This document shows positions 1 through 64,000 of a stretch of 64,000 bases of DNA, piece by piece. Origin of the DNA: Nitrosarchaeum sp. (GTDB taxonomy: Archaea; Thermoproteota; Nitrososphaeria; Nitrososphaerales; Nitrosopumilaceae); contig JAIOOR010000019.1 of the NCBI GenBank assembly GCA_021414365.1, positions 1-64,000 of the forward strand, read 5' to 3'. The stretch's first letter is position 1. Each line of letters begins with the position of its first letter. Made by a program: the position numbers and the translations under genes. The notes beneath the pieces were generated by a model, which ran no database searches, had not been told where the DNA came from, and saw nothing but the letters and a program-made list of their open reading frames with translations.

Positions 1-915
1 ATAATTGAAATTAAAAAGGACTCTACTTTTGCATTTGCAACACTACATAGTGATTCCTTTTCTATGTCTGAAAATCAAAACATCATGGAGCTAAAAGTTG
101 TTCCAATTGGGGAAGGGGCTGACCTATCTCTGGAAACTACAAAAACTTTTGACACTCAGCCATCATCTAAAATGTTGGTTTTTCTTCCAATAGATAAAAT
201 TAATGCAAATCACAAAAACAATCTTGGTATAGTGCAAATTGTTGATCTTCAAGGTAATCCAATAATTCCATCCTTTGATGTAAAATCAAAAATCATATCA
301 TCTAAAGAAAATGTAATTCAAGTAATTGATGATGCTGTAATACCACATGGAAAATCATATGCGTCATTTCCAATTGAAACACTTGGAACTGTTGGCACTT
401 CTGTAATTTCAGCTAGTGCAAAAGGAGTAATTGGAACTGAAAGTGAAATAAACACTGATTCTTCATTGACAAAATTGAAAATATATGCAAGCGGAATTGA
501 TAATGTAATTCCAGTGGATAAACAAGTTGCAATTAAATTATTTATTGATGATGAAAATGCTGAATCTGTACCAGGTGCATCTATTAAAATCACCACTGAT
601 GGTAATTCACAAGTTGTCCCTAATGTAATTAGAACTGATTCTGATGGTAGTGCAATTGTCAGCTTGACTGCTACTAACGGGCCTAACATTTCATTAGATC
701 TTGTTGCAACTGCAGAGGGATATTCCGAAGGAAAGGATACAATCACAATCAATGTTGATGCTCCTGATAAATCCCTAAACGCAGTAAATCTTGAATTACC
801 TGAGTGGATTGTTTATGTTGTTATTGCAGCAATACTTATGATTGGTGTCTTAGTTGTTTTGTTTTTGAAAAAATCAAAGGCTCCAATAGAAGAAGAATGG
901 GAAGAAGATATTTGA
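1..915 (+). CDS. C-terminally anchored surface protein with Ig-like domain (5' partial)
   Basis: The frame is open from base 1, so the ATG at 64 in the ORF track is internal and the true start lies upstream of the window. The visible part is beta-rich and resembles bacterial Ig-like/invasin-type repeats, with a segment around residues 150-240 containing VPGASIKITTDG and SLTATNG. It ends in one membrane helix (WIVYVVIAAILMIGVLVVLF) followed by a short basic then acidic tail, giving an outside-facing protein anchored at its C terminus. Function is unknown; a cell-envelope role is inferred from topology. No neighbour explains it. Confidence 0.75.
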   Translation: MIEIKKDSTFAFATLHSDSFSMSENQNIMELKVVPIGEGADLSLETTKTFDTQPSSKMLVFLPIDKINANHKNNLGIVQIVDLQGNPIIPSFDVKSKIISSKENVIQVIDDAVIPHGKSYASFPIETLGTVGTSVISASAKGVIGTESEINTDSSLTKLKIYASGIDNVIPVDKQVAIKLFIDDENAESVPGASIKITTDGNSQVVPNVIRTDSDGSAIVSLTATNGPNISLDLVATAEGYSEGKDTITINVDAPDKSLNAVNLELPEWIVYVVIAAILMIGVLVVLFLKKSKAPIEEEWEEDI

Positions 916-958
916 TTTTACATAGAGATATTATATTACACTACTTTAGCATTGATCA

Positions 959-1849
959 ATGTTATTTGTCTGGCTTAGAGTAATTCGCATTAGATTTCTT
1001 TTAGCATCCGTCATTGCAGTATCTGTGGGCCTTGCAATAAACTGGCATCAAAATTCTGCTGTTTCTCCATTTGATGCCGTTTTGACATTTGCTGGCGTTT
1101 TGGCACTTCATGCCAGCGTTGATCTGTTAAATGATTACTGGGATTTCAAAAGAGGAATTGACACCGTAACAAAAAGAACTAAAATGAGTGGTGGTACTGG
1201 AGTGCTACCTGAAGGATTACTAAAACCGTCATCTGTTTACCGTGCTGGCATTGGGTTTTTGATTTTAGGTTCTTTAATTGGATTTTATTTTGTATTTACT
1301 AATGGAATAACAATAGCTGTAATTTTGGGATTTGCAATATTATCTATCTATTTTTATTCAACTAAAATTGTGGATTCTGGATTAGCCGAATTTTTTGTTG
1401 CAGTAAAAGGCACAATGATTGTACTTGGCACATCTTTTATTCAATCAAATCAAATAACTTTGGAATCTATTTTAGGTGGAATTGCTGTAGGTGTTTTATC
1501 CTCACTTGTTCTTTTTATTGTATCCTTTCCTGATCATGATGCAGACAAATCCAAAGGAAGAAAAACTTTGGTAATTGTGGTAGGTAAAAAAAATGCAACC
1601 TCTCTATTTTGGATATTTCCTACAATTTCGTATTCTGTGATTGTATTTGGTATTTTTATCGGAGTTTTTCCAATATTTTCTATAATTACACTGATTACCA
1701 TCCCATTAGTGATCAAAGCTGGGTTTGGTTTGAAGAGAAATTTTGATTCTACACAAGAATTGATGCCTTCCATGTCTTCTACATTGATGTTTAGTCGTAT
1801 TACTGGGGTATTGTTTGTGCTAAGTTTTTTGTTTAGTTTTAAATTTTGA
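959..1849 (+). CDS. UbiA-family prenyltransferase, MenA-like
   Basis: Integral membrane prenyltransferase of the UbiA superfamily, about 296 aa with some eight hydrophobic segments. The first Asp-rich motif is NDYWDFKRGIDT and the second is DHDADKSKGR, both needed for Mg-diphosphate binding in the family. The segment SGGTGVLPEG after the first motif resembles MenA (dihydroxynaphthoate polyprenyltransferase) more than heme-O or geranylgeranylglyceryl enzymes, and a menaquinone role would fit this lineage, but the substrate cannot be fixed from sequence. The ATG at 959 is preceded by a TATA-like tatatta around 932, consistent with a leaderless mRNA. Confidence 0.8.
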   Translation: MLFVWLRVIRIRFLLASVIAVSVGLAINWHQNSAVSPFDAVLTFAGVLALHASVDLLNDYWDFKRGIDTVTKRTKMSGGTGVLPEGLLKPSSVYRAGIGFLILGSLIGFYFVFTNGITIAVILGFAILSIYFYSTKIVDSGLAEFFVAVKGTMIVLGTSFIQSNQITLESILGGIAVGVLSSLVLFIVSFPDHDADKSKGRKTLVIVVGKKNATSLFWIFPTISYSVIVFGIFIGVFPIFSIITLITIPLVIKAGFGLKRNFDSTQELMPSMSSTLMFSRITGVLFVLSFLFSFKF

Positions 1850-1887
1850 TACTCTAGACATAAATTCAGTATTGATTGATAATTTTT

Positions 1888-2988
1888 ATGATCTCAGGTT
1901 TTGCTACCCATGAGGGAACAAAGAAATTTCTTGAAAACTCAGGCATAACTCCATTGAATTTCAAGCAAATTCACAATCTTGTATTATCAAATGTAGGTAT
2001 AGGGACATACCTTGGTGAAGCAAATGAAAAAACAGACGAACTTGTAAAAAATGCAATCAAACAATCTGTTTTATCTGGAATTAATGTCATTGATACCGCC
2101 ATTAACTATAGGGCTCAAAAAGCAGAACGATCTGTTGGAAAAGCTATTTCTGAATTAATTAATGAGGGAAAAATTACACGAGACCAAATTTTTATCAGCA
2201 CAAAAAATGGCTATATTACAAATGATGCTGATGTTAAACAAGAATTCTGGGAATACATTAAAAATGAATACACGCAAAAAGGCGTAATCAAGGAAGGCGA
2301 TGTATCCTCTGGTTATCATTGTATGACCACTGCGTATCTTGCTGATCAATTAGAACGAAGTTTAAAAAATTTGGGATTAGATTGTGTTGATTTGTTATAT
2401 TTACATAATGCTGTAGAAGGCCAAATTAAAGATGTTTCAAAAGAAAAATTTTTGGAAAATCTCAAATCCGTATTTGAGTTATACGAACAAAAAAGAAAAC
2501 AAGATAAAATCAAATTTTATGGCATGGCCACCTGGGAATGTTTTCGTGTTTCTAATGATAATCCACAATATCTTTCATTGCAAGATACTGTTGAATTAGC
2601 AAGGAAGGTTGGTGGCGAGAATCATGGTTTTAGATTTATTCAGTTACCATTTAACATGTATTATGATCAAGCCTTACTTGCAAAAAACCAAATCCTTGAT
2701 GGAAGACCTGTTTCATTGTTAGAATCTGCAGTCAAATTAAACATTGGTGTATTTACTAGTGTGCCTTTAATGCAAGGACGATTATTGGTACCTGGTGCAA
2801 TGCCTGAATTCAATGATCTAAAACCATCATTGCGTGCATTGCAATTTATCCGTTCATCTCCTGGAGTTTTAGCCCCACTTGTTGGACAAAAATCTCCAGA
2901 ACATGTTTCTGAAAATCTAGAGATTATGAAAATTCCTCCAATGCCTGAAGATGAATTTATTGCATTAGTTAAGAAACTCACTTCATGA
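1888..2988 (+). CDS. Aldo/keto reductase family protein
   Basis: NAD(P)H-dependent oxidoreductase fold. The family signature is visible: GIGTYLG near the start, NVIDTAINYR, the strand with LDCVDLLYLHN and KIKFYGMATWE, and VPLMQGRL near the C terminus. The ORF track starts at a TTG (1876), but the ATG at 1888 (MISGFATHEG) is preferred. About 366 aa, longer than the usual 320 because of an insertion around residues 115-150. Substrate unknown. A second, more compact paralogue lies at 38315. It follows the prenyltransferase by about 40 bp on the same strand and could be co-transcribed. Confidence 0.85.
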   Translation: MISGFATHEGTKKFLENSGITPLNFKQIHNLVLSNVGIGTYLGEANEKTDELVKNAIKQSVLSGINVIDTAINYRAQKAERSVGKAISELINEGKITRDQIFISTKNGYITNDADVKQEFWEYIKNEYTQKGVIKEGDVSSGYHCMTTAYLADQLERSLKNLGLDCVDLLYLHNAVEGQIKDVSKEKFLENLKSVFELYEQKRKQDKIKFYGMATWECFRVSNDNPQYLSLQDTVELARKVGGENHGFRFIQLPFNMYYDQALLAKNQILDGRPVSLLESAVKLNIGVFTSVPLMQGRLLVPGAMPEFNDLKPSLRALQFIRSSPGVLAPLVGQKSPEHVSENLEIMKIPPMPEDEFIALVKKLTS

Positions 2989-3078
2989 TATTGAAAATAT
3001 GTATTATTTTCTTGCATTCATGCGGTTGATTCTATAGAAAGCTAATAAATGGGTCATCTTTAAATTACTATTAGAAAT

Positions 3079-3444
3079 TTGTCTACTAAGATTTTTGATT
3101 ATCCTACTATTTGTAAAACAATTTTATCCATAGATCCAAAAATTAGATTTGCTGGAGTGATTAATGAGCGAGGCAGATTAGTTGCAGGCGGGATGAAAGA
3201 AAATGTGGAGCCCCTAGAAAATGAAAAAGATGATGAGATGATATTCATGGAGCTTGCATTAAGAGTAAAAATGAGAAAAGAATTTGATAAACAATTAGGC
3301 CGCGTAAATTTCGCAATGGCATCAAGAGAACGTGCATTGGCAATCAGTTTTCTGATTAATGATGATATTTTGTATGTAGTTTCAGAACCTGATGCTGATT
3401 ACGGTGCACTTCCAAAGAAAATACTACAAATAATTAATTCATAA
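3079..3444 (+). CDS. Small conserved thaumarchaeal protein, possibly DUF6659
   Basis: 121 aa with a TTG start and a TATA-like ctttaaatta about 18 bp upstream. The sequence has a profilin/roadblock-like feel (RFAGVINERGRLVAGGM, then a helix, then FAMASRERALAISFLINDDILYVVSEP). I associate this pattern with the DUF6659 family of ammonia-oxidising archaea, from memory rather than a search. Function is unknown; a small sensory or scaffolding protein is possible. Confidence 0.6.
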   Translation: MSTKIFDYPTICKTILSIDPKIRFAGVINERGRLVAGGMKENVEPLENEKDDEMIFMELALRVKMRKEFDKQLGRVNFAMASRERALAISFLINDDILYVVSEPDADYGALPKKILQIINS

Positions 3445-3502
3445 TTTGTTCTTCGTTATTGATTCTACATATGTATAAATAGAATTGTTCAGTGAAAAAT
3501 TT

Positions 3503-3649
3503 GTGCCGGTAGATCCTGTTTGTGGAATTGAACTTGCTGAAGAATTAGCTGTCACACATGAATATGAGGGAAAAAAGTTATTTTTTTGCTGCAACGGTTG
3601 CAGAAAAATTTTCATAAGAAAACCAAAAAAATGGAAGAAAAATATCTAA
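3503..3649 (+). CDS. YHS-domain metal-binding micro-protein (48 aa)
   Basis: Too short for the ORF track. Starting at GTG 3503 it reads VPVDPVCGIELAEE and then a short strand and FFCCNGCRKIF, the classic YHS layout (DPVCGM... then CC..C..F), a fold often binding metal ions in trafficking or detoxification. A TATA-like atgtataaat at 3471-3480 places the transcript start near 3500, supporting the GTG; an in-frame TTG at 3485 is the alternative. Its stop overlaps the 3' end of the convergent gene at 3646 by 4 bp. Confidence 0.65.
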   Translation: MPVDPVCGIELAEELAVTHEYEGKKLFFCCNGCRKIFIRKPKKWKKNI

Positions 3650-4596
3650 ACTGGAAAAGCCCCACACATACGACAAAATTTTGAGTTCTCTATGCTGAAA
3701 TTGCAATAAGGACATGACCTTTCATCACGTCTCTTTTCTGATATGCCGTACAATCTCCTGTAAATTTCATAGTAGTGCATAGATTCTTTTGTTCTAATTA
3801 TTACTCTGTCATCCTGCTCTATTTTCTTCTTTTTTTCTAAAAATAACTGATCGTTTATCACAGAATCAAATAAATTTGAAAGTCCTACTGTTCCTGATCC
3901 ATCTTGCATGGGTGATTTCTCTCTCCAAACAATTTGCATTGGTATGTTTTTCTCAAATGCTTTACGAAGGATCCATTTTCCGTGTCTTTTTCCATTCTCA
4001 TCTCTTACTTTAAGATCTGATGGAATTCCTTTTGCAAATTTTATTATCTTTTCATTTAGAAATGGTGATTCCACTGTAATCCCAAGCGCTTTACCTAGTT
4101 TCTGAGTTGGAAAATGCATTATTGCGCATACTCTTTGAATCTCTTTTTCTAGTTTATCTTCAGGCATATTTATAAAAAAACTATATCCTGCAAATAATTC
4201 ATCTGCCCCATCACCTGTAATTATTCCAGTACTGTTTTGCTCTTTTGCCCACTTTATTGCCATATACATTACTATGTTATTTCTAATTTCTATATCGTTG
4301 AAATTTTTTAATATTTTAATTGTCTCTTCTATTGCACTTAGAATGTCTGTTGTACTTACTTGATTAATTGTCAATGATAGGTTAAATTCCTTTGAAACTC
4401 TTTGGCAGTATGTAAGATCACTTGCAACAAAATCTTTTGCTATGATAGCTACTGTGTTTGGATTTCTTTCTTTTAGCAAATATGCTATTATTGTGCTATC
4501 TAAACCGCCTGATAATGCTATGGTGTTTGATCTACATGTTTCACATGATTCTTTTAACATCTGCTGCAATTTTTTAGAAATTTCTTCCAATGACAC
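3646..4596 (-). CDS. Asparagine synthase-like PP-loop protein with C-terminal zinc ribbon
   Basis: 316 aa, GTG start. The N-terminal PP-loop ALSGGLDSTIIAYLL is the ATP-pyrophosphatase motif of asparagine synthetase B, and TGDGADELFAGY is the matching second motif. Unlike AsnB it has no N-terminal glutaminase domain, so it may use ammonia (plausible in an ammonia oxidiser) or adenylate another carboxylate. The last 30 residues form a rubredoxin-like zinc ribbon (CPYCNFSIENSKFCRMCG), an unusual appendage that could bind a protein or nucleic acid. Exact substrate uncertain. Confidence 0.75.
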   Translation of the reverse strand: MSLEEISKKLQQMLKESCETCRSNTIALSGGLDSTIIAYLLKERNPNTVAIIAKDFVASDLTYCQRVSKEFNLSLTINQVSTTDILSAIEETIKILKNFNDIEIRNNIVMYMAIKWAKEQNSTGIITGDGADELFAGYSFFINMPEDKLEKEIQRVCAIMHFPTQKLGKALGITVESPFLNEKIIKFAKGIPSDLKVRDENGKRHGKWILRKAFEKNIPMQIVWREKSPMQDGSGTVGLSNLFDSVINDQLFLEKKKKIEQDDRVIIRTKESMHYYEIYRRLYGISEKRRDERSCPYCNFSIENSKFCRMCGAFPV

Positions 4597-4707
4597 GATA
4601 ATATTTTTGAAATTAAAATAGGTTAGCCTAACGACTTGAATGATTTACAATAAATGGCATTTTATGCATTGCAAACTTTAAATCCCTTGTACAAACTTTG
4701 TGGATTA

Positions 4708-5124
4708 ATGTTACTTCCCGCAGAAATTGAATCAAAAACCTTGATTCCTGCACTAAGAGCAATTCTTGCAAAAAAACTTGCAGAAGATCATAATATTCGT
4801 GAAGATGAAATTTCTAAAATGTTAGGTGTTACCCAAGCAGCTGTTAGTAATTACATCCGCGGAACACGTGGTGATCCTTCTTTGATTGCAAAACTTTTAG
4901 CAGAAAAACAAGTTTCCACTCTAATCGATGAACTCACTGATAATCTCTCATCTGATATGGCTTATACTCCATCCAGTCTTTCCAAATTTATTGGTCTTTG
5001 CAATTATATCAAATCAAGCTTGTTAATTTGTGAAATTCATCACAATCTTGAATCAAACATTGATGAAAAAGTCTGCAAAGAATGTGAAAACATGCTCTTA
5101 AAGGGTCCTGGCAGCGTTTACTAA
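4708..5124 (+). CDS. HTH transcriptional regulator
   Basis: The ORF track starts at 4654, but the ATG at 4708 (MLLPAEIESK) fits better: a TATA-like ctttaaat at 4676-4683 sits about 27 bp upstream, so the mRNA would be leaderless and the protein 138 aa. An XRE/lambda-type helix-turn-helix is clear (DEISKMLGVTQAAVSNYIRGTRG). The C terminus carries a Cys pair (VCKECENML) after a His (CEIHHN), possibly metal-binding. It is a predicted archaeal transcriptional regulator; targets unknown. Confidence 0.75.
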   Translation: MLLPAEIESKTLIPALRAILAKKLAEDHNIREDEISKMLGVTQAAVSNYIRGTRGDPSLIAKLLAEKQVSTLIDELTDNLSSDMAYTPSSLSKFIGLCNYIKSSLLICEIHHNLESNIDEKVCKECENMLLKGPGSVY

Positions 5125-5429
5125 ATTCTTATTAAAATAATTTCTATATTGGAAGTCATTCTCCCAATACCTGCGGCTGCTTCTGTGTCTAATTTTATTT
5201 TTTGAACCTTGGAATTTCCATGAAGCATTTTTTCTGTTATGATGTTCGCAACTGCAACTGCGTTTGGGATTGAATCCCCCACTGCTCTTAGAATTACTTT
5301 CTTTTTATTTCCTAATATTGGTAGGATCTCTATGGCTGATTGCATAACTGGGTCATATCGAATGTTAAAAATGATATCTTCAGATTTAATCTGATCTTGA
5401 CCATGTTCTTTAATATCTTCCATTAGCAT
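5121..5429 (-). CDS. alba: DNA/RNA-binding chromatin protein Alba
   Basis: About 100 aa. The central VILRAVGDSIPNAVAVANII is the diagnostic Alba (Sac10b) helix region, followed by the beta-hairpin that embraces nucleic acid. Alba coats archaeal DNA and binds RNA; its affinity is often modulated by lysine acetylation. The start could be 5429 (MLMED) or 5423 (MEDIKEHG). The N-terminal extension of about 20 residues is acidic and longer than in crenarchaeal Alba. Convergent with the regulator, overlapping by 4 bp at the stops. Confidence 0.9.
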   Translation of the reverse strand: MLMEDIKEHGQDQIKSEDIIFNIRYDPVMQSAIEILPILGNKKKVILRAVGDSIPNAVAVANIITEKMLHGNSKVQKIKLDTEAAAGIGRMTSNIEIILIRI

Positions 5430-5484
5430 TATTCAATAATTTGCAATTTTGTGTTCTATTAAGTTTTATCGACGATTGATTCAC

Positions 5485-6000
5485 TTAATCAAAGTAATCT
5501 ATTGGGATATTTTGATAATCGCCGTTTGGAAGTACTCTTCTTATGGTAATTGGAATTACTCTTTGTTCTAATTCTTCCATTGCTATGTCCAGTGATATTC
5601 TTGCAGTTTTTGGAATTGGAATGAATGGCGGTGCACCTAAAGATAATTGTAATGCTCTTGCTCCCATTATTCTTGCTTTCTCAAATCTTGTTAATGTAGG
5701 TGGTCCAATTGTGATCTTGCCTTTTTCACATGGAATTTCTATTGGCTCATGTTCTTCAACTGTTTCTACAACTTCTCTTTCTTCGATTTCTTTAATTCTT
5801 TTTTCAAGGGCTTCTTGTTGTTTTTCAGTTAGTGGTTCTAGACCTTCATTTTTTTCAATTAATTTTCGATAAGTATCCAACGCTTTATTTAATCCAGTGT
5901 TTACCTCGACATCTCCTTCAAAAACCTCCTCTACTTCTTGAGGCTCTATATACTCCTCTGGCTCTTCAACAATTACTTCTGCTTCATTAGAATCTGACAA
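5485..6000 (-). CDS. rpoK: DNA-directed RNA polymerase subunit Rpo6 (K)
   Basis: The C-terminal 65 residues are textbook Rpo6/RPB6 (LTRFEKARIMGARALQLSLG, ISLDIAMEELEQRVIPITIRR), the small subunit that stabilises the polymerase clamp. The ORF track begins at TTG 6105, but a TTG at 6000 (MSDSNEAEVIVEEPEE) fits a leaderless transcript from the TATA box at 6024-6029, giving 171 aa. The preceding hundred residues are strongly acidic with a predicted helix (ITEKQQ-like LTEKQQEALEKRIKEIEE), reminiscent of the acidic N terminus of eukaryotic RPB6. Divergent from the gene at 6053. Confidence 0.9.
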   Translation of the reverse strand: MSDSNEAEVIVEEPEEYIEPQEVEEVFEGDVEVNTGLNKALDTYRKLIEKNEGLEPLTEKQQEALEKRIKEIEEREVVETVEEHEPIEIPCEKGKITIGPPTLTRFEKARIMGARALQLSLGAPPFIPIPKTARISLDIAMEELEQRVIPITIRRVLPNGDYQNIPIDYFD

Positions 6001-6023
6001 GTACCCAAATTCTTTCAAAGCGT

Positions 6024-6029
6024 TATATA
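6024..6029. promoter_or_regulatory. Symmetric TATA box serving two divergent leaderless genes
   Basis: The sequence TATATA (within gttatatattcc) is palindromic and centred at 6026.5. The TTG of Rpo6 on the minus strand (6000) and the TTG of the cyclophilin-like gene on the plus strand (6053) are each exactly 26.5 bp from the centre, the normal archaeal TATA-to-start spacing. This both defines the two starts and suggests one TBP site drives both genes. Confidence 0.6.
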
Positions 6030-6052
6030 TTCCAATAATTTTAAAATACGAA

Positions 6053-6439
6053 TTGAGTTCAGCATCAGTCTCAAGAAAACAGATAATCTTGGAAATCAAA
6101 GGCAAAACAAAGATTAGATGTGATCTAAAACGTCATTTATCACCAAGGACCGTTGGTACAATCTTGAGATCTTTACCATTGGAAGGACATGCTCATTTTC
6201 TAGGAAAAAACATCGCATACTTTGAGACCATGGTTGATTCTGGAAGTGAGAGATCAACAAAAAAATTCAAAAAAGGAGATATTGCTTTTTTATCTTCTGC
6301 TGGAAGTATTTGTTTTTTTATCGAAGATGTTTCATCTGGAAAAATAATGACACCAATTGGAAAAATCTTGGAAAATATAGATGCACTAAAGGATATTAAA
6401 TCTGGTGATGTGTTTTGTCTCTATGAAGAAACTGCTTGA
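6053..6439 (+). CDS. Cyclophilin-like fold protein (COG2164-like)
   Basis: About 128 aa, TTG start at 6053 supported by the shared TATA box; a second TTG at 6089 (MEIKGKTKIRCDL) is possible. The pattern TVGTILRSLPLEGHAHFLGKNIAYFE followed by KKFKKGDIAFLSSAGSICFFIED matches the small cyclophilin-like family found in archaea and Thermotoga, whose catalytic role is not established. The 3' end overlaps the convergent S25e gene by 19 bp. Confidence 0.7.
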   Translation: MSSASVSRKQIILEIKGKTKIRCDLKRHLSPRTVGTILRSLPLEGHAHFLGKNIAYFETMVDSGSERSTKKFKKGDIAFLSSAGSICFFIEDVSSGKIMTPIGKILENIDALKDIKSGDVFCLYEETA

Positions 6440-6741
6440 TAGATGTAATGTCCGCTATATCCGCCGACTTTTTTAATAATTCCTTTCTTTGCTGATTCTG
6501 ATAAAAATGCATTTGCAGCTGAAACTTTAACTCCTGTTTGTCTTGCAAGATCATGTACTGTTACAACCTTTGCGTTTTGAATTATCTTTATTGCTTCTTT
6601 CTCATTTACTATTACTGTGATTTCCGCTTTACGTGGACCGCTCTCTCCCTTATCTTTTCTGTTCTTTTTTGAATCCTTTGCATCTTTTGATCCTTGAGCT
6701 TTATCCTGTTTTGCTGGAGTTACTTTTTTTGTTCCGCCCAT
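6421..6741 (-). CDS. rps25e: Small ribosomal subunit protein S25e
   Basis: The ORF track overextends to 6804. The ATG at 6741 (MGGTKKVTPAKQ) gives 106 aa with a lysine-rich tail typical of S25e and a winged-helix core (TVHDLARQTGVKVSAANAFLSESAKKGIIKKVGGYSGHYIY, quoted in part). A TATA-like ttataag on the minus strand about 27 bp upstream (near 6768) supports this start and a leaderless mRNA. Confidence 0.9.
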   Translation of the reverse strand: MGGTKKVTPAKQDKAQGSKDAKDSKKNRKDKGESGPRKAEITVIVNEKEAIKIIQNAKVVTVHDLARQTGVKVSAANAFLSESAKKGIIKKVGGYSGHYIYQAVSS

Positions 6742-6874
6742 AAACTGAGAAAAAAATAATCCTCTTATAAACGATGTATAATTCTTGAATCTCATCATAT
6801 TCATACCAAGAAAAACTGAATTAATTTAATCGACAAATTTTCAAATATAAATAACATCTAATTTACTTATAATC

Positions 6875-7087
6875 ATGGGTATTGTTTCAAAAGGTGCCAA
6901 ATGCAATGTTGACGGCTGTGACAAAGAAGGAGCTCGTTCATTGAACACCACAAAAGTAGAAAATGCCGGATTACGTGTTAGTTCTGTAGGCAAAAAGAGT
7001 GTTCTATGTAAAGAACATTACAAAGAATGGAAAAAAGAATCTAAAGATGATCGAGACTTAGAACGTGCTCGTTTTGACAAGTTTTAA
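6875..7087 (+). CDS. Small zinc-binding conserved protein
   Basis: 70 aa, ATG start 27 bp after a clear TATA box (aatataaata, 6843-6852). Cysteines occur as CNVDGC near the N terminus and a later LCKEHYKEW (CxxH), giving a C-x4-C ... C-x2-H metal site. Basic and highly charged C terminus. No named family recognised; likely a nucleic-acid or ribosome-associated zinc protein. Its stop overlaps the convergent deoxyhypusine synthase gene by 4 bp. Confidence 0.7.
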   Translation: MGIVSKGAKCNVDGCDKEGARSLNTTKVENAGLRVSSVGKKSVLCKEHYKEWKKESKDDRDLERARFDKF

Positions 7088-8193
7088 TTCTTCTTATTCT
7101 TTCTTGTTTTTGTTTTTCTATCAGGCGTTTTCAAATAATCGCTTTGTAGTTTTTCATAGTACGCCCCCAATTTCTTGTACAGTCTTTTTGGTTTTCTTGA
7201 ATTTTGATTGCTAAGTACATACAATGCAAGAATTGGAAACGCAATTGTTGCGTCTGCATAAACTGTAATCATGTCATGATGGGCATCTTGTACTTTGCCC
7301 CAACTTTTTCCTTCCTGCAGTGTTGCACCAGACAAACCACCTGTGTCTGGTCTTGCATCTGTGATTTGTATTACATAGTCTTGCCCGCCGTCATTTCTTT
7401 GAAGAATTTGATCTAACAAAGGACCTGTTTGCTGAGCTGTGTTTTTTGGAACCCCTCCACCAAGCTCCAATATCCCAGATTTTTTTGAATTGTATAAAAT
7501 TGATGCCTGCTCAATAATCTCTTTTACAAAATCTAAACTGTATATTTTATCATGTAGTCTGTGTACTGCCAAGTTCAAAGCCAAAGATGAGTCTTTCATG
7601 GTGGAAATGTATACCGGAACATCGTAATCATAGGCAGTTGTGATAAAACTTTTTTCTGGATGTTTTGATTTTTCTTTACTAATTTTACCCATTAGATTAC
7701 AAAATTCTGCAGTTGTAAATGGTTTATCTGTAAAATCCTTTGCAAACATTTTTTGTATTATGTGATCTTCTGCTTCTAATGTTTCATGGAATTTTATGTA
7801 TACATCTCTAATTCGTACGATCTCATTTTCATATAATTTCATATCATCTACATCGAAACTACCTTGTTTGACTGGTAATCCCCATGCGAAATGATCTTCA
7901 TGATAAACATTGGCACCGGTTGTGATAATCCAGTCTACAAAACCACGTTCAATCAAAGTTTTGATGATTCCACCAAATCCTACTGGAGTCATTGCACCTG
8001 AAACTGTAAGGCATATTGTAGCATCCTCTTTGATCATTTTTGCATAAAGTTTTGCTGCTTCGCCTAACTGCCTTCCATTATATCCAGAACTGGCAAAAAC
8101 ATCTACTAGATCTTCTATTGTCATCTTTGGATCAAGTTTGATATGTGGAATATCTTTGCCGTGAAATTCATGTGGGTCCATATCTATAAACAA
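7084..8193 (-). CDS. dys: Deoxyhypusine synthase
   Basis: 369 aa. Catalyses NAD- and spermidine-dependent transfer of an aminobutyl group to a lysine of aIF5A. Strong full-length similarity: VSGAMTPVGFGGIIKTLIE, TTGANVYHEDHF, LGGGVPKN, ITDARPDTGGLSGATLQE and GKSWGKV, the last containing the active-site lysine. The C terminus is a lysine-rich tail. Start at 8193 or the second Met at 8181. The agmatinase-family gene at 16853 in this window could supply polyamine precursor chemistry. Confidence 0.93.
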   Translation of the reverse strand: MFIDMDPHEFHGKDIPHIKLDPKMTIEDLVDVFASSGYNGRQLGEAAKLYAKMIKEDATICLTVSGAMTPVGFGGIIKTLIERGFVDWIITTGANVYHEDHFAWGLPVKQGSFDVDDMKLYENEIVRIRDVYIKFHETLEAEDHIIQKMFAKDFTDKPFTTAEFCNLMGKISKEKSKHPEKSFITTAYDYDVPVYISTMKDSSLALNLAVHRLHDKIYSLDFVKEIIEQASILYNSKKSGILELGGGVPKNTAQQTGPLLDQILQRNDGGQDYVIQITDARPDTGGLSGATLQEGKSWGKVQDAHHDMITVYADATIAFPILALYVLSNQNSRKPKRLYKKLGAYYEKLQSDYLKTPDRKTKTRKNKKN

Positions 8194-8275
8194 AATTTTA
8201 CCGTAAATAATACTTGTGAATTTGATTTACTAAACCAAAAATCGTTATCTGCTTATTATTTTACTCAAACGTTTT

Positions 8276-8701
8276 TTAAATTATGGTTAATTTTACGGCA
8301 TTTCCATTACTGTCCCAAGCAAAAATATCTTTATCTTCATAAGGAAATCCAACGATCAAAGAAATTAGTTGAAAAAAGTTATTCAAATCAGTTACTGACG
8401 GGTGTGCATTTCCGCTTGGATGAGAATGAACTGTTCCGACATAACTCATATCCGCTGGTAGCATATAGTGTGGAAATCCTGAAGAAGAATGTGCATTAAA
8501 AGCAAATGGTGGAATAATTAATCCGTCAATTAGGATATTGCCTTTTTTTGACTTTCCTCGTAGAATTAAAATTCCTTCATTTGGATGCTTCATTTGACAA
8601 TAAGACAAAATACTATCTAAAACATCTTTTTTTAATTTTATTTCACGCTCTGTTTTTTCCAAAATTATATTTGGTTTTGATTTTGTTATTTTAAAAAACA
8701 T
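8276..8701 (-). CDS. JAB1/MPN (JAMM) metalloprotease-like protein
   Basis: 141 aa comprising one MPN domain. The JAMM zinc motif is complete: an upstream Glu (PNEGILILRG) and VGTVHSHPSGNAHPSVTDL, matching H-x-H-P-x-G-x-x-x-P-S-x-x-D. Such enzymes cleave isopeptide or ubiquitin-like (SAMP/Urm1) conjugates, or process sulfur-carrier proteins. No ubiquitin-like gene is adjacent, so the substrate is unknown. Confidence 0.88.
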   Translation of the reverse strand: MFFKITKSKPNIILEKTEREIKLKKDVLDSILSYCQMKHPNEGILILRGKSKKGNILIDGLIIPPFAFNAHSSSGFPHYMLPADMSYVGTVHSHPSGNAHPSVTDLNNFFQLISLIVGFPYEDKDIFAWDSNGNAVKLTII

Positions 8702-8806
8702 GTAATTTCTGAATACTTGACATGTCTTTTAACATATTCTTTCTCACAAACATTCAAGATTTTTTACACCTGAAAAATTTATGTGAATTTAAATGATAAA
8801 TCTAAA

Positions 8807-8819
8807 TTAACATTGGTAA
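8807..8819. promoter_or_regulatory. Near-copy of 13-bp palindromic operator
   Basis: TTAACATTGGTAA differs by one base from TTAACATTGTTAA, which occurs perfectly at 9701, 10578 and 44918. It lies about 42 bp upstream of the ATG at 8861, a position where an activator or repressor could act. Confidence 0.4.
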
Positions 8820-8860
8820 TCATTACTTAAATTCATGTATTGCTCATACATTGTGATAAT

Positions 8861-9298
8861 ATGTCCACCAAAGAGCAAACAGCATTAAAAAACAGCATCT
8901 CAAATGAAAAGCCATCAAAGATCTCTATCTGTGATTTATCGCAAAATAATGCCTCTGAAATTCTCCAAAAAATGGAATATCAAGTTCCAATTTACCTACA
9001 AGGGTATTCTGACTTGTTTACGAAATACTTGCACTCATTTAACACTGTTTTTGGAACTTGCCGAATATCTGAAAAACAATTCTTTGATAAACTTGGAATT
9101 GATCACACTGTGATGCAAGAAATTGCCGATTACTGGAATTTTGTTAAAAATTTAACCTTGATCCAAATAGAATTAAATTCAAAATTTGTTGAAGATTATA
9201 TTGAATTTAGAGTCTCAACAATTGAATCTATTGATAAATCTATCACATCTATGTTAGATTATTATTCAAAAACTCTTTCCGAATTCAACAAAAAGTAA
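8861..9298 (+). CDS. Hypothetical helical protein
   Basis: The ORF track starts at TTG 8840; the ATG at 8861 (MSTKEQTALKN) is preferred, giving 145 aa. Soluble, mostly helical, no Cys cluster and no membrane segment; the second half (FVKNLTLIQIELNSK... and SITSMLDYYSKTL) looks coiled-coil or phasin-like. I do not recognise the family. A near-copy of the TTAACATTGTTAA operator lies just upstream. Confidence 0.6.
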   Translation: MSTKEQTALKNSISNEKPSKISICDLSQNNASEILQKMEYQVPIYLQGYSDLFTKYLHSFNTVFGTCRISEKQFFDKLGIDHTVMQEIADYWNFVKNLTLIQIELNSKFVEDYIEFRVSTIESIDKSITSMLDYYSKTLSEFNKK

Positions 9299-9370
9299 CA
9301 CGATGTAAATTTATCAAAACCGATTCTAATTTGTTAAGTTGGTATTTTAAAATCTAAATTTATGAAATTT

Positions 9371-9562
9371 CTAATCCATACGATTTTTGTTTGATCTTGA
9401 CTTTCTTCTAAGAAGGGCATTACAACAAGGACATCTAATATTTGTGGTTTCAATAAAAATTGAACACAGCGAGCATCTTTTTTGCCCACTCTTATATTTC
9501 TTTGATGTAGATACTTTTGTAGTCTTGTGTAATACGCATATTCCATTACAATGATATGTCAT
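9371..9562 (-). CDS. Thaumarchaeal zinc-ribbon protein
   Basis: 63 aa. Cysteines in three groups: CNGIC, GQKRCSLCSIF and CPCC, ending LLRRKSR. This layout (C-x3-C ... GQKRCxxCxIF ... CPCC) matches a small zinc-ribbon family I know to be expanded in marine ammonia oxidisers. The competing ORF 9334..9546 in another frame lacks the pattern and is a shadow. Function unknown, likely nucleic-acid or protein binding. Confidence 0.7.
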   Translation of the reverse strand: MTYHCNGICVLHKTTKVSTSKKYKSGQKRCSLCSIFIETTNIRCPCCNALLRRKSRSNKNRMD

Positions 9563-9564
9563 AT

Positions 9565-9666
9565 CTATGAGAATTCTTTCCTGACTGTCTGAGGTTTTTC
9601 TAATCTACGCCAACTATTGTTTCTTTTATTTGTGATATTCTTGTCTGTTTCTTTCTTTTTATGCAT
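9565..9666 (-). CDS. Possible 33-aa basic micro-protein upstream of the zinc ribbon
   Basis: ATG at 9666, stop 3 bp before the zinc-ribbon start. The peptide is very basic (MHKKKETDKN...). A TATA-like tttattaaaa lies about 25 bp upstream on this strand, just before the perfect TTAACATTGTTAA site at 9701. It could be a real leader cistron or simply the 5' UTR. Confidence 0.3.
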   Translation of the reverse strand: MHKKKETDKNITNKRNNSWRRLEKPQTVRKEFS

Positions 9667-9700
9667 ACATTGTATTTGTAATATTTTTAATAAAACTGAA

Positions 9701-9713
9701 TTAACATTGTTAA
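9701..9713. promoter_or_regulatory. Perfect 13-bp palindromic operator TTAACATTGTTAA
   Basis: An inverted repeat TTAACA-T-TGTTAA located immediately upstream of the TATA-like element that would drive the minus-strand unit 9666-9371, and about 130 bp upstream of the plus-strand gene at 9844. Same sequence as at 10578 and 44918. Confidence 0.5.
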
Positions 9714-9843
9714 GTATTCACTAAATACTACGTAAAACAGAATGTTGATCAAGCATGAAATTTTTGAGAAATTTTAATACTTCATTAATTAATCAGAAAC
9801 ATATGACAGGATACGACTTGAATATCCATAGGGTGCAAAGTAC

Positions 9844-10212
9844 TTGGTAAATGATAAAAATGACATCCTAAGGTCAATGGATGTCTTTATTGAAAAAATT
9901 CAACAATTACGTGGATTGATGCTTGGAGTTTCACTTTCTGCCATATTTTTAGCCCCTCTGGCAATTGTATTATCTCTGTATTTGGTCACACATCCAAAAT
10001 TCCTACATATATTAGAAAATGAAAATGAATTTGGATTCATTTTGATTGTTTTGATAACTGTAGTTTTAGTCACTTCTGGTATCTGGTTAATTACGGGCTT
10101 ACAGCAATTTCGTTCTCTGAGTTCTTGGAATAAAAGATATTCAAATTATTTGAAAAAACGCGATGATTTGGATAAACTCATCTCATCCGAATATAAACTA
10201 GATAAAGAATAA
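9844..10212 (+). CDS. Two-helix membrane protein
   Basis: 122 aa from a TTG start (an ATG at 9880 is the alternative). Two strongly hydrophobic segments (residues about 25-48 and 62-82) flanked by a short N-terminal amphipathic region and a charged C-terminal tail with coiled-coil character. No family recognised. It sits between two copies of the palindromic operator and is convergent with the regulator gene at 10225. Confidence 0.6.
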   Translation: MVNDKNDILRSMDVFIEKIQQLRGLMLGVSLSAIFLAPLAIVLSLYLVTHPKFLHILENENEFGFILIVLITVVLVTSGIWLITGLQQFRSLSSWNKRYSNYLKKRDDLDKLISSEYKLDKE

Positions 10213-10224
10213 AATTTCAAAATT

Positions 10225-10584
10225 TTATGAATTTGAAGAGTCTCTTCTTGGGAATAGTTTTTCATAAGGTTCTATTATCTCATGACAAAAATTCATTCCT
10301 TTGTTTGTAACTTTAAAAATTGTAATGGTTCTTTTTCCATCTGCTTCTTCTATTCTTTGTATGATTTCATTTTTTTCTAGATTATCTAAAATTTCCTTGT
10401 GTTTTGTAATGTTTAATCCACAAAAACTAAACAATGATGTCTGATTAAGCTGACCATATTCTGAAAGAGTAAGTATGATATCTTTTACAATGTATATTCT
10501 GTCTCTATATTTTTTGGTATCTGTCAATACTGCCATTTGAGATAATGATAGTTTAACTATTGTGGATAATTCTTTAATTAACAT
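10225..10584 (-). CDS. Winged-helix transcriptional regulator, probably autoregulated
   Basis: The ATG at 10584 (MLIKELSTIVKL) lies inside a perfect TTAACAATGTTAA palindrome; the ORF track start at 10599 would place the site within the coding region. 119 aa. The core DIILTLSEYGQLNQTSLFSFCGLNITKHKEILDNLEKNEIIQRIEE (partly quoted) is a winged helix with recognition helix and wing, followed by a short C-terminal helix, the layout common to many single-domain thaumarchaeal regulators. A TATA-like cattataat lies about 20 bp upstream. Binding of its own palindrome at the start codon would block initiation. Confidence 0.7.
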   Translation of the reverse strand: MLIKELSTIVKLSLSQMAVLTDTKKYRDRIYIVKDIILTLSEYGQLNQTSLFSFCGLNITKHKEILDNLEKNEIIQRIEEADGKRTITIFKVTNKGMNFCHEIIEPYEKLFPRRDSSNS

Positions 10585-10590
10585 TGTTAA
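10578..10590. promoter_or_regulatory. Perfect 13-bp palindromic operator over a start codon
   Basis: TTAACATTGTTAA (reverse complement TTAACAATGTTAA) contains the ATG of the winged-helix gene. It is also about 25 bp upstream of the divergent C2H2 gene, so it could control both. Confidence 0.55.
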
Positions 10591-10610
10591 GCAACCCATT
10601 ATAATGTTTG

Positions 10611-10802
10611 ATGCCTAAATTTATCATGAAATCAAAGTTATCATTTGGAAAGGATTTGGTAAAAAATGTTTTCAAAAAAGATAATGAATTTTCAAATAAA
10701 TGTAAAATCTGCGACATGGAATTTTCTGATCCAGAACGAACAAAAAAACACATGATAAAAGCACACTCAAAACCAAAACGTGAAAAAGATCATCATATGT
10801 AA
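10611..10802 (+). CDS. Single C2H2 zinc-finger protein
   Basis: 63 aa from ATG 10611 (an internal ATG at 10626 is possible). One C2H2 finger: CKICDMEFSDPERTKKHMIKAH, spacing C-x2-C-x12-H-x4-H, with basic arms on both sides. Divergent from the regulator, their promoters sharing the palindrome at 10578. Similar fingers occur at 25203 and 55790. DNA or RNA binding inferred. Confidence 0.7.
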   Translation: MPKFIMKSKLSFGKDLVKNVFKKDNEFSNKCKICDMEFSDPERTKKHMIKAHSKPKREKDHHM

Positions 10803-10840
10803 TTCTCTAGTATAATTAATTTCTTAATGTTCAATACAAT

Positions 10841-12646
10841 CTATTTCATGAGCTTTGGCACAAACATGTAAACAAGCAAAATTATCTCGATTCTTCCAAG
10901 AATCATTAAAAACCCGAAAACCATTGTTATAAATGGATTAAGTGCAGCGCTAACTGTACCTGCACCATGACCTGTAGTTGTTATTGCAGATACAGCATCA
11001 AAAAATGCATCTTGAAAATCATATCCTATTGTATGCATGTATGCTGCGACTAATAATGGAATGATAATTGATACTGCTAATATTATCAATCCTACCACGA
11101 TGTCTTTTTTATCTGATTCAGATATTTTCACAGAATTTCTATCAAAAATATATCGTAATTTAGCTAATTGCATAAATCTGAAAATCTTTATTCCTCCCGC
11201 TGTAGAAAATCCACATCCACCTATTATCATGGCAATAATCATAACTGTGTATGCCACTGGATTCAAATTATTCATGCTTATTGTAGCAAATCCCGTAGTT
11301 GTGCCAGCTGAAATCATATTGAATATGCTGTCTAACCAACTTTCATCCATTGATAATATGAACACAAGACAAAAAATCACTAAAAGAATTAGGTACACTA
11401 TGACTTCTTTTGTTAAATTTATTGAAAGAAATTTTGTTCTGACAAATGCATAATGAAAACCAAATGGAAGTGCTCCAAGTATCATTCCTGCCATCAATAT
11501 GATATATTCTGGCGTTGTAAAATTATCAAATATTTTAGAATCAGGACTTGATCCTCCAGTAGATAATGCACTAAATGCAAGAGCAAAATCATCTAGTATC
11601 TCACCTCCACCACCAAAATAAAATAAAAGTAATGCGATTATTACAGCATAAATTGAAAAAATAACTGTGATTATAGAAAATAATTCTTTTAAGTGTGGAA
11701 CATTTCCTGAAATAAATCCTTGCATTGTTTTAACTCTCTTTTCAGGATAAAACACAGTCACAATCAAGTAGATGAAGCTTAATCCTCCTACAAACTGTGC
11801 ATATCCACGATAAAATGTAAAACTTCTTGGCAAGTCTTCTGGGTGTTCAACTAATGAGAATCCCCCAGTTGTAAACCCAGCTGAACTTTCAAAAAATGAA
11901 TCTGCAAATAGTTTTACAGGATCACTGGATTCAAAATGCACTACAAAAAGCTGCGGTATCATGCCAAATAACACCAAAATCATAAAACTAGCAAAAACAA
12001 GAATTGCGGTTCCTCTTAATGTGATGGGCTGCTTTTCCCCATAAGAATTCATAAAAAATCCAGAAACTATGAGCAAGACCGACATTACATAAATTCCTGT
12101 TGCAACTATGGGATCATTTAACAAAGTTGCAATTATTCCGGGAATGAACATCAAGACTCCCGTGAATTGTGTTACCACCCCTAGATTCCAAATAACTCCC
12201 CACAGTGTAGATTGTTTCTGTTTTTTTACTAGTGATTTTTTTACAAGGTTTACTATTGTATCAAGATAAAGTATTCCTACAACTAAATTGCTTTTTGACA
12301 TCACTGCAATTTTTCTAATTTTTTTCTCACGCATTATTTCCAGAGCTTCTGAAAGAAAATGATCTTCTCTTATGGAAATTAAAGGAAACACCATGATGTC
12401 TCCAAGTGTTGTTTTAAGTGGATTAACCAAAGACTCGCTTAATTTTGTTAAAATATCTTCGTCTGTAACTATTCCTAATGGATTATACGAATCATCGACT
12501 ACTATTATTTCATCTTGATCTTTCTTTTTTAATATTGTACATGCTTCTGTGATCTTTACATGTTCTGATAACATTAGAATATTAGATCTATAGTACTGAG
12601 ATACTTTTTTACTCAGATAATCTGTTAGGTTGTTCTCTTGAGACAA
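10841..12646 (-). CDS. trkH: TrkH-family potassium transporter with N-terminal CBS pair
   Basis: 601 aa, TTG start. Residues 1-135 form two CBS domains (DEIIVVDDSYNPLGIVTDEDI and KIRKIAVMSKSNLVVGILYLD), normally a separate regulatory subunit binding adenine nucleotides. The rest is the four-repeat TrkH/Ktr channel: selectivity-filter loops SSAGFTTGGFS, STGGSSPDS, SAGTTTGFATI and ITTTGHGAG, with the expected membrane helices. No TrkA/RCK gene is adjacent, so gating may depend on the fused CBS module instead. Function as K+ uptake is well supported; the fused regulation is inference. Confidence 0.9.
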   Translation of the reverse strand: MSQENNLTDYLSKKVSQYYRSNILMLSEHVKITEACTILKKKDQDEIIVVDDSYNPLGIVTDEDILTKLSESLVNPLKTTLGDIMVFPLISIREDHFLSEALEIMREKKIRKIAVMSKSNLVVGILYLDTIVNLVKKSLVKKQKQSTLWGVIWNLGVVTQFTGVLMFIPGIIATLLNDPIVATGIYVMSVLLIVSGFFMNSYGEKQPITLRGTAILVFASFMILVLFGMIPQLFVVHFESSDPVKLFADSFFESSAGFTTGGFSLVEHPEDLPRSFTFYRGYAQFVGGLSFIYLIVTVFYPEKRVKTMQGFISGNVPHLKELFSIITVIFSIYAVIIALLLFYFGGGGEILDDFALAFSALSTGGSSPDSKIFDNFTTPEYIILMAGMILGALPFGFHYAFVRTKFLSINLTKEVIVYLILLVIFCLVFILSMDESWLDSIFNMISAGTTTGFATISMNNLNPVAYTVMIIAMIIGGCGFSTAGGIKIFRFMQLAKLRYIFDRNSVKISESDKKDIVVGLIILAVSIIIPLLVAAYMHTIGYDFQDAFFDAVSAITTTGHGAGTVSAALNPFITMVFGFLMILGRIEIILLVYMFVPKLMK

Positions 12647-12835
12647 TTATTCTGAATTTAGACCTACTACAGATTAATCTTGTGTCATAAATTCCTAAAG
12701 CGATGCGATCTGCCGTCTTTCCTTACATGCTTGATCATGCTAACATGTTTTGAATTTGTTGTAGATGCAATTGTCTTAAAATACTGTCTGGCTAAACTTT
12801 AAACTCTAAATCTTTGAACTTCATTTGAGATTACA

Positions 12836-13180
12836 ATGAAAAATTCTGACATGTCATATGGATTGACTGAATCTGAATTATTTGATCAAATTTCTCATAA
12901 CAGCAATGTTGTTGTTTATGATTTGAGAAAAAAAGAAGATTATGCCAAAGGTCATATCAAAAAATCGATTTTAATTCAATTTGATGAAAAACACCTCATA
13001 GACGCATCAAAATCCTCAAAAGTAATATTGATAGGTAAAGATGAGGAACAGTCAAAGAAGATGACAATTGCCCTACGTTCTCATGATATTGACGCATTTT
13101 ATCTAATAGGAGGCATAAAAAACTGGTCAAAAGGATTCTATTGTACAAATATTTCTTATGTAGGAACAGGTTACCCATAA
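12836..13180 (+). CDS. Rhodanese-like domain protein lacking the catalytic cysteine
   Basis: 114 aa. The fold signature is clear: VVVYDLRKKEDYAKGHIKKSI and YLIGGIKNW. The position of the active-site Cys loop reads VILIGKDEEQ, with no cysteine, so it cannot act as a classical sulfurtransferase; a binding or regulatory role is likely. Followed after 6 bp by the gene at 13187, so probably bicistronic. Confidence 0.8.
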   Translation: MKNSDMSYGLTESELFDQISHNSNVVVYDLRKKEDYAKGHIKKSILIQFDEKHLIDASKSSKVILIGKDEEQSKKMTIALRSHDIDAFYLIGGIKNWSKGFYCTNISYVGTGYP

Positions 13181-13186
13181 TACAAA

Positions 13187-13534
13187 ATGAATGTTATTGA
13201 TTTACACAATCCTCAAAGAATAAACCGTACGCCTGACAGAATTGAGGTGTTATTTTCATCAGGTAATTTTGTAGAACATGGATTTTCAGTTAACAAAGTT
13301 GAACTCCGCCTATATCTAGAAAAATCTGATGCTAAATTAGGACCATATTCATTAATCACATCATTTGTAGAAACTGACCATGGATCAGTTGAAATGATTT
13401 ATGATGAAGGTTATCGTGGAGAAGACTCACTTCATCGTACTGCTCAGTTTATTACATCTAATCTTGGTATGTCTGGATTAATCCTACGTTCCATTATCAC
13501 GTTACGTGATAGGATTGAAAAACAATCTTCCTAA
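13187..13534 (+). CDS. Conserved hypothetical protein
   Basis: 115 aa, soluble, mixed alpha/beta, second gene of a pair with the rhodanese-like protein (6 bp gap). Features include VEMIYDEGYRGEDSLHRTAQF and SGLILRSIITLRDRI. Not recognised; coupling to the rhodanese gene is the only clue. Confidence 0.65.
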   Translation: MNVIDLHNPQRINRTPDRIEVLFSSGNFVEHGFSVNKVELRLYLEKSDAKLGPYSLITSFVETDHGSVEMIYDEGYRGEDSLHRTAQFITSNLGMSGLILRSIITLRDRIEKQSS

Positions 13535-13702
13535 TTTTGCCTTTTCATCATATCGCATATTGCTGTATTTGGATTGAACGTTATTAAAAAACCCTTATTG
13601 CCTTTGTATGATGTTTGTTTTAATAAATAATTCAAAAAATAAACTTTTCACTCATATTTTATTATGATCCCGGATTAAATCCATCTTGTTTTTAATAATG
13701 TC

Positions 13703-14104
13703 ATGAAAGGAGACGTTTTACTGCAAAATATCAAAGTTACAGGAATTATTCCTGCATCCGCAGGGAAAAAATCCAAAGAGTCTAAACTGTTGATTCGTGA
13801 AGCTATTCTTACCAAATTAGGAAAGAACGTTGAGAATGTAAGGAAAAGATGTGCTGAAAAGCCATTGTCTGTCACCATTGTGTTTTCCTTACACACAACA
13901 ACTCATGCCAAAAAGGATCTATCTGGTCTTTCAGATAATATCATCAAAATTCTTGGAGAAGAAATGTCTTCAAAAAAAGATGCTCTAAAAGGATTGGAAA
14001 TTGTGAATAATACAAATCTGATTCACAGAATTATCTTGGAGAAAAACATCGTTAAAAAAGATGTTAAAGAAGAGTTTTCACTTTCAATATATGAGTGGGA
14101 TTAA
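13703..14104 (+). CDS. Hypothetical protein with RusA-like hints
   Basis: 133 aa. KPLSVTIVFSLHTTTHAKKDLSGLSDNIIKIL faintly resembles the RusA Holliday-junction endonuclease pattern (beta strand, then D-x-DN-x-x-K), but the Asp spacing is imperfect and no neighbour concerns recombination. Treat as hypothetical; the resemblance is a suggestion only. Confidence 0.55.
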   Translation: MKGDVLLQNIKVTGIIPASAGKKSKESKLLIREAILTKLGKNVENVRKRCAEKPLSVTIVFSLHTTTHAKKDLSGLSDNIIKILGEEMSSKKDALKGLEIVNNTNLIHRIILEKNIVKKDVKEEFSLSIYEWD

Positions 14105-14262
14105 CGGGTAAACTGTTACCTTATTTTCTTACTGTTTTTTTATTTTAAAAAACTGTTTTTGAATCACAAAATCTCTTTGACTCATTGTTTGTTCTTAAAA
14201 GGTTGACGGTGCTGTAATCCTACAACTCTTGGCTGATTACATTGTGTATTTGAATAAATCTA

Positions 14263-14472
14263 ATGGAGAGCATAAAAAGAACTCTGATAAAAACTGCCGT
14301 CTATCGTGGTTCCATTACTTTGTTGCTGTTTGTTCTGTTATGGGCATTTACTGATGATGTTTATCAAACTTCAATGATTACGCTAGTTTTCAATATTGCA
14401 GCCACCATAATTTACTATTTTCACGAACGAATGTGGGGTAAAATTAGTTGGGAAAATCCAATCCCTCTTTGA
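14263..14472 (+). CDS. DUF2061 membrane protein
   Basis: 69 aa with two hydrophobic segments. RTLIKTAVYRGSITLLLF and the end YYFHERMWGKISW match DUF2061, a short family of two-helix membrane proteins found in bacteria and archaea, often near sulfate-assimilation genes in bacteria. No such genes are nearby here. Function unknown. Confidence 0.75.
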   Translation: MESIKRTLIKTAVYRGSITLLLFVLLWAFTDDVYQTSMITLVFNIAATIIYYFHERMWGKISWENPIPL

Positions 14473-14627
14473 TTTGGTCTTAATCTGAGAATTTGAGGTC
14501 ATTACTTGACAAATACGTTTTATTAGTTTTGATCTGTTCAAAATAAGATCATCCCTCTCAAGTAATGTAATTGTTATGCCTTGAATACTTCAAAACGTAT
14601 TAAAGTAAAACTATAGAGTGTGATTAT

Positions 14628-16502
14628 GTGCGCATATTACAACTACACTGTGACAGCATAGAATACACTCCTACAAAAAAGGAGATCAAAAGCGCTGAGG
14701 ATATAATTCCTGAAACTAAAAGATTGGAGGAAGTTGTTGTGGCATTTGTGGCAATTGAAAACGGTGATGACTCATCTGTGGCACAAAACGCCATATCTCA
14801 AATAAAAAACTCTATGAGTAAAATCGGCTGTAAAAAATTATTGTTATATCCATATGCTCATCTTAGCTCAAATTTGGCATCTCCCTCAATTGCATTATCA
14901 TTACTTAAAGAGATGGAGTCATCTGCATCTGAATTAGAAGTATCTCACTCTCCATTTGGTTGGACCAAATCATACAAAGTACAAGTAAAGGGACATCCAC
15001 TTGCAGAGAGCTCCAAAGTTGTAACTAAAGAAAGTTCTGGAGAAAAAAGTTCAGGTGAAGAAAAAGAAATGACTTCTGATGCACTAAAAGGAGAATCAAA
15101 AATCACCTCTTATTGGAAAATACTTTCCCCTGATGGAACATTGAGCAATATTGGTGATTTTAATTTCTCAAAATATCCAAAACTTGAAATTCTTGCAAAA
15201 TATGAGTCTGCAAAAAAGAGAGCGGTAGATGAACCTCCACCACATGTTGCACTGATGAAAAAAATGGGAATTGCAGACTATGAACCAGCTTCAGACTCTG
15301 GAAATATGAGATTTTTCCCAAATGGCCGTTTAATAAAATCTCTAATTGAACGATATGTTACTGACAGAGTCAAAGAATATGGGGGATATGAAGTTGAGAC
15401 TCCGATTATGTATGATTCACATCATCCTAGTATGGTTAGTTATTTCAATAGGTTTCCAGCAAGACAATACAATATTGATTCGGAAGGAAAAAAATTGTTT
15501 TTGAGATTTGCTGCATGTTTTGGTCAATTCTTAATGGCAAATGAATATCAAATGTCTTACAAGAATTTACCATACAGATTATACGAATTAACTCGTTACA
15601 GCTTTAGACGTGAACAATCCGGTGAACTTGTAGGATTGAGACGATTACGTGCATTTACAATGCCTGACTGTCATGCTTTTTGCAAAGATATTGAGCAAGC
15701 CATTCGAGAAATTAAAGTTAGATTTGATTTATCTCGTAATGTCTTAAAAGAAATGGGTATAGTGGATTCTGATTATGAAATGGCAATCCGATTTACTGAA
15801 GATTTCTATAATGAAAACAAGTCTTCAATTGAAGATCTAGTCAAAAAACATGGTAGACCAGTATTAGTTGAAATGTGGAAAGAAAAATTCTTTTATTTTG
15901 TTTTGAAATGGGAATTTAATTTTGTCGATAGTATGGGAAAAGCTTCTGCACTTTCAACTGATCAGATAGATGTTGAAAACGGGAATCGCTACGGTATTGA
16001 ATTTGTAGATGAACACAATACTCGTAAGCACCCAATAATTTTGCACAACTCCCCAAGTGGTGCAATTGAAAGAATCATTTATGTTCTACTAGAAAAGGCA
16101 GCACAAGAAATCAAAGAAGGACGAAAACCCCAATTTCCATTATGGCTTGCACCAACACAAGTTCGTGTAATTCCTCTCAAAGAAGAATTTTCCAGCATTT
16201 GTGATGCTTTGGCTGATAAATTATCTTCTCATAATATCCGAGTTGATATTGATGATAGAAATGAAAGCATAGGAAAGAGAATTCGTGATGCAGAAAAAGA
16301 TTGGATTCGCTATACTCTAGTTCTTGGAGAAAAAGAAGCAAATTCAAAAAATCTGAGTATTAGAGATAGGCAAACTGGAGATGTCAGAGAATTGACATTT
16401 GATGATTTTATTAACGAAATAAGTGAACAAACAAAAGGAAAACCCTTCACTGGATTAAATCTTCCAAAATACCTCTCAGAAAGACCACAATTAATGGTCT
16501 AG
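14628..16502 (+). CDS. thrS: Threonyl-tRNA synthetase, archaeal type
   Basis: 624 aa, GTG start. Residues 1-145 form the archaeal editing domain related to D-Tyr-tRNA deacylase (MRILQLHCDSIEYTP, LLLYPYAHLS), which hydrolyses mischarged Ser-tRNA(Thr). The class II catalytic core follows, with zinc ligands expected in RFAACFGQF, DCHAFCKD and NTRKHPIILHNSPSGAIERI, and then the anticodon-binding domain (LAPTQVRVIPL). Length is usual for the family. The linker around 140-160 is Ser/Lys/Glu-rich. Confidence 0.95.
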   Translation: MRILQLHCDSIEYTPTKKEIKSAEDIIPETKRLEEVVVAFVAIENGDDSSVAQNAISQIKNSMSKIGCKKLLLYPYAHLSSNLASPSIALSLLKEMESSASELEVSHSPFGWTKSYKVQVKGHPLAESSKVVTKESSGEKSSGEEKEMTSDALKGESKITSYWKILSPDGTLSNIGDFNFSKYPKLEILAKYESAKKRAVDEPPPHVALMKKMGIADYEPASDSGNMRFFPNGRLIKSLIERYVTDRVKEYGGYEVETPIMYDSHHPSMVSYFNRFPARQYNIDSEGKKLFLRFAACFGQFLMANEYQMSYKNLPYRLYELTRYSFRREQSGELVGLRRLRAFTMPDCHAFCKDIEQAIREIKVRFDLSRNVLKEMGIVDSDYEMAIRFTEDFYNENKSSIEDLVKKHGRPVLVEMWKEKFFYFVLKWEFNFVDSMGKASALSTDQIDVENGNRYGIEFVDEHNTRKHPIILHNSPSGAIERIIYVLLEKAAQEIKEGRKPQFPLWLAPTQVRVIPLKEEFSSICDALADKLSSHNIRVDIDDRNESIGKRIRDAEKDWIRYTLVLGEKEANSKNLSIRDRQTGDVRELTFDDFINEISEQTKGKPFTGLNLPKYLSERPQLMV

Positions 16503-16605
16503 ATGAATTATCTCTACCAAGATTGTTTTTCCTATTTGCAAAGTTTAGAAATTAAATTATATCATTTTCATATTGTCCAAACTTAGTTGTAAATTTTAAA
16601 CATAT

Positions 16606-16735
16606 GGAGGCAAAAAGCCCCCATGATGAAAAGTCCGCAGAGACTTAACATTCTCAGTTCATCGATATGTTATGCTTAGAGTGAATTGATTCATTAGGTG
16701 TTGTATGATCAAATTGTTCACTCTATTGCGCATTT
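16606..16735 (+). ncRNA. Candidate structured RNA in a 350-bp gap
   Basis: The gap 16503-16852 holds no ORF. A short GC-rich hairpin (ggaggc aaaaa gccccc, 16606-16622) is followed by a longer imperfect hairpin: agagtgaa (16678-16685) pairs with ttcactct (16717-16724) and inner ttga/tcaa and tcat/atga segments continue it. An atgatga at 16623 resembles a C box but no matching D box is present. It could be a small RNA or an upstream leader of the agmatinase gene; direction assumed plus because TATA-like ttttaaac precedes it. Confidence 0.35.
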
Positions 16736-16852
16736 TTAAAATATGTAGTGATTTTTCATTAATGTACACATGTTGATAATTCTATTCATAGATTAGGCAT
16801 GGAAAAGTAATGGTATATAGGGAAATAATTAAAACCACCTGATGGTGAAAAA

Positions 16853-17737
16853 ATGAGCTTTCTAGATTTATACATGAACAGAAATCCTATGATCACTGCC
16901 TCATCAAGTGATTCTGAACCTGTAGCAACTGTATTTGGTATTCCTTTTGACTCTACACATTCTTACAAGCCAGGATGTAGATTTGGTCCTGACGTAATTC
17001 GTGATGCTTTTAATAATATTGAGATATTTCATCCTCAGTTTGGCATTGACTTAGAATCTGTAAATATCGAAGATTTAGGAAATACCACCCACACAGTTTT
17101 GGCTAGTGAGATGATTGACATGGTTGGTAAAATCACAAAAGAATTAGTTGCAAAGAAAAGACAATTGTTCATTTTAGGTGGAGAGCATTCTATTACATAT
17201 GGTACTTACATGAGTTTTCCAAAAGAAACTGGCTATGTTGTATTTGATGCTCATTATGATTTGCGTGATGAATATGCAAATATCAAACTAAGTCATGCTG
17301 CATATCTTCGAAGAATTGTTGAAAAAAGAGGAGCAGAAAATATTTTACATGTAGGTGCACGTGCATTTGTAAAAGAAGAGCTTGAGTTTCTAAAAGAGCA
17401 TAACATCAAAACAATTTCTGATAAACAAGTCAGAGAAGGAAAAGGTCCTCAACTTTTAAAAGATTTCGTATCATCTTTTGATTCAATGTATGCTAGTTTT
17501 GATCTCGATGTTTTAGATCCTGCTTATGCTCCCGGCGTTGGAAACCCCGAAGCTGCAGGTATGACCTCTCGTGAACTTTTTGATTTAATTTATTCACTTG
17601 AAAACAAAAATGTTTCAGGCGTAGATATTGTGGAATTAAACCCTCAGTATGATAATGGGGCTACTGCGTCAATTGCAGCAAAAATAATGTCTACCTTGAT
17701 TGTAATGAATTTATCTCGATTGCATTATTCTCAATGA
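16853..17737 (+). CDS. speB: Agmatinase/ureohydrolase family enzyme
   Basis: 294 aa, binuclear manganese ureohydrolase. All metal motifs are present: GGEHSITYGTY, VVFDAHYDLRDE and YASFDLDVLDPAYAPGVGNPE. Most archaeal members convert agmatine to putrescine plus urea, feeding polyamines used by deoxyhypusine synthase; arginase or other guanidino substrates cannot be excluded. Preceded by a 350-bp gap with a possible structured RNA. Confidence 0.85.
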   Translation: MSFLDLYMNRNPMITASSSDSEPVATVFGIPFDSTHSYKPGCRFGPDVIRDAFNNIEIFHPQFGIDLESVNIEDLGNTTHTVLASEMIDMVGKITKELVAKKRQLFILGGEHSITYGTYMSFPKETGYVVFDAHYDLRDEYANIKLSHAAYLRRIVEKRGAENILHVGARAFVKEELEFLKEHNIKTISDKQVREGKGPQLLKDFVSSFDSMYASFDLDVLDPAYAPGVGNPEAAGMTSRELFDLIYSLENKNVSGVDIVELNPQYDNGATASIAAKIMSTLIVMNLSRLHYSQ

Positions 17738-17817
17738 GTTGTTTCCAACTTTGATGTTTTTGAAACATGATAAATCTATTTACGCAAAAACATCTCAACA
17801 CATAACAGGAAAATCTA

Positions 17818-18399
17818 ATGTTAAATAATCTCAGAGGTGCATTGCAGCCAGCACTTGAAAAAATTGGTAAAGTTTTTGCATCAACAGGTCTGTCCCCAAA
17901 TTTTTGGACTGCTGTAGGTTTTGTATTTGCGCTTTCCTCTGCAGTAGTTTATGGTCTTCATATTGAATTTGGATTAATTATTGGTGGAATTTTGTTGCTA
18001 GTATCTGGATTTTTTGATATGGTCGATGGACAAGTGGCAAGAGTAACTGGAAAAACCTCTCTAAAGGGTTCATATCTTGATTCGATGTTTGATAAGATTG
18101 CTGAAGTTGCAATTTTTCTTGGATTGTTAATTGGTGGATATGCTGAACCATATCTCGTACTGCTAGCAATTACTTTATCACTACTCGTAAGTTATGCTCG
18201 TGCAAAATCTGATGCATTAAACATAAAGCTGCAAGGTGTCGGTATTGGAGAAAGAGCAGAACGCTTACTAGTAATTGCAATTATTGGAATCATTGGATTC
18301 ATTCAACCTGCAGTGATCATTGTAGTTGTAATTGCAGGAATTACGTTAATCCAACGAATGATTGTAACTGCAAAAAACATTAAAGAAAAAACTGACTAA
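17818..18399 (+). CDS. CDP-alcohol phosphatidyltransferase (archaeal phospholipid synthesis)
   Basis: 193 aa membrane enzyme. The CDP-OH-P signature is complete: DMVDGQVARVTGKTSLKGSYLDSMFDK (D-G-x2-A-R-x8-G-x3-D-x3-D, quoted in part elsewhere as DGQVAR). Archaeal members of this size usually attach inositol-phosphate or glycerol-phosphate to CDP-archaeol; archaetidylinositol-phosphate synthase is the likeliest. Five or six membrane segments follow. Confidence 0.82.
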   Translation: MLNNLRGALQPALEKIGKVFASTGLSPNFWTAVGFVFALSSAVVYGLHIEFGLIIGGILLLVSGFFDMVDGQVARVTGKTSLKGSYLDSMFDKIAEVAIFLGLLIGGYAEPYLVLLAITLSLLVSYARAKSDALNIKLQGVGIGERAERLLVIAIIGIIGFIQPAVIIVVVIAGITLIQRMIVTAKNIKEKTD

Positions 18400-18471
18400 A
18401 TTGATATTTTTTGTAATTTCATTAAAACTACCATTAACTAACATTTTTTTACATTAACGTGATTGATAAAT

Positions 18472-18545
18472 TGCCTAGCGATGAAGAATAATAGAGCATT
18501 GATTGAAGGTCAAAATGATTCACTGTTTCACGATCTGAGCTGGGT
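18472..18545 (+). ncRNA. Candidate box C/D guide RNA
   Basis: Between convergent genes. A terminal stem (cctagc ... gctggg, with G-U) brackets a C-box-like gcgatga directly after the 5' arm and a perfect D box CTGA directly before the 3' arm, the canonical C/D sRNA layout; about 70 nt. Internal C'/D' boxes are degenerate (attgatt, aatgatt). A T-rich stretch follows (ttactttttaaaa). Guide targets were not determined. Confidence 0.45.
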
Positions 18546-18573
18546 ACAAATTACTTTTTAAAACAAAAAATTT

Positions 18574-18861
18574 CTAACGAAGTTTTCCACGTTGTCTTCT
18601 GCTGTCTTCTGATCTAATTTTTAGAATCTTGAAGTGAATTGCACATGAAATACAGTACCATTTCAATACTGTTGGTGATGCAATGTATGCTCCTTGGGCG
18701 CGTAATTCTTTTGCCAAAGTATGTTCTACAAGATTGATTCTGCCTGTGACTTTCTTTGCCTTGTCTTTTGGTACCGTACATCCACAGTTTGTACATTGTA
18801 CTGTGCCTGATGATCCTTTACCGCCTTTTGTACGTCCTCTACTTGCACGTTTAAGTGGCAT
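18574..18861 (-). CDS. rps26e: Small ribosomal subunit protein S26e
   Basis: The ORF track overextends; the ATG at 18861 (MPLKRASRGRTKGG) lies 24-27 bp after a TATA-like tataag/ttatatt on the minus strand and gives 95 aa. The core has the S26e zinc finger (VQCTNCGCTVPKDKAKK and WYCISCAIH) and ends in a basic tail (RRQRGKLR). S26e contacts mRNA at the exit channel of the small subunit. Confidence 0.92.
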   Translation of the reverse strand: MPLKRASRGRTKGGKGSSGTVQCTNCGCTVPKDKAKKVTGRINLVEHTLAKELRAQGAYIASPTVLKWYCISCAIHFKILKIRSEDSRRQRGKLR

Positions 18862-18967
18862 GAAGACAATCAAATCTGCCTCCTTATATTCTTGTATGGT
18901 TTTGATTTTTTCCCCTTCTATTGGAAAAATCAAAATCTATCAAATCATGTTTTATTTTTGTGACTAA

Positions 18968-19543
18968 TTACTCTGATTTAATTTTTGAAAATAACGCATA
19001 CGCTCCACCTATTGCATATGAAATTGAAATCAAAATTCTAGATAATAAAATGGCGATATCCTGATGAGATACAAACAACGACGTATCGATTTCTATTGCT
19101 ATTGGAATGGCCAATAATGCAGTTAGTCCTACGAGTATCTGTTCTTTGTTACTTTGATTGCTAAATAATTTCATAAAAACATATGTTGAAAAGTTTCCTA
19201 ATCCTATTCCTAATAAAATCAAATATTGAAAATACTGTGGGAAAACTGCTATTAGGCCAAATGGTAGTGCCCAACATGAACCATTTATTATCTTGATGTA
19301 TAATGGCCAAGACAAACTATTTTTCATGCGATTACGAATTAATGAAATCCTTTTTTTAAAACTCAAAAAATAAATGCTGAAGATAATTCCAAATACTCCT
19401 ACCCAAACAATTCCATAAACATACTTTGGTAAATTGTTTAAAAATACAATTTCACTTGCAATTGATGCAATTGCCACTGCTATTGCCACACAGATAAACA
19501 AGAGTCCAAAAATTCGTCTAACTTCATATTTGGTTGACTCCAT
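18968..19543 (-). CDS. Polytopic membrane protein, unknown
   Basis: 191 aa with about six membrane segments and a basic loop (FKKRISLIRNRMKNSLSW) after the second. No motif I recognise. Upstream of S26e on the same strand with about a 100-bp gap, so probably independently transcribed. Confidence 0.65.
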   Translation of the reverse strand: MESTKYEVRRIFGLLFICVAIAVAIASIASEIVFLNNLPKYVYGIVWVGVFGIIFSIYFLSFKKRISLIRNRMKNSLSWPLYIKIINGSCWALPFGLIAVFPQYFQYLILLGIGLGNFSTYVFMKLFSNQSNKEQILVGLTALLAIPIAIEIDTSLFVSHQDIAILLSRILISISYAIGGAYALFSKIKSE

Positions 19544-19672
19544 GGATCTTGTTCATTCAAGCATAATTTATGGATTGAGTACAAAATAATTTGGTAAATT
19601 ATAATTCTAGTTATGATGTTTGTTGAGATTTGTACAATTACTAAAAAACTAAATAAAAAATAAAAAACTAGT

Positions 19673-20128
19673 CTATGCTAATAGACTAGTTTTCTTATCT
19701 CTTCTAATCAAGATTATGATATATGATGAAACAGCTATGATTCCTCCCTGAAGTACTTTGCTTAGAATGTCAATAAATCCAACATCGTCTTGTTGGCCTA
19801 CCAATGGAATATCTACAGTTCTAGATAATATGTATAGACATATCAGAGCTAATGAACCTCCTATTGCCAAAATATATGGTATTTTACTTGTGTGTCTGGT
19901 GATTGTTGCCCATACTCCAATTGGAATGTATGCTGCACCAACTGCTGCAAAAAATGCAGTTTCAATAAAAGCACCGCTTGGAAACTCTTGGGGTTTTCCA
20001 GCCTTCTCTTTGAATTCTAAACTCGCATCGGCAATTTCTTGAGTAGATACAAAGAGATACAATACTCCTGTACCTATCATCAAAAACACCATTGAAACCA
20101 TAGCTGATTTCACTGCTTTTGAGTTCAT
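19673..20128 (-). CDS. Four-helix membrane protein, unknown
   Basis: 151 aa: a signal-like first helix (VSMVFLMIGTGVLYLFV), a hydrophilic extracytoplasmic loop of about 25 residues, and three more helices ending in a basic tail. Not recognised. Divergent from the membrane/regulator pair at 20227. Confidence 0.65.
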   Translation of the reverse strand: MNSKAVKSAMVSMVFLMIGTGVLYLFVSTQEIADASLEFKEKAGKPQEFPSGAFIETAFFAAVGAAYIPIGVWATITRHTSKIPYILAIGGSLALICLYILSRTVDIPLVGQQDDVGFIDILSKVLQGGIIAVSSYIIILIRRDKKTSLLA

Positions 20129-20226
20129 GAATCATATCTGTAAAATTGAATATAATAGATTCCGACCGTTTTCAAAAAACGAGAATGGAAGATATTAATT
20201 AAATGCATATTCATATCCAATTACAG

Positions 20227-20493
20227 ATGGCACAAGAAATTCATTATGCAGTAATGGCATTGCATTTGACAGTTGGATTTGTGCTTGTATATTTAGCAGC
20301 AAAAGCATTCAAGAAAACAAAATATCCACCAATGGCATTACTCGTTATTGGTTTTTCTTTGATTGTTGTTGGTGATACAATAATTGGAGACGTAATGGAA
20401 TTTTTAGAACAAGGTATTTTTGGTGAAGTACTTTCAGAGGGAATTGAGATTTTAGGTTTTATTGTTTTGATATTAGCGGTGAAACGAAGCTGA
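20227..20493 (+). CDS. Three-helix membrane protein paired with a regulator
   Basis: The ATG at 20227 (MAQEIHYAVM) lies 28 bp from a TATA-like gatattaattaa and is preferred to the track start at 20203. 88 aa, three hydrophobic helices. The next gene, a winged helix, starts 1 bp after this stop, a membrane-protein plus HTH pairing that is common in archaea and suggests a simple sensor/regulator couple. Confidence 0.65.
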   Translation: MAQEIHYAVMALHLTVGFVLVYLAAKAFKKTKYPPMALLVIGFSLIVVGDTIIGDVMEFLEQGIFGEVLSEGIEILGFIVLILAVKRS

Positions 20494-20494
20494 A

Positions 20495-20833
20495 ATGGAC
20501 GATGCAAGTGAAATTCTCGACACGATCTCTGACGAACAGAGTAGGGAAATAATTAAGCTGTTATCAAACTTTGAGTATAACATACAACAAATTTCTGATT
20601 CTCTAAACATTCCTTTATCTACAGCATATAGAAAAGTAAAAAAATTAGACGAATTAAAACTGATAAAGAAAACAAAAGTGATTCGAACACTCGAAGGTCT
20701 TAATGAAAGTTATTATAAAAATTGGATTTATGAAATTGTAATTACTTACAGAGATGGCAACCTGTCCTACACATTAGAACATGCTAAGATTGAAGAAAAG
20801 ATAATAAGACTCTGGCAAAAATTTTCTGAATGA
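20495..20833 (+). CDS. ArsR-like winged-helix regulator
   Basis: 112 aa. ILDTISDEQSREIIKLLSNFEYNIQQISDSLNIPLSTAYRKVKKLDELKLIKK (partly quoted) is a clear HTH with wing, followed by a C-terminal beta-strand segment (YEIVITYRDGNL). Starts immediately after the membrane protein at 20227 (TGAAATG junction), so the two are co-transcribed and presumably co-functional. Confidence 0.8.
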   Translation: MDDASEILDTISDEQSREIIKLLSNFEYNIQQISDSLNIPLSTAYRKVKKLDELKLIKKTKVIRTLEGLNESYYKNWIYEIVITYRDGNLSYTLEHAKIEEKIIRLWQKFSE

Positions 20834-20981
20834 TTTCCAATCTTAAATTGTTAATCTAATTTTTATTACATCTATTTTAAAAATTAAACGCATTTTAATT
20901 AGTTTGAATTGATTTTGCAATCTGTTTTAGGTGTAATTAAAAAATACATCGTACCTTAATTGTCAAAATCATCATATTTTA

Positions 20982-21116
20982 ATGCTAGATCAATTATTTC
21001 CTGATATAATGCGAGGTTTATGCCATGTTTGCTTTAGATCAAATATGGAATTAGTTATATCAAAGGGAAATATCATGTGTCCGGAATGTTTTGAAAAACA
21101 AAATGCAAAAAACTAA
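20982..21116 (+). CDS. Zinc-ribbon micro-protein (44 aa)
   Basis: Below the ORF-track cutoff. The peptide has two knuckles, LCHVCFRS and IMCPECFEK, 17 residues apart, a complete C4 zinc ribbon. It lies 26 bp upstream of the PfkB kinase on the same strand and may be co-transcribed with it. Confidence 0.6.
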   Translation: MLDQLFPDIMRGLCHVCFRSNMELVISKGNIMCPECFEKQNAKN

Positions 21117-21142
21117 ATCGATACTATTTGAAACACTAAGTA

Positions 21143-22012
21143 ATGAAATTAGCCTTATTTTCACACTGCGCAATAGATACCATTTCAATTGATGGCATCA
21201 CTCATGAGCAAATTGGGGGCGCTGCATGTTATGGTGGTTTGACTGCAAGGCAATTCAAATTTGATGTGGATCTATACACGAAATTTGGAAGAGACTTTCC
21301 AGAACAATATTTAATTCAAAACAAAATTCATTTCGAAAATGCATTGTCTGAGAAACTAACAACACGATTTGCTATTGATATAACTGGTTCAGACAGATCT
21401 CTTAAATTGTTAAATAAATGCGATCCTATTGAATACACCCCCATAAATGCAGACGGTTCACTGATTACTCCAATTTTTCATGAAATTTCTGGAGACATAT
21501 TTGCTAAAATAAAAAAAGATTCTAGTTTTACTCTAGTTGATCCTCAAGGGTTTTTGAGACACATGGATTCAAACAACAATGTGATTTTGAAAAATACTGA
21601 TCTTGATTTATCTGGAGTCAATGCAATAAAGGTAAACCCTGAAGAATCACAAATGATCGTCAATGGCACTCATGATGAAATGATGAGTGCATTACAAAAA
21701 AAAGGTGTAGAATTTGTAATTCTGACAAACAAAACTGAAGTTTCGTTATTAGTTAAAGACAAAATTTATTCTATTACATTACCTAACAAAGAAGTTTATG
21801 ATACAACTGGTCTTGGTGATATTTTTTGTGCAACATTTTGTTGTACAATGTTAAAAGAAAAGGATTTTCTTTGGGCATTATGTTTTGCAGGTGGTTCTGC
21901 TCAAGCTGCATTGGACTCAAAACAAGTTGGTTTGTTAAAAATTCCACAAAAAAATGCAATTGAGACTAATGCTTCCTATTTTTACAATTTAGTAAAATAC
22001 AGATCAATTTAG
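21143..22012 (+). CDS. PfkB-family sugar/nucleoside kinase
   Basis: 289 aa ribokinase-fold kinase. The C-terminal signature YDTTGLGDIFCATFCC holds the catalytic base Asp and anion hole (DTTG-x-GD); the N terminus (GGAACYGGLTARQFKFDVDLYTKFG, partly quoted) shows the substrate-side Gly motif. The usual acceptor could be inositol, ribose, adenosine or another sugar; the sequence does not decide. Not part of an evident pathway cluster. Confidence 0.85.
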   Translation: MKLALFSHCAIDTISIDGITHEQIGGAACYGGLTARQFKFDVDLYTKFGRDFPEQYLIQNKIHFENALSEKLTTRFAIDITGSDRSLKLLNKCDPIEYTPINADGSLITPIFHEISGDIFAKIKKDSSFTLVDPQGFLRHMDSNNNVILKNTDLDLSGVNAIKVNPEESQMIVNGTHDEMMSALQKKGVEFVILTNKTEVSLLVKDKIYSITLPNKEVYDTTGLGDIFCATFCCTMLKEKDFLWALCFAGGSAQAALDSKQVGLLKIPQKNAIETNASYFYNLVKYRSI

Positions 22013-22124
22013 CGTATTATTTTTATGATTATTATTTTGTGAAAATTATGTTATTTAGAATAACGAAAAACAAGACTTAAGACCGGTATCTGAAAGAATC
22101 CCGATGACAGTCTCATTTTTCAAC

Positions 22125-22151
22125 TTATGATCAATACATTATTGATCATAA
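22125..22151. promoter_or_regulatory. Perfect 12-bp inverted repeat with 3-bp spacer
   Basis: TTATGATCAATA-cat-TATTGATCATAA. It lies in the 300-bp gap between the PfkB gene and NAD kinase, where no ORF is seen. As DNA it is a strong operator candidate; as RNA it would form a very stable hairpin and could end the PfkB transcript, but no T-run follows it directly. It is about 160 bp upstream of the NAD kinase start. Confidence 0.55.
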
Positions 22152-22312
22152 TCATCTATCTTATGTCATCTTTCTGTATATTTTCTTGTGTGTTTTTTTT
22201 GAAAAACTGGTAAAATTCTCTATTTGATGCATGATTTTTGGAGGATTACATTTGAAATTGTGCTCTATTTCATGTGTTTATCCTTTTATTGTACTCCTAA
22301 TTTCATTTCTTT

Positions 22313-23314
22313 GTGCAAATAGGAATCTATGGTTCTGATACAACAGCATCTGCAGCAATTACAATAAAAAAAATTCTTGATGATGCTGAAATTGAATCCT
22401 TTGTAATTACTACAAAATCCAAAGTAAAACAAGCTGATTGTATTTTGGTGTTGGGCGGTGACAAAGGAGTTAGAAATTACTTTCATAGATCTTTCGATTC
22501 AACAACACCTGTTTTAGGAATAAGTGAAGGTGAATCAAGTGGATTTTTAGCACAAATTGATCTTAGAGAGTTTTCATCTTATGTAAGAATATTAAAAAAA
22601 CAAAATTTTACTGTTGAAGAAGTTCCAAGAATTGGTGTGAAAATTGACGGAAAAAACGTTTATCCTGTCTTAAATGATGTTGCAGTATTCTCCTCAAAAA
22701 GTGCAATGCTTATGGAACACACACTAAGTGTAAATGAAGAAGAAGTATGGCACGATAACAGCGATGGAATTATTGTATCTACCCCTATTGGCTCATCAGC
22801 ATATTCAATGTCTGCAGGTGGACCTATGCTATTTCCCAATTCAGGTGTATTTGAAATTATATCTGTAAACTCACTAGATATTACACGAAGACCCTTAATT
22901 GTGTCAAATCAAAGCTCTATTCAGATTAGTGATATTTCAGCTAGATTACACTGTGAAGTTGTTCTTGATGGTTTAGATAGATACAAAGTAAACAATTTAG
23001 TGGAATGTACCCAGTTTTTACCTCCTGCAAAAATAATCCGACTCAAAAAAGATTCTACTGCAATTTCTGCACTGGCAAAAAAAGTTCACCTTGCTGAAGA
23101 ATTACTTAGTATGCCTCCTAGTTCTAAATTATTGTTAAAAACATTGGAATACGAAGGTGCACTTACACAAAAAGATCTTGCAAACAAAACTTTGCTTCCT
23201 GATAGGACTGTTAGATTGGCACTAAGCCATTTGCTAAAAAAAGGATATGTCAAAAAGAAAGTCTCAATTAGAGACGCAAGACAAAAAATTTACGAAATAT
23301 CTAAAATAGAATAG
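22313..23314 (+). CDS. nadK: NAD kinase fused to a C-terminal winged helix
   Basis: 333 aa, GTG start. The kinase part (1-245) has the diacylglycerol-kinase-like fold: LVLGGDKGVR corresponds to the GGDGT motif and DGIIVSTPIGSSAYSMSAGG to the conserved substrate block. The GGDK variant is noteworthy. Residues 260-333 add a winged helix (YEGALTQKDLANKTLLPDRTVRLALSHLLKKGYVKK, partly quoted) that NAD kinases normally lack, suggesting NADP-linked transcriptional control or a moonlighting regulator. Assignment as NAD(+) kinase is good; role of the fusion is inference. Confidence 0.85.
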   Translation: MQIGIYGSDTTASAAITIKKILDDAEIESFVITTKSKVKQADCILVLGGDKGVRNYFHRSFDSTTPVLGISEGESSGFLAQIDLREFSSYVRILKKQNFTVEEVPRIGVKIDGKNVYPVLNDVAVFSSKSAMLMEHTLSVNEEEVWHDNSDGIIVSTPIGSSAYSMSAGGPMLFPNSGVFEIISVNSLDITRRPLIVSNQSSIQISDISARLHCEVVLDGLDRYKVNNLVECTQFLPPAKIIRLKKDSTAISALAKKVHLAEELLSMPPSSKLLLKTLEYEGALTQKDLANKTLLPDRTVRLALSHLLKKGYVKKKVSIRDARQKIYEISKIE

Positions 23315-23342
23315 TTTTTTCAATCTTTTGGGATTTTTATGT

Positions 23343-24944
23343 TTACTTTTGAGATGCAGCTTTTACAAATGCCTCAAAGACTGGTTCAGGATATCCGGGT
23401 CTACTGTTAAACTCTGGATGAAACTGAACTCCGAGATAGAATTTATGTGAAGGAATCTCTAGCATTTCCATCCTTTTGCCATTATCACTTTCTGCTGAAA
23501 AAATTAACCCGTTTTTTTCAAATTCTGGAATGTATTTTTTATTGATTTCATATCTATGTCTGTGTCTTTTGCTGATTACGTCTGCATTGTAGATTTTATG
23601 GGATATTGTATTTTGTTTAATCTGAACATCGTTTGCTCCTAATCTTAATGAACCTCCCATATCTGATATGTTTTTTTGTTCTGGTAGTAAATCAACAATT
23701 GGATTTTTAGCATCTGTTTTTATCTCAGTGGAATTTGCATCTTCTAATTTCAAAACATTTCTTCCAAATGCAATTGTGGCTAACTGAAATCCAAAACATA
23801 TTCCAAGATATGGGATATTTTTTTCTCTTGCATAGTTTGCAGTTTTTATGATTCCTTCTGCACCTCTTACTCCAAATCCTCCTGGAACTAATATCCCATT
23901 ATACTGTGATAAAATATTGAAGTCTGTAATTGCTTCAGAGTCTATCCAGTCTATCTCTATTGATTTTCCTAATTTTGCACCTGCATGCTTTAATGCATGA
24001 TTAACACTAACGTAACTATCCGCAAGTGTGACATATTTTCCAACCATTGCAATTCTTACTTTTTGGTCTTCATGGTTTATAATTGACTCTGCAATAGAAT
24101 TCCATTTATCCCAATTTGCAGAAGCATTTACCATGCCTACTTTTCTAAATTTTGTAAATAATGAATCCATTATTCCTTGATCATACAATATTTGTGGAAC
24201 TTGAAAAATTGATTTTACATCATGACATGATAAAACATCATTAGCAGTGACATTTGTAAATAACGCAATTTTTTTCTTTGTACTTTCTTCCAATGGAGTT
24301 GTACATCTTACTGCCAAAAAATCTGGTTGAATACCAATTCTTCTTAACTCTTGTGCACTGTGCTGTGTGGGTTTTGTTTTTTGCTCTCCTACAACATCTA
24401 ATGATGGTGCAAGTGTTACATGGACAAATATTACATTCTGTGGTCCTTCCTCAACTCTCATCTGTCTTAGCGCTTCTAAAAATGGGAGGGATTCAATGTC
24501 TCCTACTGTACCGCCACATTCTACAATCAAAAAATCAAGCTGTTCTTCTTCTGCAATTTTTCTAATTCTATTCTTGATTTCGTCTGTTATGTGAGGAATT
24601 ATTTGAACACATGCCCCTAAATATTCCCCTTTTCTTTCTGCCTCAATTACTGTGGAATATACTTGGGCTGTAGTGATATTGTGACTTTTTGGAATATTTT
24701 GATTTAGAAATCTTTCATAATTTCCAATATCCATATCACACTCTCCACCATCTTCGGTCACAAAGACTTCACCATGAGCTACCGGGTTCATTGTTCCTGC
24801 ATCATAATTCAGATAAGGATCTATTTTGACACATGATACTTTTTGATCAGCTAATTGTAATAATTTTGCAATTGATGACGTAGTCACCCCCTTTCCAAGA
24901 CCAGACATCACTCCCCCTGTTACAAAAATAAATTTAGTCTGCAC
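23343..24944 (-). CDS. pyrG: CTP synthase
   Basis: 533 aa, full-length. The N-terminal synthetase domain starts [20 protein letters not shown] (P-loop) and the C-terminal class I glutamine amidotransferase has the nucleophile elbow LGICFGFQ and HPEFNSRPG. It aminates UTP to CTP with glutamine. Convergent with NAD kinase. Confidence 0.96.
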
Positions 24945-25120
24945 ATTCAGAAAACAAGTATCTAGTTTTTGTATGTTTTGCTCTCATGATTCTAAAATAA
25001 TTTGATCTATCGTTCAAAGGTGCGATCTTACATGTGTGTAAGATTTTATATTTTTTTTAACGTATGTTTGATCTTTCTAAAGAATATTTTTTATTTCTCA
25101 GTGCCTAACTAACTTATGAG

Positions 25121-25191
25121 AACATCTAGATAGTGGTCTTTAACTGAAATAGAGCTCCCCCTCAAAGATGTTAAAAATACCTGACCACTAT
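25121..25191 (+). ncRNA. Candidate RNA with two interleaved stems
   Basis: Upstream of pyrG. Two inverted repeats are interleaved: aacatct (25121-25127) with agatgtt (25166-25172), and atagtggtc (25130-25138) with gaccactat (25183-25191). Their order A-B-A'-B' means either a pseudoknot or two alternative folds, as in a switch. Strand is not determined. The tagtggtc arm recurs in the hairpin at 50021. Confidence 0.4.
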
Positions 25192-25202
25192 TCTTTGACG
25201 TT

Positions 25203-25487
25203 TTAGAGTTTATCGCTAAATCTAGATCTAAATGCATCTACTCTACTTTGGGTCTTGTATTCTTCAGGATGTGAATTTTTTCGTGAGCGTTCTTCTAGCT
25301 TGTGTTTGTGCTCTTCTCTGGCGTGGTGTAGTCTATCCTTTTCATGAATAAACTCTTTTTTGCAATATTGACAAGTTACGATAGTTTTATGATGTTCATG
25401 TCTGACATGTTTTACCAGGTCATCGTGGTTATCGAATTTCGCATCACATTGAATGCAGTCATTTTTCTTATTGTGAAAAAGCTCCAT
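25203..25487 (-). CDS. Double C2H2 zinc-finger protein
   Basis: 94 aa with two fingers: CIQCDAKFDNHDDLVKHVRHEH and CQYCKKEFIHEKDRLHHAREEH (each C-x2-C-x12-H-x3/4-H, arms quoted in part), followed by a basic, charged tail. Eukaryote-like tandem C2H2 fingers are uncommon in prokaryotes but recurrent in ammonia-oxidising archaea. DNA or RNA binding inferred. Confidence 0.75.
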   Translation of the reverse strand: MELFHNKKNDCIQCDAKFDNHDDLVKHVRHEHHKTIVTCQYCKKEFIHEKDRLHHAREEHKHKLEERSRKNSHPEEYKTQSRVDAFRSRFSDKL

Positions 25488-25646
25488 AAGTTTGTCTACT
25501 AAGATTGCATATTTAAATTCGATACATGTTAATCATTTTTGAAACTTTAATTTGATTTGTTTTGAATTTTTAGTAAAATGATTTTGTTTGCTCACTCAAA
25601 GTTTACACTGTTCTTTGATAATATTACCATTTTTTGGAATCCAATT

Positions 25647-25733
25647 ATGATGGTTGAATCTGAGCCCTGTAGCCATGAATATGCACATAATGGAACATTA
25701 TCGTGCAGGAAATGTGGTAAAATTCGACTATAG
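25647..25733 (+). CDS. Possible 28-aa Cys/His micro-protein
   Basis: ATG-ATG start, peptide with PCSHEYAHNGTLSCRKCGKIRL, i.e. C-x2-H and C-x2-C spaced as in a compact zinc knuckle. Too short for confident gene calling, but the metal-ligand pattern is unlikely in random sequence. Confidence 0.4.
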   Translation: MMVESEPCSHEYAHNGTLSCRKCGKIRL

Positions 25734-25847
25734 ATTTGAAAAAAACCTAGTATAATTTATTATTAGAAATGAAAATACTTTTTTTTTAAATCTATTACTC
25801 TCTAATTCAATTAAATATTTAGGAAAAAATTGAAAAATGAATCTGAT

Positions 25848-26024
25848 CTAGATTTCCTTTATGTGTGATTTTATTTTTGCTACAACTTCCGGTGTTACTT
25901 TGATGTCTTTGTGTTCTTTTTTGGCGTGTTCGGCAACCTTTTTCATCAACTCTTCTTCTGTTTTTGCAGTCGTAGACCATCTGCATTTAACTCCCACATC
26001 TGCACAGCTGATACTTTTTGTCAT
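25848..26024 (-). CDS. DUF1059 small protein
   Basis: 58 aa, just below the ORF-track limit; the plus-strand ORF 25861..26043 is its shadow. The pattern MTKSISCADVGVKCRWS ... EEELMKKVAEHAKKEH matches DUF1059, a short family with C-x6-C-x2 near the N terminus and an amphipathic helix; function unknown. Confidence 0.7.
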   Translation of the reverse strand: MTKSISCADVGVKCRWSTTAKTEEELMKKVAEHAKKEHKDIKVTPEVVAKIKSHIKEI

Positions 26025-26097
26025 AATTATAGAATGTATGTGAAATAATTAAGGATTGTTAAAAGATTTTAGAAAAATAAAAAAGAAAATGTCCTGA

Positions 26098-26205
26098 TTA
26101 GGAAGTCACAGATTTAATCGATTTAACGGCATTATGCAGGTTAGACAAGTTGTTTGAGATTATTTTTTCTTTTTGTCCAAGACAATTTCCTCCGAGATAG
26201 CGCAT
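26098..26205 (-). CDS. Doubtful 35-aa micro-ORF in the pre-trpA gap
   Basis: The gap 26025-26339 downstream of trpA has no larger gene. On the minus strand an ATG at 26205 opens a 35-codon frame (MRYLGGNCLGQKEKI...) with no motif. Listed only because it fills the gap; it may be chance. Confidence 0.2.
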   Translation of the reverse strand: MRYLGGNCLGQKEKIISNNLSNLHNAVKSIKSVTS

Positions 26206-26339
26206 AATATTACAAGATAATAAAGATAAAGGATAATTTGTACATTAACAATAAATCAATGTTTTTTAGTTGTTTCAGATATATCAAATCGATTTTTAAC
26301 TAATCTACGATCTAAATCTGGATCTATTTTTTATACAAT

Positions 26340-27143
26340 TTATTTTTGGATTGTCTCTTTTTTGAGACTCCTTGTAAATCTTGTAACGCTTGACTCTCTT
26401 TTGTTTTGAGGTGTTTTCTCAATTAGTTTCAAAAACGCACTGCCTACAATTACTGCATCTGCTCCCGTCTTGATGTATTTTTTGACATCGTCAGGAGTTG
26501 AAACGCCAAATCCTACACCTACTGGGATCTTTCCTTTGGTTATTTTTTTAACTCCTTTTATTGCTCTTAGCGTATAGTTTTGAATTCCTGTTTTTACTCC
26601 TGTAGTGCCATACACTGCAACAAGATACAAAAATCCCGAAGATGACTTTGTAATTTTTTCTATTCTTGATTTTGTTGTATTTGGGGAAATCAAAAATATC
26701 GTATCCATCATGTTTTTAGTAGCTTCCAGGTATTCTTTTGATTCCTCAATAGACATGTCTGGAAGAATTAATCCATCAATTCCTGCTTTTTTAGCCTCTA
26801 CAATAAATTTTTGATATCCTTTATGATACAAAATATTGGTATATGTCATTAGAATCAGAGGAATTTCAGTTTCTTTTCTGATCTTTTTTACAATGTTAAA
26901 AAATTTGTTAATTTTTGTTCCATTGTGAAGTGATACAGTACTGGCATTTTGAATTACAGGGCCATCGGCAAGAGGATCTGAAAAAGGAAATCCTAGTTCA
27001 ATAATGTCTGCCCCGCCATGTATCAATCCTCTAACTGCCGCCATTGTAGCTGCTTCATTTGGGTATCCTACCATTATGTATGCGATTAATGCTTTTTCTT
27101 TTTTTGCAGAAAGTTCTGCAAATTTTTCTTTAATTCTTGCCAT
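26340..27143 (-). CDS. trpA: Tryptophan synthase alpha chain
   Basis: 267 aa. Cleaves indole-3-glycerol phosphate to indole, which is channelled to TrpB. The catalytic Glu motif [17 protein letters not shown] and catalytic Asp region [11 protein letters not shown] are both present, with the phosphate site [10 protein letters not shown]. Last gene of trpEGDCBA; its start overlaps trpB by 14 bp. Confidence 0.95.
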
Positions 27144-28320
27144 GTTTGTTCAGATATTTTTGTACCTCTTCAACGTCTTTATCCCCTCTTCCTGAAAGTG
27201 TAACTACTATGGATTCTGATTTTTTACTCTTTCTTGCAATCTTCATTGCTTCTGCTATTGCGTGAGATGATTCTAGTGCTGGAATTATTCCTTCAGTTCT
27301 AGTCAACATCAAAAACGCATCAATTACTTCAGCATCTGTTGCTGAATGGTACTTTACCCTTTTAGTGTCTTTAAGATAAGAGTGCTCTGGACCAACACCC
27401 GGATAATCTAACCCTGCTGAAATACTATGTGTCTCTGTAATCTGACCTTCTTCATCTTGTAATAGATATGTCATCATTCCATGTAGTACTCCTTTACTTC
27501 CAGCTGACAGTGTTGCAGAATGATATTTTGATTTTAATCCCTTGCCTGCAGCTTCTACTCCAATGATTTCAGCATTTGTGTCAATAAGAGGATAAAATGT
27601 TCCAATTGCATTTGAACCTCCACCGACACATGCAATTACTGTATCTGGTCCTTTGTTTGAAATTTTTTTCATTTGAACTTTAATTTCCTCTCCAATCACA
27701 CTCTGAAAATCTCTAACCATAACAGGATATGGGTGAGGTCCTACTGCAGAACCTAATAGGTAATACGTTGTTTCCACATTTGTAATCCAGTCTCTAATTG
27801 CTTCATTGATTGCATCTTTGAGTGTTTTTGAGCCTGATTTTACCGGATGAACTTTAGATCCAAGCATATTCATTCTGTAAACGTTTAGTTTTTGTCTTAT
27901 GGTGTCTTTATAGCCCATGTACACTTCTGATTTAATTCCCAAAACTGCACATGCCATTGCAGTAGCTACTCCGTGTTGACCTGCTCCAGTTTCAGCTATG
28001 ATCCTTTTTTTATTCATCTTTTTTGCAAGTAGAGCTTGACCCAACGTGTTGTTTATTTTATGAGCCCCCCCATGTAGAAGATCTTCTCTTTTTAGATATA
28101 TTTTACCGCCACCACATTTTTCTGATAAATTTTTTGCATAGTATAACGGAGTTGGTCTTCCGGCATATTGTTTTAGATAATAGTCTAATTCTCTTTTGAA
28201 ATCTTTATTGTCTTTGAATTTGAGATAATTTTCTTCTAATTCTTCTATTGCAGGAACCAGTGTTTCTGGAATATATTTTCCACCAAATTCTCCAAATCTA
28301 CCATCTTTAGGATATTTCAA
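27130..28320 (-). CDS. trpB: Tryptophan synthase beta chain
   Basis: 396 aa PLP enzyme joining indole and serine. The Schiff-base lysine is in [14 protein letters not shown] and the PLP phosphate loop is [12 protein letters not shown]. Sequence and length indicate the ordinary TrpB1 form. Overlaps trpC by 4 bp. Confidence 0.96.
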
Positions 28321-29096
28321 TACGCGTTCACCAATTTTCTGACATTCTCTTCGATATTATCGCTTTTCATTATGCTAGATCCTATTAGGAATGCATCAGC
28401 TCCGCACTTTTTTAGATATTGGATATCTTCCACTGTCTCAATCCCACTTTCAGATATGATGGGTCTGGTCTTCGTATATCCCTCCAGTACTCTTTCTGTA
28501 GTTTTAAGATCAATCTCAAGAGTGTCTAGATTTCTATTATTAATTCCAATTAAATCTGATTCTGTTTTTAAAGCATTTTGAAATTCTTGTTTTGTATGAA
28601 CTTCAAGCAGAATTTTTAACCCTTTTTTATGACCATATTCTATGAATTCGTCAATGTCTTTGAGAAACCCTTGATCAAACAATGACTGTATAACTAGCAT
28701 GTAATCTGCACCGATTTTTTCTGCAGCATCAATTTGTATTGTATCAATCATAATGTCTTTCATTAACAATGGAACATCTACTGCCTGTCTTACTTGGATA
28801 AAATATTGGGGAGAGCCATTAAACAAGTGAGGCTGAGTAAGCACTGAAAGTGCCCTAGACCCGCCTTCGATCATTTGCTTTGCTATGGTAACCGGATTTG
28901 ATGCTGTTCGAATTTTGCCAAGAGATGGGGATGAGAATTTTACCTCTGTAAGTAAAGTTGCATGTTTATTTGATTTTATGATTTGCAAAAAATCTTTTTC
29001 TGATCTTTGCAATTTTACATCTACATCATATACTCCATCATCAATTGCACTCTGTGAATTATTTACTAGTTTTTTTAAAATATTTTCAGTCATCAT
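28317..29096 (-). CDS. trpC: Indole-3-glycerol phosphate synthase
   Basis: 259 aa TIM barrel. [15 protein letters not shown] holds the catalytic Lys/SPS motif; [10 protein letters not shown] and [10 protein letters not shown] are the later phosphate and ring-binding loops. It is not fused to TrpF. Overlaps trpD by 4 bp at the start. Confidence 0.95.
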
Positions 29097-30133
29097 ACCA
29101 TCTCCTTTAATTTTAAAATATCTCCAGTATCTGCAACAAATCTTTCTAATAATTTGAATGCTTTACCTTCTTTAATTGTGTTTAATGCCAATTCTACTCC
29201 TTCTTCAAAATTATTTGCAATTCCTGAAACAATCAATCCTCCTGCAGCATTAAGAGCTGTCGTTTCTATCATTGCTTGATTTGCAGTATTGTTTAATACT
29301 CCAACAAATGTCTTGACTGCTTCTTCTTTTGTTTTAATTTGAATATCTTTTAGCGACGACTTGTGTAATCCTACAACCTGAGGATTGATTGAATTCATTA
29401 ACACTTTGTCATTTCTTAAAACACATACTCTGTTTGTTGCACTAGTGGAAAATTCATCCATGCCATCATCTGAGCGAACTGTCATGATATTTTCTGCACC
29501 GTTTCTTTTTAGAATTAATGGTAGTCTGTCTAAAAATTCTATTGAAAAAACTCCTATCATTTGATTTTTCACACAAGCTGGATTTGATAGTGGACCCAAT
29601 AGATTGAATGCTGATCTTTTTCCTAATTGTTTTCTAGCATTAGATACATATTTCATTGCTGGATGAAATTTTTGTGCAAACATAAAACATATGTTGTGTT
29701 TTTCAAGAATTTTTGCTATTTTATCTGGTTCTGAATCTAGGTCGTATCCAAAATACTCAAAAATATCTGCACTTCCAGAAACTCCAGAACTCGATCTATT
29801 CCCGTGTTTTGCTACAATACCTCCTGCCGCTGTGACTACAAAGGAGGCTGTAGTTGAAATGTTAAATGTTTGAAGATTGTCTCCTCCAGTGCCACACATG
29901 TCAATTATCCTACCTTTGTTTTTAGGCTCGATTTTGAGGGAAAACTCTCTCATCTTATCAAGCATACCTAGTAATTCATCATCTGTTTCACCTTTTTCAG
30001 TAAGGCTGGACAGAAAATCAAAATTCTCTTTGTCATCTGTTTTACCTGATAATATCTCCGTCATGACAAAATTCATCTGTTCATATGTAAGATCTGTTTT
30101 TTGTTGTAGTGTTGAAATTAAATCTGAGATCAT
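29093..30133 (-). CDS. trpD: Anthranilate phosphoribosyltransferase
   Basis: 346 aa. The PRPP-binding signature MCGTGGDNLQTFNISTTAS and the second motif KHGNRSSSGVSGSAD are complete, as is GPLSNP. Couples anthranilate to PRPP. Overlaps trpG by 4 bp. Confidence 0.95.
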   Translation of the reverse strand: MISDLISTLQQKTDLTYEQMNFVMTEILSGKTDDKENFDFLSSLTEKGETDDELLGMLDKMREFSLKIEPKNKGRIIDMCGTGGDNLQTFNISTTASFVVTAAGGIVAKHGNRSSSGVSGSADIFEYFGYDLDSEPDKIAKILEKHNICFMFAQKFHPAMKYVSNARKQLGKRSAFNLLGPLSNPACVKNQMIGVFSIEFLDRLPLILKRNGAENIMTVRSDDGMDEFSTSATNRVCVLRNDKVLMNSINPQVVGLHKSSLKDIQIKTKEEAVKTFVGVLNNTANQAMIETTALNAAGGLIVSGIANNFEEGVELALNTIKEGKAFKLLERFVADTGDILKLKEMV

Positions 30134-30723
30134 TTTTTATTTTTCACCTGTTTTATAAAATTGGCAAGAATCTTTTTACCATCTTCTGTCATTATGGATT
30201 CAGGATGAAATTGCACTCCTTCAATTAGATATTTTTTATGTCTTATTGCCATCACTTCTCCATCATCAGCTGCAGTAGCTGTGACTTCTAGCACATCAGG
30301 AATTATTGTTTTATCCCCAACAAGTGAATGATACCTAGTTGCCCTAAAAGGATTTTTTACATCTTTGAATAATTCTGAATCTGTATGATCAACTGGACTT
30401 GTCTTGCCATGTCTGACACACCCTGCATTTGTAACTTTTCCACCAAATGCTTCAATGATTCCTTGATGTCCCAAACATACTCCTAATATTGGTGTAGTTG
30501 GTCCCATGTCTTTGATTACATCACTGCATACTCCAAAATATTTTCTATCAGACGGTGTTCCAGGTCCAGGTGATATGATTATTGCATCATATTTATTTTG
30601 TTTTATTTGCTCTAGTGTTATCTTGTCATTTCTAATAACATCACAATCTACTCCGAGTTCACCTAAATATTGAGCAATGTTGTAAACAAATGAATCATAA
30701 TTATCTATAATCAGAAATTTCAT
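30130..30723 (-). CDS. trpG: Anthranilate synthase glutamine amidotransferase subunit
   Basis: 197 aa class I amidotransferase. Nucleophile elbow LGVCLGHQG, oxyanion SPGPGTPSD and catalytic His/Glu in VQFHPESIMT. Supplies ammonia to TrpE. Overlaps trpE by 4 bp. Confidence 0.94.
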   Translation of the reverse strand: MKFLIIDNYDSFVYNIAQYLGELGVDCDVIRNDKITLEQIKQNKYDAIIISPGPGTPSDRKYFGVCSDVIKDMGPTTPILGVCLGHQGIIEAFGGKVTNAGCVRHGKTSPVDHTDSELFKDVKNPFRATRYHSLVGDKTIIPDVLEVTATAADDGEVMAIRHKKYLIEGVQFHPESIMTEDGKKILANFIKQVKNKK

Positions 30724-32069
30724 TTTGTTGCCTCCTTTAATGCTTGAAGCATTGCCCCAGCTTTATGTTCTGTCTCTTTGAATTCATTTTCTGCAATCGA
30801 GTCTGAAACTATTCCTGCACCTGATTGCACAAACCCTTTGTTTCCATTGATGAATATGCTTCTAATGGCAATTGCAAAGTCACAGCATCCGTTAAATGAA
30901 AAATATCCAACAGCTCCTGCATATGGGCCCCTTGCTTCTGTTTCTAATTCATCTATTATTTCCATAGCTCTGACTTTAGGCGCTCCAGATACGGTTCCAG
31001 CAGGAAATACTGCCTTAAATGCATCAAACATGTCATTTTCAGGTGCTAAATTACCTACAACATGCGTAATTATATGCTGCACATGACTGAATCTTTTAAT
31101 CTGCATCAACTCCTCTGTATGAACAGTACCATACTTGCAAACTCTTCCTATATCATTTCTACCTAAATCTACTAACATTGTATGTTCTGCTAATTCTTTT
31201 TCATCATGTAATAATTCATATGCTAACTGCTTGTTCTTTTCCTCATCTTCTGTAATTTTTCTGGTTCCCGCAATTGGAAATGTTTCTACCTTATCGTTTG
31301 TAATTCTTACTAACATTTCAGGTGATGCACCAATTATGGTTTTGGCATCTTGTTTTAAATGATACATGTACGGTGATGGGTTTAGTCTGCGTAATGTTTT
31401 GTATAATGTTAGATTATCACCAGATGTGTCAAAAGCAAATTTTCTAGATAAAACCACCTGGAAGATATCTCCCTCGTAAATGTATTGTTTTGCTTTGTTG
31501 ACGATATTTGAGAATTCTTCTTGATTCATGTTTGGTGTTACTTCAGTTGCATTGAAATCTTCAAATGAGTCATCACTCATTTTAAATTGTTTAAATCTGT
31601 TTTGTTCATGATAAAAATAAAATAATTTTTTGTGTATGTTGTCGTATAATATTCCGTCATCATATATTCCAAATTCCATTAGTGGTTGTGATGAATTGTG
31701 AGTGTCTGGAATCTTTTCTACAAGTCTTATTGCATCATAGTTTACAACACCTACTGCACCACCAAGATATCTGTAGCTTTGGTTATCTGATTTGTCTAAT
31801 AATTTTTTTATCTCATTAAATGGATCATTTGTTATGATTGTTTTTGTTTTTCTATCTTTTGTAATTTCCACCTTATCCGAGTATCCTTTGAAAATTATCT
31901 TAGGATCAAATCCCATCACTGATGTCTCAGCTAATACCTCAGGACCTGTTAGTGATTCAAAGAGAAATGAGTGTGAATAATTTCTAGAAATTTTATTATA
32001 TATTTGAAATTGATTTTCAGATAACTCTAGTGGTATTACTTTCGGCTGAGAATTTCCAAATGTGTCCAC
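30720..32069 (-). CDS. trpE: Anthranilate synthase component I
   Basis: 449 aa chorismate-using enzyme and first gene of the operon. Catalytic-domain motifs: IAGTRKITEDEE, LVDLGRNDIGRV, PAGTVSGAPKVRAME and YAGAVGYFSFNG. The N-terminal SFLFESLTGPE corresponds to the tryptophan feedback element. No attenuator or T-box was recognised in the 100 bp before the start. Confidence 0.95.
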   Translation of the reverse strand: MDTFGNSQPKVIPLELSENQFQIYNKISRNYSHSFLFESLTGPEVLAETSVMGFDPKIIFKGYSDKVEITKDRKTKTIITNDPFNEIKKLLDKSDNQSYRYLGGAVGVVNYDAIRLVEKIPDTHNSSQPLMEFGIYDDGILYDNIHKKLFYFYHEQNRFKQFKMSDDSFEDFNATEVTPNMNQEEFSNIVNKAKQYIYEGDIFQVVLSRKFAFDTSGDNLTLYKTLRRLNPSPYMYHLKQDAKTIIGASPEMLVRITNDKVETFPIAGTRKITEDEEKNKQLAYELLHDEKELAEHTMLVDLGRNDIGRVCKYGTVHTEELMQIKRFSHVQHIITHVVGNLAPENDMFDAFKAVFPAGTVSGAPKVRAMEIIDELETEARGPYAGAVGYFSFNGCCDFAIAIRSIFINGNKGFVQSGAGIVSDSIAENEFKETEHKAGAMLQALKEATK

Positions 32070-32204
32070 CCATAGACAAAATTCTACTCATTTATTATTT
32101 AAATTAATAGTCCTAATCAGTTTTTTTGATTCAAGATGACATTTGTGCCTATTACGGTATAGTACGGTACCTTTATATGATAAATGATCGTATGCTAGGT
32201 GACC

Positions 32205-32393
32205 ATGAAGGGGACAAAATCATCACTAATGCAGGATCTATATTTCAAAAAAGTACCTGAAGTAAAGTCAAGTGTTTCTGAAGTAAATTGTTACATCTGT
32301 GGAAAAGGATTGCCTGATGGATATCGTATCACTGCAAAGACACTTCCTAATGGGATTGCACTGTTTTGTGATGTCCATTATTCACTACAATAG
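32205..32393 (+). CDS. Small zinc-binding hypothetical protein
   Basis: The track starts at GTG 32199; the ATG at 32205 gives 62 aa. Cys/His pairs NCYICGKGLP and FCDVHYS form a treble-clef-like C-x2-C ... C-x2-H site. Divergent from trpE, so the two promoters share this intergenic region. No family name known to me. Confidence 0.6.
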   Translation: MKGTKSSLMQDLYFKKVPEVKSSVSEVNCYICGKGLPDGYRITAKTLPNGIALFCDVHYSLQ

Positions 32394-32478
32394 ATAAAAA
32401 AAATCATAATAATTTTTATTATTGATTTTCCAGATATCATTTAGATCAGTTTTTAGTCTGTTCTTTTTTAGACTGTTC

Positions 32479-32616
32479 ATGGGTGCTGAGGATGTTTATG
32501 AAAAAATTGATGAAGAATTGGAATTTACTGATGAACAGACAGCGGAACTTTTGAAATTAAGTGAAAAGGAATTATTAGTTTTAATTCTCTCTGAATTGAA
32601 AAAACGAAAAAACTAG
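32479..32616 (+). CDS. Small acidic helical protein (45 aa)
   Basis: The ORF track extends upstream to 32422 through a hydrophobic, unlikely stretch; the ATG at 32479 (MGAEDVYEKIDEELEF) gives a compact, strongly acidic two-helix peptide ending in LKKRKN. Unknown function. Confidence 0.55.
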   Translation: MGAEDVYEKIDEELEFTDEQTAELLKLSEKELLVLILSELKKRKN

Positions 32617-32709
32617 ATTATATTTATCCCTATGACATTCATGCCAAATAACATGTTTTTGTATTTCATAATTTAAAAAATATTAATTGTTTCTTAAATT
32701 CCTCTATGA

Positions 32710-34443
32710 TCATATGATTAATTTTTTGTTTATTGTACAAAGTATCGGAATCAAAGAAAAAATAACTGCAAAAATTATCAGAGATGAAAATGGAAATTCA
32801 GGTGTAATTGATATTGGTATTTTTGCATACTCTGAACTTCCATTGATGTTTTCTATTTGTAATGTGGCAGAGCCTACATTTGATTCTAAAAACCTATAGT
32901 CTACAAAGCTGCCACCGGCTGGTGCAATACCATGTTTTCGAAATACTTCATTATCGCTCTGTAATATCACAAAATCGTATTCTGCTTGTCTGATCGGCAT
33001 TGTAGTTTTCTTGTCGTATAATGTTATGATGAATTCTGATTCTTCATTTGGTGATAATTCTGCTGGGAACCATGTCAGATCAACAAAATATTTTCCATCA
33101 TTTGAAATTCCATTTTTGTCTGTTTGGCTAAGAAGTCTAATTGGAAATATTTGCTTTGGTTGTTCTACTGGTTTTACAACTGCAACAAAATCCGCTGATG
33201 CAAGTTCACTACCATCGATTTTCTCTACTGATATAATTATTGGACCTAGACTATTGGAGGGAAAAATATGATTTTCAATATTTGTTCCTGTGGGCGAATT
33301 TGACTGTCCAGTGGATTTCTTTCTGAATATCTCACTTCCATACTGTTTTATCACAAAATCATATGTCAATGTTTTTGGTTTTTTGTCTGAAAACAGTTCG
33401 TCAAAATCAATAATGAAACTGACATTTTGTTCTGGATGAATCACAGGTGGATTCCATGACAATCCAACTCTAAATTGAGCATTTCCGGTGTTTGCCTGCA
33501 ATGGAAACTTGACTTGTTTTGACGGTATTATTGAAAAATGCATTTTAGATTCATTTTCATTGTTAACAATTTCTAAAAGTTCATTTTTATTTAATATCAC
33601 GTGAACTATTCTTGCATCTTCAGAATAGTCATCAATTGTTACATTTGACTCTTCTAATTGTATATTGTTTAGAGTTATGTCATATTTTGTTGCAAGCATA
33701 TCTGCAAATGTTTTTGGAATGTGTATTTCTTGATGCACTACACTGATTTGATTGATATTTTGTTTGCTCCAATCAAAAGGCATTTCATAGTTTATTGTAT
33801 TGTTTTTTGAATCAAATAAAAAATTGTTAATGTTATCATAATATGACATAATTCCCACACTGTACTTTTTTCCATCCATTCCTGTTACCTCATGATCTGT
33901 TTTTTCTGCAATGCTTATTGCTCCATCAAGTTTTGGTTTTTTGATTAGGATGTTTTCAACAGAATTTACTGTGATAATTTCTATGTGATACTTGTACAAA
34001 CCCCCTGAAGTAAATATTGGCCCCTTCATAGTAAGTGGTGAATTTAGTTTTTTAGTCCAACTTCCATTTGTAGATTCTTTATCCCCCTCAATCTTGATGC
34101 TGTCTGATTTTTTTGAGATAATCTTTATGTTAAGATTTCCTAAATCATCATATAATTTTTCATTAAAAATTCGTTCTCCATTTTTTAATAATTCAACATT
34201 AAACGTAACGTGTTCAATAACTGCATCTGTCTTGCTGTCTGTAAGTCTGATGGTAAGATAACTTGTATCATCATTTGGGTTGAAAACTGATGGCTGTATG
34301 CTTACAAATAATGTTGCATTTTTATCTTTTAGCAGTACTGGCAAGATCTCTCCTCCCAAGCCATGCTCATAGGATAATTGTACATCAACAATACTTAGAA
34401 AAGCAATGATTGCCAGGATCGCCATCAGTGTTCTGAGCATCAA
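32710..34443 (-). CDS. Exported surface protein with PEF-like C-terminal sorting/anchor signal
   Basis: 577 aa. N-terminal signal helix (LMAILAIIAFLSIVDV), then a large beta-rich ectodomain with three related segments beginning near FRVGLSWNPPVIHPEQ and YFVDLTWFPAELSPNE, which look like Ig-like repeats, and a C-terminal tail of ITPEFPFSSLIIFAVIFSLIPIL plus basic residues. PEF followed by a membrane helix and positive tail resembles the archaeal PEF-CTERM type of surface anchoring. Likely S-layer-associated; ligand unknown. Confidence 0.7.
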   Translation of the reverse strand: MMLRTLMAILAIIAFLSIVDVQLSYEHGLGGEILPVLLKDKNATLFVSIQPSVFNPNDDTSYLTIRLTDSKTDAVIEHVTFNVELLKNGERIFNEKLYDDLGNLNIKIISKKSDSIKIEGDKESTNGSWTKKLNSPLTMKGPIFTSGGLYKYHIEIITVNSVENILIKKPKLDGAISIAEKTDHEVTGMDGKKYSVGIMSYYDNINNFLFDSKNNTINYEMPFDWSKQNINQISVVHQEIHIPKTFADMLATKYDITLNNIQLEESNVTIDDYSEDARIVHVILNKNELLEIVNNENESKMHFSIIPSKQVKFPLQANTGNAQFRVGLSWNPPVIHPEQNVSFIIDFDELFSDKKPKTLTYDFVIKQYGSEIFRKKSTGQSNSPTGTNIENHIFPSNSLGPIIISVEKIDGSELASADFVAVVKPVEQPKQIFPIRLLSQTDKNGISNDGKYFVDLTWFPAELSPNEESEFIITLYDKKTTMPIRQAEYDFVILQSDNEVFRKHGIAPAGGSFVDYRFLESNVGSATLQIENINGSSEYAKIPISITPEFPFSSLIIFAVIFSLIPILCTINKKLII

Positions 34444-34650
34444 ATTACCACAATTGTTATTTACAATAAATTGAATCTATCTACAAAAACGATATCCATT
34501 GACATAATTTTTAAATTTAATTTTGGTCGAAAAATTCTACTAATGTTTAAATGAGTACTTTTTGAATCTGCTTGGTTCTGAATTTAGATAATTATCTGTA
34601 AATATATTTGAAAAAATGACTTTCATATAACAGTCTAAACAAGATTTTCT

Positions 34651-34731
34651 ATGTCTAGAAATAATTTATTGATCACACTCGGTGGAATTTTATTGATTGT
34701 TATGGGTTTGGCATTGATGGGATTTTTCTAA
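34651..34731 (+). CDS. Single-helix membrane micropeptide (26 aa)
   Basis: ATG preceded at 24 bp by a good TATA box (catataac, 34624-34631), so leaderless translation is expected. The peptide is a Ser-Arg-Asn-Asn head and one Gly-rich hydrophobic helix (LLITLGGILLIVMGLALMGFF). Similar in size and design to the peptide at 53986. Confidence 0.5.
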   Translation: MSRNNLLITLGGILLIVMGLALMGFF

Positions 34732-34737
34732 AACATC

Positions 34738-34923
34738 CTATCTTAATGATTGAGCATTTTTTTTACAAAGTTCACAAATCAATGAATTTGTCTTACATCC
34801 ACATGCAATGCACTGTTTAGTTTTTTCTAAATTCTTTGTCCCATCTGATCCTTGAATTAATTTTATTATGACGCCAATAATGATCGCTGCAATTACCAGA
34901 GTAATGATGATTCCAAGTACCAT
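34738..34923 (-). CDS. Membrane-anchored zinc-ribbon protein
   Basis: 61 aa: an N-terminal membrane helix (IIITLVIAAIIIGVIIKLI) and a cytoplasmic C-terminal ribbon KQCIACGCKTNSLICELCKKN. Unknown function; could tether a nucleic acid or protein partner at the membrane. Confidence 0.6.
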   Translation of the reverse strand: MVLGIIITLVIAAIIIGVIIKLIQGSDGTKNLEKTKQCIACGCKTNSLICELCKKNAQSLR

Positions 34924-34992
34924 GTCTCTAGTATGCTTTATTGCTATTCAAACCTTCTCTGACTAAGATGATTTATGATTAGATTATTTGCT

Positions 34993-36147
34993 TTAACTCC
35001 AAACTTTTTCTTTGAATGTCCATTTTTTATTTAAAATGAAATTACTAAATGCTGCAGTTGCAACTGCTGATACAAGCGCAATTGGATATGATACTGTCAA
35101 GTTATCTACTAGATAATACACTAATCCTATCTGAACAACTGCCCCAATAGAGCTAAATCCAGCAAATTTACCAAACTGAATAATCGTTCTTTTTGGAGTA
35201 AAGTCTCTATCTTCAAACGTCCAATGTTTATTTAAAAAGAAATTAGTTGTAATTGAAAACGCAATTCCGAGTATGGTCGCATGCAAATACCACATGTTAA
35301 AACTAGATGTGAATAGTATCGACATGAGATAATTCACCAATAATCCTGATGCTCCAACTGAAAAGAATCTGGCAGCCTTTGATACGAATCTAACTGATGT
35401 TCTATTTTCATTTCTTTGTTCTTGCTTTCCATATCTGTAAAGATTCCATACCGCATGTGTAAATTCTAAAATTGTTTTCACTCCAAGTTTACTCTTTCCT
35501 TTTTGTCTGTCTAAAAATGTATATGGGATTTCTTTTATTGAAACTCCTTTTGCTTTTACAATCATCTCTAAAAGAAACTTGTATCCAATAGCGTCAAAAT
35601 TAATTCCTTTGATGATTTCTTTGTTGAATGCAAAAAATCCTGACATTGGATCTGATTCTTTTATTCCAAGACCTCTCTTTGCTATAGTTGTTGCAACTTT
35701 GCTGATTAATTTTCGTTTTAATGACCACCCTTCTATTGAACCACCGTTTAGATATCTGGATGCTACAACAATGTCTGTTTTTGATTGTTTTAAAACCTCT
35801 ACAAGTTTTGGAATTAGTTGTGGTGGGTGAGAGAAATCACTATCCATTACAATTATTATTTTGCCCTTTGCCTGCTGTATCCCATTTAATATTGCAGAGC
35901 TTAGACCTTCCTTTGTTTTTCGATTAATCACATTGACTGTATATCTTGTTTTTTCTTTTAATGACTCAAAATAATCTTCTGCGATCTTACCCGTCCCATC
36001 AGGCGAATTATCATCTACAACTATTGCCTCAACTGTGGTATTTTTTGGTAAATGCTCTTTGATTAAATGTAGTATACCTTTGATATTTTCTGATTCATTA
36101 TAGGTAGGAATCACTATTGATACTTCGGCATTGACCACGCTAGACAT
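34993..36147 (-). CDS. Polyprenol-phosphate glycosyltransferase fused to GtrA domain
   Basis: 384 aa. Residues 1-235 form a GT2 dolichol-phosphate mannose synthase-like catalytic domain (VVDDNSPDGTG, VMDSDFSHPP, ASRYLNGGSIEGWS); residues 255-384 form a GtrA-like four-helix membrane domain (KFAGFSSIGAVVQIGLVYYL). It would load a sugar on a lipid carrier and perhaps flip it, feeding protein N-glycosylation or envelope glycans. The GT39-type enzyme at 36424 upstream on the same strand is a natural user of such a donor. Confidence 0.88.
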   Translation of the reverse strand: MSSVVNAEVSIVIPTYNESENIKGILHLIKEHLPKNTTVEAIVVDDNSPDGTGKIAEDYFESLKEKTRYTVNVINRKTKEGLSSAILNGIQQAKGKIIIVMDSDFSHPPQLIPKLVEVLKQSKTDIVVASRYLNGGSIEGWSLKRKLISKVATTIAKRGLGIKESDPMSGFFAFNKEIIKGINFDAIGYKFLLEMIVKAKGVSIKEIPYTFLDRQKGKSKLGVKTILEFTHAVWNLYRYGKQEQRNENRTSVRFVSKAARFFSVGASGLLVNYLMSILFTSSFNMWYLHATILGIAFSITTNFFLNKHWTFEDRDFTPKRTIIQFGKFAGFSSIGAVVQIGLVYYLVDNLTVSYPIALVSAVATAAFSNFILNKKWTFKEKVWS

Positions 36148-36234
36148 TACGCCTATGCCAATTTATCTCATATTAAATTTTTAAATTGTAAAATTTGACT
36201 GTTTCATGCTAAATTCTGAGCAATTCTTATCTGA

Positions 36235-36336
36235 TTAGGCGTTTTTTGATAATGGCAATTTAATATGCTGTTCTACACAATTAAGGCAAATCATCGCATC
36301 ATCCAAATGGCAATCACATAAGCAATTTTTACTCAT
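36235..36336 (-). CDS. CxCxCH-type Cys-rich micropeptide (33 aa)
   Basis: Starts MSKNCLCDCHLDDA and continues MICLNCVEQH. The CLCDCH motif recurs in peptides at 51065, 51609 and 51897. Six Cys/His ligands in 30 residues indicate a metal site. Lies between the two glycosyltransferase genes on the same strand. Confidence 0.55.
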   Translation of the reverse strand: MSKNCLCDCHLDDAMICLNCVEQHIKLPLSKNA

Positions 36337-36423
36337 AATGTATGTCCCTATCAAATAGATATTACATTTAGTATGTATAAAAAAAGACACGCTTTGATTT
36401 TATGTTGAATGGATGATTTTTGG

Positions 36424-37863
36424 TTATTTCTCATGCATCCATTCACGAATTATAATTTTTGATGCCTCTCCAGTGGCCTGCATGTTTGTGTATGGATATG
36501 TTTTTGAATCAAACTTTGGCATAGTTTCATCAAAAGTCTTTACTATGATGGAATTATCTATCATGCTTTGTAGTTGAGGTCCACGAGTCAGATCAATCTT
36601 ATAATGACTATCTTCCATGATGACTGTTTTTTCAGTAGTTACCGGATAAAATAAAATAAATGAATAGTCTTTTGGAACATTTTCTCGTTTAAACACATCA
36701 TACAATATCCAAGAATATACGGGACTTGTGAGGACTGTGCTACTACTGTCATAATTTTTTAAAATATAAGACAAAGCCTCAAACTGATTTTTTGATATGT
36801 CATTGATAATCAAAAATGTGGTACTTGTAAAACCAAACACCAACACTGCAGATATTATTCCAAAATAAACAAATTTCTTTTTTATTTTATTTTCCCTGTG
36901 AATTGACTCTATCCATATTCCAGCTGCAATACACATTACTGGAATGATCATCATCAAGTGAAAGTATTGCTTGTATCCGATAGAGCTTAAAAATACTACA
37001 AAAGGGACAAACCACAATAAGAGAAATTTGTCTTTACGAAGTGCCGCAAAAACCATACCTGATAAACCCAATACAAACATCAATGGATCAATAACTGCAA
37101 AAAATCCAAATATGTCTAATACATTGTTTGTTCTCTGTGTTTGCCATAGTATTCCTTGCTGCCAAAGATCAAACTGATCAAGCATGATTGCATTAAGAGG
37201 CCATATTAACGGAATTAGTAAAAATGGAATCAGCAGTAATATTACATCTGAAAACTTTTTTCTGTTGCCATATACAATCCATGCAACTACAAAGATCATT
37301 GTAACTGCAGGTATTTTTGTAAATACTGCCAATCCCATCAAAGTTCCTGAAAAAATAATCCAGATTGATGAATGTTTTGATTTAGTAGAATAGATTGCAA
37401 GTAAAATTGCTCCTAATACTAAAGGAATTAAAATCGAATCAAGCAGTATTCTTTTAAAAATCCATGTAAATGGTAACACTGCAAAAAATGATGCTGACAA
37501 AAATGCTGGAATTGCCCCATATCTAAGTTGCACAATTTTGTAAATTAGAAACGTGTCTACTACTGCAAGTATTCCCATGAATACTCTGGGAATTAGATAT
37601 AGTGATTGTAAGGAATCAGGCTCATTTGTTGTCTTGATGTCTGAATAATTTGTTGCGTAAAGAATCGATGATATTGCAATCTGACCAAAATACGGATGGT
37701 CGTACACATTACCCTCTTGAGGATTTCCAGTATTGAGAAAATCTATTGCGCGTCTCATGTATACCCCTTCATCAAAAAACACATCGGGATATCCAACAGG
37801 ATTCCACAAGTGGATAAACCCTGAAAGAGCAAGTGGAATCAACAGTAAGAATAATTTATTCAA
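36424..37863 (-). CDS. GT39-type membrane glycosyltransferase (ArnT/PMT-like)
   Basis: 479 aa with about ten membrane segments. The first extracytoplasmic loop holds the acidic motif VFFDEGVYMRRA (D/E pair used for metal and donor binding in GT-C enzymes) and later DHPYFGQIAIS. The family transfers sugars from polyprenyl-phosphate donors to proteins or lipids. Adjacent to the GT2-GtrA gene that could make the donor. Confidence 0.8.
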   Translation of the reverse strand: MNKLFLLLIPLALSGFIHLWNPVGYPDVFFDEGVYMRRAIDFLNTGNPQEGNVYDHPYFGQIAISSILYATNYSDIKTTNEPDSLQSLYLIPRVFMGILAVVDTFLIYKIVQLRYGAIPAFLSASFFAVLPFTWIFKRILLDSILIPLVLGAILLAIYSTKSKHSSIWIIFSGTLMGLAVFTKIPAVTMIFVVAWIVYGNRKKFSDVILLLIPFLLIPLIWPLNAIMLDQFDLWQQGILWQTQRTNNVLDIFGFFAVIDPLMFVLGLSGMVFAALRKDKFLLLWFVPFVVFLSSIGYKQYFHLMMIIPVMCIAAGIWIESIHRENKIKKKFVYFGIISAVLVFGFTSTTFLIINDISKNQFEALSYILKNYDSSSTVLTSPVYSWILYDVFKRENVPKDYSFILFYPVTTEKTVIMEDSHYKIDLTRGPQLQSMIDNSIIVKTFDETMPKFDSKTYPYTNMQATGEASKIIIREWMHEK

Positions 37864-37953
37864 TTGCTACTTTGTCTTGATGAATGACGGTGCTTTTAAA
37901 TTAATTAGAAATTCAATACTACATAATTTGTTATACTTGGATATCTTGAATGA

Positions 37954-38202
37954 TTAATTTCTCATGGTTACTTCATTACCTATGGATGCCTGCAATCCAA
38001 GCCCCGCACCTGGCTCTGTAGTGATTATCATCAATGTCTCACAGGAAAGACATAGGACAGATGGCGTATAGTCTGTATTTTCTTGGGTAGGGCCTGTAGA
38101 AGCTAATACTGCATCTTCTACGATGTTTGGACTATTGCAATTCACACATGTATTAGGTTTGAAAGAAAGACGCTTTATTTTTTTGATGTAATAATGAACC
38201 AT
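37954..38202 (-). CDS. Zinc-ribbon hypothetical protein
   Basis: 82 aa. Two Cys pairs, TCVNCNSPNI and LCLSCETLM, separated by about 33 residues, suggesting a split zinc ribbon with a loop. The C terminus is Gly-rich. Function unknown. Confidence 0.55.
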   Translation of the reverse strand: MVHYYIKKIKRLSFKPNTCVNCNSPNIVEDAVLASTGPTQENTDYTPSVLCLSCETLMIITTEPGAGLGLQASIGNEVTMRN

Positions 38203-38314
38203 GTAATTATAGTGTACACGTGATTCTTAAATTATTTGTTAACCACATTGTTATTCGTATACTTCTCATCTGTTTTGTATATTCATTAAATAAAGTGCAA
38301 TTTCATAGCATATT

Positions 38315-39310
38315 ATGCACATTCCAAAAATTTCACTGGCAGATGATCTGCCTATTTGTAGAATTTTAAATGGGATGTGGCAGGTATCTGGTGGACACGG
38401 ACAAATAAATCGAGAATCTGCAATTTTAGAGATGCTTGAATATCACAAAGACGGATTTACTACATGGGATTTAGCTGATATTTATGGTCCTGCCGAATCA
38501 TATATTGGAGAATTTCATAAACGATTACCCTTAGAAGAATTATCTAAATCTCAGGCATTAACAAAATTTGTGCCAAATCCAGGACCAATGACAAAATCTA
38601 TTGTAGAATATTATGTAGACCAATCATTAAAGAAAATGAATACCGAATCCCTTGATTTACTCCAGTTTCATTGGTGGGATTACAATAATTCAAGTTATAT
38701 TGATGCTCTAAATCACTTGTCAAAACTACGAGATGATGGAAAAATCAAACATCTTGGACTAACAAACTTTGATACCACGCGAGTTAAAATCATGATTGAA
38801 AAAGGATTCAAACTGGTATCTAATCAAGTCCAATATTCAATTTTGGACCAAAGGGCAGAAAAATTAATGACTCCATTTTGCCTAAAGCATGGCATTTCTC
38901 TTCTTACCTATGGTACTCTTCTTGGCGGATTTTTATCTGAGAAATATCTTAATTCTCCAGAACCTCATAGGTCAGATCTGACAACTTCTAGTCTGCAAAA
39001 ATACCATAACATGATTACTGCATGGGGTGGATGGGGACTATTTCAAAAACTACTAGACGTGTTATCTAAGATAGCAAAAAAACATGATTCTAGTATTGCA
39101 AATGTGTCTGCAAAATTTATTTTAGATAAACCATCTGTTGCAGGAATTATTATTGGAACGAGACTAGGAATATCTGAGCATAGAGATGATAATTTGCATG
39201 TGTTTGACTTGGAACTTGATTCTCAAGATCATTCTTTGATAAATTCAATTACTAAAAAATCAAATGATCTTTTTGATACTATCGGTGATTGTGGAGATGA
39301 ATATCGATAA
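38315..39310 (+). CDS. Aldo/keto reductase
   Basis: 331 aa. AKR motifs: TWDLADIYGPAESYIGEF (catalytic Asp/Tyr), the Lys region ALTKFVPNPG, LLQFHWWDY with catalytic His, GLTNFDTTR, LVSNQVQYSILD, and GIIIGTR near the cofactor phosphate site. Substrate unknown. Its stop overlaps the ATG of the next micro-gene (TAATG). Confidence 0.88.
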   Translation: MHIPKISLADDLPICRILNGMWQVSGGHGQINRESAILEMLEYHKDGFTTWDLADIYGPAESYIGEFHKRLPLEELSKSQALTKFVPNPGPMTKSIVEYYVDQSLKKMNTESLDLLQFHWWDYNNSSYIDALNHLSKLRDDGKIKHLGLTNFDTTRVKIMIEKGFKLVSNQVQYSILDQRAEKLMTPFCLKHGISLLTYGTLLGGFLSEKYLNSPEPHRSDLTTSSLQKYHNMITAWGGWGLFQKLLDVLSKIAKKHDSSIANVSAKFILDKPSVAGIIIGTRLGISEHRDDNLHVFDLELDSQDHSLINSITKKSNDLFDTIGDCGDEYR

Positions 39311-39420
39311 TGTCCTCCAGGGATTCAAAAACTTGTAGAATATGTGGTAGTTCTATGGCCAAACAGGCTCAAATGTTTCAAATTGTATGGGTCTGTACAA
39401 AATGTGGGACATCTGAATAA
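39310..39420 (+). CDS. Zinc-ribbon micro-protein (36 aa) overlapping the reductase stop
   Basis: Below the track cutoff. ATG overlaps the TAA of the upstream gene by 1 bp. Pattern KTCRICGSSM ... VWVCTKCGTSE is a textbook C4 zinc ribbon. Translational coupling to the reductase is implied. Confidence 0.65.
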   Translation: MSSRDSKTCRICGSSMAKQAQMFQIVWVCTKCGTSE

Positions 39421-39455
39421 ATAATTACATAAATTCAAAAAAAAATGGGAAAAAC

Positions 39456-39553
39456 CAGATAGTAATCAAAACCACCTAGTTATCCACTGACAACTAATCA
39501 CCAACTCACTTTTTACATCCAGTTGATGTTTGGTATTACTTGATTACTACCTG
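39456..39553. ncRNA. Long-range stem, candidate structured RNA (98 nt)
   Basis: CAGATAGTAATCAA (39456-39469) pairs with TTGATTACTACCTG (39540-39553) over 14 positions with one mismatch, enclosing 70 nt with a small inner hairpin (catc cagtt gatg). No ORF is present in 39421-39660. Strand undetermined. Confidence 0.35.
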
Positions 39554-39660
39554 ATACGTTATAGGGGTAATGAAATAAAAACACTGTTCTGTAAATTCTA
39601 AACACTTGTTTGTTTTTGTATGAAATTTTGTATAAAGATAAGGTTACTCTCGGAAAATAT

Positions 39661-39870
39661 CTATTCTTCTTGAAATTTGTAATTTTCTATAACCCTCTGA
39701 ACATTAGTCAGAATTATTTCTTTAATCTCTTCGTGTTTGATGCCAGATGTTTTCATTAACTTTATCTGATCTAAAATTGCAAACTGAACTCTTCCTTGTA
39801 ACTGATCTATTATGCTAAACCCCTCTTTTGGAAATTCAGTTATGAATATCTCTGATTCCTCTTTGTCCAA
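39661..39870 (-). CDS. Small hypothetical protein
   Basis: 69 aa, acidic, helical (GIKHEEIKEIILTNVQRVIENY). No motif recognised. Confidence 0.5.
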   Translation of the reverse strand: MDKEESEIFITEFPKEGFSIIDQLQGRVQFAILDQIKLMKTSGIKHEEIKEIILTNVQRVIENYKFQEE

Positions 39871-39940
39871 TTTATTTTTCTTAAGGAAATGGCACTAAAA
39901 TATCTATTTTAATATCAAATTATTTTTTATATCGTTGAAT

Positions 39941-40330
39941 CTATTCGTTCCAAATTGGCTGTTTTTTCAACCACAATATTAAATCCCTGTAAAGATGGCT
40001 TTTTTGCATGTTCAACACATTAATTTCCATATTTGTTGAAAGTTTTGCAGTCTTGGTATAGGTTTCATATTTTGCAAATACCACTTTATCCAAATATGTT
40101 TGACCCTGAATCTCTTTTTTTGCCAATTCTTCAGATTCAGTCATTGCAAAACATGCAAAGAGAACCCCGTCAACCCAATATGCACTGCCTGATTCAAGCA
40201 ATGCCATCATACTAAGTAAATCATCTATGCTTAGTTTTATCAAATCTCTAACAAAGATGGTTTTGTATGGTTCATGAATAAAATCAGTCATGTTGTATAC
40301 TGTGGTATCTTTTGACTTTATTTTAAGCAT
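39941..40330 (-). CDS. Conserved hypothetical protein
   Basis: 129 aa, soluble. DDLLSMMALLESGSAYWVDGVLFACFAM is distinctive and may be a small ligand-binding core. Family not recognised. Confidence 0.6.
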   Translation of the reverse strand: MLKIKSKDTTVYNMTDFIHEPYKTIFVRDLIKLSIDDLLSMMALLESGSAYWVDGVLFACFAMTESEELAKKEIQGQTYLDKVVFAKYETYTKTAKLSTNMEINVLNMQKSHLYRDLILWLKKQPIWNE

Positions 40331-40476
40331 AGTTTAGAATCTAGTCTTTAAATCATATATTTTGAAGTTTTTTCAGTTATTTTTGGTAATCCTATCCGTT
40401 TTTTTAAAATAATTCTTTTTGTTACTTTAATAAAAAAACACTAAACATATTTTCAAAATATGGTGAACTTCTATTA

Positions 40477-42027
40477 TTAATTGAGTTTGCTGTTATCATA
40501 ATGTCCATTGATAATTTTCTCAGCTAACAAGCACATTTTATCAAAATCGACTTCATTTGGCGTATATTTTGCAAATCCAACTAGACTTGATAATTTAAAA
40601 CAATTTTTGATGTCTTCTACAGGATATTTATCACTTGTAAGATGTGATAGGATATCTTCATTCGTAATCTCTCTTTTTAATTCTGCTCTATAACTTAAAA
40701 ATAATCTTATGGCTTGACTGATTTCTCCATATGCTTCTTTATGTCTTTGTTCTTTGAAGTCTTTTTTTGCTTCTTCAATTAATCTATTTGATGCAGATAC
40801 ATAATCAAATGGTTTTTCAGGTATTGTTTTTAACATTGGACTTACCTTGATCTTCTTTTTTGTTTTAATTTTTTTGTATAACAAAAATCCAAGTAAACTT
40901 GCTAAGGCAATTATTGGAACATACCATAAATAGGAATAATCCTGACTTGGTTTTTCCAGATCAATTTTTACTATGTTTTGGTTTTCAAATTCAGCTTTTA
41001 TTACAGCTGATTGCTCTTTCTGATTTTGATAAGTCAATTGAATATTTGATGCATTCTTATCTTGTTGAAATTCTACATTTTTTTCTGAAAATCCCTCTTG
41101 ATTCAACTCCTCAACATATTTTTTAAAAGTTGGATTTTCTCGTAATTTTGATAGCAAATCATCCCTCTCTTGTTGAGTGTGTTTTTCAATGTCCGTTAAA
41201 GTGCCGTTTTTCATTGTGCCTTGAATTTTTGCCCAACTTCCCTCCTTGTTTTTATAATTAATCTCAAAATCTCCCGTAGAGTTGGAAATTGGGTTTATGT
41301 TTCCATCTGTGACATTATATCCTTGCTGAACGAGTCCTTGATGGAACTTTTGGAATTTTTCATTTGAGGCTAATTGATTTTGAAATTCTTTTTGTAGTTG
41401 GTTTTTTTCTTCTAATTGTTTTTGTATTTGCTGTTTTAATGCTGAGCTATCTTGTGGCATCTGGTTATTTTGAAGTCTTTGTTGAGGATCTTGTGAAAGT
41501 TGACTTTGCATCATTTGTTCCATGTGTTGCTGAAGTGTTTGTTGTGTAAATGGATCATTTTGTGATTGAGGTGGTGCCTTTTCTGATGATCCTTGGATTT
41601 TGTTTTGTATATTATTTTTTTGTGATTCGTCTGAGACAAATATTATGGTAAATGGTTTTAAATTAACTGCCATATCATTTCCATCATTATAGTTATAGCT
41701 GAGATTTACAGTAAATGTAATTGGAGAATCAGATGTCCCAAAATTCAATGAGTCTGTTTGATTCCCATCTCTGATAGTCAAGGTGGTAACTTGTGTGTTT
41801 GAGCTTGAAAATTGAGCATTTCCTTGATTTATCTGCTGAGTGATAGTGTATTGTAACATTCCATTGATTTCTTTGCCATAGTTGTTGTTAATCATCATTG
41901 AAATTATTGCATTTTCTCCCGTCTTAAAATAATATGTGGATTGGTCAACTGACATTTCAAGATTCTGTGCAAATGCCAGTGGAAGAGAAACAAAAAAAAT
42001 TGATATCAACACAATGTATTTTATCAT
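40477..42027 (-). CDS. BatD-like exported membrane protein of the MoxR/VWA operon
   Basis: 516 aa: signal peptide (ending PLAFAQ), a beta-rich ectodomain, a Gln-rich coiled region (residues 145-225), a short repeated pattern around EKFQKFHQGLVQQGYNVTDG and PTFKKYVEELNQEGFSEKNV (PepSY-like duplication), a membrane helix near 375, and a cytoplasmic helical domain resembling DUF4129 (EEAKKDFKEQRHKEAYGEIS). Overlaps the VWA gene by 4 bp. Likely partner of the MoxR chaperone module. Confidence 0.75.
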   Translation of the reverse strand: MIKYIVLISIFFVSLPLAFAQNLEMSVDQSTYYFKTGENAIISMMINNNYGKEINGMLQYTITQQINQGNAQFSSSNTQVTTLTIRDGNQTDSLNFGTSDSPITFTVNLSYNYNDGNDMAVNLKPFTIIFVSDESQKNNIQNKIQGSSEKAPPQSQNDPFTQQTLQQHMEQMMQSQLSQDPQQRLQNNQMPQDSSALKQQIQKQLEEKNQLQKEFQNQLASNEKFQKFHQGLVQQGYNVTDGNINPISNSTGDFEINYKNKEGSWAKIQGTMKNGTLTDIEKHTQQERDDLLSKLRENPTFKKYVEELNQEGFSEKNVEFQQDKNASNIQLTYQNQKEQSAVIKAEFENQNIVKIDLEKPSQDYSYLWYVPIIALASLLGFLLYKKIKTKKKIKVSPMLKTIPEKPFDYVSASNRLIEEAKKDFKEQRHKEAYGEISQAIRLFLSYRAELKREITNEDILSHLTSDKYPVEDIKNCFKLSSLVGFAKYTPNEVDFDKMCLLAEKIINGHYDNSKLN

Positions 42028-42974
42028 TGAATAATCCTTCCTTTACCATATCTGATGTATAATTGAAGAAAGAATAACCCAAGAGCAATCGCAAAAAACC
42101 AATCCTTGATACTGGTTTCTTCTTTTTCCCGTTTGATGTCTTGACTAATATTTTTGTAAACATTATCTAGTGTGTTCGAGTCTACCGATTTGAAATATTT
42201 TCCTCCCGATTGCTCTGCAATTCCCTTCAAAGTAGTTTCATCAAGTTCCGCAAATTGAGGGTGTCCAAAATAATCATATCCTAATACCACCTTCTCTTTA
42301 GAACCTAACCCTACAGTATACACTTGAATATTATTTGACTTGGCAAATACTACTGCCTCTCCAGGCGTGATTACACCTGCATTGTTTACTCCGTCACTAA
42401 GTAGAATCACTACTTTCTTTTTATTTGGAACTGAAGTTGCCATATCTATTCCGAGACTTAAACCATCCCCGATGGCAGTTTTCCCATCATGGGGTGATAT
42501 GTCTCGCAGCTTTTCAATCACTTTATCTTTGTATGGACTTAGATATGCCGCAGTAGTGGCACCAGTTTCAAAAGTTACTATGCCGACATTATCTTTTGGT
42601 TGTAAAGAATTTATCAATATTTCAGCTGAATTCTTTGCAGATTCTAATCTACTGGGAGGATAATCATTTGCTTGCATACTTCCAGATACGTCAATCACAA
42701 GAACAACATTTACGCCCTCTTTTGTTTGCTCTAATGGAATATGAGGATCTGCAAATCCTATTATCATAAACATGACAACCACGATTGAGATATAAAACAA
42801 AAATGAATCTCGTTTAGAATATTTTTTGTTTCCTATTGTAGACTTGATATATGACAGATTACTAAATTGTATTGCTGCTTTTTTCTTTTTTACTAAAATT
42901 TTACGATACACGTAAAATAATATTGGTATCACTAAAAGAAAAATTAAGACTAGTTGGTTCTCAAATCCTGCCAT
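42024..42974 (-). CDS. BatA-like von Willebrand factor A membrane protein
   Basis: 316 aa: two N-terminal membrane segments, a VWA domain with MIDAS (VIDVSGSMQAND, TFETGATT, LLSDGVNNAG), and a C-terminal helix. Translation couples to the downstream BatD-like gene (4-bp overlap) and lies 2 bp after the DUF58 gene. In bacterial Bat operons these proteins act in envelope stress or metalloenzyme assembly. Confidence 0.85.
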   Translation of the reverse strand: MAGFENQLVLIFLLVIPILFYVYRKILVKKKKAAIQFSNLSYIKSTIGNKKYSKRDSFLFYISIVVVMFMIIGFADPHIPLEQTKEGVNVVLVIDVSGSMQANDYPPSRLESAKNSAEILINSLQPKDNVGIVTFETGATTAAYLSPYKDKVIEKLRDISPHDGKTAIGDGLSLGIDMATSVPNKKKVVILLSDGVNNAGVITPGEAVVFAKSNNIQVYTVGLGSKEKVVLGYDYFGHPQFAELDETTLKGIAEQSGGKYFKSVDSNTLDNVYKNISQDIKREKEETSIKDWFFAIALGLFFLQLYIRYGKGRIIQ

Positions 42975-42976
42975 GA

Positions 42977-43846
42977 TTATTTTCTCCTCCGAAAGAATTT
43001 TCTCAATGGTATTGCATAGTTTTGTTCAGTAGTCATAGACAGAGTTTCTATCTTGATCTTTCTCAAGTTTGAAATGAATTGCAGTTCATTTTCGTATATT
43101 AAATTTGAATATGATCTACGGAATTCTTCATCAGATGTATCTACTAGAATCTGTTCTCCAGTTTCTTTGTCTTCTAATTCTATTAATCCAATATCTGGAA
43201 TTTCTTTTTCTCGTTGATCAGTAATTCTTAAAGCAATTATATCGTGTTTTTTTCTCAATATTTTAAGTGGTTTTAGAAATTCACTTTCATCAATAAAATC
43301 AGAAATAATGAAAAGTATGCTTTTTCTTTTTATAATTTTGGCTATTTCTACTAGGGTATTTTTAAGGTCAGTTTTAGGTGAAATGGGAGTAAAATTTACA
43401 ATTGATGTCAATAAATGTAGGATATGCCTTCTACCCTTTTTTGCTGGGATATATTTTTCTACCTTATCTGTTACTAAAAAAACTCCAGCTCTGTCGTTAT
43501 TTCGAAGTACAGCAAACATGATGCTTGCAATAATTTCAAGTGATCTTTGTTTTTTAGAAATATTGCTTCCAAAACTACCTGATTCGGACAGATCAATTAT
43601 AAAATAAATTTGTAAGTCTCTCTCTTCGATAAACTCTTTGATGTAAGGATGATTAAATCTGGCTGTTACTTTCCAATCTATTGCACGTATATCGTCTCCA
43701 TGTCTGTAATCTCTTATTTCAGAAAACTCTATTCCCTGTCCCTTGAAAATAGAATCTGTGTTTCCAGTAATTAGGCCATCTGCAAGTAATCTCGTTGTAA
43801 TCTCTAATTTTTTAACTTGTTTTAGTAATTCGTTTATTTGTTCCAT
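42977..43846 (-). CDS. DUF58 protein of the MoxR operon
   Basis: 289 aa. The family motif is DIRAIDWKVTARFNHPYIKEF followed by a VWA-like half (YFIIDLSESGSFGS). DUF58 proteins nearly always accompany MoxR ATPases. 22 bp after moxR. Confidence 0.88.
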   Translation of the reverse strand: MEQINELLKQVKKLEITTRLLADGLITGNTDSIFKGQGIEFSEIRDYRHGDDIRAIDWKVTARFNHPYIKEFIEERDLQIYFIIDLSESGSFGSNISKKQRSLEIIASIMFAVLRNNDRAGVFLVTDKVEKYIPAKKGRRHILHLLTSIVNFTPISPKTDLKNTLVEIAKIIKRKSILFIISDFIDESEFLKPLKILRKKHDIIALRITDQREKEIPDIGLIELEDKETGEQILVDTSDEEFRRSYSNLIYENELQFISNLRKIKIETLSMTTEQNYAIPLRKFFRRRK

Positions 43847-43868
43847 TTTCTCATCTGATTTTTGATCA

Positions 43869-44855
43869 TTATGGAATAATGATTTTATCCAGAATTTTTT
43901 TAATTATGTCATCTGGAGTTATGTTTTCTGATTCTGCTTCATAAGTAAGTAAAATTCTATGTCTTAGAATGTCGTATACGACATCTTGTACATCTTTTGG
44001 AATTACATATCCACGCTCATGTAAAATAGCATTTGCTTTTGCTCCAATTGTTAACCAAATTGATGCTCTTGGAGATGCACCAAACTCGATTTTATCTGAT
44101 AGCGAGAGACCATGCTTATCTGGATGCCTCGTTGCATCGATAATTTCTGTAATGTAGTTTCTAATTTTTTCATCACAGTATACTTTTGGAACAAACTCTT
44201 GCATGCTCAAAATATCTGAAATTGATAGAATTTTTGATGCCTTATGAGAAATACCTTCAGTAAATCTATGAATAATTTCAGATTCTTGTTCTTTATTTGG
44301 ATATGAAATTAACAGTTTGAACATAAAACGATCAACCTGTGCTTCTGGAAGTTTGTATGTTCCATCTGATTCTATTGGATTTTGTGTAGCCATTACAAAA
44401 AAGGGTTTTTCTAGTCTGTGTGTTTCTCCTTGAATGCTAACTTGTTTTTCTTGCATTGCTTCAAGTAAAGCCGATTGAACTTTGGGCGGCGCACGATTTA
44501 TTTCATCAGCTAAAATAAAATTTGAAAAGATTGGACCCTTTATGGTTTTAAAAGTTCCCGAAGTATGATCATAGATCTTTGTACCAGTAATGTCTGCTGG
44601 AAGAAGATCTGGTGTGAATTGCAGTCGGACAAATTTTGAATCTATGCAATCTGATATTGTCTGAACTAGCAATGTTTTTGCCAATCCTGGCACTCCTTCA
44701 AGTAAAACATGACCTTGAGATAACAACGCTATGATTAATTTTTCAATTATTTTGTCTTGGCCTACAATTATGGTGGACATTTCTTTATGTAACTTTTGAA
44801 GTAATGTGGAAAATTCAATTGCACGTATAGTTAACTGCTCAATTTCGTGACTCAA
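43869..44855 (-). CDS. MoxR-family AAA+ ATPase
   Basis: 328 aa, TTG start. Walker A GVPGLAKT, Walker B ILADEINRAPPK, sensor 1 FVMATQNPIE and the lid with PRASIWL. First gene of the operon moxR-DUF58-VWA-BatD. MoxR ATPases are chaperones for assembling or activating metal-containing or envelope complexes; in an ammonia oxidiser a redox-complex client is conceivable but unproved. A perfect TTAACATTGTTAA operator lies 62-75 bp upstream. Confidence 0.92.
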   Translation of the reverse strand: MSHEIEQLTIRAIEFSTLLQKLHKEMSTIIVGQDKIIEKLIIALLSQGHVLLEGVPGLAKTLLVQTISDCIDSKFVRLQFTPDLLPADITGTKIYDHTSGTFKTIKGPIFSNFILADEINRAPPKVQSALLEAMQEKQVSIQGETHRLEKPFFVMATQNPIESDGTYKLPEAQVDRFMFKLLISYPNKEQESEIIHRFTEGISHKASKILSISDILSMQEFVPKVYCDEKIRNYITEIIDATRHPDKHGLSLSDKIEFGASPRASIWLTIGAKANAILHERGYVIPKDVQDVVYDILRHRILLTYEAESENITPDDIIKKILDKIIIP

Positions 44856-44917
44856 ATTATGATTATCTCCTTGTTTTTCCTTGAGCGTTATTTTTGATTT
44901 TGATATTTAGGGAATGC

Positions 44918-44930
44918 TTAACATTGTTAA
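44918..44930. promoter_or_regulatory. Perfect 13-bp palindromic operator upstream of moxR
   Basis: Same TTAACATTGTTAA as at 9701 and 10578. It is between moxR (minus) and the 3' end of the nuclease-like gene, so its only obvious target is the MoxR operon, suggesting the winged-helix protein at 10225 controls it in trans. Confidence 0.5.
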
Positions 44931-44972
44931 TCATTCAAGTTTTCTATCTAGATTGAGATTTGTGCTTGTAAT

Positions 44973-45656
44973 CTAATTTGTTTCACGATGTATTACATCT
45001 ATCTTATGAAATTCTTCTATTTTTTCAATTAATGTATCTTTGAAATCAAATGGTATTTTGATAAACTCTGCAATATCACCCGTCTCCTCAGAGCCAATAA
45101 TCACAATTTTATCTATTTCAGTTCCAGTTCTTTCTTTCCACATGAGAGAATATGCCGTTGCTTGCATGAAATATTTCTGAACTTTATCATAATGCTCCAT
45201 TAATCTACTTCTGCTAGTCTTAAAATCTATAATTGATAAATCTCCACTATACTCGGCAATACAGTCACAAGTTCCTGCAATTTTGAACTCATCGCTATAC
45301 AGTGCCAATTCTATTCCTCTAATGTTGTTCATTTTATGCAGATATGGTTTTAGTTTTTCAAAATGATTCTTTGGAATATCTAAAAAATCATCATTTGATT
45401 CTTTATTGTTAAGATAATTCTCACAAAGTTTGTGAGTCATTGTTCCTTGAATCTGGGATTCTTTCATTATTTGCTCTGCAACATCGTTTCCAACTCTTTC
45501 TCTCCATACATCAAGACCTGACATGTCAGATGTTTTGGATAATATCGTGGTAATTGATGGATACATGTTTCCTTGTGGCGTTTGATAGTATCTTACTCCG
45601 TCTATCTCTGTTTGAATTGCCAACGGAATTGTTATTTTTTGATGTGTAAACTGCAT
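44973..45656 (-). CDS. PD-(D/E)XK exonuclease-like protein (MGME1-like)
   Basis: 227 aa. YPSITTILSKT at the N terminus, an acidic helix, then IAGTCDCIAEYSGDLSIIDFKTSR and FMQATAYSLMW give the D...DxK...QxxAY arrangement of the Cas4/RecB-like exonuclease superfamily, closest in my reading to mitochondrial MGME1. Probably degrades single-stranded DNA ends. No Cas4-type Cys cluster. Confidence 0.75.
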   Translation of the reverse strand: MQFTHQKITIPLAIQTEIDGVRYYQTPQGNMYPSITTILSKTSDMSGLDVWRERVGNDVAEQIMKESQIQGTMTHKLCENYLNNKESNDDFLDIPKNHFEKLKPYLHKMNNIRGIELALYSDEFKIAGTCDCIAEYSGDLSIIDFKTSRSRLMEHYDKVQKYFMQATAYSLMWKERTGTEIDKIVIIGSEETGDIAEFIKIPFDFKDTLIEKIEEFHKIDVIHRETN

Positions 45657-45720
45657 ATTTTTATAAAATCAACGCAATAAAAAAATCAAGTGTTTTTAGA
45701 AATTCTTTTTTAACATTACA

Positions 45721-46401
45721 TTAATTTTCAAAACTTTTCTCAATTTCTTGAGCCATCGATTCTAATTTGCTTGTATCTCCTAAATTTCTATATGTTAACT
45801 TCTCCAATGTTTTGATAATGCTAATTGCTGCTCTGTACTGTGGAATATCTGGATGATTCAATTCTCCGTACATTCCAATTCCTTGAATGCCGTTTTGTTT
45901 TGCAAAACCTAAGATCAATCCATTAAATCCAGTAATTATTGATCTTTGAGGCGTAGTTAAAACTCCTAATCCCTGCATTTGTCTTGTTAACTCCATTGAG
46001 GTAGTCGTTACAAACGTTTTGGGGTTTTTATCTAATACTCTATTTGTATGAAAACCTCCAAGGGTGTAGATGAATTTAGCAGAATATTTTTTGGAGACAT
46101 CAATGACATCTTGGCAAAGAGAATACAGTTCTTGACTGTCTTGTGGTTGACCTGTGCCTCCTCCAAAAACAATCAATCCATCTGAATATTTGTACTCCCA
46201 ACTCTCATTTGGCAATTCTATGTGTCCACCTATGTCTACTACATATGTGGGATAAGGTGTTTTTGCAATTCTGAATTTCTTTGTTCTCAAACTATCATTG
46301 ATAAAATTAACCACTATGCTTCCAACGTTTCCCATATCCTGCATGGCTGCAATTACTATTGGTTTTTCTATGGCTGGCTCTTCTGTTTGAAAAAATTCCA
46401 T
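45721..46401 (-). CDS. PAC2-family protein (proteasome assembly chaperone-like)
   Basis: 226 aa. VIAAMQDMGNVGSIVVNFI, YVVDIGGHIELP, TLGGFHTNR and LGFAKQNGIQGIGMYGEL match the archaeal PAC2/COG1938 group, distantly related to proteasome assembly chaperones. Function in archaea unsettled. Confidence 0.85.
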   Translation of the reverse strand: MEFFQTEEPAIEKPIVIAAMQDMGNVGSIVVNFINDSLRTKKFRIAKTPYPTYVVDIGGHIELPNESWEYKYSDGLIVFGGGTGQPQDSQELYSLCQDVIDVSKKYSAKFIYTLGGFHTNRVLDKNPKTFVTTTSMELTRQMQGLGVLTTPQRSIITGFNGLILGFAKQNGIQGIGMYGELNHPDIPQYRAAISIIKTLEKLTYRNLGDTSKLESMAQEIEKSFEN

Positions 46402-46477
46402 TACTTTCTCTAAAGTTTGACTTACTTAAAACTTAAGATTTGTATATGCTGTGAAAAATTAAAACGATTGATATATT

Positions 46478-46690
46478 ATGATTATTGGAAAGATTGATAA
46501 AAATGAGAAAAAAATCAGTTTTCAGCTAAATCTCAAATGCTCAAAATGTCAAAAAAAAGTACCTGGAGGCATGAAGTCATCTGAAAGCTATTTTGGCTCA
46601 GAGCCATTTAAAATTGAAATTAAGAATTTTAAAAAAAATTATCTTTGTGGTATATGTAGAGATAAAAAAAGAATTGCAGATAAAAAATAA
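46478..46690 (+). CDS. Small zinc-binding hypothetical protein
   Basis: 70 aa. Ligands KCSKCQKKVPGG and YLCGICRDKK form a C4 ribbon with a long loop. Very basic. Divergent from the PAC2 gene. No named family known to me. Confidence 0.6.
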   Translation: MIIGKIDKNEKKISFQLNLKCSKCQKKVPGGMKSSESYFGSEPFKIEIKNFKKNYLCGICRDKKRIADKK

Positions 46691-46749
46691 TTTTTTTTAA
46701 ATTAAACTATTGATAAATAAATTTTTTCTCAATTGTAAATGTAAATTTT

Positions 46750-47394
46750 CTACCACACGGCGTGTACTATTTCCTTGAGATTTCTTCTGGGTTTAGGGAA
46801 TTTATCTTGCTTTGGGTATCCTATGCATAGTATTGATGATGGAATTAAATCTGTATTGATGACCTTCATTACTTTTTGCTCGTCAAACATTCCAATCCAA
46901 ATTGAGCTTAATCCTAAAGCTTGGGCTGCAAGCTGAGAATATGCTGCAGCAAGTGTTGCATCTTGTATGGCGAATTTTTTCAGTATCTCTTCTGGAAAAT
47001 CCATTTTAACCCTTGATGGATTTTTGCAAAAAATTAGAACTACAGGTGCATTAACATAAGGCTGGTTGTTGCATGCCTCAATTAGTTGCTGCTTTTTTTC
47101 AGGACTCTTAACGTAAAATATCTCAAATCCCTGAAAGTTTCCTGCAGTTGGTGCAGTATCTGCGGCAGCTATAATTTTGTCAATTTTTACAGTCTCTACT
47201 ATTTTGTCTGTAAACTTTCTAGTTGAACGCCGTTTTGACATTACTGTGAATAAATCAGTATTGATAAATTCAGTTGGTGATGATTTTAGTATCTGATCTA
47301 GTAATTGATTTCTAACATTGGTATCTGTATTGCCACCTGCTTTTGGTTCATATCCTGATGGGTATAGTTTTTCCTGTTCATCTTTAGAATTCAC
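46750..47394 (-). CDS. Nitroreductase-family flavoprotein
   Basis: 214 aa. MSKRRSTRKFTDKIV is the FMN phosphate-binding helix of the family, with TAPTAGNFQGFEI and the later ILCIGYPKQDKFP. Reduces quinones, nitro compounds or flavins; physiological substrate unknown. An N-terminal extension of about 45 residues is present. Confidence 0.88.
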   Translation of the reverse strand: MNSKDEQEKLYPSGYEPKAGGNTDTNVRNQLLDQILKSSPTEFINTDLFTVMSKRRSTRKFTDKIVETVKIDKIIAAADTAPTAGNFQGFEIFYVKSPEKKQQLIEACNNQPYVNAPVVLIFCKNPSRVKMDFPEEILKKFAIQDATLAAAYSQLAAQALGLSSIWIGMFDEQKVMKVINTDLIPSSILCIGYPKQDKFPKPRRNLKEIVHAVW

Positions 47395-47474
47395 ACCTGA
47401 TGTAGATGAAATAACTTATTAAGCAATTCTTGAAATACTGTTTTTATTTTCTATTTTGAGTAAAATTATATCTA

Positions 47475-47654
47475 TTATTTTCTACCTTTGATAATCATCT
47501 GATTTGATTCTATAAGCATACAATTAGGATGAAATTGTTTTTCAGTTATATTTCCACATGCATGACAATGAAATGTAATTGCTAAATTGCATATGTTGCA
47601 TAACTTATCTGATTCTAATTGTTTTCCACATCTTCTACATGAATCAAATCTCAT
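47475..47654 (-). CDS. Zinc-ribbon protein (59 aa)
   Basis: One residue below the ORF-track limit. Three Cys pairs: SCRRCGKQL, LCNICNLA and HCHACGNI, plus FHPNCM. Probably a double zinc ribbon. Lies in what otherwise appears as a gap upstream of the nitroreductase. Confidence 0.65.
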   Translation of the reverse strand: MRFDSCRRCGKQLESDKLCNICNLAITFHCHACGNITEKQFHPNCMLIESNQMIIKGRK

Positions 47655-47881
47655 GTTGATATGCTGTTTTTAATTTGATTTAAAGTATGTGAAACTTAGG
47701 CTGCAATAATTAGCTTGCTCTAATTTCTTTATTTGATTGATTTTCATTCTATAGAATTAGAATCAATTGAAATTTATTTTTTTATAATTTGCTGTATGTA
47801 CTATCTTGTATTTGTATGCCTGTTTTGAATAATTTTTTATTTTGATAAATTTATGACAAAAATATTGTTTTTGAATTTATT

Positions 47882-48025
47882 TTATTTTGATAATTGATGT
47901 ATTTTTGAGCCACAACTATTGCATTTTTTACTTGCTATGTATTTTTCAATACTCTGATCATCCCACAGTAACGCATTTGATTTATGCCCCTTCTCGCATT
48001 TTATCTTAAATAACACGCTTGTCAT
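47882..48025 (-). CDS. Zinc-ribbon micro-protein (47 aa)
   Basis: Missed by the track. Pattern IKCEKGHKS ... KKCNSCGSKIH gives C-x3-H and C-x2-C ligands around an aromatic acidic helix (LLWDDQSIEKYI). The C-x3-H knuckle followed by a helix resembles other thaumarchaeal response-type ribbons. Function unknown. Confidence 0.6.
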   Translation of the reverse strand: MTSVLFKIKCEKGHKSNALLWDDQSIEKYIASKKCNSCGSKIHQLSK

Positions 48026-48077
48026 GATTGTGTTTTGTTGATTTTTTCTAAACTTAAGGATATTGTTTTTAAATTAA

Positions 48078-48428
48078 TTATTGGCTCGGTCTTGCATTAC
48101 CTGCTTCACTAGATTCATCTTGTTTTTTAAATACTCTATACTCTCCAATTATCGAACTACACTTTTGACATGTGTACTGTCCTCTTTCTACGAGAATTAA
48201 ATTATCTGCTACTTGCTCATTTGTGTTTTCTTCTAGATGAATTGTTGGTGGATTGTTAAATTCCTCCTCACAGTTTTTACAATAATGTTTTGACATTTTT
48301 CTCTCTTCAAGTTTTCCTACAGGTGCTAAAAATAATTTTCCAACACCCAAATCCGCCTTTTTTGCTTGCTCTTCAGTTAGGTCTGCCATTATGTAGCCAC
48401 CTGATCCCTGAAGTTTGAATTCAGTCAT
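48078..48428 (-). CDS. Zinc-ribbon hypothetical protein
   Basis: 116 aa. A C4 site YCKNCEEEF ... YTCQKCSSII with a 40-residue insert and a Ser/Asn-rich tail. An internal Met (MSKHYCKN) could give a shorter form. No family name. Confidence 0.6.
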   Translation of the reverse strand: MTEFKLQGSGGYIMADLTEEQAKKADLGVGKLFLAPVGKLEERKMSKHYCKNCEEEFNNPPTIHLEENTNEQVADNLILVERGQYTCQKCSSIIGEYRVFKKQDESSEAGNARPSQ

Positions 48429-48479
48429 TTCTTTTGTTATTTATTTTGGTCTTAAAATACCATGCTTTTAAAAAATGAT

Positions 48480-48689
48480 TTAGGATTTGTTTTTTGTTTT
48501 TCTTATTTGATAAAGGACTGAAAAGCTCAATCCAGAAATAAACAAACCAATGCCAAACAAACTCAGAAAAATCATATTGATAGTATCATTTTGAGGATTC
48601 AAAAATATTGTAATTCCAATCAAAGTCAAGATTATTCCTAAAATAAGCCCAAAAATGCTAGGACGTTTAAGTTCAATAATTTTAGACAT
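48480..48689 (-). CDS. Two-helix membrane protein
   Basis: 69 aa with helices at about 11-30 and 37-60 and a basic tail (YQIRKTKNKS). Unknown. Confidence 0.5.
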   Translation of the reverse strand: MSKIIELKRPSIFGLILGIILTLIGITIFLNPQNDTINMIFLSLFGIGLFISGLSFSVLYQIRKTKNKS

Positions 48690-48740
48690 ATTTCAAGTCA
48701 TTTTCAATTTTATTTAAAGCCTAATTTAGAATATATGAAA

Positions 48741-49217
48741 CTATTTTCTTTGATTGTATTTTTCTGCTTCTTTTTCATAGAAAAATTCTTGTCTTTTCAA
48801 ATCTTTTTCTGAAATTATCCTGTATTTTCTCATGGGTACCAATCGTGATATCTGCTCGTATGTGTTCATATCTCGGACATCTTCTGCATGCGCAATTTGT
48901 ATTAGTGGAGATTTTTTCTCAATCATTGGCTTTACTTGTTGATATCCTCCACTCTGAGGCATACCTGTACGATATAACCCAATATTTTTCACACCTTTTG
49001 AAATTTGTGGATCTTGGTAACAACAAATAGAATATTCGCCGTTTTCTTTTTCTACAATTGTTAATCTTGTAAATTTATCACTCCAGTCTTCAATATTCTT
49101 TGCAATATCCACAGCTTCTTTTTTATCTTCAAATACCATTGATACTACTAATCTATCTTTTTCATATGCCCATGAAATTCCATAAAAATTTCCATGCCAC
49201 TCTATCTCATAAGACAT
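48741..49217 (-). CDS. Conserved hypothetical protein
   Basis: 158 aa, soluble. The first 80 residues alternate strands and helices (EIEWHGNFYGISWAYEKDRL, VVSMVFEDKKEAVDIAKNI). The C-terminal third is helical and charged. No recognised family. Confidence 0.55.
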   Translation of the reverse strand: MSYEIEWHGNFYGISWAYEKDRLVVSMVFEDKKEAVDIAKNIEDWSDKFTRLTIVEKENGEYSICCYQDPQISKGVKNIGLYRTGMPQSGGYQQVKPMIEKKSPLIQIAHAEDVRDMNTYEQISRLVPMRKYRIISEKDLKRQEFFYEKEAEKYNQRK

Positions 49218-49266
49218 GAATGTCTCTGAACATTTCTCAAATTAACACTTTCGAATGGTATTTTTT

Positions 49267-49536
49267 CTAGACGTGTTTTTCATATAACTCTCCAAGCATA
49301 GAATTAATCTTTTCAATCTCATGGTCTCCCCAAGAATCTGATTTTATGCGAATGTGTATGTCATTTTCTTCTAAATTATGAATAACTTTTGGATACATCA
49401 TTCCAATGAAAAATGATTTTTGATCTAAATTCATTTGCTTTGCTCTGTGTTGAAAATAACTTAACCACTCTCGTTTTTCATCTTGAAAAGTTTCTAAAAT
49501 TATACTATGAATCTTTAATTCAAGTTCTTTATCCAT
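49267..49536 (-). CDS. Small hypothetical protein
   Basis: 89 aa, charged, helical, no Cys. Co-oriented with its neighbours at 48741 and 49585 with gaps of about 50 bp. Unknown. Confidence 0.5.
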   Translation of the reverse strand: MDKELELKIHSIILETFQDEKREWLSYFQHRAKQMNLDQKSFFIGMMYPKVIHNLEENDIHIRIKSDSWGDHEIEKINSMLGELYEKHV

Positions 49537-49584
49537 TGAAATTTATCATATGTAAGTAAAATTAAGGATTTTTATTTAAAAAAA

Positions 49585-49815
49585 TTAGCAGAATCTGTCA
49601 CATTCACATTTTCTGCTTGTAAACACATTTCTCAGTGAATCTAATTTTGAAAAGGACATTGAAGGTTTCTTGCCAACGATTTTGAATAAAGTTATCCCTG
49701 TTGCAGAACTAGTTCCTTTGAGCGCCCATGACCCATTTTTCATTAAATACGGTTTTGGGTTTTTCATGGTTACTTTTTGATGGATTTTGATATCATATGC
49801 CTTGATGTCTGACAT
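49585..49815 (-). CDS. DUF5679-like protein with altered zinc site
   Basis: 76 aa. KVTMKNPKPYLMKNGSWALKGTSSATGITLFKIVGKKP follows the DUF5679 pattern (MKNP, then MKNGR-x-ALKGTC-x2-CGT-x-LFRI; quoted in part), but the expected cysteines are replaced by Ser/Ala/Gly (GTSSATG). New cysteines appear at the C-terminal end (RKCECDRFC). The fold may be kept while the metal site has moved or been lost. Confidence 0.6.
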   Translation of the reverse strand: MSDIKAYDIKIHQKVTMKNPKPYLMKNGSWALKGTSSATGITLFKIVGKKPSMSFSKLDSLRNVFTSRKCECDRFC

Positions 49816-50011
49816 TGCTCAATATGACAAAATTGGTATTACAAAGGCATTGTAAATTTTTTCATATCTAAGAGCTCAAAAAGTTCTCTAATGTTTTTTG
49901 AATTTTTCTAACTACTTATTTTTGAACATTAGTTTTATTTTTTAATTTGGATTAAACAAATGTTTAAAATTTTAGAATCTCTGTTTTATATCAGTAATCT
50001 AATAATGAATA

Positions 50012-50070
50012 GGCGCCTTCGATTAGTGGTCTAGGCATGCTATAAACGATCACTATTCCAAGACGTCGAT
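50012..50070 (+). ncRNA. Candidate small RNA with TAGTGGTC hairpin
   Basis: In a 256-bp gap. tagtggtc (50024-50031) pairs with gatcacta (50048-50055) with one G-U, extended outward by two more pairs; loop of 16 nt. A strong TATA-like ttttatatc at 49984-49992 would start a transcript near 50014, and a T-run follows. It has a tRNA A-box-like string but no T arm, so it is not a tRNA. The same tagtggtc arm occurs at 25131. Confidence 0.4.
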
Positions 50071-50071
50071 T

Positions 50072-50404
50072 TTAAATTTCATTTAAATGAATCCGTAGTG
50101 CTTTTTTTATTTCATTTTTATTTAGTTCAACTTTGTTATTTCCAATCTTTAGACTATCTGCATCATCTATTGACGATAGTTTATGAACAAGAACATCTGA
50201 GAGTAACTCTAAATTAAAATCATTATTGTTTTTGATATTTATTTTCAAATATTTTTCATGTATTCCTTTACCCTTAGTTAATCCTCCCGCTGGAAAAATT
50301 CTGATATCTTCATTTACTCTGTTTTCTGTTTGATTTTTTCCAAAAATTCTATGATCTATGTCATTACCTCCATGAAAATAAAATATTGTAATAATAAACT
50401 CCAC
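50072..50404 (-). CDS. Hypothetical protein
   Basis: 110 aa, soluble, with an Asn-rich middle and a charged C terminus (VELNKNEIKKALRIHL). Not recognised. Confidence 0.45.
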   Translation of the reverse strand: MEFIITIFYFHGGNDIDHRIFGKNQTENRVNEDIRIFPAGGLTKGKGIHEKYLKINIKNNNDFNLELLSDVLVHKLSSIDDADSLKIGNNKVELNKNEIKKALRIHLNEI

Positions 50405-50446
50405 ATTCTTTTTGGTATTTATCTGAAATAAAGACGCTTCTTATTG

Positions 50447-50589
50447 TTATTTTTTCAATAGTGCTTCTTCTGGTGTTTTATCTTGATTGATTTTCCAATG
50501 CCAACTATGGTGTTTCTTCCAATGTTCTTCTAGTTGTAAAGTTGTAGGTTCTTTTCCTAAGGTGTTCCGCACATTTTACACTGTCTCAC
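50447..50589 (-). pseudogene. Frameshifted zinc-finger micro-gene
   Basis: From a GTG at 50589 the frame encodes MRQCKMCGTP then hits TAG; shifting by one base at that point gives an open frame LGKEPTTLQLEEHWKKHHSWHWK... to a stop at 50447. The joined product has C-x2-C ... H-x3-H ligands and a length of 47 aa. This looks like a single-base deletion, a sequencing error or a programmed shift. All three explanations remain open. Confidence 0.5.
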
Positions 50590-50613
50590 ATATTTTTCTA
50601 AATTGTTATAAAA

Positions 50614-50979
50614 TTAAGGATTACTTTTTTTCCATGATGCTTTTTCTTGATTCTCTGCACTTAGCAAAACTAGAAAAAATACAAATTCTCTTAAGATATT
50701 TTTTTGATTTGGTGTCAATGACAATTCTAATTTTTTGGAAAAATCAAGAGATATCTGATATATTTGTCCAAAATGGCTTCCTAAGGTAAATGCATTTAAC
50801 GATTTATCTGGTATGCTATCTAGATTACTTTTATACAAATTTAGAGCCACATTTTTAGTCCAAGTGGTTTTTAAAATCAAATCCATGGTTAATTTAATTA
50901 ATCTCTCATCTAACTTCCCCTCAATTGATGTAAGGATTTTACGAACCTCTATTTTGTTTTGTTTGCTCAGTCCTACCAT
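50614..50979 (-). CDS. Hypothetical helical protein
   Basis: 121 aa, all-helical and basic at the N terminus; LLLLSAENQEK-like C-terminal helix (FFLVLLSAENQEKA). No motif recognised. Confidence 0.5.
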   Translation of the reverse strand: MVGLSKQNKIEVRKILTSIEGKLDERLIKLTMDLILKTTWTKNVALNLYKSNLDSIPDKSLNAFTLGSHFGQIYQISLDFSKKLELSLTPNQKNILREFVFFLVLLSAENQEKASWKKSNP

Positions 50980-51064
50980 GTCATTTCCTGGTTGATGTTG
51001 TGTGGTACTTGATATAGAATTTATTCAATACTTGATTTTAAATTATGTAAAATTAAGAGTTGTG

Positions 51065-51175
51065 TTAATCTATTCTATCTCTTAATTGATGACAATCACA
51101 AAGACAGCCTTTCTGGCATTTCATTCTTTTACAATCTGAACATGTTTTTTTATTCCAATAAGGCATAGTATTCAT
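51065..51175 (-). CDS. CxCxCH-type Cys-rich micropeptide (36 aa)
   Basis: Sequence contains TCSDCKRMKCQKGCLCDCHQ, i.e. C-x2-C-x4-C-x3-C-x-C-x-C-H. It begins 1 bp after the stop of the winged-helix-like gene at 51177 on the same strand, so it is probably its operon partner. Closest relative in this window is the peptide at 51609 (CLDCKNHRCITSSCQCSCH). Confidence 0.65.
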   Translation of the reverse strand: MNTMPYWNKKTCSDCKRMKCQKGCLCDCHQLRDRID

Positions 51176-51176
51176 T

Positions 51177-51527
51177 TTATTTTGATTTTTGTTTTCTATT
51201 CATCCTGAATTCTTGTGATTTCTGTCTTTTTCTTTGTTGTTCTAAATTCATAATCAGATATGTTTTTCCTGCTTCACATAACTTCATTTCGCCTGTAAAC
51301 TGATCATGCACTGATTCCAACGTGCCATCCATTAACAATCCTCCAACAATTTCCCATGCTTGGTCTTCTGGTATATCAAATTTGTACGAAAGTGTTGAAA
51401 CTTTAGTATAATAGCCGTTTTTTGAATTACGTAAAACAAAGTCTCTGATTTTATCTTCAGTTGTTTGGGTTTTTGGTTGTGATGATCTATTACCAAATCG
51501 TTTAAATGGTTTTCTGTTCTCTGACAT
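51177..51527 (-). CDS. Winged-helix-like hypothetical protein
   Basis: 116 aa. Basic disordered ends flank a compact domain with DFVLRNSKNGYYTKVSTLSYKFDIPEDQAWEIVGGLL (partly quoted), which reads as a winged helix (helix-turn-helix with DIPEDQAWEIV as recognition helix). Probably nucleic-acid binding. Upstream partner of the micropeptide at 51065. Confidence 0.6.
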   Translation of the reverse strand: MSENRKPFKRFGNRSSQPKTQTTEDKIRDFVLRNSKNGYYTKVSTLSYKFDIPEDQAWEIVGGLLMDGTLESVHDQFTGEMKLCEAGKTYLIMNLEQQRKRQKSQEFRMNRKQKSK

Positions 51528-51608
51528 TGTTCTTTTATGGTTTTGCTGGTATTTTAGGACTTGTAAGAATACCTAAAGGCTTTAGGAATCTACATGATAA
51601 TACATATC

Positions 51609-51737
51609 ATGAGTGAAAAGGCAAGAAGAATTGAGGAATTAAGAATGAAAACTGGAAGAAGTAAACGTTGTCTTGATTGTAAAAATCATCGATGTATAAC
51701 TTCAAGCTGTCAATGCAGTTGTCATTTGAAAAGCTAA
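51609..51737 (+). CDS. CxCxCH-type Cys-rich micropeptide (42 aa)
   Basis: N-terminal amphipathic helix (MSEKARRIEELRMKTGRS) followed by RCLDCKNHRCITSSCQCSCH and a four-residue tail. Seven Cys/His ligands in 19 residues. Same ligand order as the 51065 peptide, with one extra residue in the third gap, so a paralogue. Divergent from the 51527 gene. Confidence 0.65.
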   Translation: MSEKARRIEELRMKTGRSKRCLDCKNHRCITSSCQCSCHLKS

Positions 51738-51896
51738 CTGGTATCAGACCTACTCAGACCTGAATGATGATCTTCACTGCTCTAATCTGAGTGCGGTTGT
51801 GTGTATTTCCCAATCTTGCCAATTAGCAAAGTTTCTAATCTTAGCACTCCATAGAGGTCAAATTTTGATTTTAGATGATTTGTTCTAATTATATTC

Positions 51897-52019
51897 TCAA
51901 AAATATTTTGAATCCATTTTCTTTGCATCCATTGTGACGATTTTATGGCATTTACAAAAACAATTTGCATGAATCATATCATGATTGTTTCTATATTCAC
52001 ATTCTTTAGTGTGTTCCAT
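51897..52019 (-). CDS. CxCxCH-type micropeptide (40 aa)
   Basis: Begins MEHTKECEYRNNHDMIHA and then NCFCKCHKIV. The frame differs from the ORF-track entry 51782..51970, which has no recognisable feature. The FCKCH knuckle matches LCDCH and QCSCH in the other family members. Confidence 0.55.
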   Translation of the reverse strand: MEHTKECEYRNNHDMIHANCFCKCHKIVTMDAKKMDSKYF

Positions 52020-52160
52020 GTGATTTTTATTTTTACTTTTAATGCACTTAAAGATTAAGATTATTGATAGTATCTTAGATGGATTTTTGGTTAACTATAT
52101 AATAAATTAGTCTGAAATTATAAAAATAAAATTTGAAATAAAAAAATTTACTTCAATTAA

Positions 52161-52217
52161 CTATTTCTTTTTTGAAGCTTTTTTTGCTGCTGGTTTTTTT
52201 GCTGCTGCTTTTGCCAT
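52161..52217 (-). CDS. Lys/Ala-rich micropeptide (18 aa)
   Basis: MAKAAAKKPAAKKASKKK, nearly identical in composition to histone H1-type or Alba-like basic tails. A TATA-like gataaaac lies 20-26 bp upstream on the minus strand, implying a leaderless transcript. If translated it would bind nucleic acid non-specifically. Confidence is limited by its size. Confidence 0.5.
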   Translation of the reverse strand: MAKAAAKKPAAKKASKKK

Positions 52218-52358
52218 GATAAACAGGTTGTTTTATCTAGAATTTGCAATGTTGATGTTAATTAATTAGACAAAATGGATATTGATCGGAACATGTTTTT
52301 GACCTTTTTGAATCATACAATTATTGAAATTTAATTATGCTATTTGATAATTATCAAA

Positions 52359-52958
52359 TCATTCTTTTGCATTAATCGAATCAGGATCATTATTTCCTGG
52401 AAGATACTTGTCTCCTAATTTTACCTTCATTTTTTCATCAAATTCTTCTTGAAGCCTTGATAGATAGATCTCTGCTTCTGTTTCATCATCTGGAATTCCC
52501 GTATTAACATTAAAATTAAAACCAGTCGCTAAATGATAAAACTCCTCAAAAAATTCTTTACAATCTATTACGTCAGCTTGAGAATCAATTGATACTATCA
52601 AACAGTCATGCTCTTCTCTGAATTTTAAACATATTTCTTCATCAATCATTGTGTCAACTATTACGGCCATAAGATATCGAACTAATGTCTCATCTAGTTT
52701 TTTTTGATTATTTTTAGAGCGTGTTATCCATAATTCATAACCATCAACAAGATACTCAAATGTCCCAATTAGAATATCTCTAATATCACTAACTGGATGT
52801 GCTAGTTTTGATTTCCATGAAGGTTCTTCTTTATTTCCTGGCTGCACGTATAATACATCAAATTTTATTTCTTCATGAATTTGTTCATATTCCCAAACTT
52901 GTTTGTTTGTCCACATAGGAGAATATTTTTCAATAAGTATTGCAGTTAATTGATCCAA
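52359..52958 (-). CDS. Hypothetical acidic protein
   Basis: 199 aa, acidic, helical, no Cys cluster except scattered residues. IHEEIKFDVLYVQPG and FEYLVDGYELWITRSK are distinctive. Not recognised; no operon partner. Confidence 0.6.
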   Translation of the reverse strand: MDQLTAILIEKYSPMWTNKQVWEYEQIHEEIKFDVLYVQPGNKEEPSWKSKLAHPVSDIRDILIGTFEYLVDGYELWITRSKNNQKKLDETLVRYLMAVIVDTMIDEEICLKFREEHDCLIVSIDSQADVIDCKEFFEEFYHLATGFNFNVNTGIPDDETEAEIYLSRLQEEFDEKMKVKLGDKYLPGNNDPDSINAKE

Positions 52959-53042
52959 TATTTTGTTTCAATTAGACCGTAGTTTATGCTTATCTTACAA
53001 AATATGATGTGAATTTTTCTTATTTTTTTTTGAATTATGTAT

Positions 53043-53249
53043 CTAGTTTTTAATGTTAGATTTAAAAAATGCTAAAGTGCATTCTGCTAGTTCTTTATCT
53101 GAATGTTTTTTGATAACGTGCTTACAGTTGGGGCATGTACCCTTGTCTTCCTCAGTGAAATCATCGCCTACTTGCTTCATACAACACTCCATTAATTCTG
53201 GAGTAGAGTGTGATTCCATGGATAGTTTACATGTGGGACATTCAGTCAT
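53043..53249 (-). CDS. Protein with a duplicated CPxCK...HS..EL.EC zinc motif
   Basis: ATG at 53249 (MTECPTCK) is preferred to the track start at 53318; 68 aa. Two tandem repeats of about 24 residues: CPTCKLSMESHSTPELMECC and CPNCKHVIKKHSDKELAECT. Each repeat supplies C-x2-C, H and C, so two identical metal sites or one paired site. The duplication is internal and clean. Confidence 0.7.
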   Translation of the reverse strand: MTECPTCKLSMESHSTPELMECCMKQVGDDFTEEDKGTCPNCKHVIKKHSDKELAECTLAFFKSNIKN

Positions 53250-53504
53250 GTTTTCTACCCATACGAGAATAGTTGTTGATATACTATAGGGCAACTTGTG
53301 ACAAAATATTTTCATCATTGAATAAAATTAGTTTTTTTTACCACAATATCCCTACCTAATTCTAACAAATAACAATGTCAGAATATTTCTGATTTTTATG
53401 CCTAATCCTCTTGGTTTTTTATGATTTTTTTATTATTTTAAGCACATTTTAATTAAAAATTTTATTATATCGTTTAAAAATCATTATAAATCAGGATTCA
53501 AAAA

Positions 53505-53756
53505 TTGAAAAAATTTGATAATATTTTGTTACAATGCAGTTCTTGTAATCTTAAAGTAATTTTTGGTTTAATTTATGATATAGAGTGTGATTGGGGGTCG
53601 CACATTGTAATTCAATGTCCTAACTGTGAAGAATTGTTTTCAATTGATAATTCATGTCCTGCATTTTCAAGTATTTTAGATTTGACTAAATTAAACAGTG
53701 ATTTATTAAATCAACAAGAAATATCTGATTACTCATCATCGGCACATCCGTGTTAA
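53505..53756 (+). CDS. Zinc-ribbon hypothetical protein
   Basis: 83 aa, TTG start about 22 bp after a TATA-like cattataaat, fitting leaderless initiation. Ligands LLQCSSCNLKV and VIQCPNCEELF form a C4 ribbon with a beta hairpin between. Ser-rich C terminus. Confidence 0.6.
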   Translation: MKKFDNILLQCSSCNLKVIFGLIYDIECDWGSHIVIQCPNCEELFSIDNSCPAFSSILDLTKLNSDLLNQQEISDYSSSAHPC

Positions 53757-53793
53757 GTATTTGATTTTAAACAAATTTGATAAAAGTCTTATT

Positions 53794-53946
53794 TTATTTT
53801 TTAAACAATTCTAACTCTTCTAGAATTTTACCCATAGAATGTTTCCACCTTCTCATGGCTTCAATGTCATGTGGTCTGTTATTCTCCATGTCTTCTTTTT
53901 GTTTTAAAAGTTCTTGATGTCTTTTATCATCTATTTTTTTATTCAT
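53794..53946 (-). CDS. Small coiled-coil protein (50 aa)
   Basis: Too short for the track. Highly charged single helix (MNKKIDDKRHQELLKQKEDM ... GKILEELELFKK) with Arg/His clusters. No motif recognised. Confidence 0.45.
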   Translation of the reverse strand: MNKKIDDKRHQELLKQKEDMENNRPHDIEAMRRWKHSMGKILEELELFKK

Positions 53947-53985
53947 GTCTTTTCTTATTCTTACATTCGATTCAATTTATCTTTA

Positions 53986-54066
53986 TTAAATATCATATAA
54001 TAAGATAAAACCGACAATTAATGATATTATTGAAATCCCCATTGAAATCATGAATTTTAGATTCAT
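53986..54066 (-). CDS. Single-helix membrane micropeptide (26 aa)
   Basis: MNLKFMISMGISIISLIVGF plus a short tail, one membrane helix. A TATA-like element about 22-27 bp upstream supports leaderless translation. Design parallels the 34651 peptide. Confidence 0.4.
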   Translation of the reverse strand: MNLKFMISMGISIISLIVGFILLYDI

Positions 54067-54105
54067 AAATTAATTTGACTTATCTAAAATTAATAGTTTT
54101 TAGAT

Positions 54106-54190
54106 AAAAGCAAGCATGTTTGATGTCTTTTTGCATCTGTCCCTTTGGGGGATATGATAAAGCCATCAAACAAGCAAAGCCCTTGCTTTT
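54106..54190 (+). ncRNA. Candidate structured RNA with two nested stems
   Basis: AAAAGCAAG (54106-54114) pairs with CTTGCTTTT (54182-54190), and inside it GTTTGATG (54118-54125) pairs with CATCAAAC (54164-54171); a further CCC-TTT-GGG hairpin sits at the tip. The 3' arm ends in a T-rich run. The inner stem sequence resembles that of the element at 54408. The plus strand is assumed. Confidence 0.5.
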
Positions 54191-54407
54191 GTTTATGTTT
54201 TCAATTTTAAAAAATTCTTAAAATGAAACATGTCTTGTTAACTGATCAAAATGGTCAGAAAAAATCATCTAATTTGTATCCATTACATCTGAGCCCAAAT
54301 ACTCATATGCTTGAAAACTCTTTAATTCAGATTTTTCTGACATGTTTTTCAAAATAAACACACAATTTCTTTTAATTTACTATGAGATAGTGTTTTTGAG
54401 TCATCTT

Positions 54408-54471
54408 GTTTGGCGGCATTCCTACGTTTGCCTTAACCCGACCATGCCCTAGAATTCTAAGGCCGTCAAAC
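54408..54471 (+). ncRNA. Candidate structured RNA, GTTTG...CAAAC type
   Basis: GTTTGGCGGC (54408-54417) pairs with GCCGTCAAAC (54462-54471) over 10 bp with one G-U pair; the loop contains the palindrome tagaattcta. Both this and the 54106 element end their stem with TCAAACA, a possible ACA-like 3' box, but no k-turn was proved. The stretch 54191-54514 has no convincing gene; a 24-codon minus-strand frame (54343 to 54269) is the only other open frame noted. Confidence 0.45.
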
Positions 54472-54514
54472 ATGTTTTTCTTTTAAATCCAAAAACTTTT
54501 CAAACCTAAAGCCT

Positions 54515-54730
54515 ATGGTTATAGTCACCATGATAATCTGTAAGGGTGCAAGAAAATTCAATAAATTAGAAAAATGTGATTTCCAATTTAGCGGAAATTG
54601 GGGTGAACAAGAACTAGTTGAACATCAAAATCTGCACAAGTCTCTAGAAAATGAAAATTATTCATGGTTGGGTTTTGACATTTCTCAATCTTTTGGAATT
54701 TACAGTGAGCGGGATGGGAAAAGATTCTAA
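54515..54730 (+). CDS. Small hypothetical protein
   Basis: 71 aa (an ATG at 54530 is also plausible). EKCDFQFSGNWGEQELVEHQNLH has Cys and H-x3-H residues that could form a degenerate finger. No firm family. Confidence 0.45.
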   Translation: MVIVTMIICKGARKFNKLEKCDFQFSGNWGEQELVEHQNLHKSLENENYSWLGFDISQSFGIYSERDGKRF

Positions 54731-54827
54731 AATTTTTATCACGATTTTACTAAATGATTGATATTTACACGTAAAATTTTACTAAAAAAAATCAATAATT
54801 TTATTCTCATCTATAGTGCATCTTATC

Positions 54828-55370
54828 ATGAGTCAAATTACCTCTATTTCTTGGTCTGTGGATAGTTTATTGACTTGGTCTGATTTTAAAGCAGAATTCA
54901 ATCCTGCATCTTTTGAAGATGCTCACAGTGTTATCAAATATCGTTATACTTGGACTATTAATTCTGAGAATGTTGGAAAACAAATTAGATTTTTTATTGA
55001 GAATATTAATTTGACAACTGAGTTTTACCCCCTTCTCTCTTGGGTAAGGTCATCTCAAGCAACATCTAATTTATTAAAGCATGAGCAAGGACATTTTGAT
55101 CTTGCAGAATCCCTAAGACCAGAAATTGTAGAACATATTCAAAATGTGTTTGCTGGAAAAAAATTTCCTACTAGGGGACAAAATCAAGAACAGCAAAAAC
55201 AATTTGCACGTGAAGACTCTGGTTTAATGATTGCACACGAAATTGAAAAATGGGAAAAATTTCTTTATGAAAAGCAAGAAGAGTATGATAATTCAACTGA
55301 TTTTGGGCAAATACTAGAAAAACAGCTAGGATACGATAATGTATTTAAAAAATTACGAGATATGATATAA
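54828..55370 (+). CDS. DUF922-like metalloprotease
   Basis: 180 aa from ATG 54828 (MSQITSISWSVDS). The zinc motif LLKHEQGHFDLAES is HExxH followed by a helix; the N-terminal LTWSDFKAEFN and YTWTINSEN match DUF922, a family of secreted or cytoplasmic bacterial proteases. No signal peptide here, so probably cytoplasmic. Not operonic. Confidence 0.75.
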   Translation: MSQITSISWSVDSLLTWSDFKAEFNPASFEDAHSVIKYRYTWTINSENVGKQIRFFIENINLTTEFYPLLSWVRSSQATSNLLKHEQGHFDLAESLRPEIVEHIQNVFAGKKFPTRGQNQEQQKQFAREDSGLMIAHEIEKWEKFLYEKQEEYDNSTDFGQILEKQLGYDNVFKKLRDMI

Positions 55371-55428
55371 CTCTCTTTTTTTAACTCTTAATAGTCTTGA
55401 TTTATTTTCCTGTTTTAGTATTTTTTTC

Positions 55429-55689
55429 TTACCGTTTAATCATTTTGTTTTCAGGAATTGAGTTAATGTAATTTACAAGACTACGATAATATTTTAAATG
55501 AAAATCCAAATCACTGATTTCTGTCTGCTTTAATTTTTCTAGTTCAGGCCCAAAGTCTCGTTTGTCTGATTGTATATGATTCAATGTGTTCTCATTTATT
55601 TCAATCATGTGAAATAGACTACGTAATACTTCTTCTTTTGTCAATGTTTTATCGCATGATCTTTTCAGTAATGATTCAACCCAATCCAT
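55429..55689 (-). CDS. Small hypothetical protein
   Basis: 86 aa, helical and charged (LTKEEVLRSLFHMIEINENT). No motif recognised. Confidence 0.5.
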   Translation of the reverse strand: MDWVESLLKRSCDKTLTKEEVLRSLFHMIEINENTLNHIQSDKRDFGPELEKLKQTEISDLDFHLKYYRSLVNYINSIPENKMIKR

Positions 55690-55789
55690 GTTTTTTTATT
55701 TTAAAAATTGTTATTTGTATTCCTGAATGTATCTTTTCTAACCTTTACTGTAATTTTGTTTAGTATGTTTTTATTTGAAAAAGGCAAAT

Positions 55790-55921
55790 CTAGCCTTTTT
55801 TTTCTTTTTTCTTTTTATCCATTATCTCTTGATTCCTCTCTATGTCTGAATGAATTTCTACGTGATCATACAATGCTTCTTTTGAATCAAAAATCTGTTC
55901 ACAATAATAACACTGGTGCAT
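55790..55921 (-). CDS. Single C2H2 zinc-finger micro-protein (43 aa)
   Basis: Missed by the ORF track because of its length; the plus-strand ORF at 55708 is a shadow. One finger: CYYCEQIFDSKEALYDHVEIH (C-x2-C-x12-H-x4-H) followed by a basic tail rich in Lys. Confidence 0.6.
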   Translation of the reverse strand: MHQCYYCEQIFDSKEALYDHVEIHSDIERNQEIMDKKKKEKKG

Positions 55922-56023
55922 TCCTTGCTTACGTCGATCTTAAATTAAATACTTTCTCTATGTTCACGCCTAATTAAAATACACATGAATAGTGAATTAA
56001 ATTTCTAAAGGTCTGAAATGGAA

Positions 56024-56347
56024 TTAATGAGTCTCTAATCTTATTTCAGTATTGCATGCTGGCAATCTTCCTGATTCTTTTTTGAATTCTTCAATTAATT
56101 GTACTTGGCGCTCTTTTGGATTATCTGTAAATTCTCGCTGATATGACTGGGTTTTTTGTTTGCATTCATTTCCTTCAAATTCTGTATCTACATATGATGT
56201 GAATGTTTTTTCTAAATTATCACTCTCTCCTATGAAAATCACATCTTTGTTTCTGTTGTACAAAACATACACACCTGGAACTGCTTTGACAAATTTGGCG
56301 CTATCTAGCCAAACTCTCATTTTATCTTCTAATAACTCCATAATCAT
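56024..56347 (-). CDS. GIY-YIG-like domain protein
   Basis: 107 aa. PGVYVLYNRNKDVIFIGESDNLEKTF corresponds to the GIY-YIG core, with GVY in place of GIY and FIG in place of YIG; the catalytic Arg position reads Lys (NLEKTF). A C-terminal helix (KERQVQLIEEFKK) and NTEIRLE follow. Nuclease activity is therefore uncertain; it may bind DNA structures. Confidence 0.7.
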   Translation of the reverse strand: MIMELLEDKMRVWLDSAKFVKAVPGVYVLYNRNKDVIFIGESDNLEKTFTSYVDTEFEGNECKQKTQSYQREFTDNPKERQVQLIEEFKKESGRLPACNTEIRLETH

Positions 56348-56407
56348 TTATGTTATTACTGGTATTAAACTACATTGCATAATCGTGATAATACTAGAAC
56401 CTTCATA

Positions 56408-56418
56408 CTTTTAATATT
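56408..56418 (+). promoter_or_regulatory. TATA box fixing the helicase start
   Basis: ttttaatatta, centred about 26 bp before the CTG at 56439. It implies a leaderless transcript beginning at or near that codon and so argues for CTG initiation of the helicase. Confidence 0.5.
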
Positions 56419-56438
56419 AAAGAAAAACAGATTGAATC

Positions 56439-58118
56439 CTGTCTCTTTTAGAAAAATTTCCAGAACAATTTTCTCCCCGTGATATTCAAAAAGAGATCAT
56501 CTCTGAAATCGAAGAGAAACTAAATTCTGGTTACAAGAAAATTATTCTATGCGCTCCAACAGGTGTTGGAAAGTCACTAGTTGGTGCCACCATTGCAAGA
56601 TATTTTGATAGCTCATTTACTATAACTGCTTCAAAACATCTTCAGGATCAATACATCAAAGATATCCCATTTCTAAAACCCGTTAAAGGAAAACAAAATT
56701 TTCCCTGTCTGAAAATGATGGAGTTAGAAAAAGTAGATAATCCTAGAAGAGCCATGAGATGGGGATTAACATGTGATAAAGGACAATGTCAAGAAAGAAT
56801 CAACAAAAACGGCAAGGAGATAGTTGAAATCTGCAAATTCAAGCCCACGATAAAACAAGTAGATGACCATACTCAAGAAGCGGAATCTTGCCATTACTAT
56901 CTTCAAAAATATGATGCACTTGTTTCAAAACACTCTCTTTGGAATTATCATGCTTTTTTTCAAATAATGAAATTCAACAGAAAACTTTTTGAGGATTATC
57001 TAAATAGAAAAGTCTCGATATTTGATGAGGCTCATAAAATAGAAGACCAAATAATGCAGTTTATTGGATTTGACATATTTGGTGGTCAGGTAGAAGAATG
57101 TAACCTCAATGCCACAAAATATGATTTTACAGATTTAGATTCAATGATACAGCTAATTGATGACATAGCATATGCATATGCCAAAAAAATCAAGGATATC
57201 AAAGAGAGCAGTTCACATCAAAATGAACCTGATTATGAGTCTGTTACAAGACTAGAGAGAAGATATGACAGAGCAGCTCAAGCTAAAATCGATATACTTG
57301 CCAACAAGAATAATTTTGTAGTAAATGATCCAGTTGAGGATCTCAACGGAAATTTCAGAACAATCTCTGTAAAGCCAATCGATGTTTCATCTTTTGCTAA
57401 TTCATTTTTTACCACTGAATATCAAATATTTATGTCTGCAACAATTGATAGGTTTAGTTTTTGTGAAAATATGGGTTTGAAACAAGATGATGTTGCATTT
57501 ATTGATACACCGAAATCTCCATTTCCAATCGAACATCGAAGAATTGATCTTCTAAACATTAAGCGATTAAGCTATGGTTCAACTGAAGATGATGAGCTTG
57601 AAGTGATAAAAACGATTGATAGGATAATGGATGAGCATTCAACTGAGAGGGGACTGATATTGACCTCATCTATACCACGCTGCCAAAAAATTCTACGATA
57701 TCTATCACCAAAAAATACTCAACGAATTAGAATTTGTCATAGCTATAACAAAGATGGCAAAACACAGGATGAGATTATTACTGAACACGCTGCTGATCCT
57801 ACAGGAGTGTTGCTTTCCTCTTCATTGTGGGAAGGTGTTGATCTTAAAGATGATTTGTCTCGATTTCAAATTATTGCAAAAGTGCCATATCCAAACTATA
57901 AAGAAAAAAGAACAAAAGCAAAAATGGATAAATTTCCTTTGTGGTATACTGCTCAAACTCTAACTAAACTACTTCAAGGATTTGGACGCTCAATTAGAAG
58001 TGAGGATGATTGGGCAAGAACATATGTGCTTGATACTGCAGCCAACAACGTATTTTTCAAAGCTCAAAAAATGATTCCTCGTGCATATTATGATGTATTA
58101 GGTATAGAAAATTTGTAA
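56439..58118 (+). CDS. XPD/DinG-type superfamily 2 helicase with Fe-S cluster
   Basis: The track begins at ATG 56715, inside the protein; upstream codons are open and contain the Walker A loop (LCAPTGVGKSLVGAT), so the real start must be near 56439, where CTG is the best candidate (no ATG, GTG or TTG lies in frame before 56715). About 559 aa. Four Fe-S cysteines follow the P-loop (FPCLKMM, LTCDKGQC, EICKF, SCHYY), then DEAH (IFDEAHKIED) and motif VI (LLQGFGRSIRSEDDW). A 5'-3' DNA helicase role in repair is typical of the family. Confidence 0.85.
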   Translation: MSLLEKFPEQFSPRDIQKEIISEIEEKLNSGYKKIILCAPTGVGKSLVGATIARYFDSSFTITASKHLQDQYIKDIPFLKPVKGKQNFPCLKMMELEKVDNPRRAMRWGLTCDKGQCQERINKNGKEIVEICKFKPTIKQVDDHTQEAESCHYYLQKYDALVSKHSLWNYHAFFQIMKFNRKLFEDYLNRKVSIFDEAHKIEDQIMQFIGFDIFGGQVEECNLNATKYDFTDLDSMIQLIDDIAYAYAKKIKDIKESSSHQNEPDYESVTRLERRYDRAAQAKIDILANKNNFVVNDPVEDLNGNFRTISVKPIDVSSFANSFFTTEYQIFMSATIDRFSFCENMGLKQDDVAFIDTPKSPFPIEHRRIDLLNIKRLSYGSTEDDELEVIKTIDRIMDEHSTERGLILTSSIPRCQKILRYLSPKNTQRIRICHSYNKDGKTQDEIITEHAADPTGVLLSSSLWEGVDLKDDLSRFQIIAKVPYPNYKEKRTKAKMDKFPLWYTAQTLTKLLQGFGRSIRSEDDWARTYVLDTAANNVFFKAQKMIPRAYYDVLGIENL

Positions 58119-58252
58119 TACATTGCCACTTATACTATAATCATTTTTGAATTAATTCTAAACTCTTTTCGTGGTCAAATACTTTAATTCATAATTCTTG
58201 TAGAAAATCAACAATTCGATAATAATTTAACCACGAAAAAATAGATAAAACT

Positions 58253-58435
58253 ATGGAAGAATCTTCAATCAAGATACTATATGATAACAAAGATGCAAAA
58301 TGCAAAAATTCTGAATGTGGTCATACTATGGAATCACACCTGCATTTTAAAAACATCAAAGAAGACAGAATACCTTTGATATACTGCTCTGAATGTAGGG
58401 CACAAGGTCAAGAATGTAAACTAACAAAATTTTGA
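58253..58435 (+). CDS. Small Cys-rich zinc protein
   Basis: 60 aa. Ligands KCKNSECGHTMESHLH and IYCSECRAQGQECKL (C-x4-C-x2-H, then C-x2-C-x5-C). Probably one or two metal sites. No family recognised. The 300 bp beyond it (58436-58736) shows no gene. Confidence 0.6.
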   Translation: MEESSIKILYDNKDAKCKNSECGHTMESHLHFKNIKEDRIPLIYCSECRAQGQECKLTKF

Positions 58436-58736
58436 TGACAATCAAGAATTAAACCCCAAAAACCTTTAGATTTTAAACTCTTTTTAGATTTAGGCTCATT
58501 TTAAACAAAATTCGTGCTTGTAAGGTTTACTTTTAATCAATCTTTAGTAGACAAAAGATTACAAAATAAAATACTTGTAATACAAATTTTGACATTATTT
58601 TAGCCCTTTTGGTACCTCATTTTGTTAGTTTCCTTTTTTAATATTAGAACTGTTTTTTGTAAAAAATAATTTATATTTTTGCATGGACTTATGCTTGAAT
58701 TCCATTAAAATAATGTACTTCACACACCTCGACCTG

Positions 58737-58830
58737 TTATTTGTATAATGTTTGAATATATCGGGGAAGTTTTATCAAATCGGTTAGATACTCCACCTTA
58801 GATTCAATTCCACGGGGACTCAGCTACCAT
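58737..58830 (-). pseudogene. Frameshifted gene relic at the start of the accessory block
   Basis: From ATG 58830 (MVAES) the frame is broken within a CCCC run; removing one C restores RGIESKVEYLTDLIKLPRYIQTLYK up to a TAA at 58737. A TATA-like catatttg at 58850-58857 precedes the ATG by about 25 bp, so this was a real gene. The short conserved-looking peptide could be the N terminus of a larger decayed gene, perhaps an integrase; that identity is only a guess. Confidence 0.45.
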
Positions 58831-58890
58831 TTTGGGGACAAAAGTGGACGCAAATATGCCCATTAAAAAATTAGATGCAAATAGAAGATA

Positions 58891-59658
58891 TCAAAATGGA
58901 AATTTGTTATCTTTGACAGTTGTTCCAGAAGGCGAACCAAATATTGCCATTTGCACTACTGCTTTAAACGAATATTTACCTAGAATCACCTGAATTGGTA
59001 AAACCCACACATAGAATCCTAACAGTGAGATATCCAGATTAAAAAAAGTAGGATTTGGAATAGATGTCGGATTAAGCATTATTGGCGGAATATGTTCTTG
59101 ATAAGATTGGAGAATCATTGCAGTAAATGCATAGCCAAATGTCAAAAACACAAAACAAAAGAAGATTATATTAAATCTGTTTCCAATTTTACCATGTCTT
59201 AGTTTTTGATGAATCATAAACCCTGGAACAAAGTATAGAATGAATATTCCTACAATAGAATTTAAAACATCAATTCCAAGATCATATGAAGACTCTTTTT
59301 GAAGCTCTAACATGACAAAGATTACCAACACTGAGATTATTTCTATTGTCAGTCCTATTTTGAATTCCTTGCTTGAAAGATCATCTTTGATTTTTTGCAT
59401 TATTTTCAGTCTTACATTTATTATTTTATGCTCTGTTTTGACATATTTGGAATTTGCAAATACTTTAATTCCAAAACCAATTATTCCAAGAAGTATTATC
59501 ACATAAAGTATATTTTCAAATGATTCTTCATATGACAGAATTACATACCAAACTAGCAAAGAGATAAGCACAAATTGGAAAAAAAGTATCGGAACTATCA
59601 TAATCCAATTCAAGGCGATACTGGAATCATCATCATGAATTTCATACGGTAATGACAT
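58891..59658 (-). CDS. Polytopic membrane protein, unknown
   Basis: 255 aa with about seven membrane segments (helices near 18-45, 50-68, 102-118, 132-148, 162-182, 205-230) separated by short loops and a basic cytoplasmic loop (NVRLKIMQKIKDDL). No pump, channel or enzyme signature recognised. Last in a run of minus-strand accessory genes and separated by 269 bp from the next. Confidence 0.6.
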   Translation of the reverse strand: MSLPYEIHDDDSSIALNWIMIVPILFFQFVLISLLVWYVILSYEESFENILYVIILLGIIGFGIKVFANSKYVKTEHKIINVRLKIMQKIKDDLSSKEFKIGLTIEIISVLVIFVMLELQKESSYDLGIDVLNSIVGIFILYFVPGFMIHQKLRHGKIGNRFNIIFFCFVFLTFGYAFTAMILQSYQEHIPPIMLNPTSIPNPTFFNLDISLLGFYVWVLPIQVILGKYSFKAVVQMAIFGSPSGTTVKDNKFPF

Positions 59659-59772
59659 AACTAAATTCCAGATTTTGCTTATAATTTCCTAGCTAGAAGC
59701 TCTTTTGACTGTCATAAGGAATGATTCCAGGCTCAATTACAAAAAACCCATCAAAGGTTATGAGCCCGTCAA

Positions 59773-59790
59773 GGCTTGAACCTTTCTTGG
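59773..59790 (+). repeat. Interspersed repeat copy 1 (GGCTTGAACC)
   Basis: GGCTTGAACCTTTCTTGG. It also lies in a hairpin (aaggtt...gagcc...ggctt...aacctt). One of three 18-bp copies that occur only in this accessory block as far as I could see. Confidence 0.5.
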
Positions 59791-59927
59791 GAATATTTAT
59801 GATTCAAAAAAATATGTAAGTTAAGAGCTTTGAGAATACATTTTATGTCTAAAATTAGTTAAATTTACAAGTTTTATAGCATACTTTGAGTCAAATTCTT
59901 CAATTCCAACTTAATGTAAAAATTTGA

Positions 59928-61196
59928 TTATAATGTAAATATTCTATCAAATTGTTCTGGAAGTTTCAAATTTGAGGAATTATTTTTAATCATTCGTTCT
60001 CCAAAAAAATATTCGTTGGTATTCTCATTAAACTCTTCAGTAGTAAATAAAACTGCAGAAATTTTTGGATTTGATTTCAATTCATCTTCTGCCCAAATCA
60101 CTGCTTGCTGAAAATCTCTTGGAAACATACCTTCCATTAATTCCGAAATTCCAATGCTGACAATACCTGGAATTGAAGCATCGATTTGATGATTTGCAAT
60201 TCTTATGGCATCTATGATGGAAGTAAATCTATCTGGAAGCTTTCTAGTAGAAGATGAGAACCCATGGAATTCTGTAACGCATGATTTTCCATTTAGATTA
60301 CTTATACCACTCCTATATTGAAAGAAACTTTCTCCTTTTCTAAGTAGACCCAGATATTCTTCATTGCCAATACGTTTTCTTAATGCAGTGTCTATTAGGT
60401 CAAATAATGAATTCATTCCCACATTCAATATCTGCTCTTTTGGGATATATGGTAAATCCGTAGTAATAATGTCTGATTTGTCTTTGCAAATCAAATAAAG
60501 ATATACATCAAAATCAGGAAATTCGAATTTTCCTGCATTTCCTTCGTTAATTTTTTCAATGACTTTATTTTTTGCTTTATCAGCTAAATCATCTTCAATT
60601 TGATCAGTTCTTTTAAAATTTACAAATATGAAGAAATACTTCTGATCCAAAGTTAATTTTTTAACCACCTCATCCCAAATTTTTTGAAAATATTCATAAT
60701 TCAAATTATCTTTTTTTGTAGTAGGATCTTTTTTCTTACAATCTAACTGCACATTATCATTTATCAATAAATCAGGCGTAGGAGAAGTGTTTTCTTTAAG
60801 AAATTCTACTTTCTGGCCTTTTTTGACAAGATAACTTGCAATACGTATTTCATAGATTATTTTATCTGCTTTTTGATATCCTGAAGTGATCAACTCTTGA
60901 ATTTTTTCATCTATACCAACAACATGCTTGTTTTGAAGTAATTCAATGTCTAATCCAAGAACAATCAATTTTGCCATATTTTTAGTAATTTTATTTGTTC
61001 TAAGTTTAGAGCCTTCATCATAATCATTTTTTGCATCGTGTAAAAATCGAATAAAGGGATGAAAATCCATGTTTTTTCCAAAATTTTTTTCAAATTTTTG
61101 TTCTTCATCATTTAATTTGTCATGAGGCAAGATATTTCGAATTCTATGATATTGCCCTAAACCAGAATCGAATTTCAGATTCATGTTTTCATACAT
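59928..61196 (-). CDS. PD-(D/E)XK-like nuclease, possible defence effector
   Basis: 422 aa. The middle holds IYEIRIASYLVKKGQKVEFL, SPTPDLLINDNVQLDCKKKDP, matching the E ... PD ... (D)-x-K arrangement of restriction-like nucleases with a Lys-rich DxK. N-terminal 115 residues are helical. The C-terminal region (residues 280-422) is another alpha/beta unit with no family match. Membership of the restriction-endonuclease fold is plausible from motifs, not proved. Confidence 0.6.
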   Translation of the reverse strand: MYENMNLKFDSGLGQYHRIRNILPHDKLNDEEQKFEKNFGKNMDFHPFIRFLHDAKNDYDEGSKLRTNKITKNMAKLIVLGLDIELLQNKHVVGIDEKIQELITSGYQKADKIIYEIRIASYLVKKGQKVEFLKENTSPTPDLLINDNVQLDCKKKDPTTKKDNLNYEYFQKIWDEVVKKLTLDQKYFFIFVNFKRTDQIEDDLADKAKNKVIEKINEGNAGKFEFPDFDVYLYLICKDKSDIITTDLPYIPKEQILNVGMNSLFDLIDTALRKRIGNEEYLGLLRKGESFFQYRSGISNLNGKSCVTEFHGFSSSTRKLPDRFTSIIDAIRIANHQIDASIPGIVSIGISELMEGMFPRDFQQAVIWAEDELKSNPKISAVLFTTEEFNENTNEYFFGERMIKNNSSNLKLPEQFDRIFTL

Positions 61197-61318
61197 TTCT
61201 GGAAAGTAATAAAATGATCAAAGATTTTGAGGCTAAAATCTAATTTTAGAAATATGTTTCGAGTACTTCCTAAGAGTTTTGAAAGTATGAATTATGGCTA
61301 AAACAAATTAAATTTTCT

Positions 61319-61346
61319 GTTTTGAAAAAGATTTTGGGTGTAAAAT
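61319..61346 (+). repeat. Intergenic repeat, AGATTTTGxGTGTAxAAT type
   Basis: GTTTTGAAAAAGATTTTGGG and the following TGTAAAAT resemble the stretch at 62163-62191 (GTTTTAGAAATAGATTTTGAGTGTAGAAT), each about 25 bp before or after an accessory gene. Likely a shared promoter or terminator element of the block. Confidence 0.35.
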
Positions 61347-61350
61347 ACAA

Positions 61351-62094
61351 TCAATTTTCTTTATAATTTTTAGGGTTTAACACATATAGAAAATCTAAGG
61401 TGTTTTTCCATTTTTCAATACCGTCTACATCATCTGAGTGTTCTAATTTATCATGAGCATATTCGATCATTGTCATTTTGACATAAGACTTCCATGTTTC
61501 AAAATCATTATCCAATTCTATAGCAAATGTATTGTAAGGTTTTCCTGATTTCATCGGAACATTATATTTTACAAAAGCTCCACGAAACATGTCGGGGGAT
61601 TCACTTTGTAGTCTTGTAAGCCCCCCATAAGCACTTGGACAAGTAAATACTCCAATCCAATCTCCTTTTTCATAATACTGTGCAGCTTCATCAATAGCAG
61701 GTCCAAGTATCATGTTTGGTGATTCATAAAATTCTCCAATACTTATGCATCCTCTTAAGTAAATGTCAATAGCCATTGCACCTGCAACTAACATTTTTGC
61801 AGCAAAAGCAGTTGCCATCAATAAATCCTGAATATTTTTAGAATTTACAACAAAGATTATGGTATCTGAAAATGCAAACATTTTGTATGTTGAATTCCAT
61901 TCTTTTCCTCTGGGAACAAAATTTTCCTTGAATGTTTCAACTAATAATTCCCAATTTGCTAATACAGAATCGGCATTTTTCCCTTTCCAGGAACCTTTTG
62001 TTCCCAATGAGTCAAGTAAAAGCACAGCACCATAATTTTTCTTATATTTTTTAGATTTTGTGTTTTTCTTAGATTTTGCGTCTTTTCTAGCCAC
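61351..62094 (-). CDS. Class III nucleotidyl-cyclase-like protein
   Basis: 247 aa. After a basic N terminus the sequence LLLDSLGTKG supplies the first metal Asp, FAFSDTIIFVV the second, and YLRGCISIGEF-x8-GPAIDEAAQYYEKGDWIGVF the purine/pyrimidine-binding and transition-state region typical of the nucleotidyl cyclase/GGDEF-like superfamily, including Pycsar cyclases of phage defence. A TATA-like ttttaata lies about 30 bp upstream. The nucleotide made is unknown; activity is a prediction. Confidence 0.65.
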   Translation of the reverse strand: MARKDAKSKKNTKSKKYKKNYGAVLLLDSLGTKGSWKGKNADSVLANWELLVETFKENFVPRGKEWNSTYKMFAFSDTIIFVVNSKNIQDLLMATAFAAKMLVAGAMAIDIYLRGCISIGEFYESPNMILGPAIDEAAQYYEKGDWIGVFTCPSAYGGLTRLQSESPDMFRGAFVKYNVPMKSGKPYNTFAIELDNDFETWKSYVKMTMIEYAHDKLEHSDDVDGIEKWKNTLDFLYVLNPKNYKEN

Positions 62095-62162
62095 GATTTA
62101 GAATATGAGTTTACTAATGTATTAAAAGTTACAGATTTGTGATTTCATTCCTAAAATCCCTG

Positions 62163-62191
62163 TTTTAGAAATAGATTTTGAGTGTAGAATC
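62163..62191 (+). repeat. Intergenic repeat, second copy of AGATTTTG element
   Basis: GTTTTAGAAATAGATTTTGA plus GTGTAGAAT, aligned with 61319-61346 at about 23 of 28 positions. It abuts the second GGCTTGAACC repeat. Confidence 0.35.
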
Positions 62192-62197
62192 TTAAAG

Positions 62198-62215
62198 GGC
62201 TTGAACCATTTTTGG
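62198..62215 (+). repeat. Interspersed repeat copy 2 (GGCTTGAACC)
   Basis: GGCTTGAACCATTTTTGG, in the 218-bp gap between the cyclase-like and membrane-anchored genes. Confidence 0.5.
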
Positions 62216-62312
62216 AGATAAAATGAGATGCAAAATTTAATCTTTCAAAGGAACTAGATTTTAGTTCAAAAATTTAATTCAAATATTAGCAAGTTTGTAT
62301 CCCAAATGGTTT

Positions 62313-63023
62313 TCATTTAGAAAGTGATTCTTTTAATTTTTGGATATCCTTTTGAAGTGCAGAAAATCGTGGATCCCATAATAATAGTTCATCATTAAGA
62401 TTTACATCAAGACCGACAATGTCCCCTGGTTCATGCATACGAAATTTGACATTATGTATCCCTCCAACTTGAGCAAATTCTGATCTCCATCGCAAATAAA
62501 ATTGATCTGCAGATTTCCCAAAAGACTCTATAATTTCTTTAGCGTAAAATCTTTGTCTTTCTAGCTCTCTAGGATTATAGAATATTCCATTATCTACATT
62601 TCCCACTTTTTCTATGAATGTATATGAAATTGAGGTATATCGTTGAACTTTTAAAAAATTTTCTAATGTCATGGATCCAGGAAGATTTTTAAAATTTTGT
62701 ATTCTTTCTATTTCATTTAGAATGAGTTCTCTATAACGAAATATTTCATCATAGATAGGTTTTGAATATCTATATATTTTTCCAGTATCTGGATTAAATT
62801 CAGGATTTGATTCTAAGTGATTAAAAATACTCTTTTTGTAACTATCAATAAAAGATATGTGACTGAAAAATAAATCATCTACGTATTTTGTATTTTTTTC
62901 AAAGACTTTCTCTATTTTTGGTTTAAAGACATATTTGAATAAGAAAGCAATGGCTGTTGCAATAATTACATTTACTGTAATGCCAATGTATAGCTCAATC
63001 CATTTATCATCAAGAATATCCAT
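62313..63023 (-). CDS. Membrane-anchored protein of the accessory block
   Basis: 236 aa with one N-terminal membrane helix (IELYIGITVNVIIATAIAFLF) and a large soluble helical domain that contains Tyr/Arg-rich motifs (SISYTFIEKVG, REFLERQRFY-like RELERQRFYAKEIIESF). Topology suits a signalling or effector subunit. It lies next to the cyclase-like gene on the same strand. No family recognised. Confidence 0.6.
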   Translation of the reverse strand: MDILDDKWIELYIGITVNVIIATAIAFLFKYVFKPKIEKVFEKNTKYVDDLFFSHISFIDSYKKSIFNHLESNPEFNPDTGKIYRYSKPIYDEIFRYRELILNEIERIQNFKNLPGSMTLENFLKVQRYTSISYTFIEKVGNVDNGIFYNPRELERQRFYAKEIIESFGKSADQFYLRWRSEFAQVGGIHNVKFRMHEPGDIVGLDVNLNDELLLWDPRFSALQKDIQKLKESLSK

Positions 63024-63041
63024 ATTAATACAAATTTAATA

Positions 63042-63081
63042 AATTCTAAATACCCTTTGACAATTCTAAATACCCTTTGAC
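63042..63081. repeat. Exact 20-bp tandem duplication at the winged-helix stop
   Basis: AATTCTAAATACCCTTTGAC occurs twice head-to-tail (63042-63061, 63062-63081). It repeats the last six codons and stop of the gene ending at 63066 (ELSKGI), so it is a recent slip or duplication. Confidence 0.85.
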
Positions 63082-63551
63082 AATTCATAACCTGCATTAG
63101 TTAGTTTTGTTTCAAAACTTCCACCTAGATACAACTGGAGATATAGATATCCCTCATCTTTGAGATATTTCATATCAGATAGAATTTCTATTGGTCCAGA
63201 TAACTTCAATTCCTTAAGGATGATTTCGTGAGATACATAATGGTCAGTATCTTTTTCATAAAATCCTTTAAGAATGCTTATAATTTTATTTCTTCGATTT
63301 TGGTGTTGTAAACTATCAACCAATTCCTTTTCTTCAAGATATTTTATGCCAAAGACAGTTATTTTGTATTGGTTATTTTCCAAGCTGATTAAGAAATTAT
63401 CTGCTAAACTATTAAGAGCCATTCGTACATCATTTGGATTATTAGGCGATAATTCGTCTTCAAGTGTAGTCTTTCTAAAACCAATTACATAATTTTCAAA
63501 ATATTGATTGTATAATTTTTTGAGAATAGAATTCTCTATATCTGAAGTCAT
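63066..63551 (-). CDS. Tandem winged-helix protein
   Basis: 161 aa. Two winged-helix modules: residues 1-72 (TTLEDELSPNNPNDVRMALNSLADNFLISLENNQYKITVFGIKYLE, partly quoted) and residues 80-161 (VSHEIILKELKLSGPIEILSDMKYLKDEGYLYLQ, partly quoted). First gene of the minus-strand accessory run, so a possible local regulator. No ligand domain. Confidence 0.65.
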   Translation of the reverse strand: MTSDIENSILKKLYNQYFENYVIGFRKTTLEDELSPNNPNDVRMALNSLADNFLISLENNQYKITVFGIKYLEEKELVDSLQHQNRRNKIISILKGFYEKDTDHYVSHEIILKELKLSGPIEILSDMKYLKDEGYLYLQLYLGGSFETKLTNAGYELSKGI

Positions 63552-63598
63552 AATGATTGAAAATCAAATTATTCTTAAATATCATTCTAATCCATAGA

Positions 63599-63616
63599 GG
63601 CTTGAACCGTTTTTGG
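63599..63616 (+). repeat. Interspersed repeat copy 3 (GGCTTGAACC)
   Basis: GGCTTGAACCGTTTTTGG, 48 bp upstream of the tandem winged-helix gene. With copies at 59773 and 62198 it brackets most of the accessory block. Confidence 0.5.
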
Positions 63617-63769
63617 GTAAGAAATTATTCTGATTCCACATCACATAGGCATACCCTTCATGAGTTCTGTCAAATTGATTTGACACTCTTCATCTCCCAA
63701 TGGGCTTGATTTTGGTTTATGACCTCATTTCTTTATGAAAATTGTTTTTCTAGTTCAATATCTAAAACC

Positions 63770-64000
63770 ATGATTATGGGTAAAACCATTGAAGAAATAA
63801 AAAAACATCAATTTGGTTTATTTATAATGGGAATTCTGTTTATTGTTGCTGGAATTTTTGCAAATAATGTAATGCCTTGGGCAGACCAGATTGCTCTTAC
63901 TCAAATAGAAAGTTGTATTGCAGATATGCATTTTAGACATAATAATGAAACTCAATTTCAAGAATGTGTTTCTCCCGATCTCAAGAAAATAGAGGCTATT
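63770..64000 (+). CDS. Exported or membrane-anchored protein (3' partial)
   Basis: ATG at 63770 (or 63776, MGKTIEEIKKHQ) with an open frame to the window end, 77 codons seen. One hydrophobic helix (FGLFIMGILFIVAGIF) and then a polar region with two Cys (ESCIADM, QECVSPD) likely outside the membrane. Not in the track because no stop is seen. Unknown function. Confidence 0.55.
   Translation, partial: MIMGKTIEEIKKHQFGLFIMGILFIVAGIFANNVMPWADQIALTQIESCIADMHFRHNNETQFQECVSPDLKKIEAI

Follow-up and report, generated by a model that had tools for sequence, protein, structure and literature searches.

The locus raises the question of whether several very short open reading frames, each encoding a Cys-x-Cys-x-Cys-His (CxCxCH) knuckle, are real genes for one family of metal-binding micropeptides, and what such peptides would do in the cell. 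The four frames originally singled out (A, B, C and D) are present, with the sequences given for them, in the window, by which we mean the whole 64,000-nucleotide stretch of Nitrosarchaeum DNA that was analysed (Table 1). The corresponding DNA pattern, TGYNNNTGYNNNTGYCAY, has seven occurrences in the window where 0.12 would be expected, a count reached by none of 100 shuffles. Permuted motifs give 0–2 matches and lack the excess. ATG-started open reading frames of at least 25 aa that carry the motif number four, where first-order random sequence yields 0.03 on average, and the whole 1.88-Mb genome contains 24 pattern matches against none for the reversed pattern.

Table 1 Coordinates of the micropeptides and associated features in the window.
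Feature	Position	Strand	Sequence	Description
Peptide A	51065..51175	-	MNTMPYWNKKTCSDCKRMKCQKGCLCDCHQLRDRID	36 aa; C-x2-C-x4-C-x3-C-x-C-x-C-H
Gene directly upstream of A	51177..51527	-		116 aa; winged-helix-like by eye; homologues precede A elsewhere in Nitrosarchaeum (cluster k30)
Promoter-like element upstream of B	51571..51589	+	ACCTAAAG.CTTT..GAAT	Putative promoter of B; conserved across Nitrosarchaeum loci
Peptide B	51609..51737	+	MSEKARRIEELRMKTGRSKRCLDCKNHRCITSSCQCSCHLKS	42 aa; basic N-terminal helix followed by C-x2-C-x4-C-x4-C-x-C-x-C-H
Peptide C	51897..52019	-	MEHTKECEYRNNHDMIHANCFCKCHKIVTMDAKKMDSKYF	40 aa; H-x3-C-x9-H-x2-C-x-C-x-C-H
Promoter-like element upstream of C	52037..52053	-	CTTTAAGTG.AT.AAAA	Putative promoter of C; present in most Nitrosarchaeum copies
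Peptide D	36235..36336	-	MSKNCLCDCHLDDAMICLNCVEQHIKLPLSKNA	33 aa; CxCxCH-x6-CxxC-x3-H, reverse module order

Not every match encodes a peptide. Three of the seven in the window (19472, 49347 and 52200) are unconvincing as peptides, and counting all 24 genomic matches as genes was likewise rejected. On translation about eight convincing micropeptides are found in the genome: A–D, E (contig C2), F (C22), G (C26) and a start-less relative of A (C24). A very short Lys/Ala-rich frame of histone-tail-like composition, MAKAAAKKPAAKKASKKK (52165–52217, minus strand), explains one pattern match on the opposite strand. The micropeptides are single domains of 31–44 aa with a Cys content of 10–21%. Their supposed position below the usual limits of gene calling is doubtful, as the frames span approximately 100–130 nt and the minimum length of a common gene finder is 90 nt. 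The knuckle, described as terminal in the original prediction, lies at the C terminus of A and B, in the middle of C and at the N terminus of D (MSKNCLCDCH).

The A, B, C and D/E peptides are real genes in ammonia-oxidising archaea. The proposal that they are real, conserved and rich in metal ligands is strongly supported by (i) the reading frames of A, B and C, which are kept in sister genomes throughout the genus and partly throughout the family; (ii) pN/pS values of 0.126 (A), 0.154 (B) and 0.129 (C), with pN below pS in 420 of 421 pairs when the three are pooled, and codon changes that pile up at third positions (0.29–0.34 against 0.06–0.12); (iii) start and stop codons conserved alongside operon coupling; (iv) the gene order A, winged-helix-like gene, B, C, kept in several genomes and seen in seven A-bearing synteny loci; and (v) the motif Cys and His residues, every one of which is invariant in each alignment while the flanks vary. 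The outcome that the original prediction gave as its refutation, frames lost from sister genomes, did not occur for A, B or C. The invariant positions are C12, D14, C15, R17, C20, G23, C24, C26, D27, C28 and H29 in A (46 sequences) and H3, C7, Y9, R10, H17, C20, C22, C24 and H25 in C. In the Nitrosarchaeum layout B is divergent from the winged-helix-like gene and C is convergent on B. Relatives of B begin at the ATG equivalent to 51609, bearing out the earlier choice of start; a second in-frame ATG is found at 51594.

Within the genus, B and C each occur in 17 of 18 genomes, the exception for B being a genome that is 61% complete, and A or its A2 subtype, which is preceded by a conserved upstream element, in 16 of 18. 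Among 180 Nitrosopumilaceae genomes B is present in 46 and C in 64. Peptide A was found in 91 of 250 genomes of the class sample, 89 of them Nitrosopumilaceae and two giving marginal matches elsewhere. It is present in named Nitrosopumilus, Nitrosarchaeum and Nitrosotenuis records and also in two MAGs titled Nitrososphaeraceae, one of which (L241) shares a contig with a same-genus genome (G015:C51), so that its title is probably wrong.

In the window a single base (TAA-A-ATG) separates A from the preceding 116-aa gene, which has no significant Pfam match. In Nitrosopumilus A closes an operon in which a CBS-domain protein and then a membrane peptide precede it, and one base lies between the stop codon of the membrane peptide and the start codon of A in 27 of 29 loci. 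A gene for UspA (universal stress protein) is often divergent from the CBS gene near A in Nitrosopumilus. The intervening membrane peptide (MVVPIIVLVSIPIFLGIVYIPPYD...QRY; loci L167–L210) is itself conserved, approximately 73 aa long and single-pass, and is without a Pfam match. The neighbours of A vary between genera, which weakens assignment to a single pathway. Elsewhere in the genome that carries the window (G000), contig C24:13688-13774 (L131) holds an A-like sequence, FGDCKRMKYCKGCNCDCH, that lacks a usable start, has lost one cysteine and is probably a decaying paralogue.

Peptide D has a close copy in only one other genome (G008, 79% identity) and is a rare paralogue of E, MDMKKDPTELCSCKCHYGGAVSCPGCKNNHGIVCCHCKD, which lies outside the window in the same genome (contig C2:44206-44325; loci L115, L286). 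E is 37–40 aa long. The D/E profile matches 160 of 180 Nitrosopumilaceae genomes, 99 of the 105 high-quality ones and all 22 genera sampled, usually once per genome, and almost all of these matches are E. Its neighbours, named by reading their sequences, are fixed and comprise a BluB-like nitroreductase, an FMN-reductase-like protein, a membrane coiled-coil protein and a cyclophilin. Near-universal, mostly single-copy and set in a fixed gene order, E is a core micropeptide of Nitrosopumilaceae. One genome (G140, contig C3:36275-36496) carries two tandem E copies in one 82-aa open frame, possibly a fused duplicate.

Outside Nitrosopumilaceae the D/E profile is nearly absent, with three marginal matches. 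E-like frames, for example CECMCHGKPGIVDFCGYCTTSH, do occur in two genomes of another family of the same order (L337, L345 and L361 in G043; L340 in G057); they combine CxCxCH with a downstream CxxC...H, three of them are paralogues in one genome, and the wider origin of the peptides may therefore be older. The excess of CxCxCH matches in two genomes of this other family (f8) was set aside as largely TGCCAT repeats, although a few E-like peptides look real.

The claim of a single family is only partly right. Profile comparison shows A and B to be homologous (hhalign probability 94.8, E 5.4e-8, 24 columns). The alignments of A with C (probability 19%) and with D/E (80%) extend over 11 columns each and cover the knuckle only, and the comparison of B with C gives 16.8%. 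Furthermore, D and E place the knuckle first and CxxC-x3-H second, the other way round from A and B. The two modules, CxCxCH and CxxC-x3-[CH], are found in either order. A, B, C and D/E have seven conserved Cys/His ligands each, and a common metal-site logic across the peptides is likely.

That the peptides were uncatalogued holds for Pfam, NCBIfam and the PDB, and PHROG gave no convincing match. A–E and G have no Pfam match at E up to 10, no family in Pfam or NCBIfam matches CxCxCH peptides, and profile searches of the PDB with the peptides gave no meaningful match. The PHROG matches (D 0.0029, B 0.053) are weak and were not accepted as homology. The literature search found no paper that mentions 'CXCXCH' or deals with small ORFs of Nitrosopumilus. 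A possible exception to uncatalogued status is arCOG08677, 'Zn-ribbon domain containing protein', which is common in thaumarchaeal mobile and integrated elements (PMC6563490) and might, compared by description only, be A. It comes from the same archaeal phylum and is listed beside UspA and CBS arCOGs, and UspA and CBS genes also neighbour A. Peptide F (MICAACEQRKHYECIDCLKNHETHLCHCDCHDENTKPHPVDKPH, G000 contig C22:34039, L129) has seven Cys and seven His; its weak Pfam hits are zf-HIT (E 0.11) and DUF7129 (E 0.54) only, and assignment to zf-HIT (PF04438) was rejected at 12.8 bits against a cut-off of 24.7. In another genome (G060, L089) a CxCxCH-type N-terminus, MCCCCGCECHHWHH, is joined to a coiled-coil tail and is possibly an unrelated small-protein family.

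We propose, with rather more confidence than doubt, that these are lineage-specific regulatory micro-proteins that probably bind zinc. The window would hold four of at least seven CxCxCH micropeptides in a Nitrosarchaeum genome. The peptides would be translated and remain in the cytosol, as no secretion signal was seen by eye, and the seven conserved Cys/His residues in each of A–E would fold round one or two metal ions, with zinc the likeliest. With seven ligands, two tetrahedral metals could share a single thiolate. The peptides would most likely serve as small adaptors in regulation, binding nucleic acid or a partner protein. A, which in Nitrosopumilus is translationally coupled with a CBS-domain protein of adenylate-sensing type and a membrane peptide, may act in stress and energy sensing. 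Both A and B are strongly basic, B adding a basic helix, and this charge together with the conserved non-Cys residues (DCKR, GRSKRC, RDR) suggests a surface for specific binding more than a sink for metal. In C and D/E the basic charge is weak or absent, which counts against the regulatory reading. AlphaFold models of A (46 sequences; pLDDT 59, pTM 0.23) and B (5 sequences; pLDDT 71, pTM 0.40) are too weak for metal geometry to be interpreted; the B model has a predicted helix at residues 3–15 with pLDDT near 80, and Foldseek found no fold match for it.

Small zinc-finger proteins of haloarchaea offer the nearest precedent for regulatory micro-proteins of this kind. The C(P)XCG micro-proteins, such as HVO_2753 and HVO_0758 (PMC6562870, PMC10716476), are likewise archaeal stand-alone single domains of fewer than 70 aa with Cys pairs and many paralogues per genome, and deletion of several alters stress adaptation, biofilm formation or swarming (PMC6562870, PMC10716476). 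The present peptides differ in combining CxCxCH with CxxC-x3-[CH], in having seven ligands and in being limited to ammonia-oxidising archaea. C(P)XCG motifs are absent from A, B, C, D and G, and E comes closest with CPGCK, where K replaces G; lacking the defining motif, the peptides would at most work alike and are not members of that group. Four of the 10 C(P)XCG proteins characterised did not bind zinc despite prediction (PMC10716476), so that inference of metal from motif can fail. Brz of Halobacterium salinarum, a small zinc-finger regulator of bop transcription (PMC2253796), is a tiny archaeal peptide beside other genes that regulates its neighbours, and provides a working analogy for A. 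Unlike A, Brz is of the CPxCG type and has one described target gene; A is likened to it by analogy, not by sequence.

The main rival is a role in metal storage or delivery, in which the thiol clusters would act as metallothionein-like buffers or Cu(I)/Zn chaperones and might, for instance, supply copper to the copper-rich machinery of ammonia oxidation. We consider this unlikely, though it keeps a real share of the probability. Metallothioneins, bacterial and eukaryotic, are small and Cys-rich with CxC motifs, and His is among the ligands in bacterial forms. The CxCxC thiol density and the Cys share of 13–21% fit such a role for the micropeptides; their hosts depend on copper to oxidise ammonia, and in Nitrososphaera copper limitation upregulates a Cys-rich copper-storage protein (PMC7785015). 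In contrast to metallothioneins, the peptides have a lower Cys content, conserve basic and aromatic residues (Trp or Tyr in A; the invariant Tyr9 of C) and keep their spacing exactly, and no metallothionein family model in Pfam matches them. The translational coupling of A is to the CBS and membrane-peptide operon rather than to copper genes, none of which is found among the conserved neighbours of A or E.

It is considerably less probable that the peptides are antitoxin-like or belong to mobile elements or defence, spreading together with mobile DNA. Copy number is variable, with up to six A-type matches in a single genome of the class sample, and UspA, CBS and Zn-ribbon arCOGs rank with the genes most often carried by thaumarchaeal integrated elements (PMC6563490). 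However, the near-universal, mostly single-copy E with its fixed gene order argues against such spread, as does the finding of no integrase as a conserved neighbour; most loci suggest that E and A lie outside integrated elements. Viral contigs gave 67 pattern matches for A with no confirmed relative, and tblastn of phage records with B, D and E returned nothing or E-values of at least 2. That the peptides are chance frames or conserved RNA/DNA elements resembling peptides is scarcely credible, since, common as short frames are in AT-rich DNA and despite several genomic motif matches that are not peptides, it is contradicted by the codon-level pattern and by conserved start codons, stop codons and operon coupling.

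The CxCxCH peptides could possibly, and we say so tentatively, constitute a set of metal-binding micro-proteins that spans the lineage of ammonia-oxidising archaea and was previously undescribed. E would be a core protein of Nitrosopumilaceae, with related E-like peptides in Nitrososphaeraceae-like genomes, and the metal site, binuclear and with seven ligands, would be of a kind unseen in known small zinc fingers. Real small genes are missed by the common family libraries. Few archaea are as abundant as the Nitrosopumilaceae, which drive nitrification in the sea, and much of their core gene content is unexplained. E, which hardly any genome of the family lacks, and A, coupled within a CBS/stress operon, are short, synthesisable targets for work on metal binding and expression.

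What the first reader, a model, noticed from the sequence alone, without database searches (positions are those of the whole stretch)
61351..62094. Archaeal cyclase-like protein possibly of Pycsar type
The order Asp (LLDSLG), Asp (FSDTIIF), RGxIS-x-G and GPAxxEA with a following aromatic/acidic stretch is that of Pycsar-like cyclases; an archaeal chromosomal example outside known systems would be new. Separate from the locus claim because the protein could act alone.
Basis: inference. Interest (0 to 1): 0.7.

Follow-up and report, generated by a model that had tools for sequence, protein, structure and literature searches.

The report
Mobile-element nucleotide-cyclase-fold protein in archaeon
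An archaeal gene carried on a 17-kb mobile element encodes a protein with the fold and two metal-binding aspartates of nucleotide cyclases (enzymes that make signalling molecules), but it belongs to a diverged family of its own and is not part of the known Pycsar anti-virus system.

Summary
The ORF is real: minus strand 61351-62094, GTG start, 247 aa. It belongs to a patchily distributed family (10 of 250 genomes of its archaeal family; also Fusobacterium, Caldisericia, Bacteroidota, a plasmid, a phage). The AlphaFold model (pLDDT 84) has the class III cyclase fold; all 50 listed PDB matches are class III cyclases. "Pycsar type" is not supported: the family profile finds no PycC structure; the genome has no cNMP-binding (PF00027) or PycTM (PF18967) protein; no effector is linked; canonical base-recognition and transition-state residues are replaced. 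A positive control, a PycC+PycTM cassette in a same-family genome, uses an ordinary class III cyclase. The gene lies inside a 17.0-kb tyrosine-recombinase element with imperfect att repeats, absent from three same-genus genomes; relatives ride a casposon with mapped ends and other elements, and some are fused to Mrr_N or integrase-like domains. Best reading: mobile-element cargo, a diverged metal-dependent nucleotidyl cyclase, probably for antiviral or inter-element signalling. Substrate and effector unknown.

The parts
61351..62094 (-). gene of the cyclase-fold protein P0001, 247 aa, GTG start
   Evidence: relatives; model
62011..62013 (-). codon of D28 (end of strand 1), predicted metal ligand 1
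   Evidence: 20/20 conserved; position in model
61864..61866 (-). codon of D77 in FSDT (strand 2-3 turn), predicted metal ligand 2
   Evidence: 20/20 conserved; position in model
61735..61755 (-). R114-G120, RGCISIG on strand 4
   Evidence: R114, G115 20/20; G120 19/20
61681..61704 (-). G131-A138, GPAIDEAA; position of the class III transition-state Asn (here D135) and, next to it, an invariant acidic residue 136
   Evidence: correspondence with DILGPAMNIAAKI of ordinary cyclases read by eye from the sequences
61549..61551 (-). codon of K182 in the strand 6-7 hairpin, topological counterpart of the class III phosphate-binding Lys (inference)
   Evidence: K 18/20, R 2/20; hairpin 174-179/187-192
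61411..61413 (-). codon of K228, invariant, last helix, role unknown
   Evidence: 20/20
62120..62127 (-). TATA-like TTTTAATA centred about 30 nt upstream of the GTG; suggests an own promoter and a leaderless transcript (inference)
   Evidence: sequence
62313..63023 (-). upstream neighbour, one N-terminal membrane helix, no relatives found in the order; not shown to be a partner
59928..61196 (-). downstream neighbour, PD-(D/E)XK-like signature (PDLLI...LDCKKK) read by eye; its relatives are not beside cyclases
58105..64000 (.). window part of the 17.0-kb integrated element that carries the gene (contig C21 58105-75102; right end outside the window)
58105..58120 (+). left att repeat TAGAAAATTTGTAATA at the 3' end of the helicase gene 56715-58118; right copy TAGAAAATCTGTAGTA at C21 75087-75102

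Best explanation
The gene encodes a stand-alone protein of a diverged family with the class III nucleotide-cyclase fold. It most likely works as a homodimer that binds divalent metal through D28 and D77 and converts a nucleoside triphosphate into a (cyclic) nucleotide signal. It is cargo of a 17-kb tyrosine-recombinase element, as its relatives are cargo of casposons and other elements, and most likely serves antiviral defence or conflict between elements. Shown: the gene, the family, the predicted fold, conservation of the metal residues and the mobile-element setting. Inferred: catalysis, dimer, defence role. Unknown: base specificity, product, receptor, trigger.
For: AF2 model pLDDT 83.8, pTM 0.83 with the class III order of strands and helices. 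All 50 listed PDB matches are class III cyclases, best E 1.5e-6, prob 1.00. D28, D77, R114 and acidic 136 conserved in 20/20. hhalign against ordinary class III cyclases of the phylum, although weak (E 0.089), pairs D28 with their first and D77 with their second metal Asp. Patchy presence: 10 of 250 genomes of the family, and no other genome of its genus. Integrated element mapped against three same-genus genomes, with att repeats and an adjoining tyrosine recombinase. A homologue sits inside a TIR-bounded 13-kb casposon at ef-2, another overlaps cas1 by 4 bp with PolB nearby, a third is next to MCM and PolB genes.
Against: No Pfam, NCBIfam or PADLOC cyclase model matches the protein itself, and sequence-level homology to class III enzymes is marginal. 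The Foldseek TM-scores are moderate (0.41-0.53 by query). The canonical base pair (Lys, Asp) is replaced by F73 and M128 and the transition-state Asn and Arg by D135 and Q139; no member has Arg at 139, so activity could be altered or lost. No receptor is known, and no conserved neighbour supports a defence role directly.
Confidence: 0.55

Rival explanations
1. It is a true but diverged Pycsar cyclase (PycC): it makes cUMP or cCMP on infection and activates an unrecognised effector, for example the membrane protein encoded upstream (62313-63023).
For: Same fold; PycC of Anabaena (8jsz) is among the structural matches at E 9.6e-5. One family member gives a weak PADLOC PycC hit, E 0.013. A membrane-protein gene lies upstream on the same strand. 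A paper on Haloferax and Sulfolobus raises the possibility of further, more distant cytidylate/uridylate cyclases in archaea (PMC8646023).
Against: 36 other cyclase structures rank above the PycC structure; the profile finds no PycC at E<=10. No PF00027 or PF18967 protein in the genome. The upstream gene is 219 bp away, has no relative in 151 genomes of the order, and its model is too poor to judge. No family locus carries a recurrent partner. Specificity residues named for the PycC clades (PMC11224242) are not matched.
Confidence: 0.07
2. It is a pseudo-cyclase: a cyclase-fold domain that binds a nucleotide or ligand and regulates transcription or DNA transactions of its mobile element without catalysis.
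For: Transition-state and base residues replaced. Fusions to DNA-associated domains: Mrr_N in two members (E 8e-23 and 2e-21) and a weak integrase-like domain in two. The protein here starts with a Lys-rich tail.
Against: Both metal Asp, Arg114, the acidic 136 and Lys182 (or Arg) are kept in members only 20-30% identical, which points to chemistry under selection.
Confidence: 0.2
3. It is a housekeeping class III adenylate or guanylate cyclase of the archaeon.
For: Fold. The lineage does have class III cyclases; this genome has two over the Pfam cut-off elsewhere.
Against: Absent from the other genomes of the genus, located in an integrated element, lacks the Lys/Asp adenine pair, and differs from the ordinary cyclases of the phylum.
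Confidence: 0.05
4. It is a palm-fold polymerase-type enzyme making a dinucleotide or oligonucleotide signal (GGDEF, mCpol or Cas10-like) rather than a mononucleotide cyclase.
For: Related palm fold; mCpol enzymes of Panoptes use a comparable two-Asp site (PMC12657218).
Against: No GGDEF, GGDD or mCpol structure among the 50 listed PDB matches; the strand 6-7 hairpin after helix 5 follows the class III order.
Confidence: 0.08

Closest known systems
Class III nucleotidyl cyclases (PF00211; soluble guanylate cyclase, CyaC, Rv1900c)
   Same: Fold and order of elements; two metal Asp; conserved basic residue and Gly on strand 4; Lys in the strand 6-7 hairpin
   Different: No PF00211 match for this protein; base-recognition Lys/Asp and transition-state Asn/Arg replaced; extra invariant acidic 136 and K228
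Pycsar cyclases (PycC) with PycTM or PycTIR
   Same: Class III fold; small stand-alone protein; mobile setting; a PycC+PycTM cassette occupies a casposon in a related genome
   Different: No effector, no CNBD or PycTM in the genome, no PycC hit by profile, different specificity positions
DUF2652 and other unclassified bacterial cyclase-like proteins (PMC4886424)
   Same: Diverged class III-like proteins known from sequence only, with metal Asp kept and base residues changed
   Different: That set keeps the transition-state Arg in mycobacteria and is bacterial; no Pfam DUF2652 match here
Cargo genes of thaumarchaeal casposons and cryptic integrated elements (PMC6563490)
   Same: Same hosts, same element classes, ef-2 as casposon target, integration at ends of protein genes
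   Different: That paper's main text does not mention a cyclase (0 occurrences)

Membership tests
Class III nucleotidyl cyclase (by fold) | class III cyclase fold | tested here: met
   AF2 pLDDT 84; all 50 listed PDB matches class III cyclases
Class III nucleotidyl cyclase (by fold) | two metal-binding Asp at the end of strand 1 and in the strand 2-3 turn | tested here: met
   D28 and D77, 20/20 conserved, at those places in the model; distance not measured
Class III nucleotidyl cyclase (by fold) | transition-state Asn and Arg on helix 4 | tested here: not met
   D135 and Q139; no Arg at 139 in any of 20
Class III nucleotidyl cyclase (by fold) | match to PF00211 over its cut-off | tested here: not met
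   no match for P0001; one member at E 0.09
Class III nucleotidyl cyclase (by fold) | NTP to cNMP activity | not testable with these tools
   needs a biochemical assay
Pycsar (PycC) | sequence match to PycC models or structures | tested here: not met
   PADLOC none; no PycC chain at E<=10 with the family profile; control profile A4 finds them at 6e-16 to 2e-15
Pycsar (PycC) | adjacent effector, PycTM or CNBD-TIR | tested here: not met
   neighbours have no such match; none in the whole genome for PF00027 and PF18967
Pycsar (PycC) | pyrimidine-specificity residues as in PycC clades (e.g. F at D1-2 with R/Q, or K/F, near D2) | tested here: not met
   L26, F73, F75, I80 here; variable or hydrophobic in the family against PMC11224242
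Pycsar (PycC) | cUMP or cCMP synthesis upon infection | not testable with these tools
   needs LC-MS
Panoptes / mCpol | mCpol palm with S-2TM-beta, CARF or SAVED partner | tested here: inconclusive
   no mCpol or GGDEF among listed PDB matches; the membrane neighbour is unclassifiable; CARF/SAVED not searched genome-wide
Integrated mobile element (tyrosine recombinase type) | insertion absent in relatives, att repeats, adjoining integrase | tested here: met
   empty site in three same-genus genomes, 16-bp att 14/16, integrase PF00589 E 1.1e-5 (25.7 bits, cut-off 27.1) with R..HxxR..Y residues

The most novel reading that the evidence does not exclude
A new family of DNA-sensing nucleotide cyclases carried by archaeal mobile elements: an N-terminal DNA-associated part (Mrr_N winged helix, integrase-like domain, or a Lys-rich tail as here) detects foreign or modified DNA and switches on a class III-like cyclase with unusual active-site chemistry. 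This would be a cGAS-like logic built from an unrelated enzyme.
Probability: 0.13. Interest if true: 0.85.

Novelty: new variant of a known kind. Interest (0 to 1): 0.5.

Why it matters
A paper on archaeal second messengers raises the possibility of cytidylate/uridylate cyclases more distant than the known ones (PMC8646023), and antiviral second messengers in ammonia-oxidising archaea are little explored. A cyclase-fold family that standard models do not see, carried by casposons and integrase elements, is a concrete small target for biochemistry. The positive control found on the way, a Pycsar cassette inside a casposon, independently suggests that such elements move nucleotide-signalling genes between archaea.

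Tried and rejected
Pycsar membership: rejected. Operon with the membrane protein or the nuclease-like gene: not supported; the first has no relatives in the order, the relatives of the second are not beside cyclases, and the cyclase has its own TATA-like element. Weak Pfam hits (Ubiq-assoc, RDD1) and phmmer hits to fructose-6-phosphate aldolase: below any cut-off, taken as noise. Viral contigs: two scans, no relative. A tree of 20 members: mostly unresolved with long branches, so no claim on direction of transfer. A search for exact att repeats of 17 bp or more found none that fit; the true repeat is 16 bp and imperfect. Single-sequence AF2 of the upstream protein: pLDDT 60, not used for a fold search. 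Alignment A1 was too diverse for locus search; A2 worked.

Full report
1. The observation. The finding lies on the minus strand. Translation of 62094-61351 gives one open frame of 247 aa with a GTG start. No upstream in-frame alternative exists (only one codon separates the GTG from the preceding stop), and a TATA-like TTTTAATA is centred about 30 nt upstream of the GTG, which would give a leaderless transcript; this promoter is inference.

2. It is a real family. Relatives were found in 12 of 201 genomes of the order (own included) with the single sequence and in 10 of 250 genomes of the family with a profile. They also occur in a Fusobacterium record, a Methylobacter plasmid and a phage, and in Caldisericia and Bacteroidota genomes. 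One near relative is from Candidatus Nitrosotenuis chungbukensis, so the window comes from an ammonia-oxidising archaeon of that family (inference). None of the other genomes of the genus has it.

3. Fold. AlphaFold2 on seven sequences gave pLDDT 83.8, pTM 0.83, with strands 18-30, 69-75, 78-84, 112-125, 148-151, 174-179, 187-192 and helices 41-58, 88-108, 132-140, 153-165 between them. This is the class III cyclase order. D28 is at the end of strand 1 and D77 in the strand 2-3 turn. All 50 listed PDB matches are class III cyclases (best E 1.5e-6, prob 1.00; TM by query 0.41-0.53); a uridylate cyclase of Pycsar, 8jsz, is rank 37. By sequence the link is very weak: Pfam and NCBIfam see nothing relevant, the profile against PDB has soluble guanylyl cyclase at E 0.37 as best, and hhalign against ordinary class III cyclases of the phylum reaches only E 0.089, though it pairs both metal Asp correctly.

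4. Active site. The ordinary class III cyclases of these archaea read VDLVGS, KFVGDAVI and DILGPAMNIAAKI at the three catalytic places. Placing them by eye on LDSLGTK, FAFSDTII and MILGPAIDEAAQY gives: base-recognition Lys to F73 and Asp to M128; transition-state Asn to D135 and Arg/Lys to Q139. No member has Arg at 139, and position 73 is variable. The metal Asp and a Lys in the strand 6-7 hairpin (K182, counterpart of the phosphate-binding Lys by topology, inference) stay. So the enzyme probably still binds metal and triphosphate, but base and product cannot be predicted, and loss of activity is possible.

5. Pycsar tests. PADLOC finds no PycC in P0001 and one member at E 0.013. The family profile hits no PycC structure at E<=10, while the control profile of ordinary cyclases hits 8jsf, 7r65 and 6yii at 6e-16 to 2e-15. 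The genome has no PF00027 (12 of 14 control genomes ring) and no PF18967. Neighbours are not shared between family loci and are mostly unrelated housekeeping or element genes. Specificity positions published for the PycC clades (PMC11224242) are not matched. A positive control exists: genome G105 of the same family has a class III cyclase overlapping a PycTM gene by 4 bp. Its cyclase is an ordinary one (VGDS), unlike P0001. P0001 is thus not filed as Pycsar, although it could work by a similar logic.

6. Mobile-element setting. Two core genes that flank the region lie about 11-14 kb apart in same-genus genomes and 30 kb apart here. In three of those genomes the DNA left of the gene is collinear up to C21 58120 and resumes at 75087, the two blocks overlapping by 16 bp in the empty site. 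In the window genome the two copies are TAGAAAATTTGTAATA and TAGAAAATCTGTAGTA (14/16); the left one contains the stop codon of a helicase gene (56715-58118), and a tyrosine recombinase gene abuts the right one. The gene is therefore cargo of a 17.0-kb integrated element. Relatives: in G120 the gene (Mrr_N fused) lies in a 13.1-kb casposon with perfect 40-bp terminal inverted repeats and a target duplication at ef-2; in G667 it overlaps cas1 by 4 bp and PolB is near; in G049 it follows MCM and PolB genes. Thaumarchaeal casposons and ef-2 as target are described in PMC6563490, whose main text does not mention cyclases.

7. Mechanism. The best-supported account is a metal-dependent nucleotidyl cyclase of a diverged class III-like family, mobile-element cargo, probably making a nucleotide signal in defence or inter-element conflict. 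Fusions to Mrr_N (two members) and to a weak integrase-like domain (two members), a TPR fusion in Fusobacterium, and a Lys-rich N-terminus here suggest that the trigger may be nucleic acid; this is inference. Rivals are a pseudo-cyclase regulator (0.2), a palm-type oligonucleotide synthase (0.08), a diverged Pycsar cyclase (0.07) and a housekeeping cyclase (0.05).

8. Verdict. Interest 0.5.

Noticed in passing
L084 626-1848; L095 10103-14191 (G105 C1 about 890102-894190): A 4.1-kb casposon in ef-2 (179-bp terminal inverted repeats, 99.4% identical, target duplication) holds cas1, a membrane-protein gene and a Pycsar-type pair: class III cyclase overlapping a PF18967 PycTM gene by 4 bp; no PolB match.
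   Followed up: partly
L091/L092 (G120 C1 about 1095045-1108149): A 13.1-kb casposon in ef-2 with perfect 40-bp terminal inverted repeats carries PolB, a Cas4-like gene, a DNA methyltransferase, cas1 and an Mrr_N-cyclase fusion of the P0001 family.
   Followed up: yes
contig C21 58105-75102 (window from 58105): 17.0-kb tyrosine-recombinase element at the 3' end of a DinG/XPD-like helicase gene, with several unknown small membrane-protein genes and a 933-aa protein with a weak cupredoxin-like C-terminus.
   Followed up: partly
window 59928-61196 (-): Protein with a PD-(D/E)XK-like stretch; distant relatives in five other genomes of the order, none of which showed the cyclase.
   Followed up: partly
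L051 5803-6544 (G505) and L048 (G680): Apparently broken copies of the P0001 family (frameshift or stops), as expected of a gene that is gained and lost.
   Followed up: no
L015 2816-4600 (Fusobacterium vincentii record NZ_CP084075.1): TPR repeats fused to a P0001-family domain; the record is filed as a 2.1-Mb plasmid, which is the size of a chromosome.
   Followed up: no
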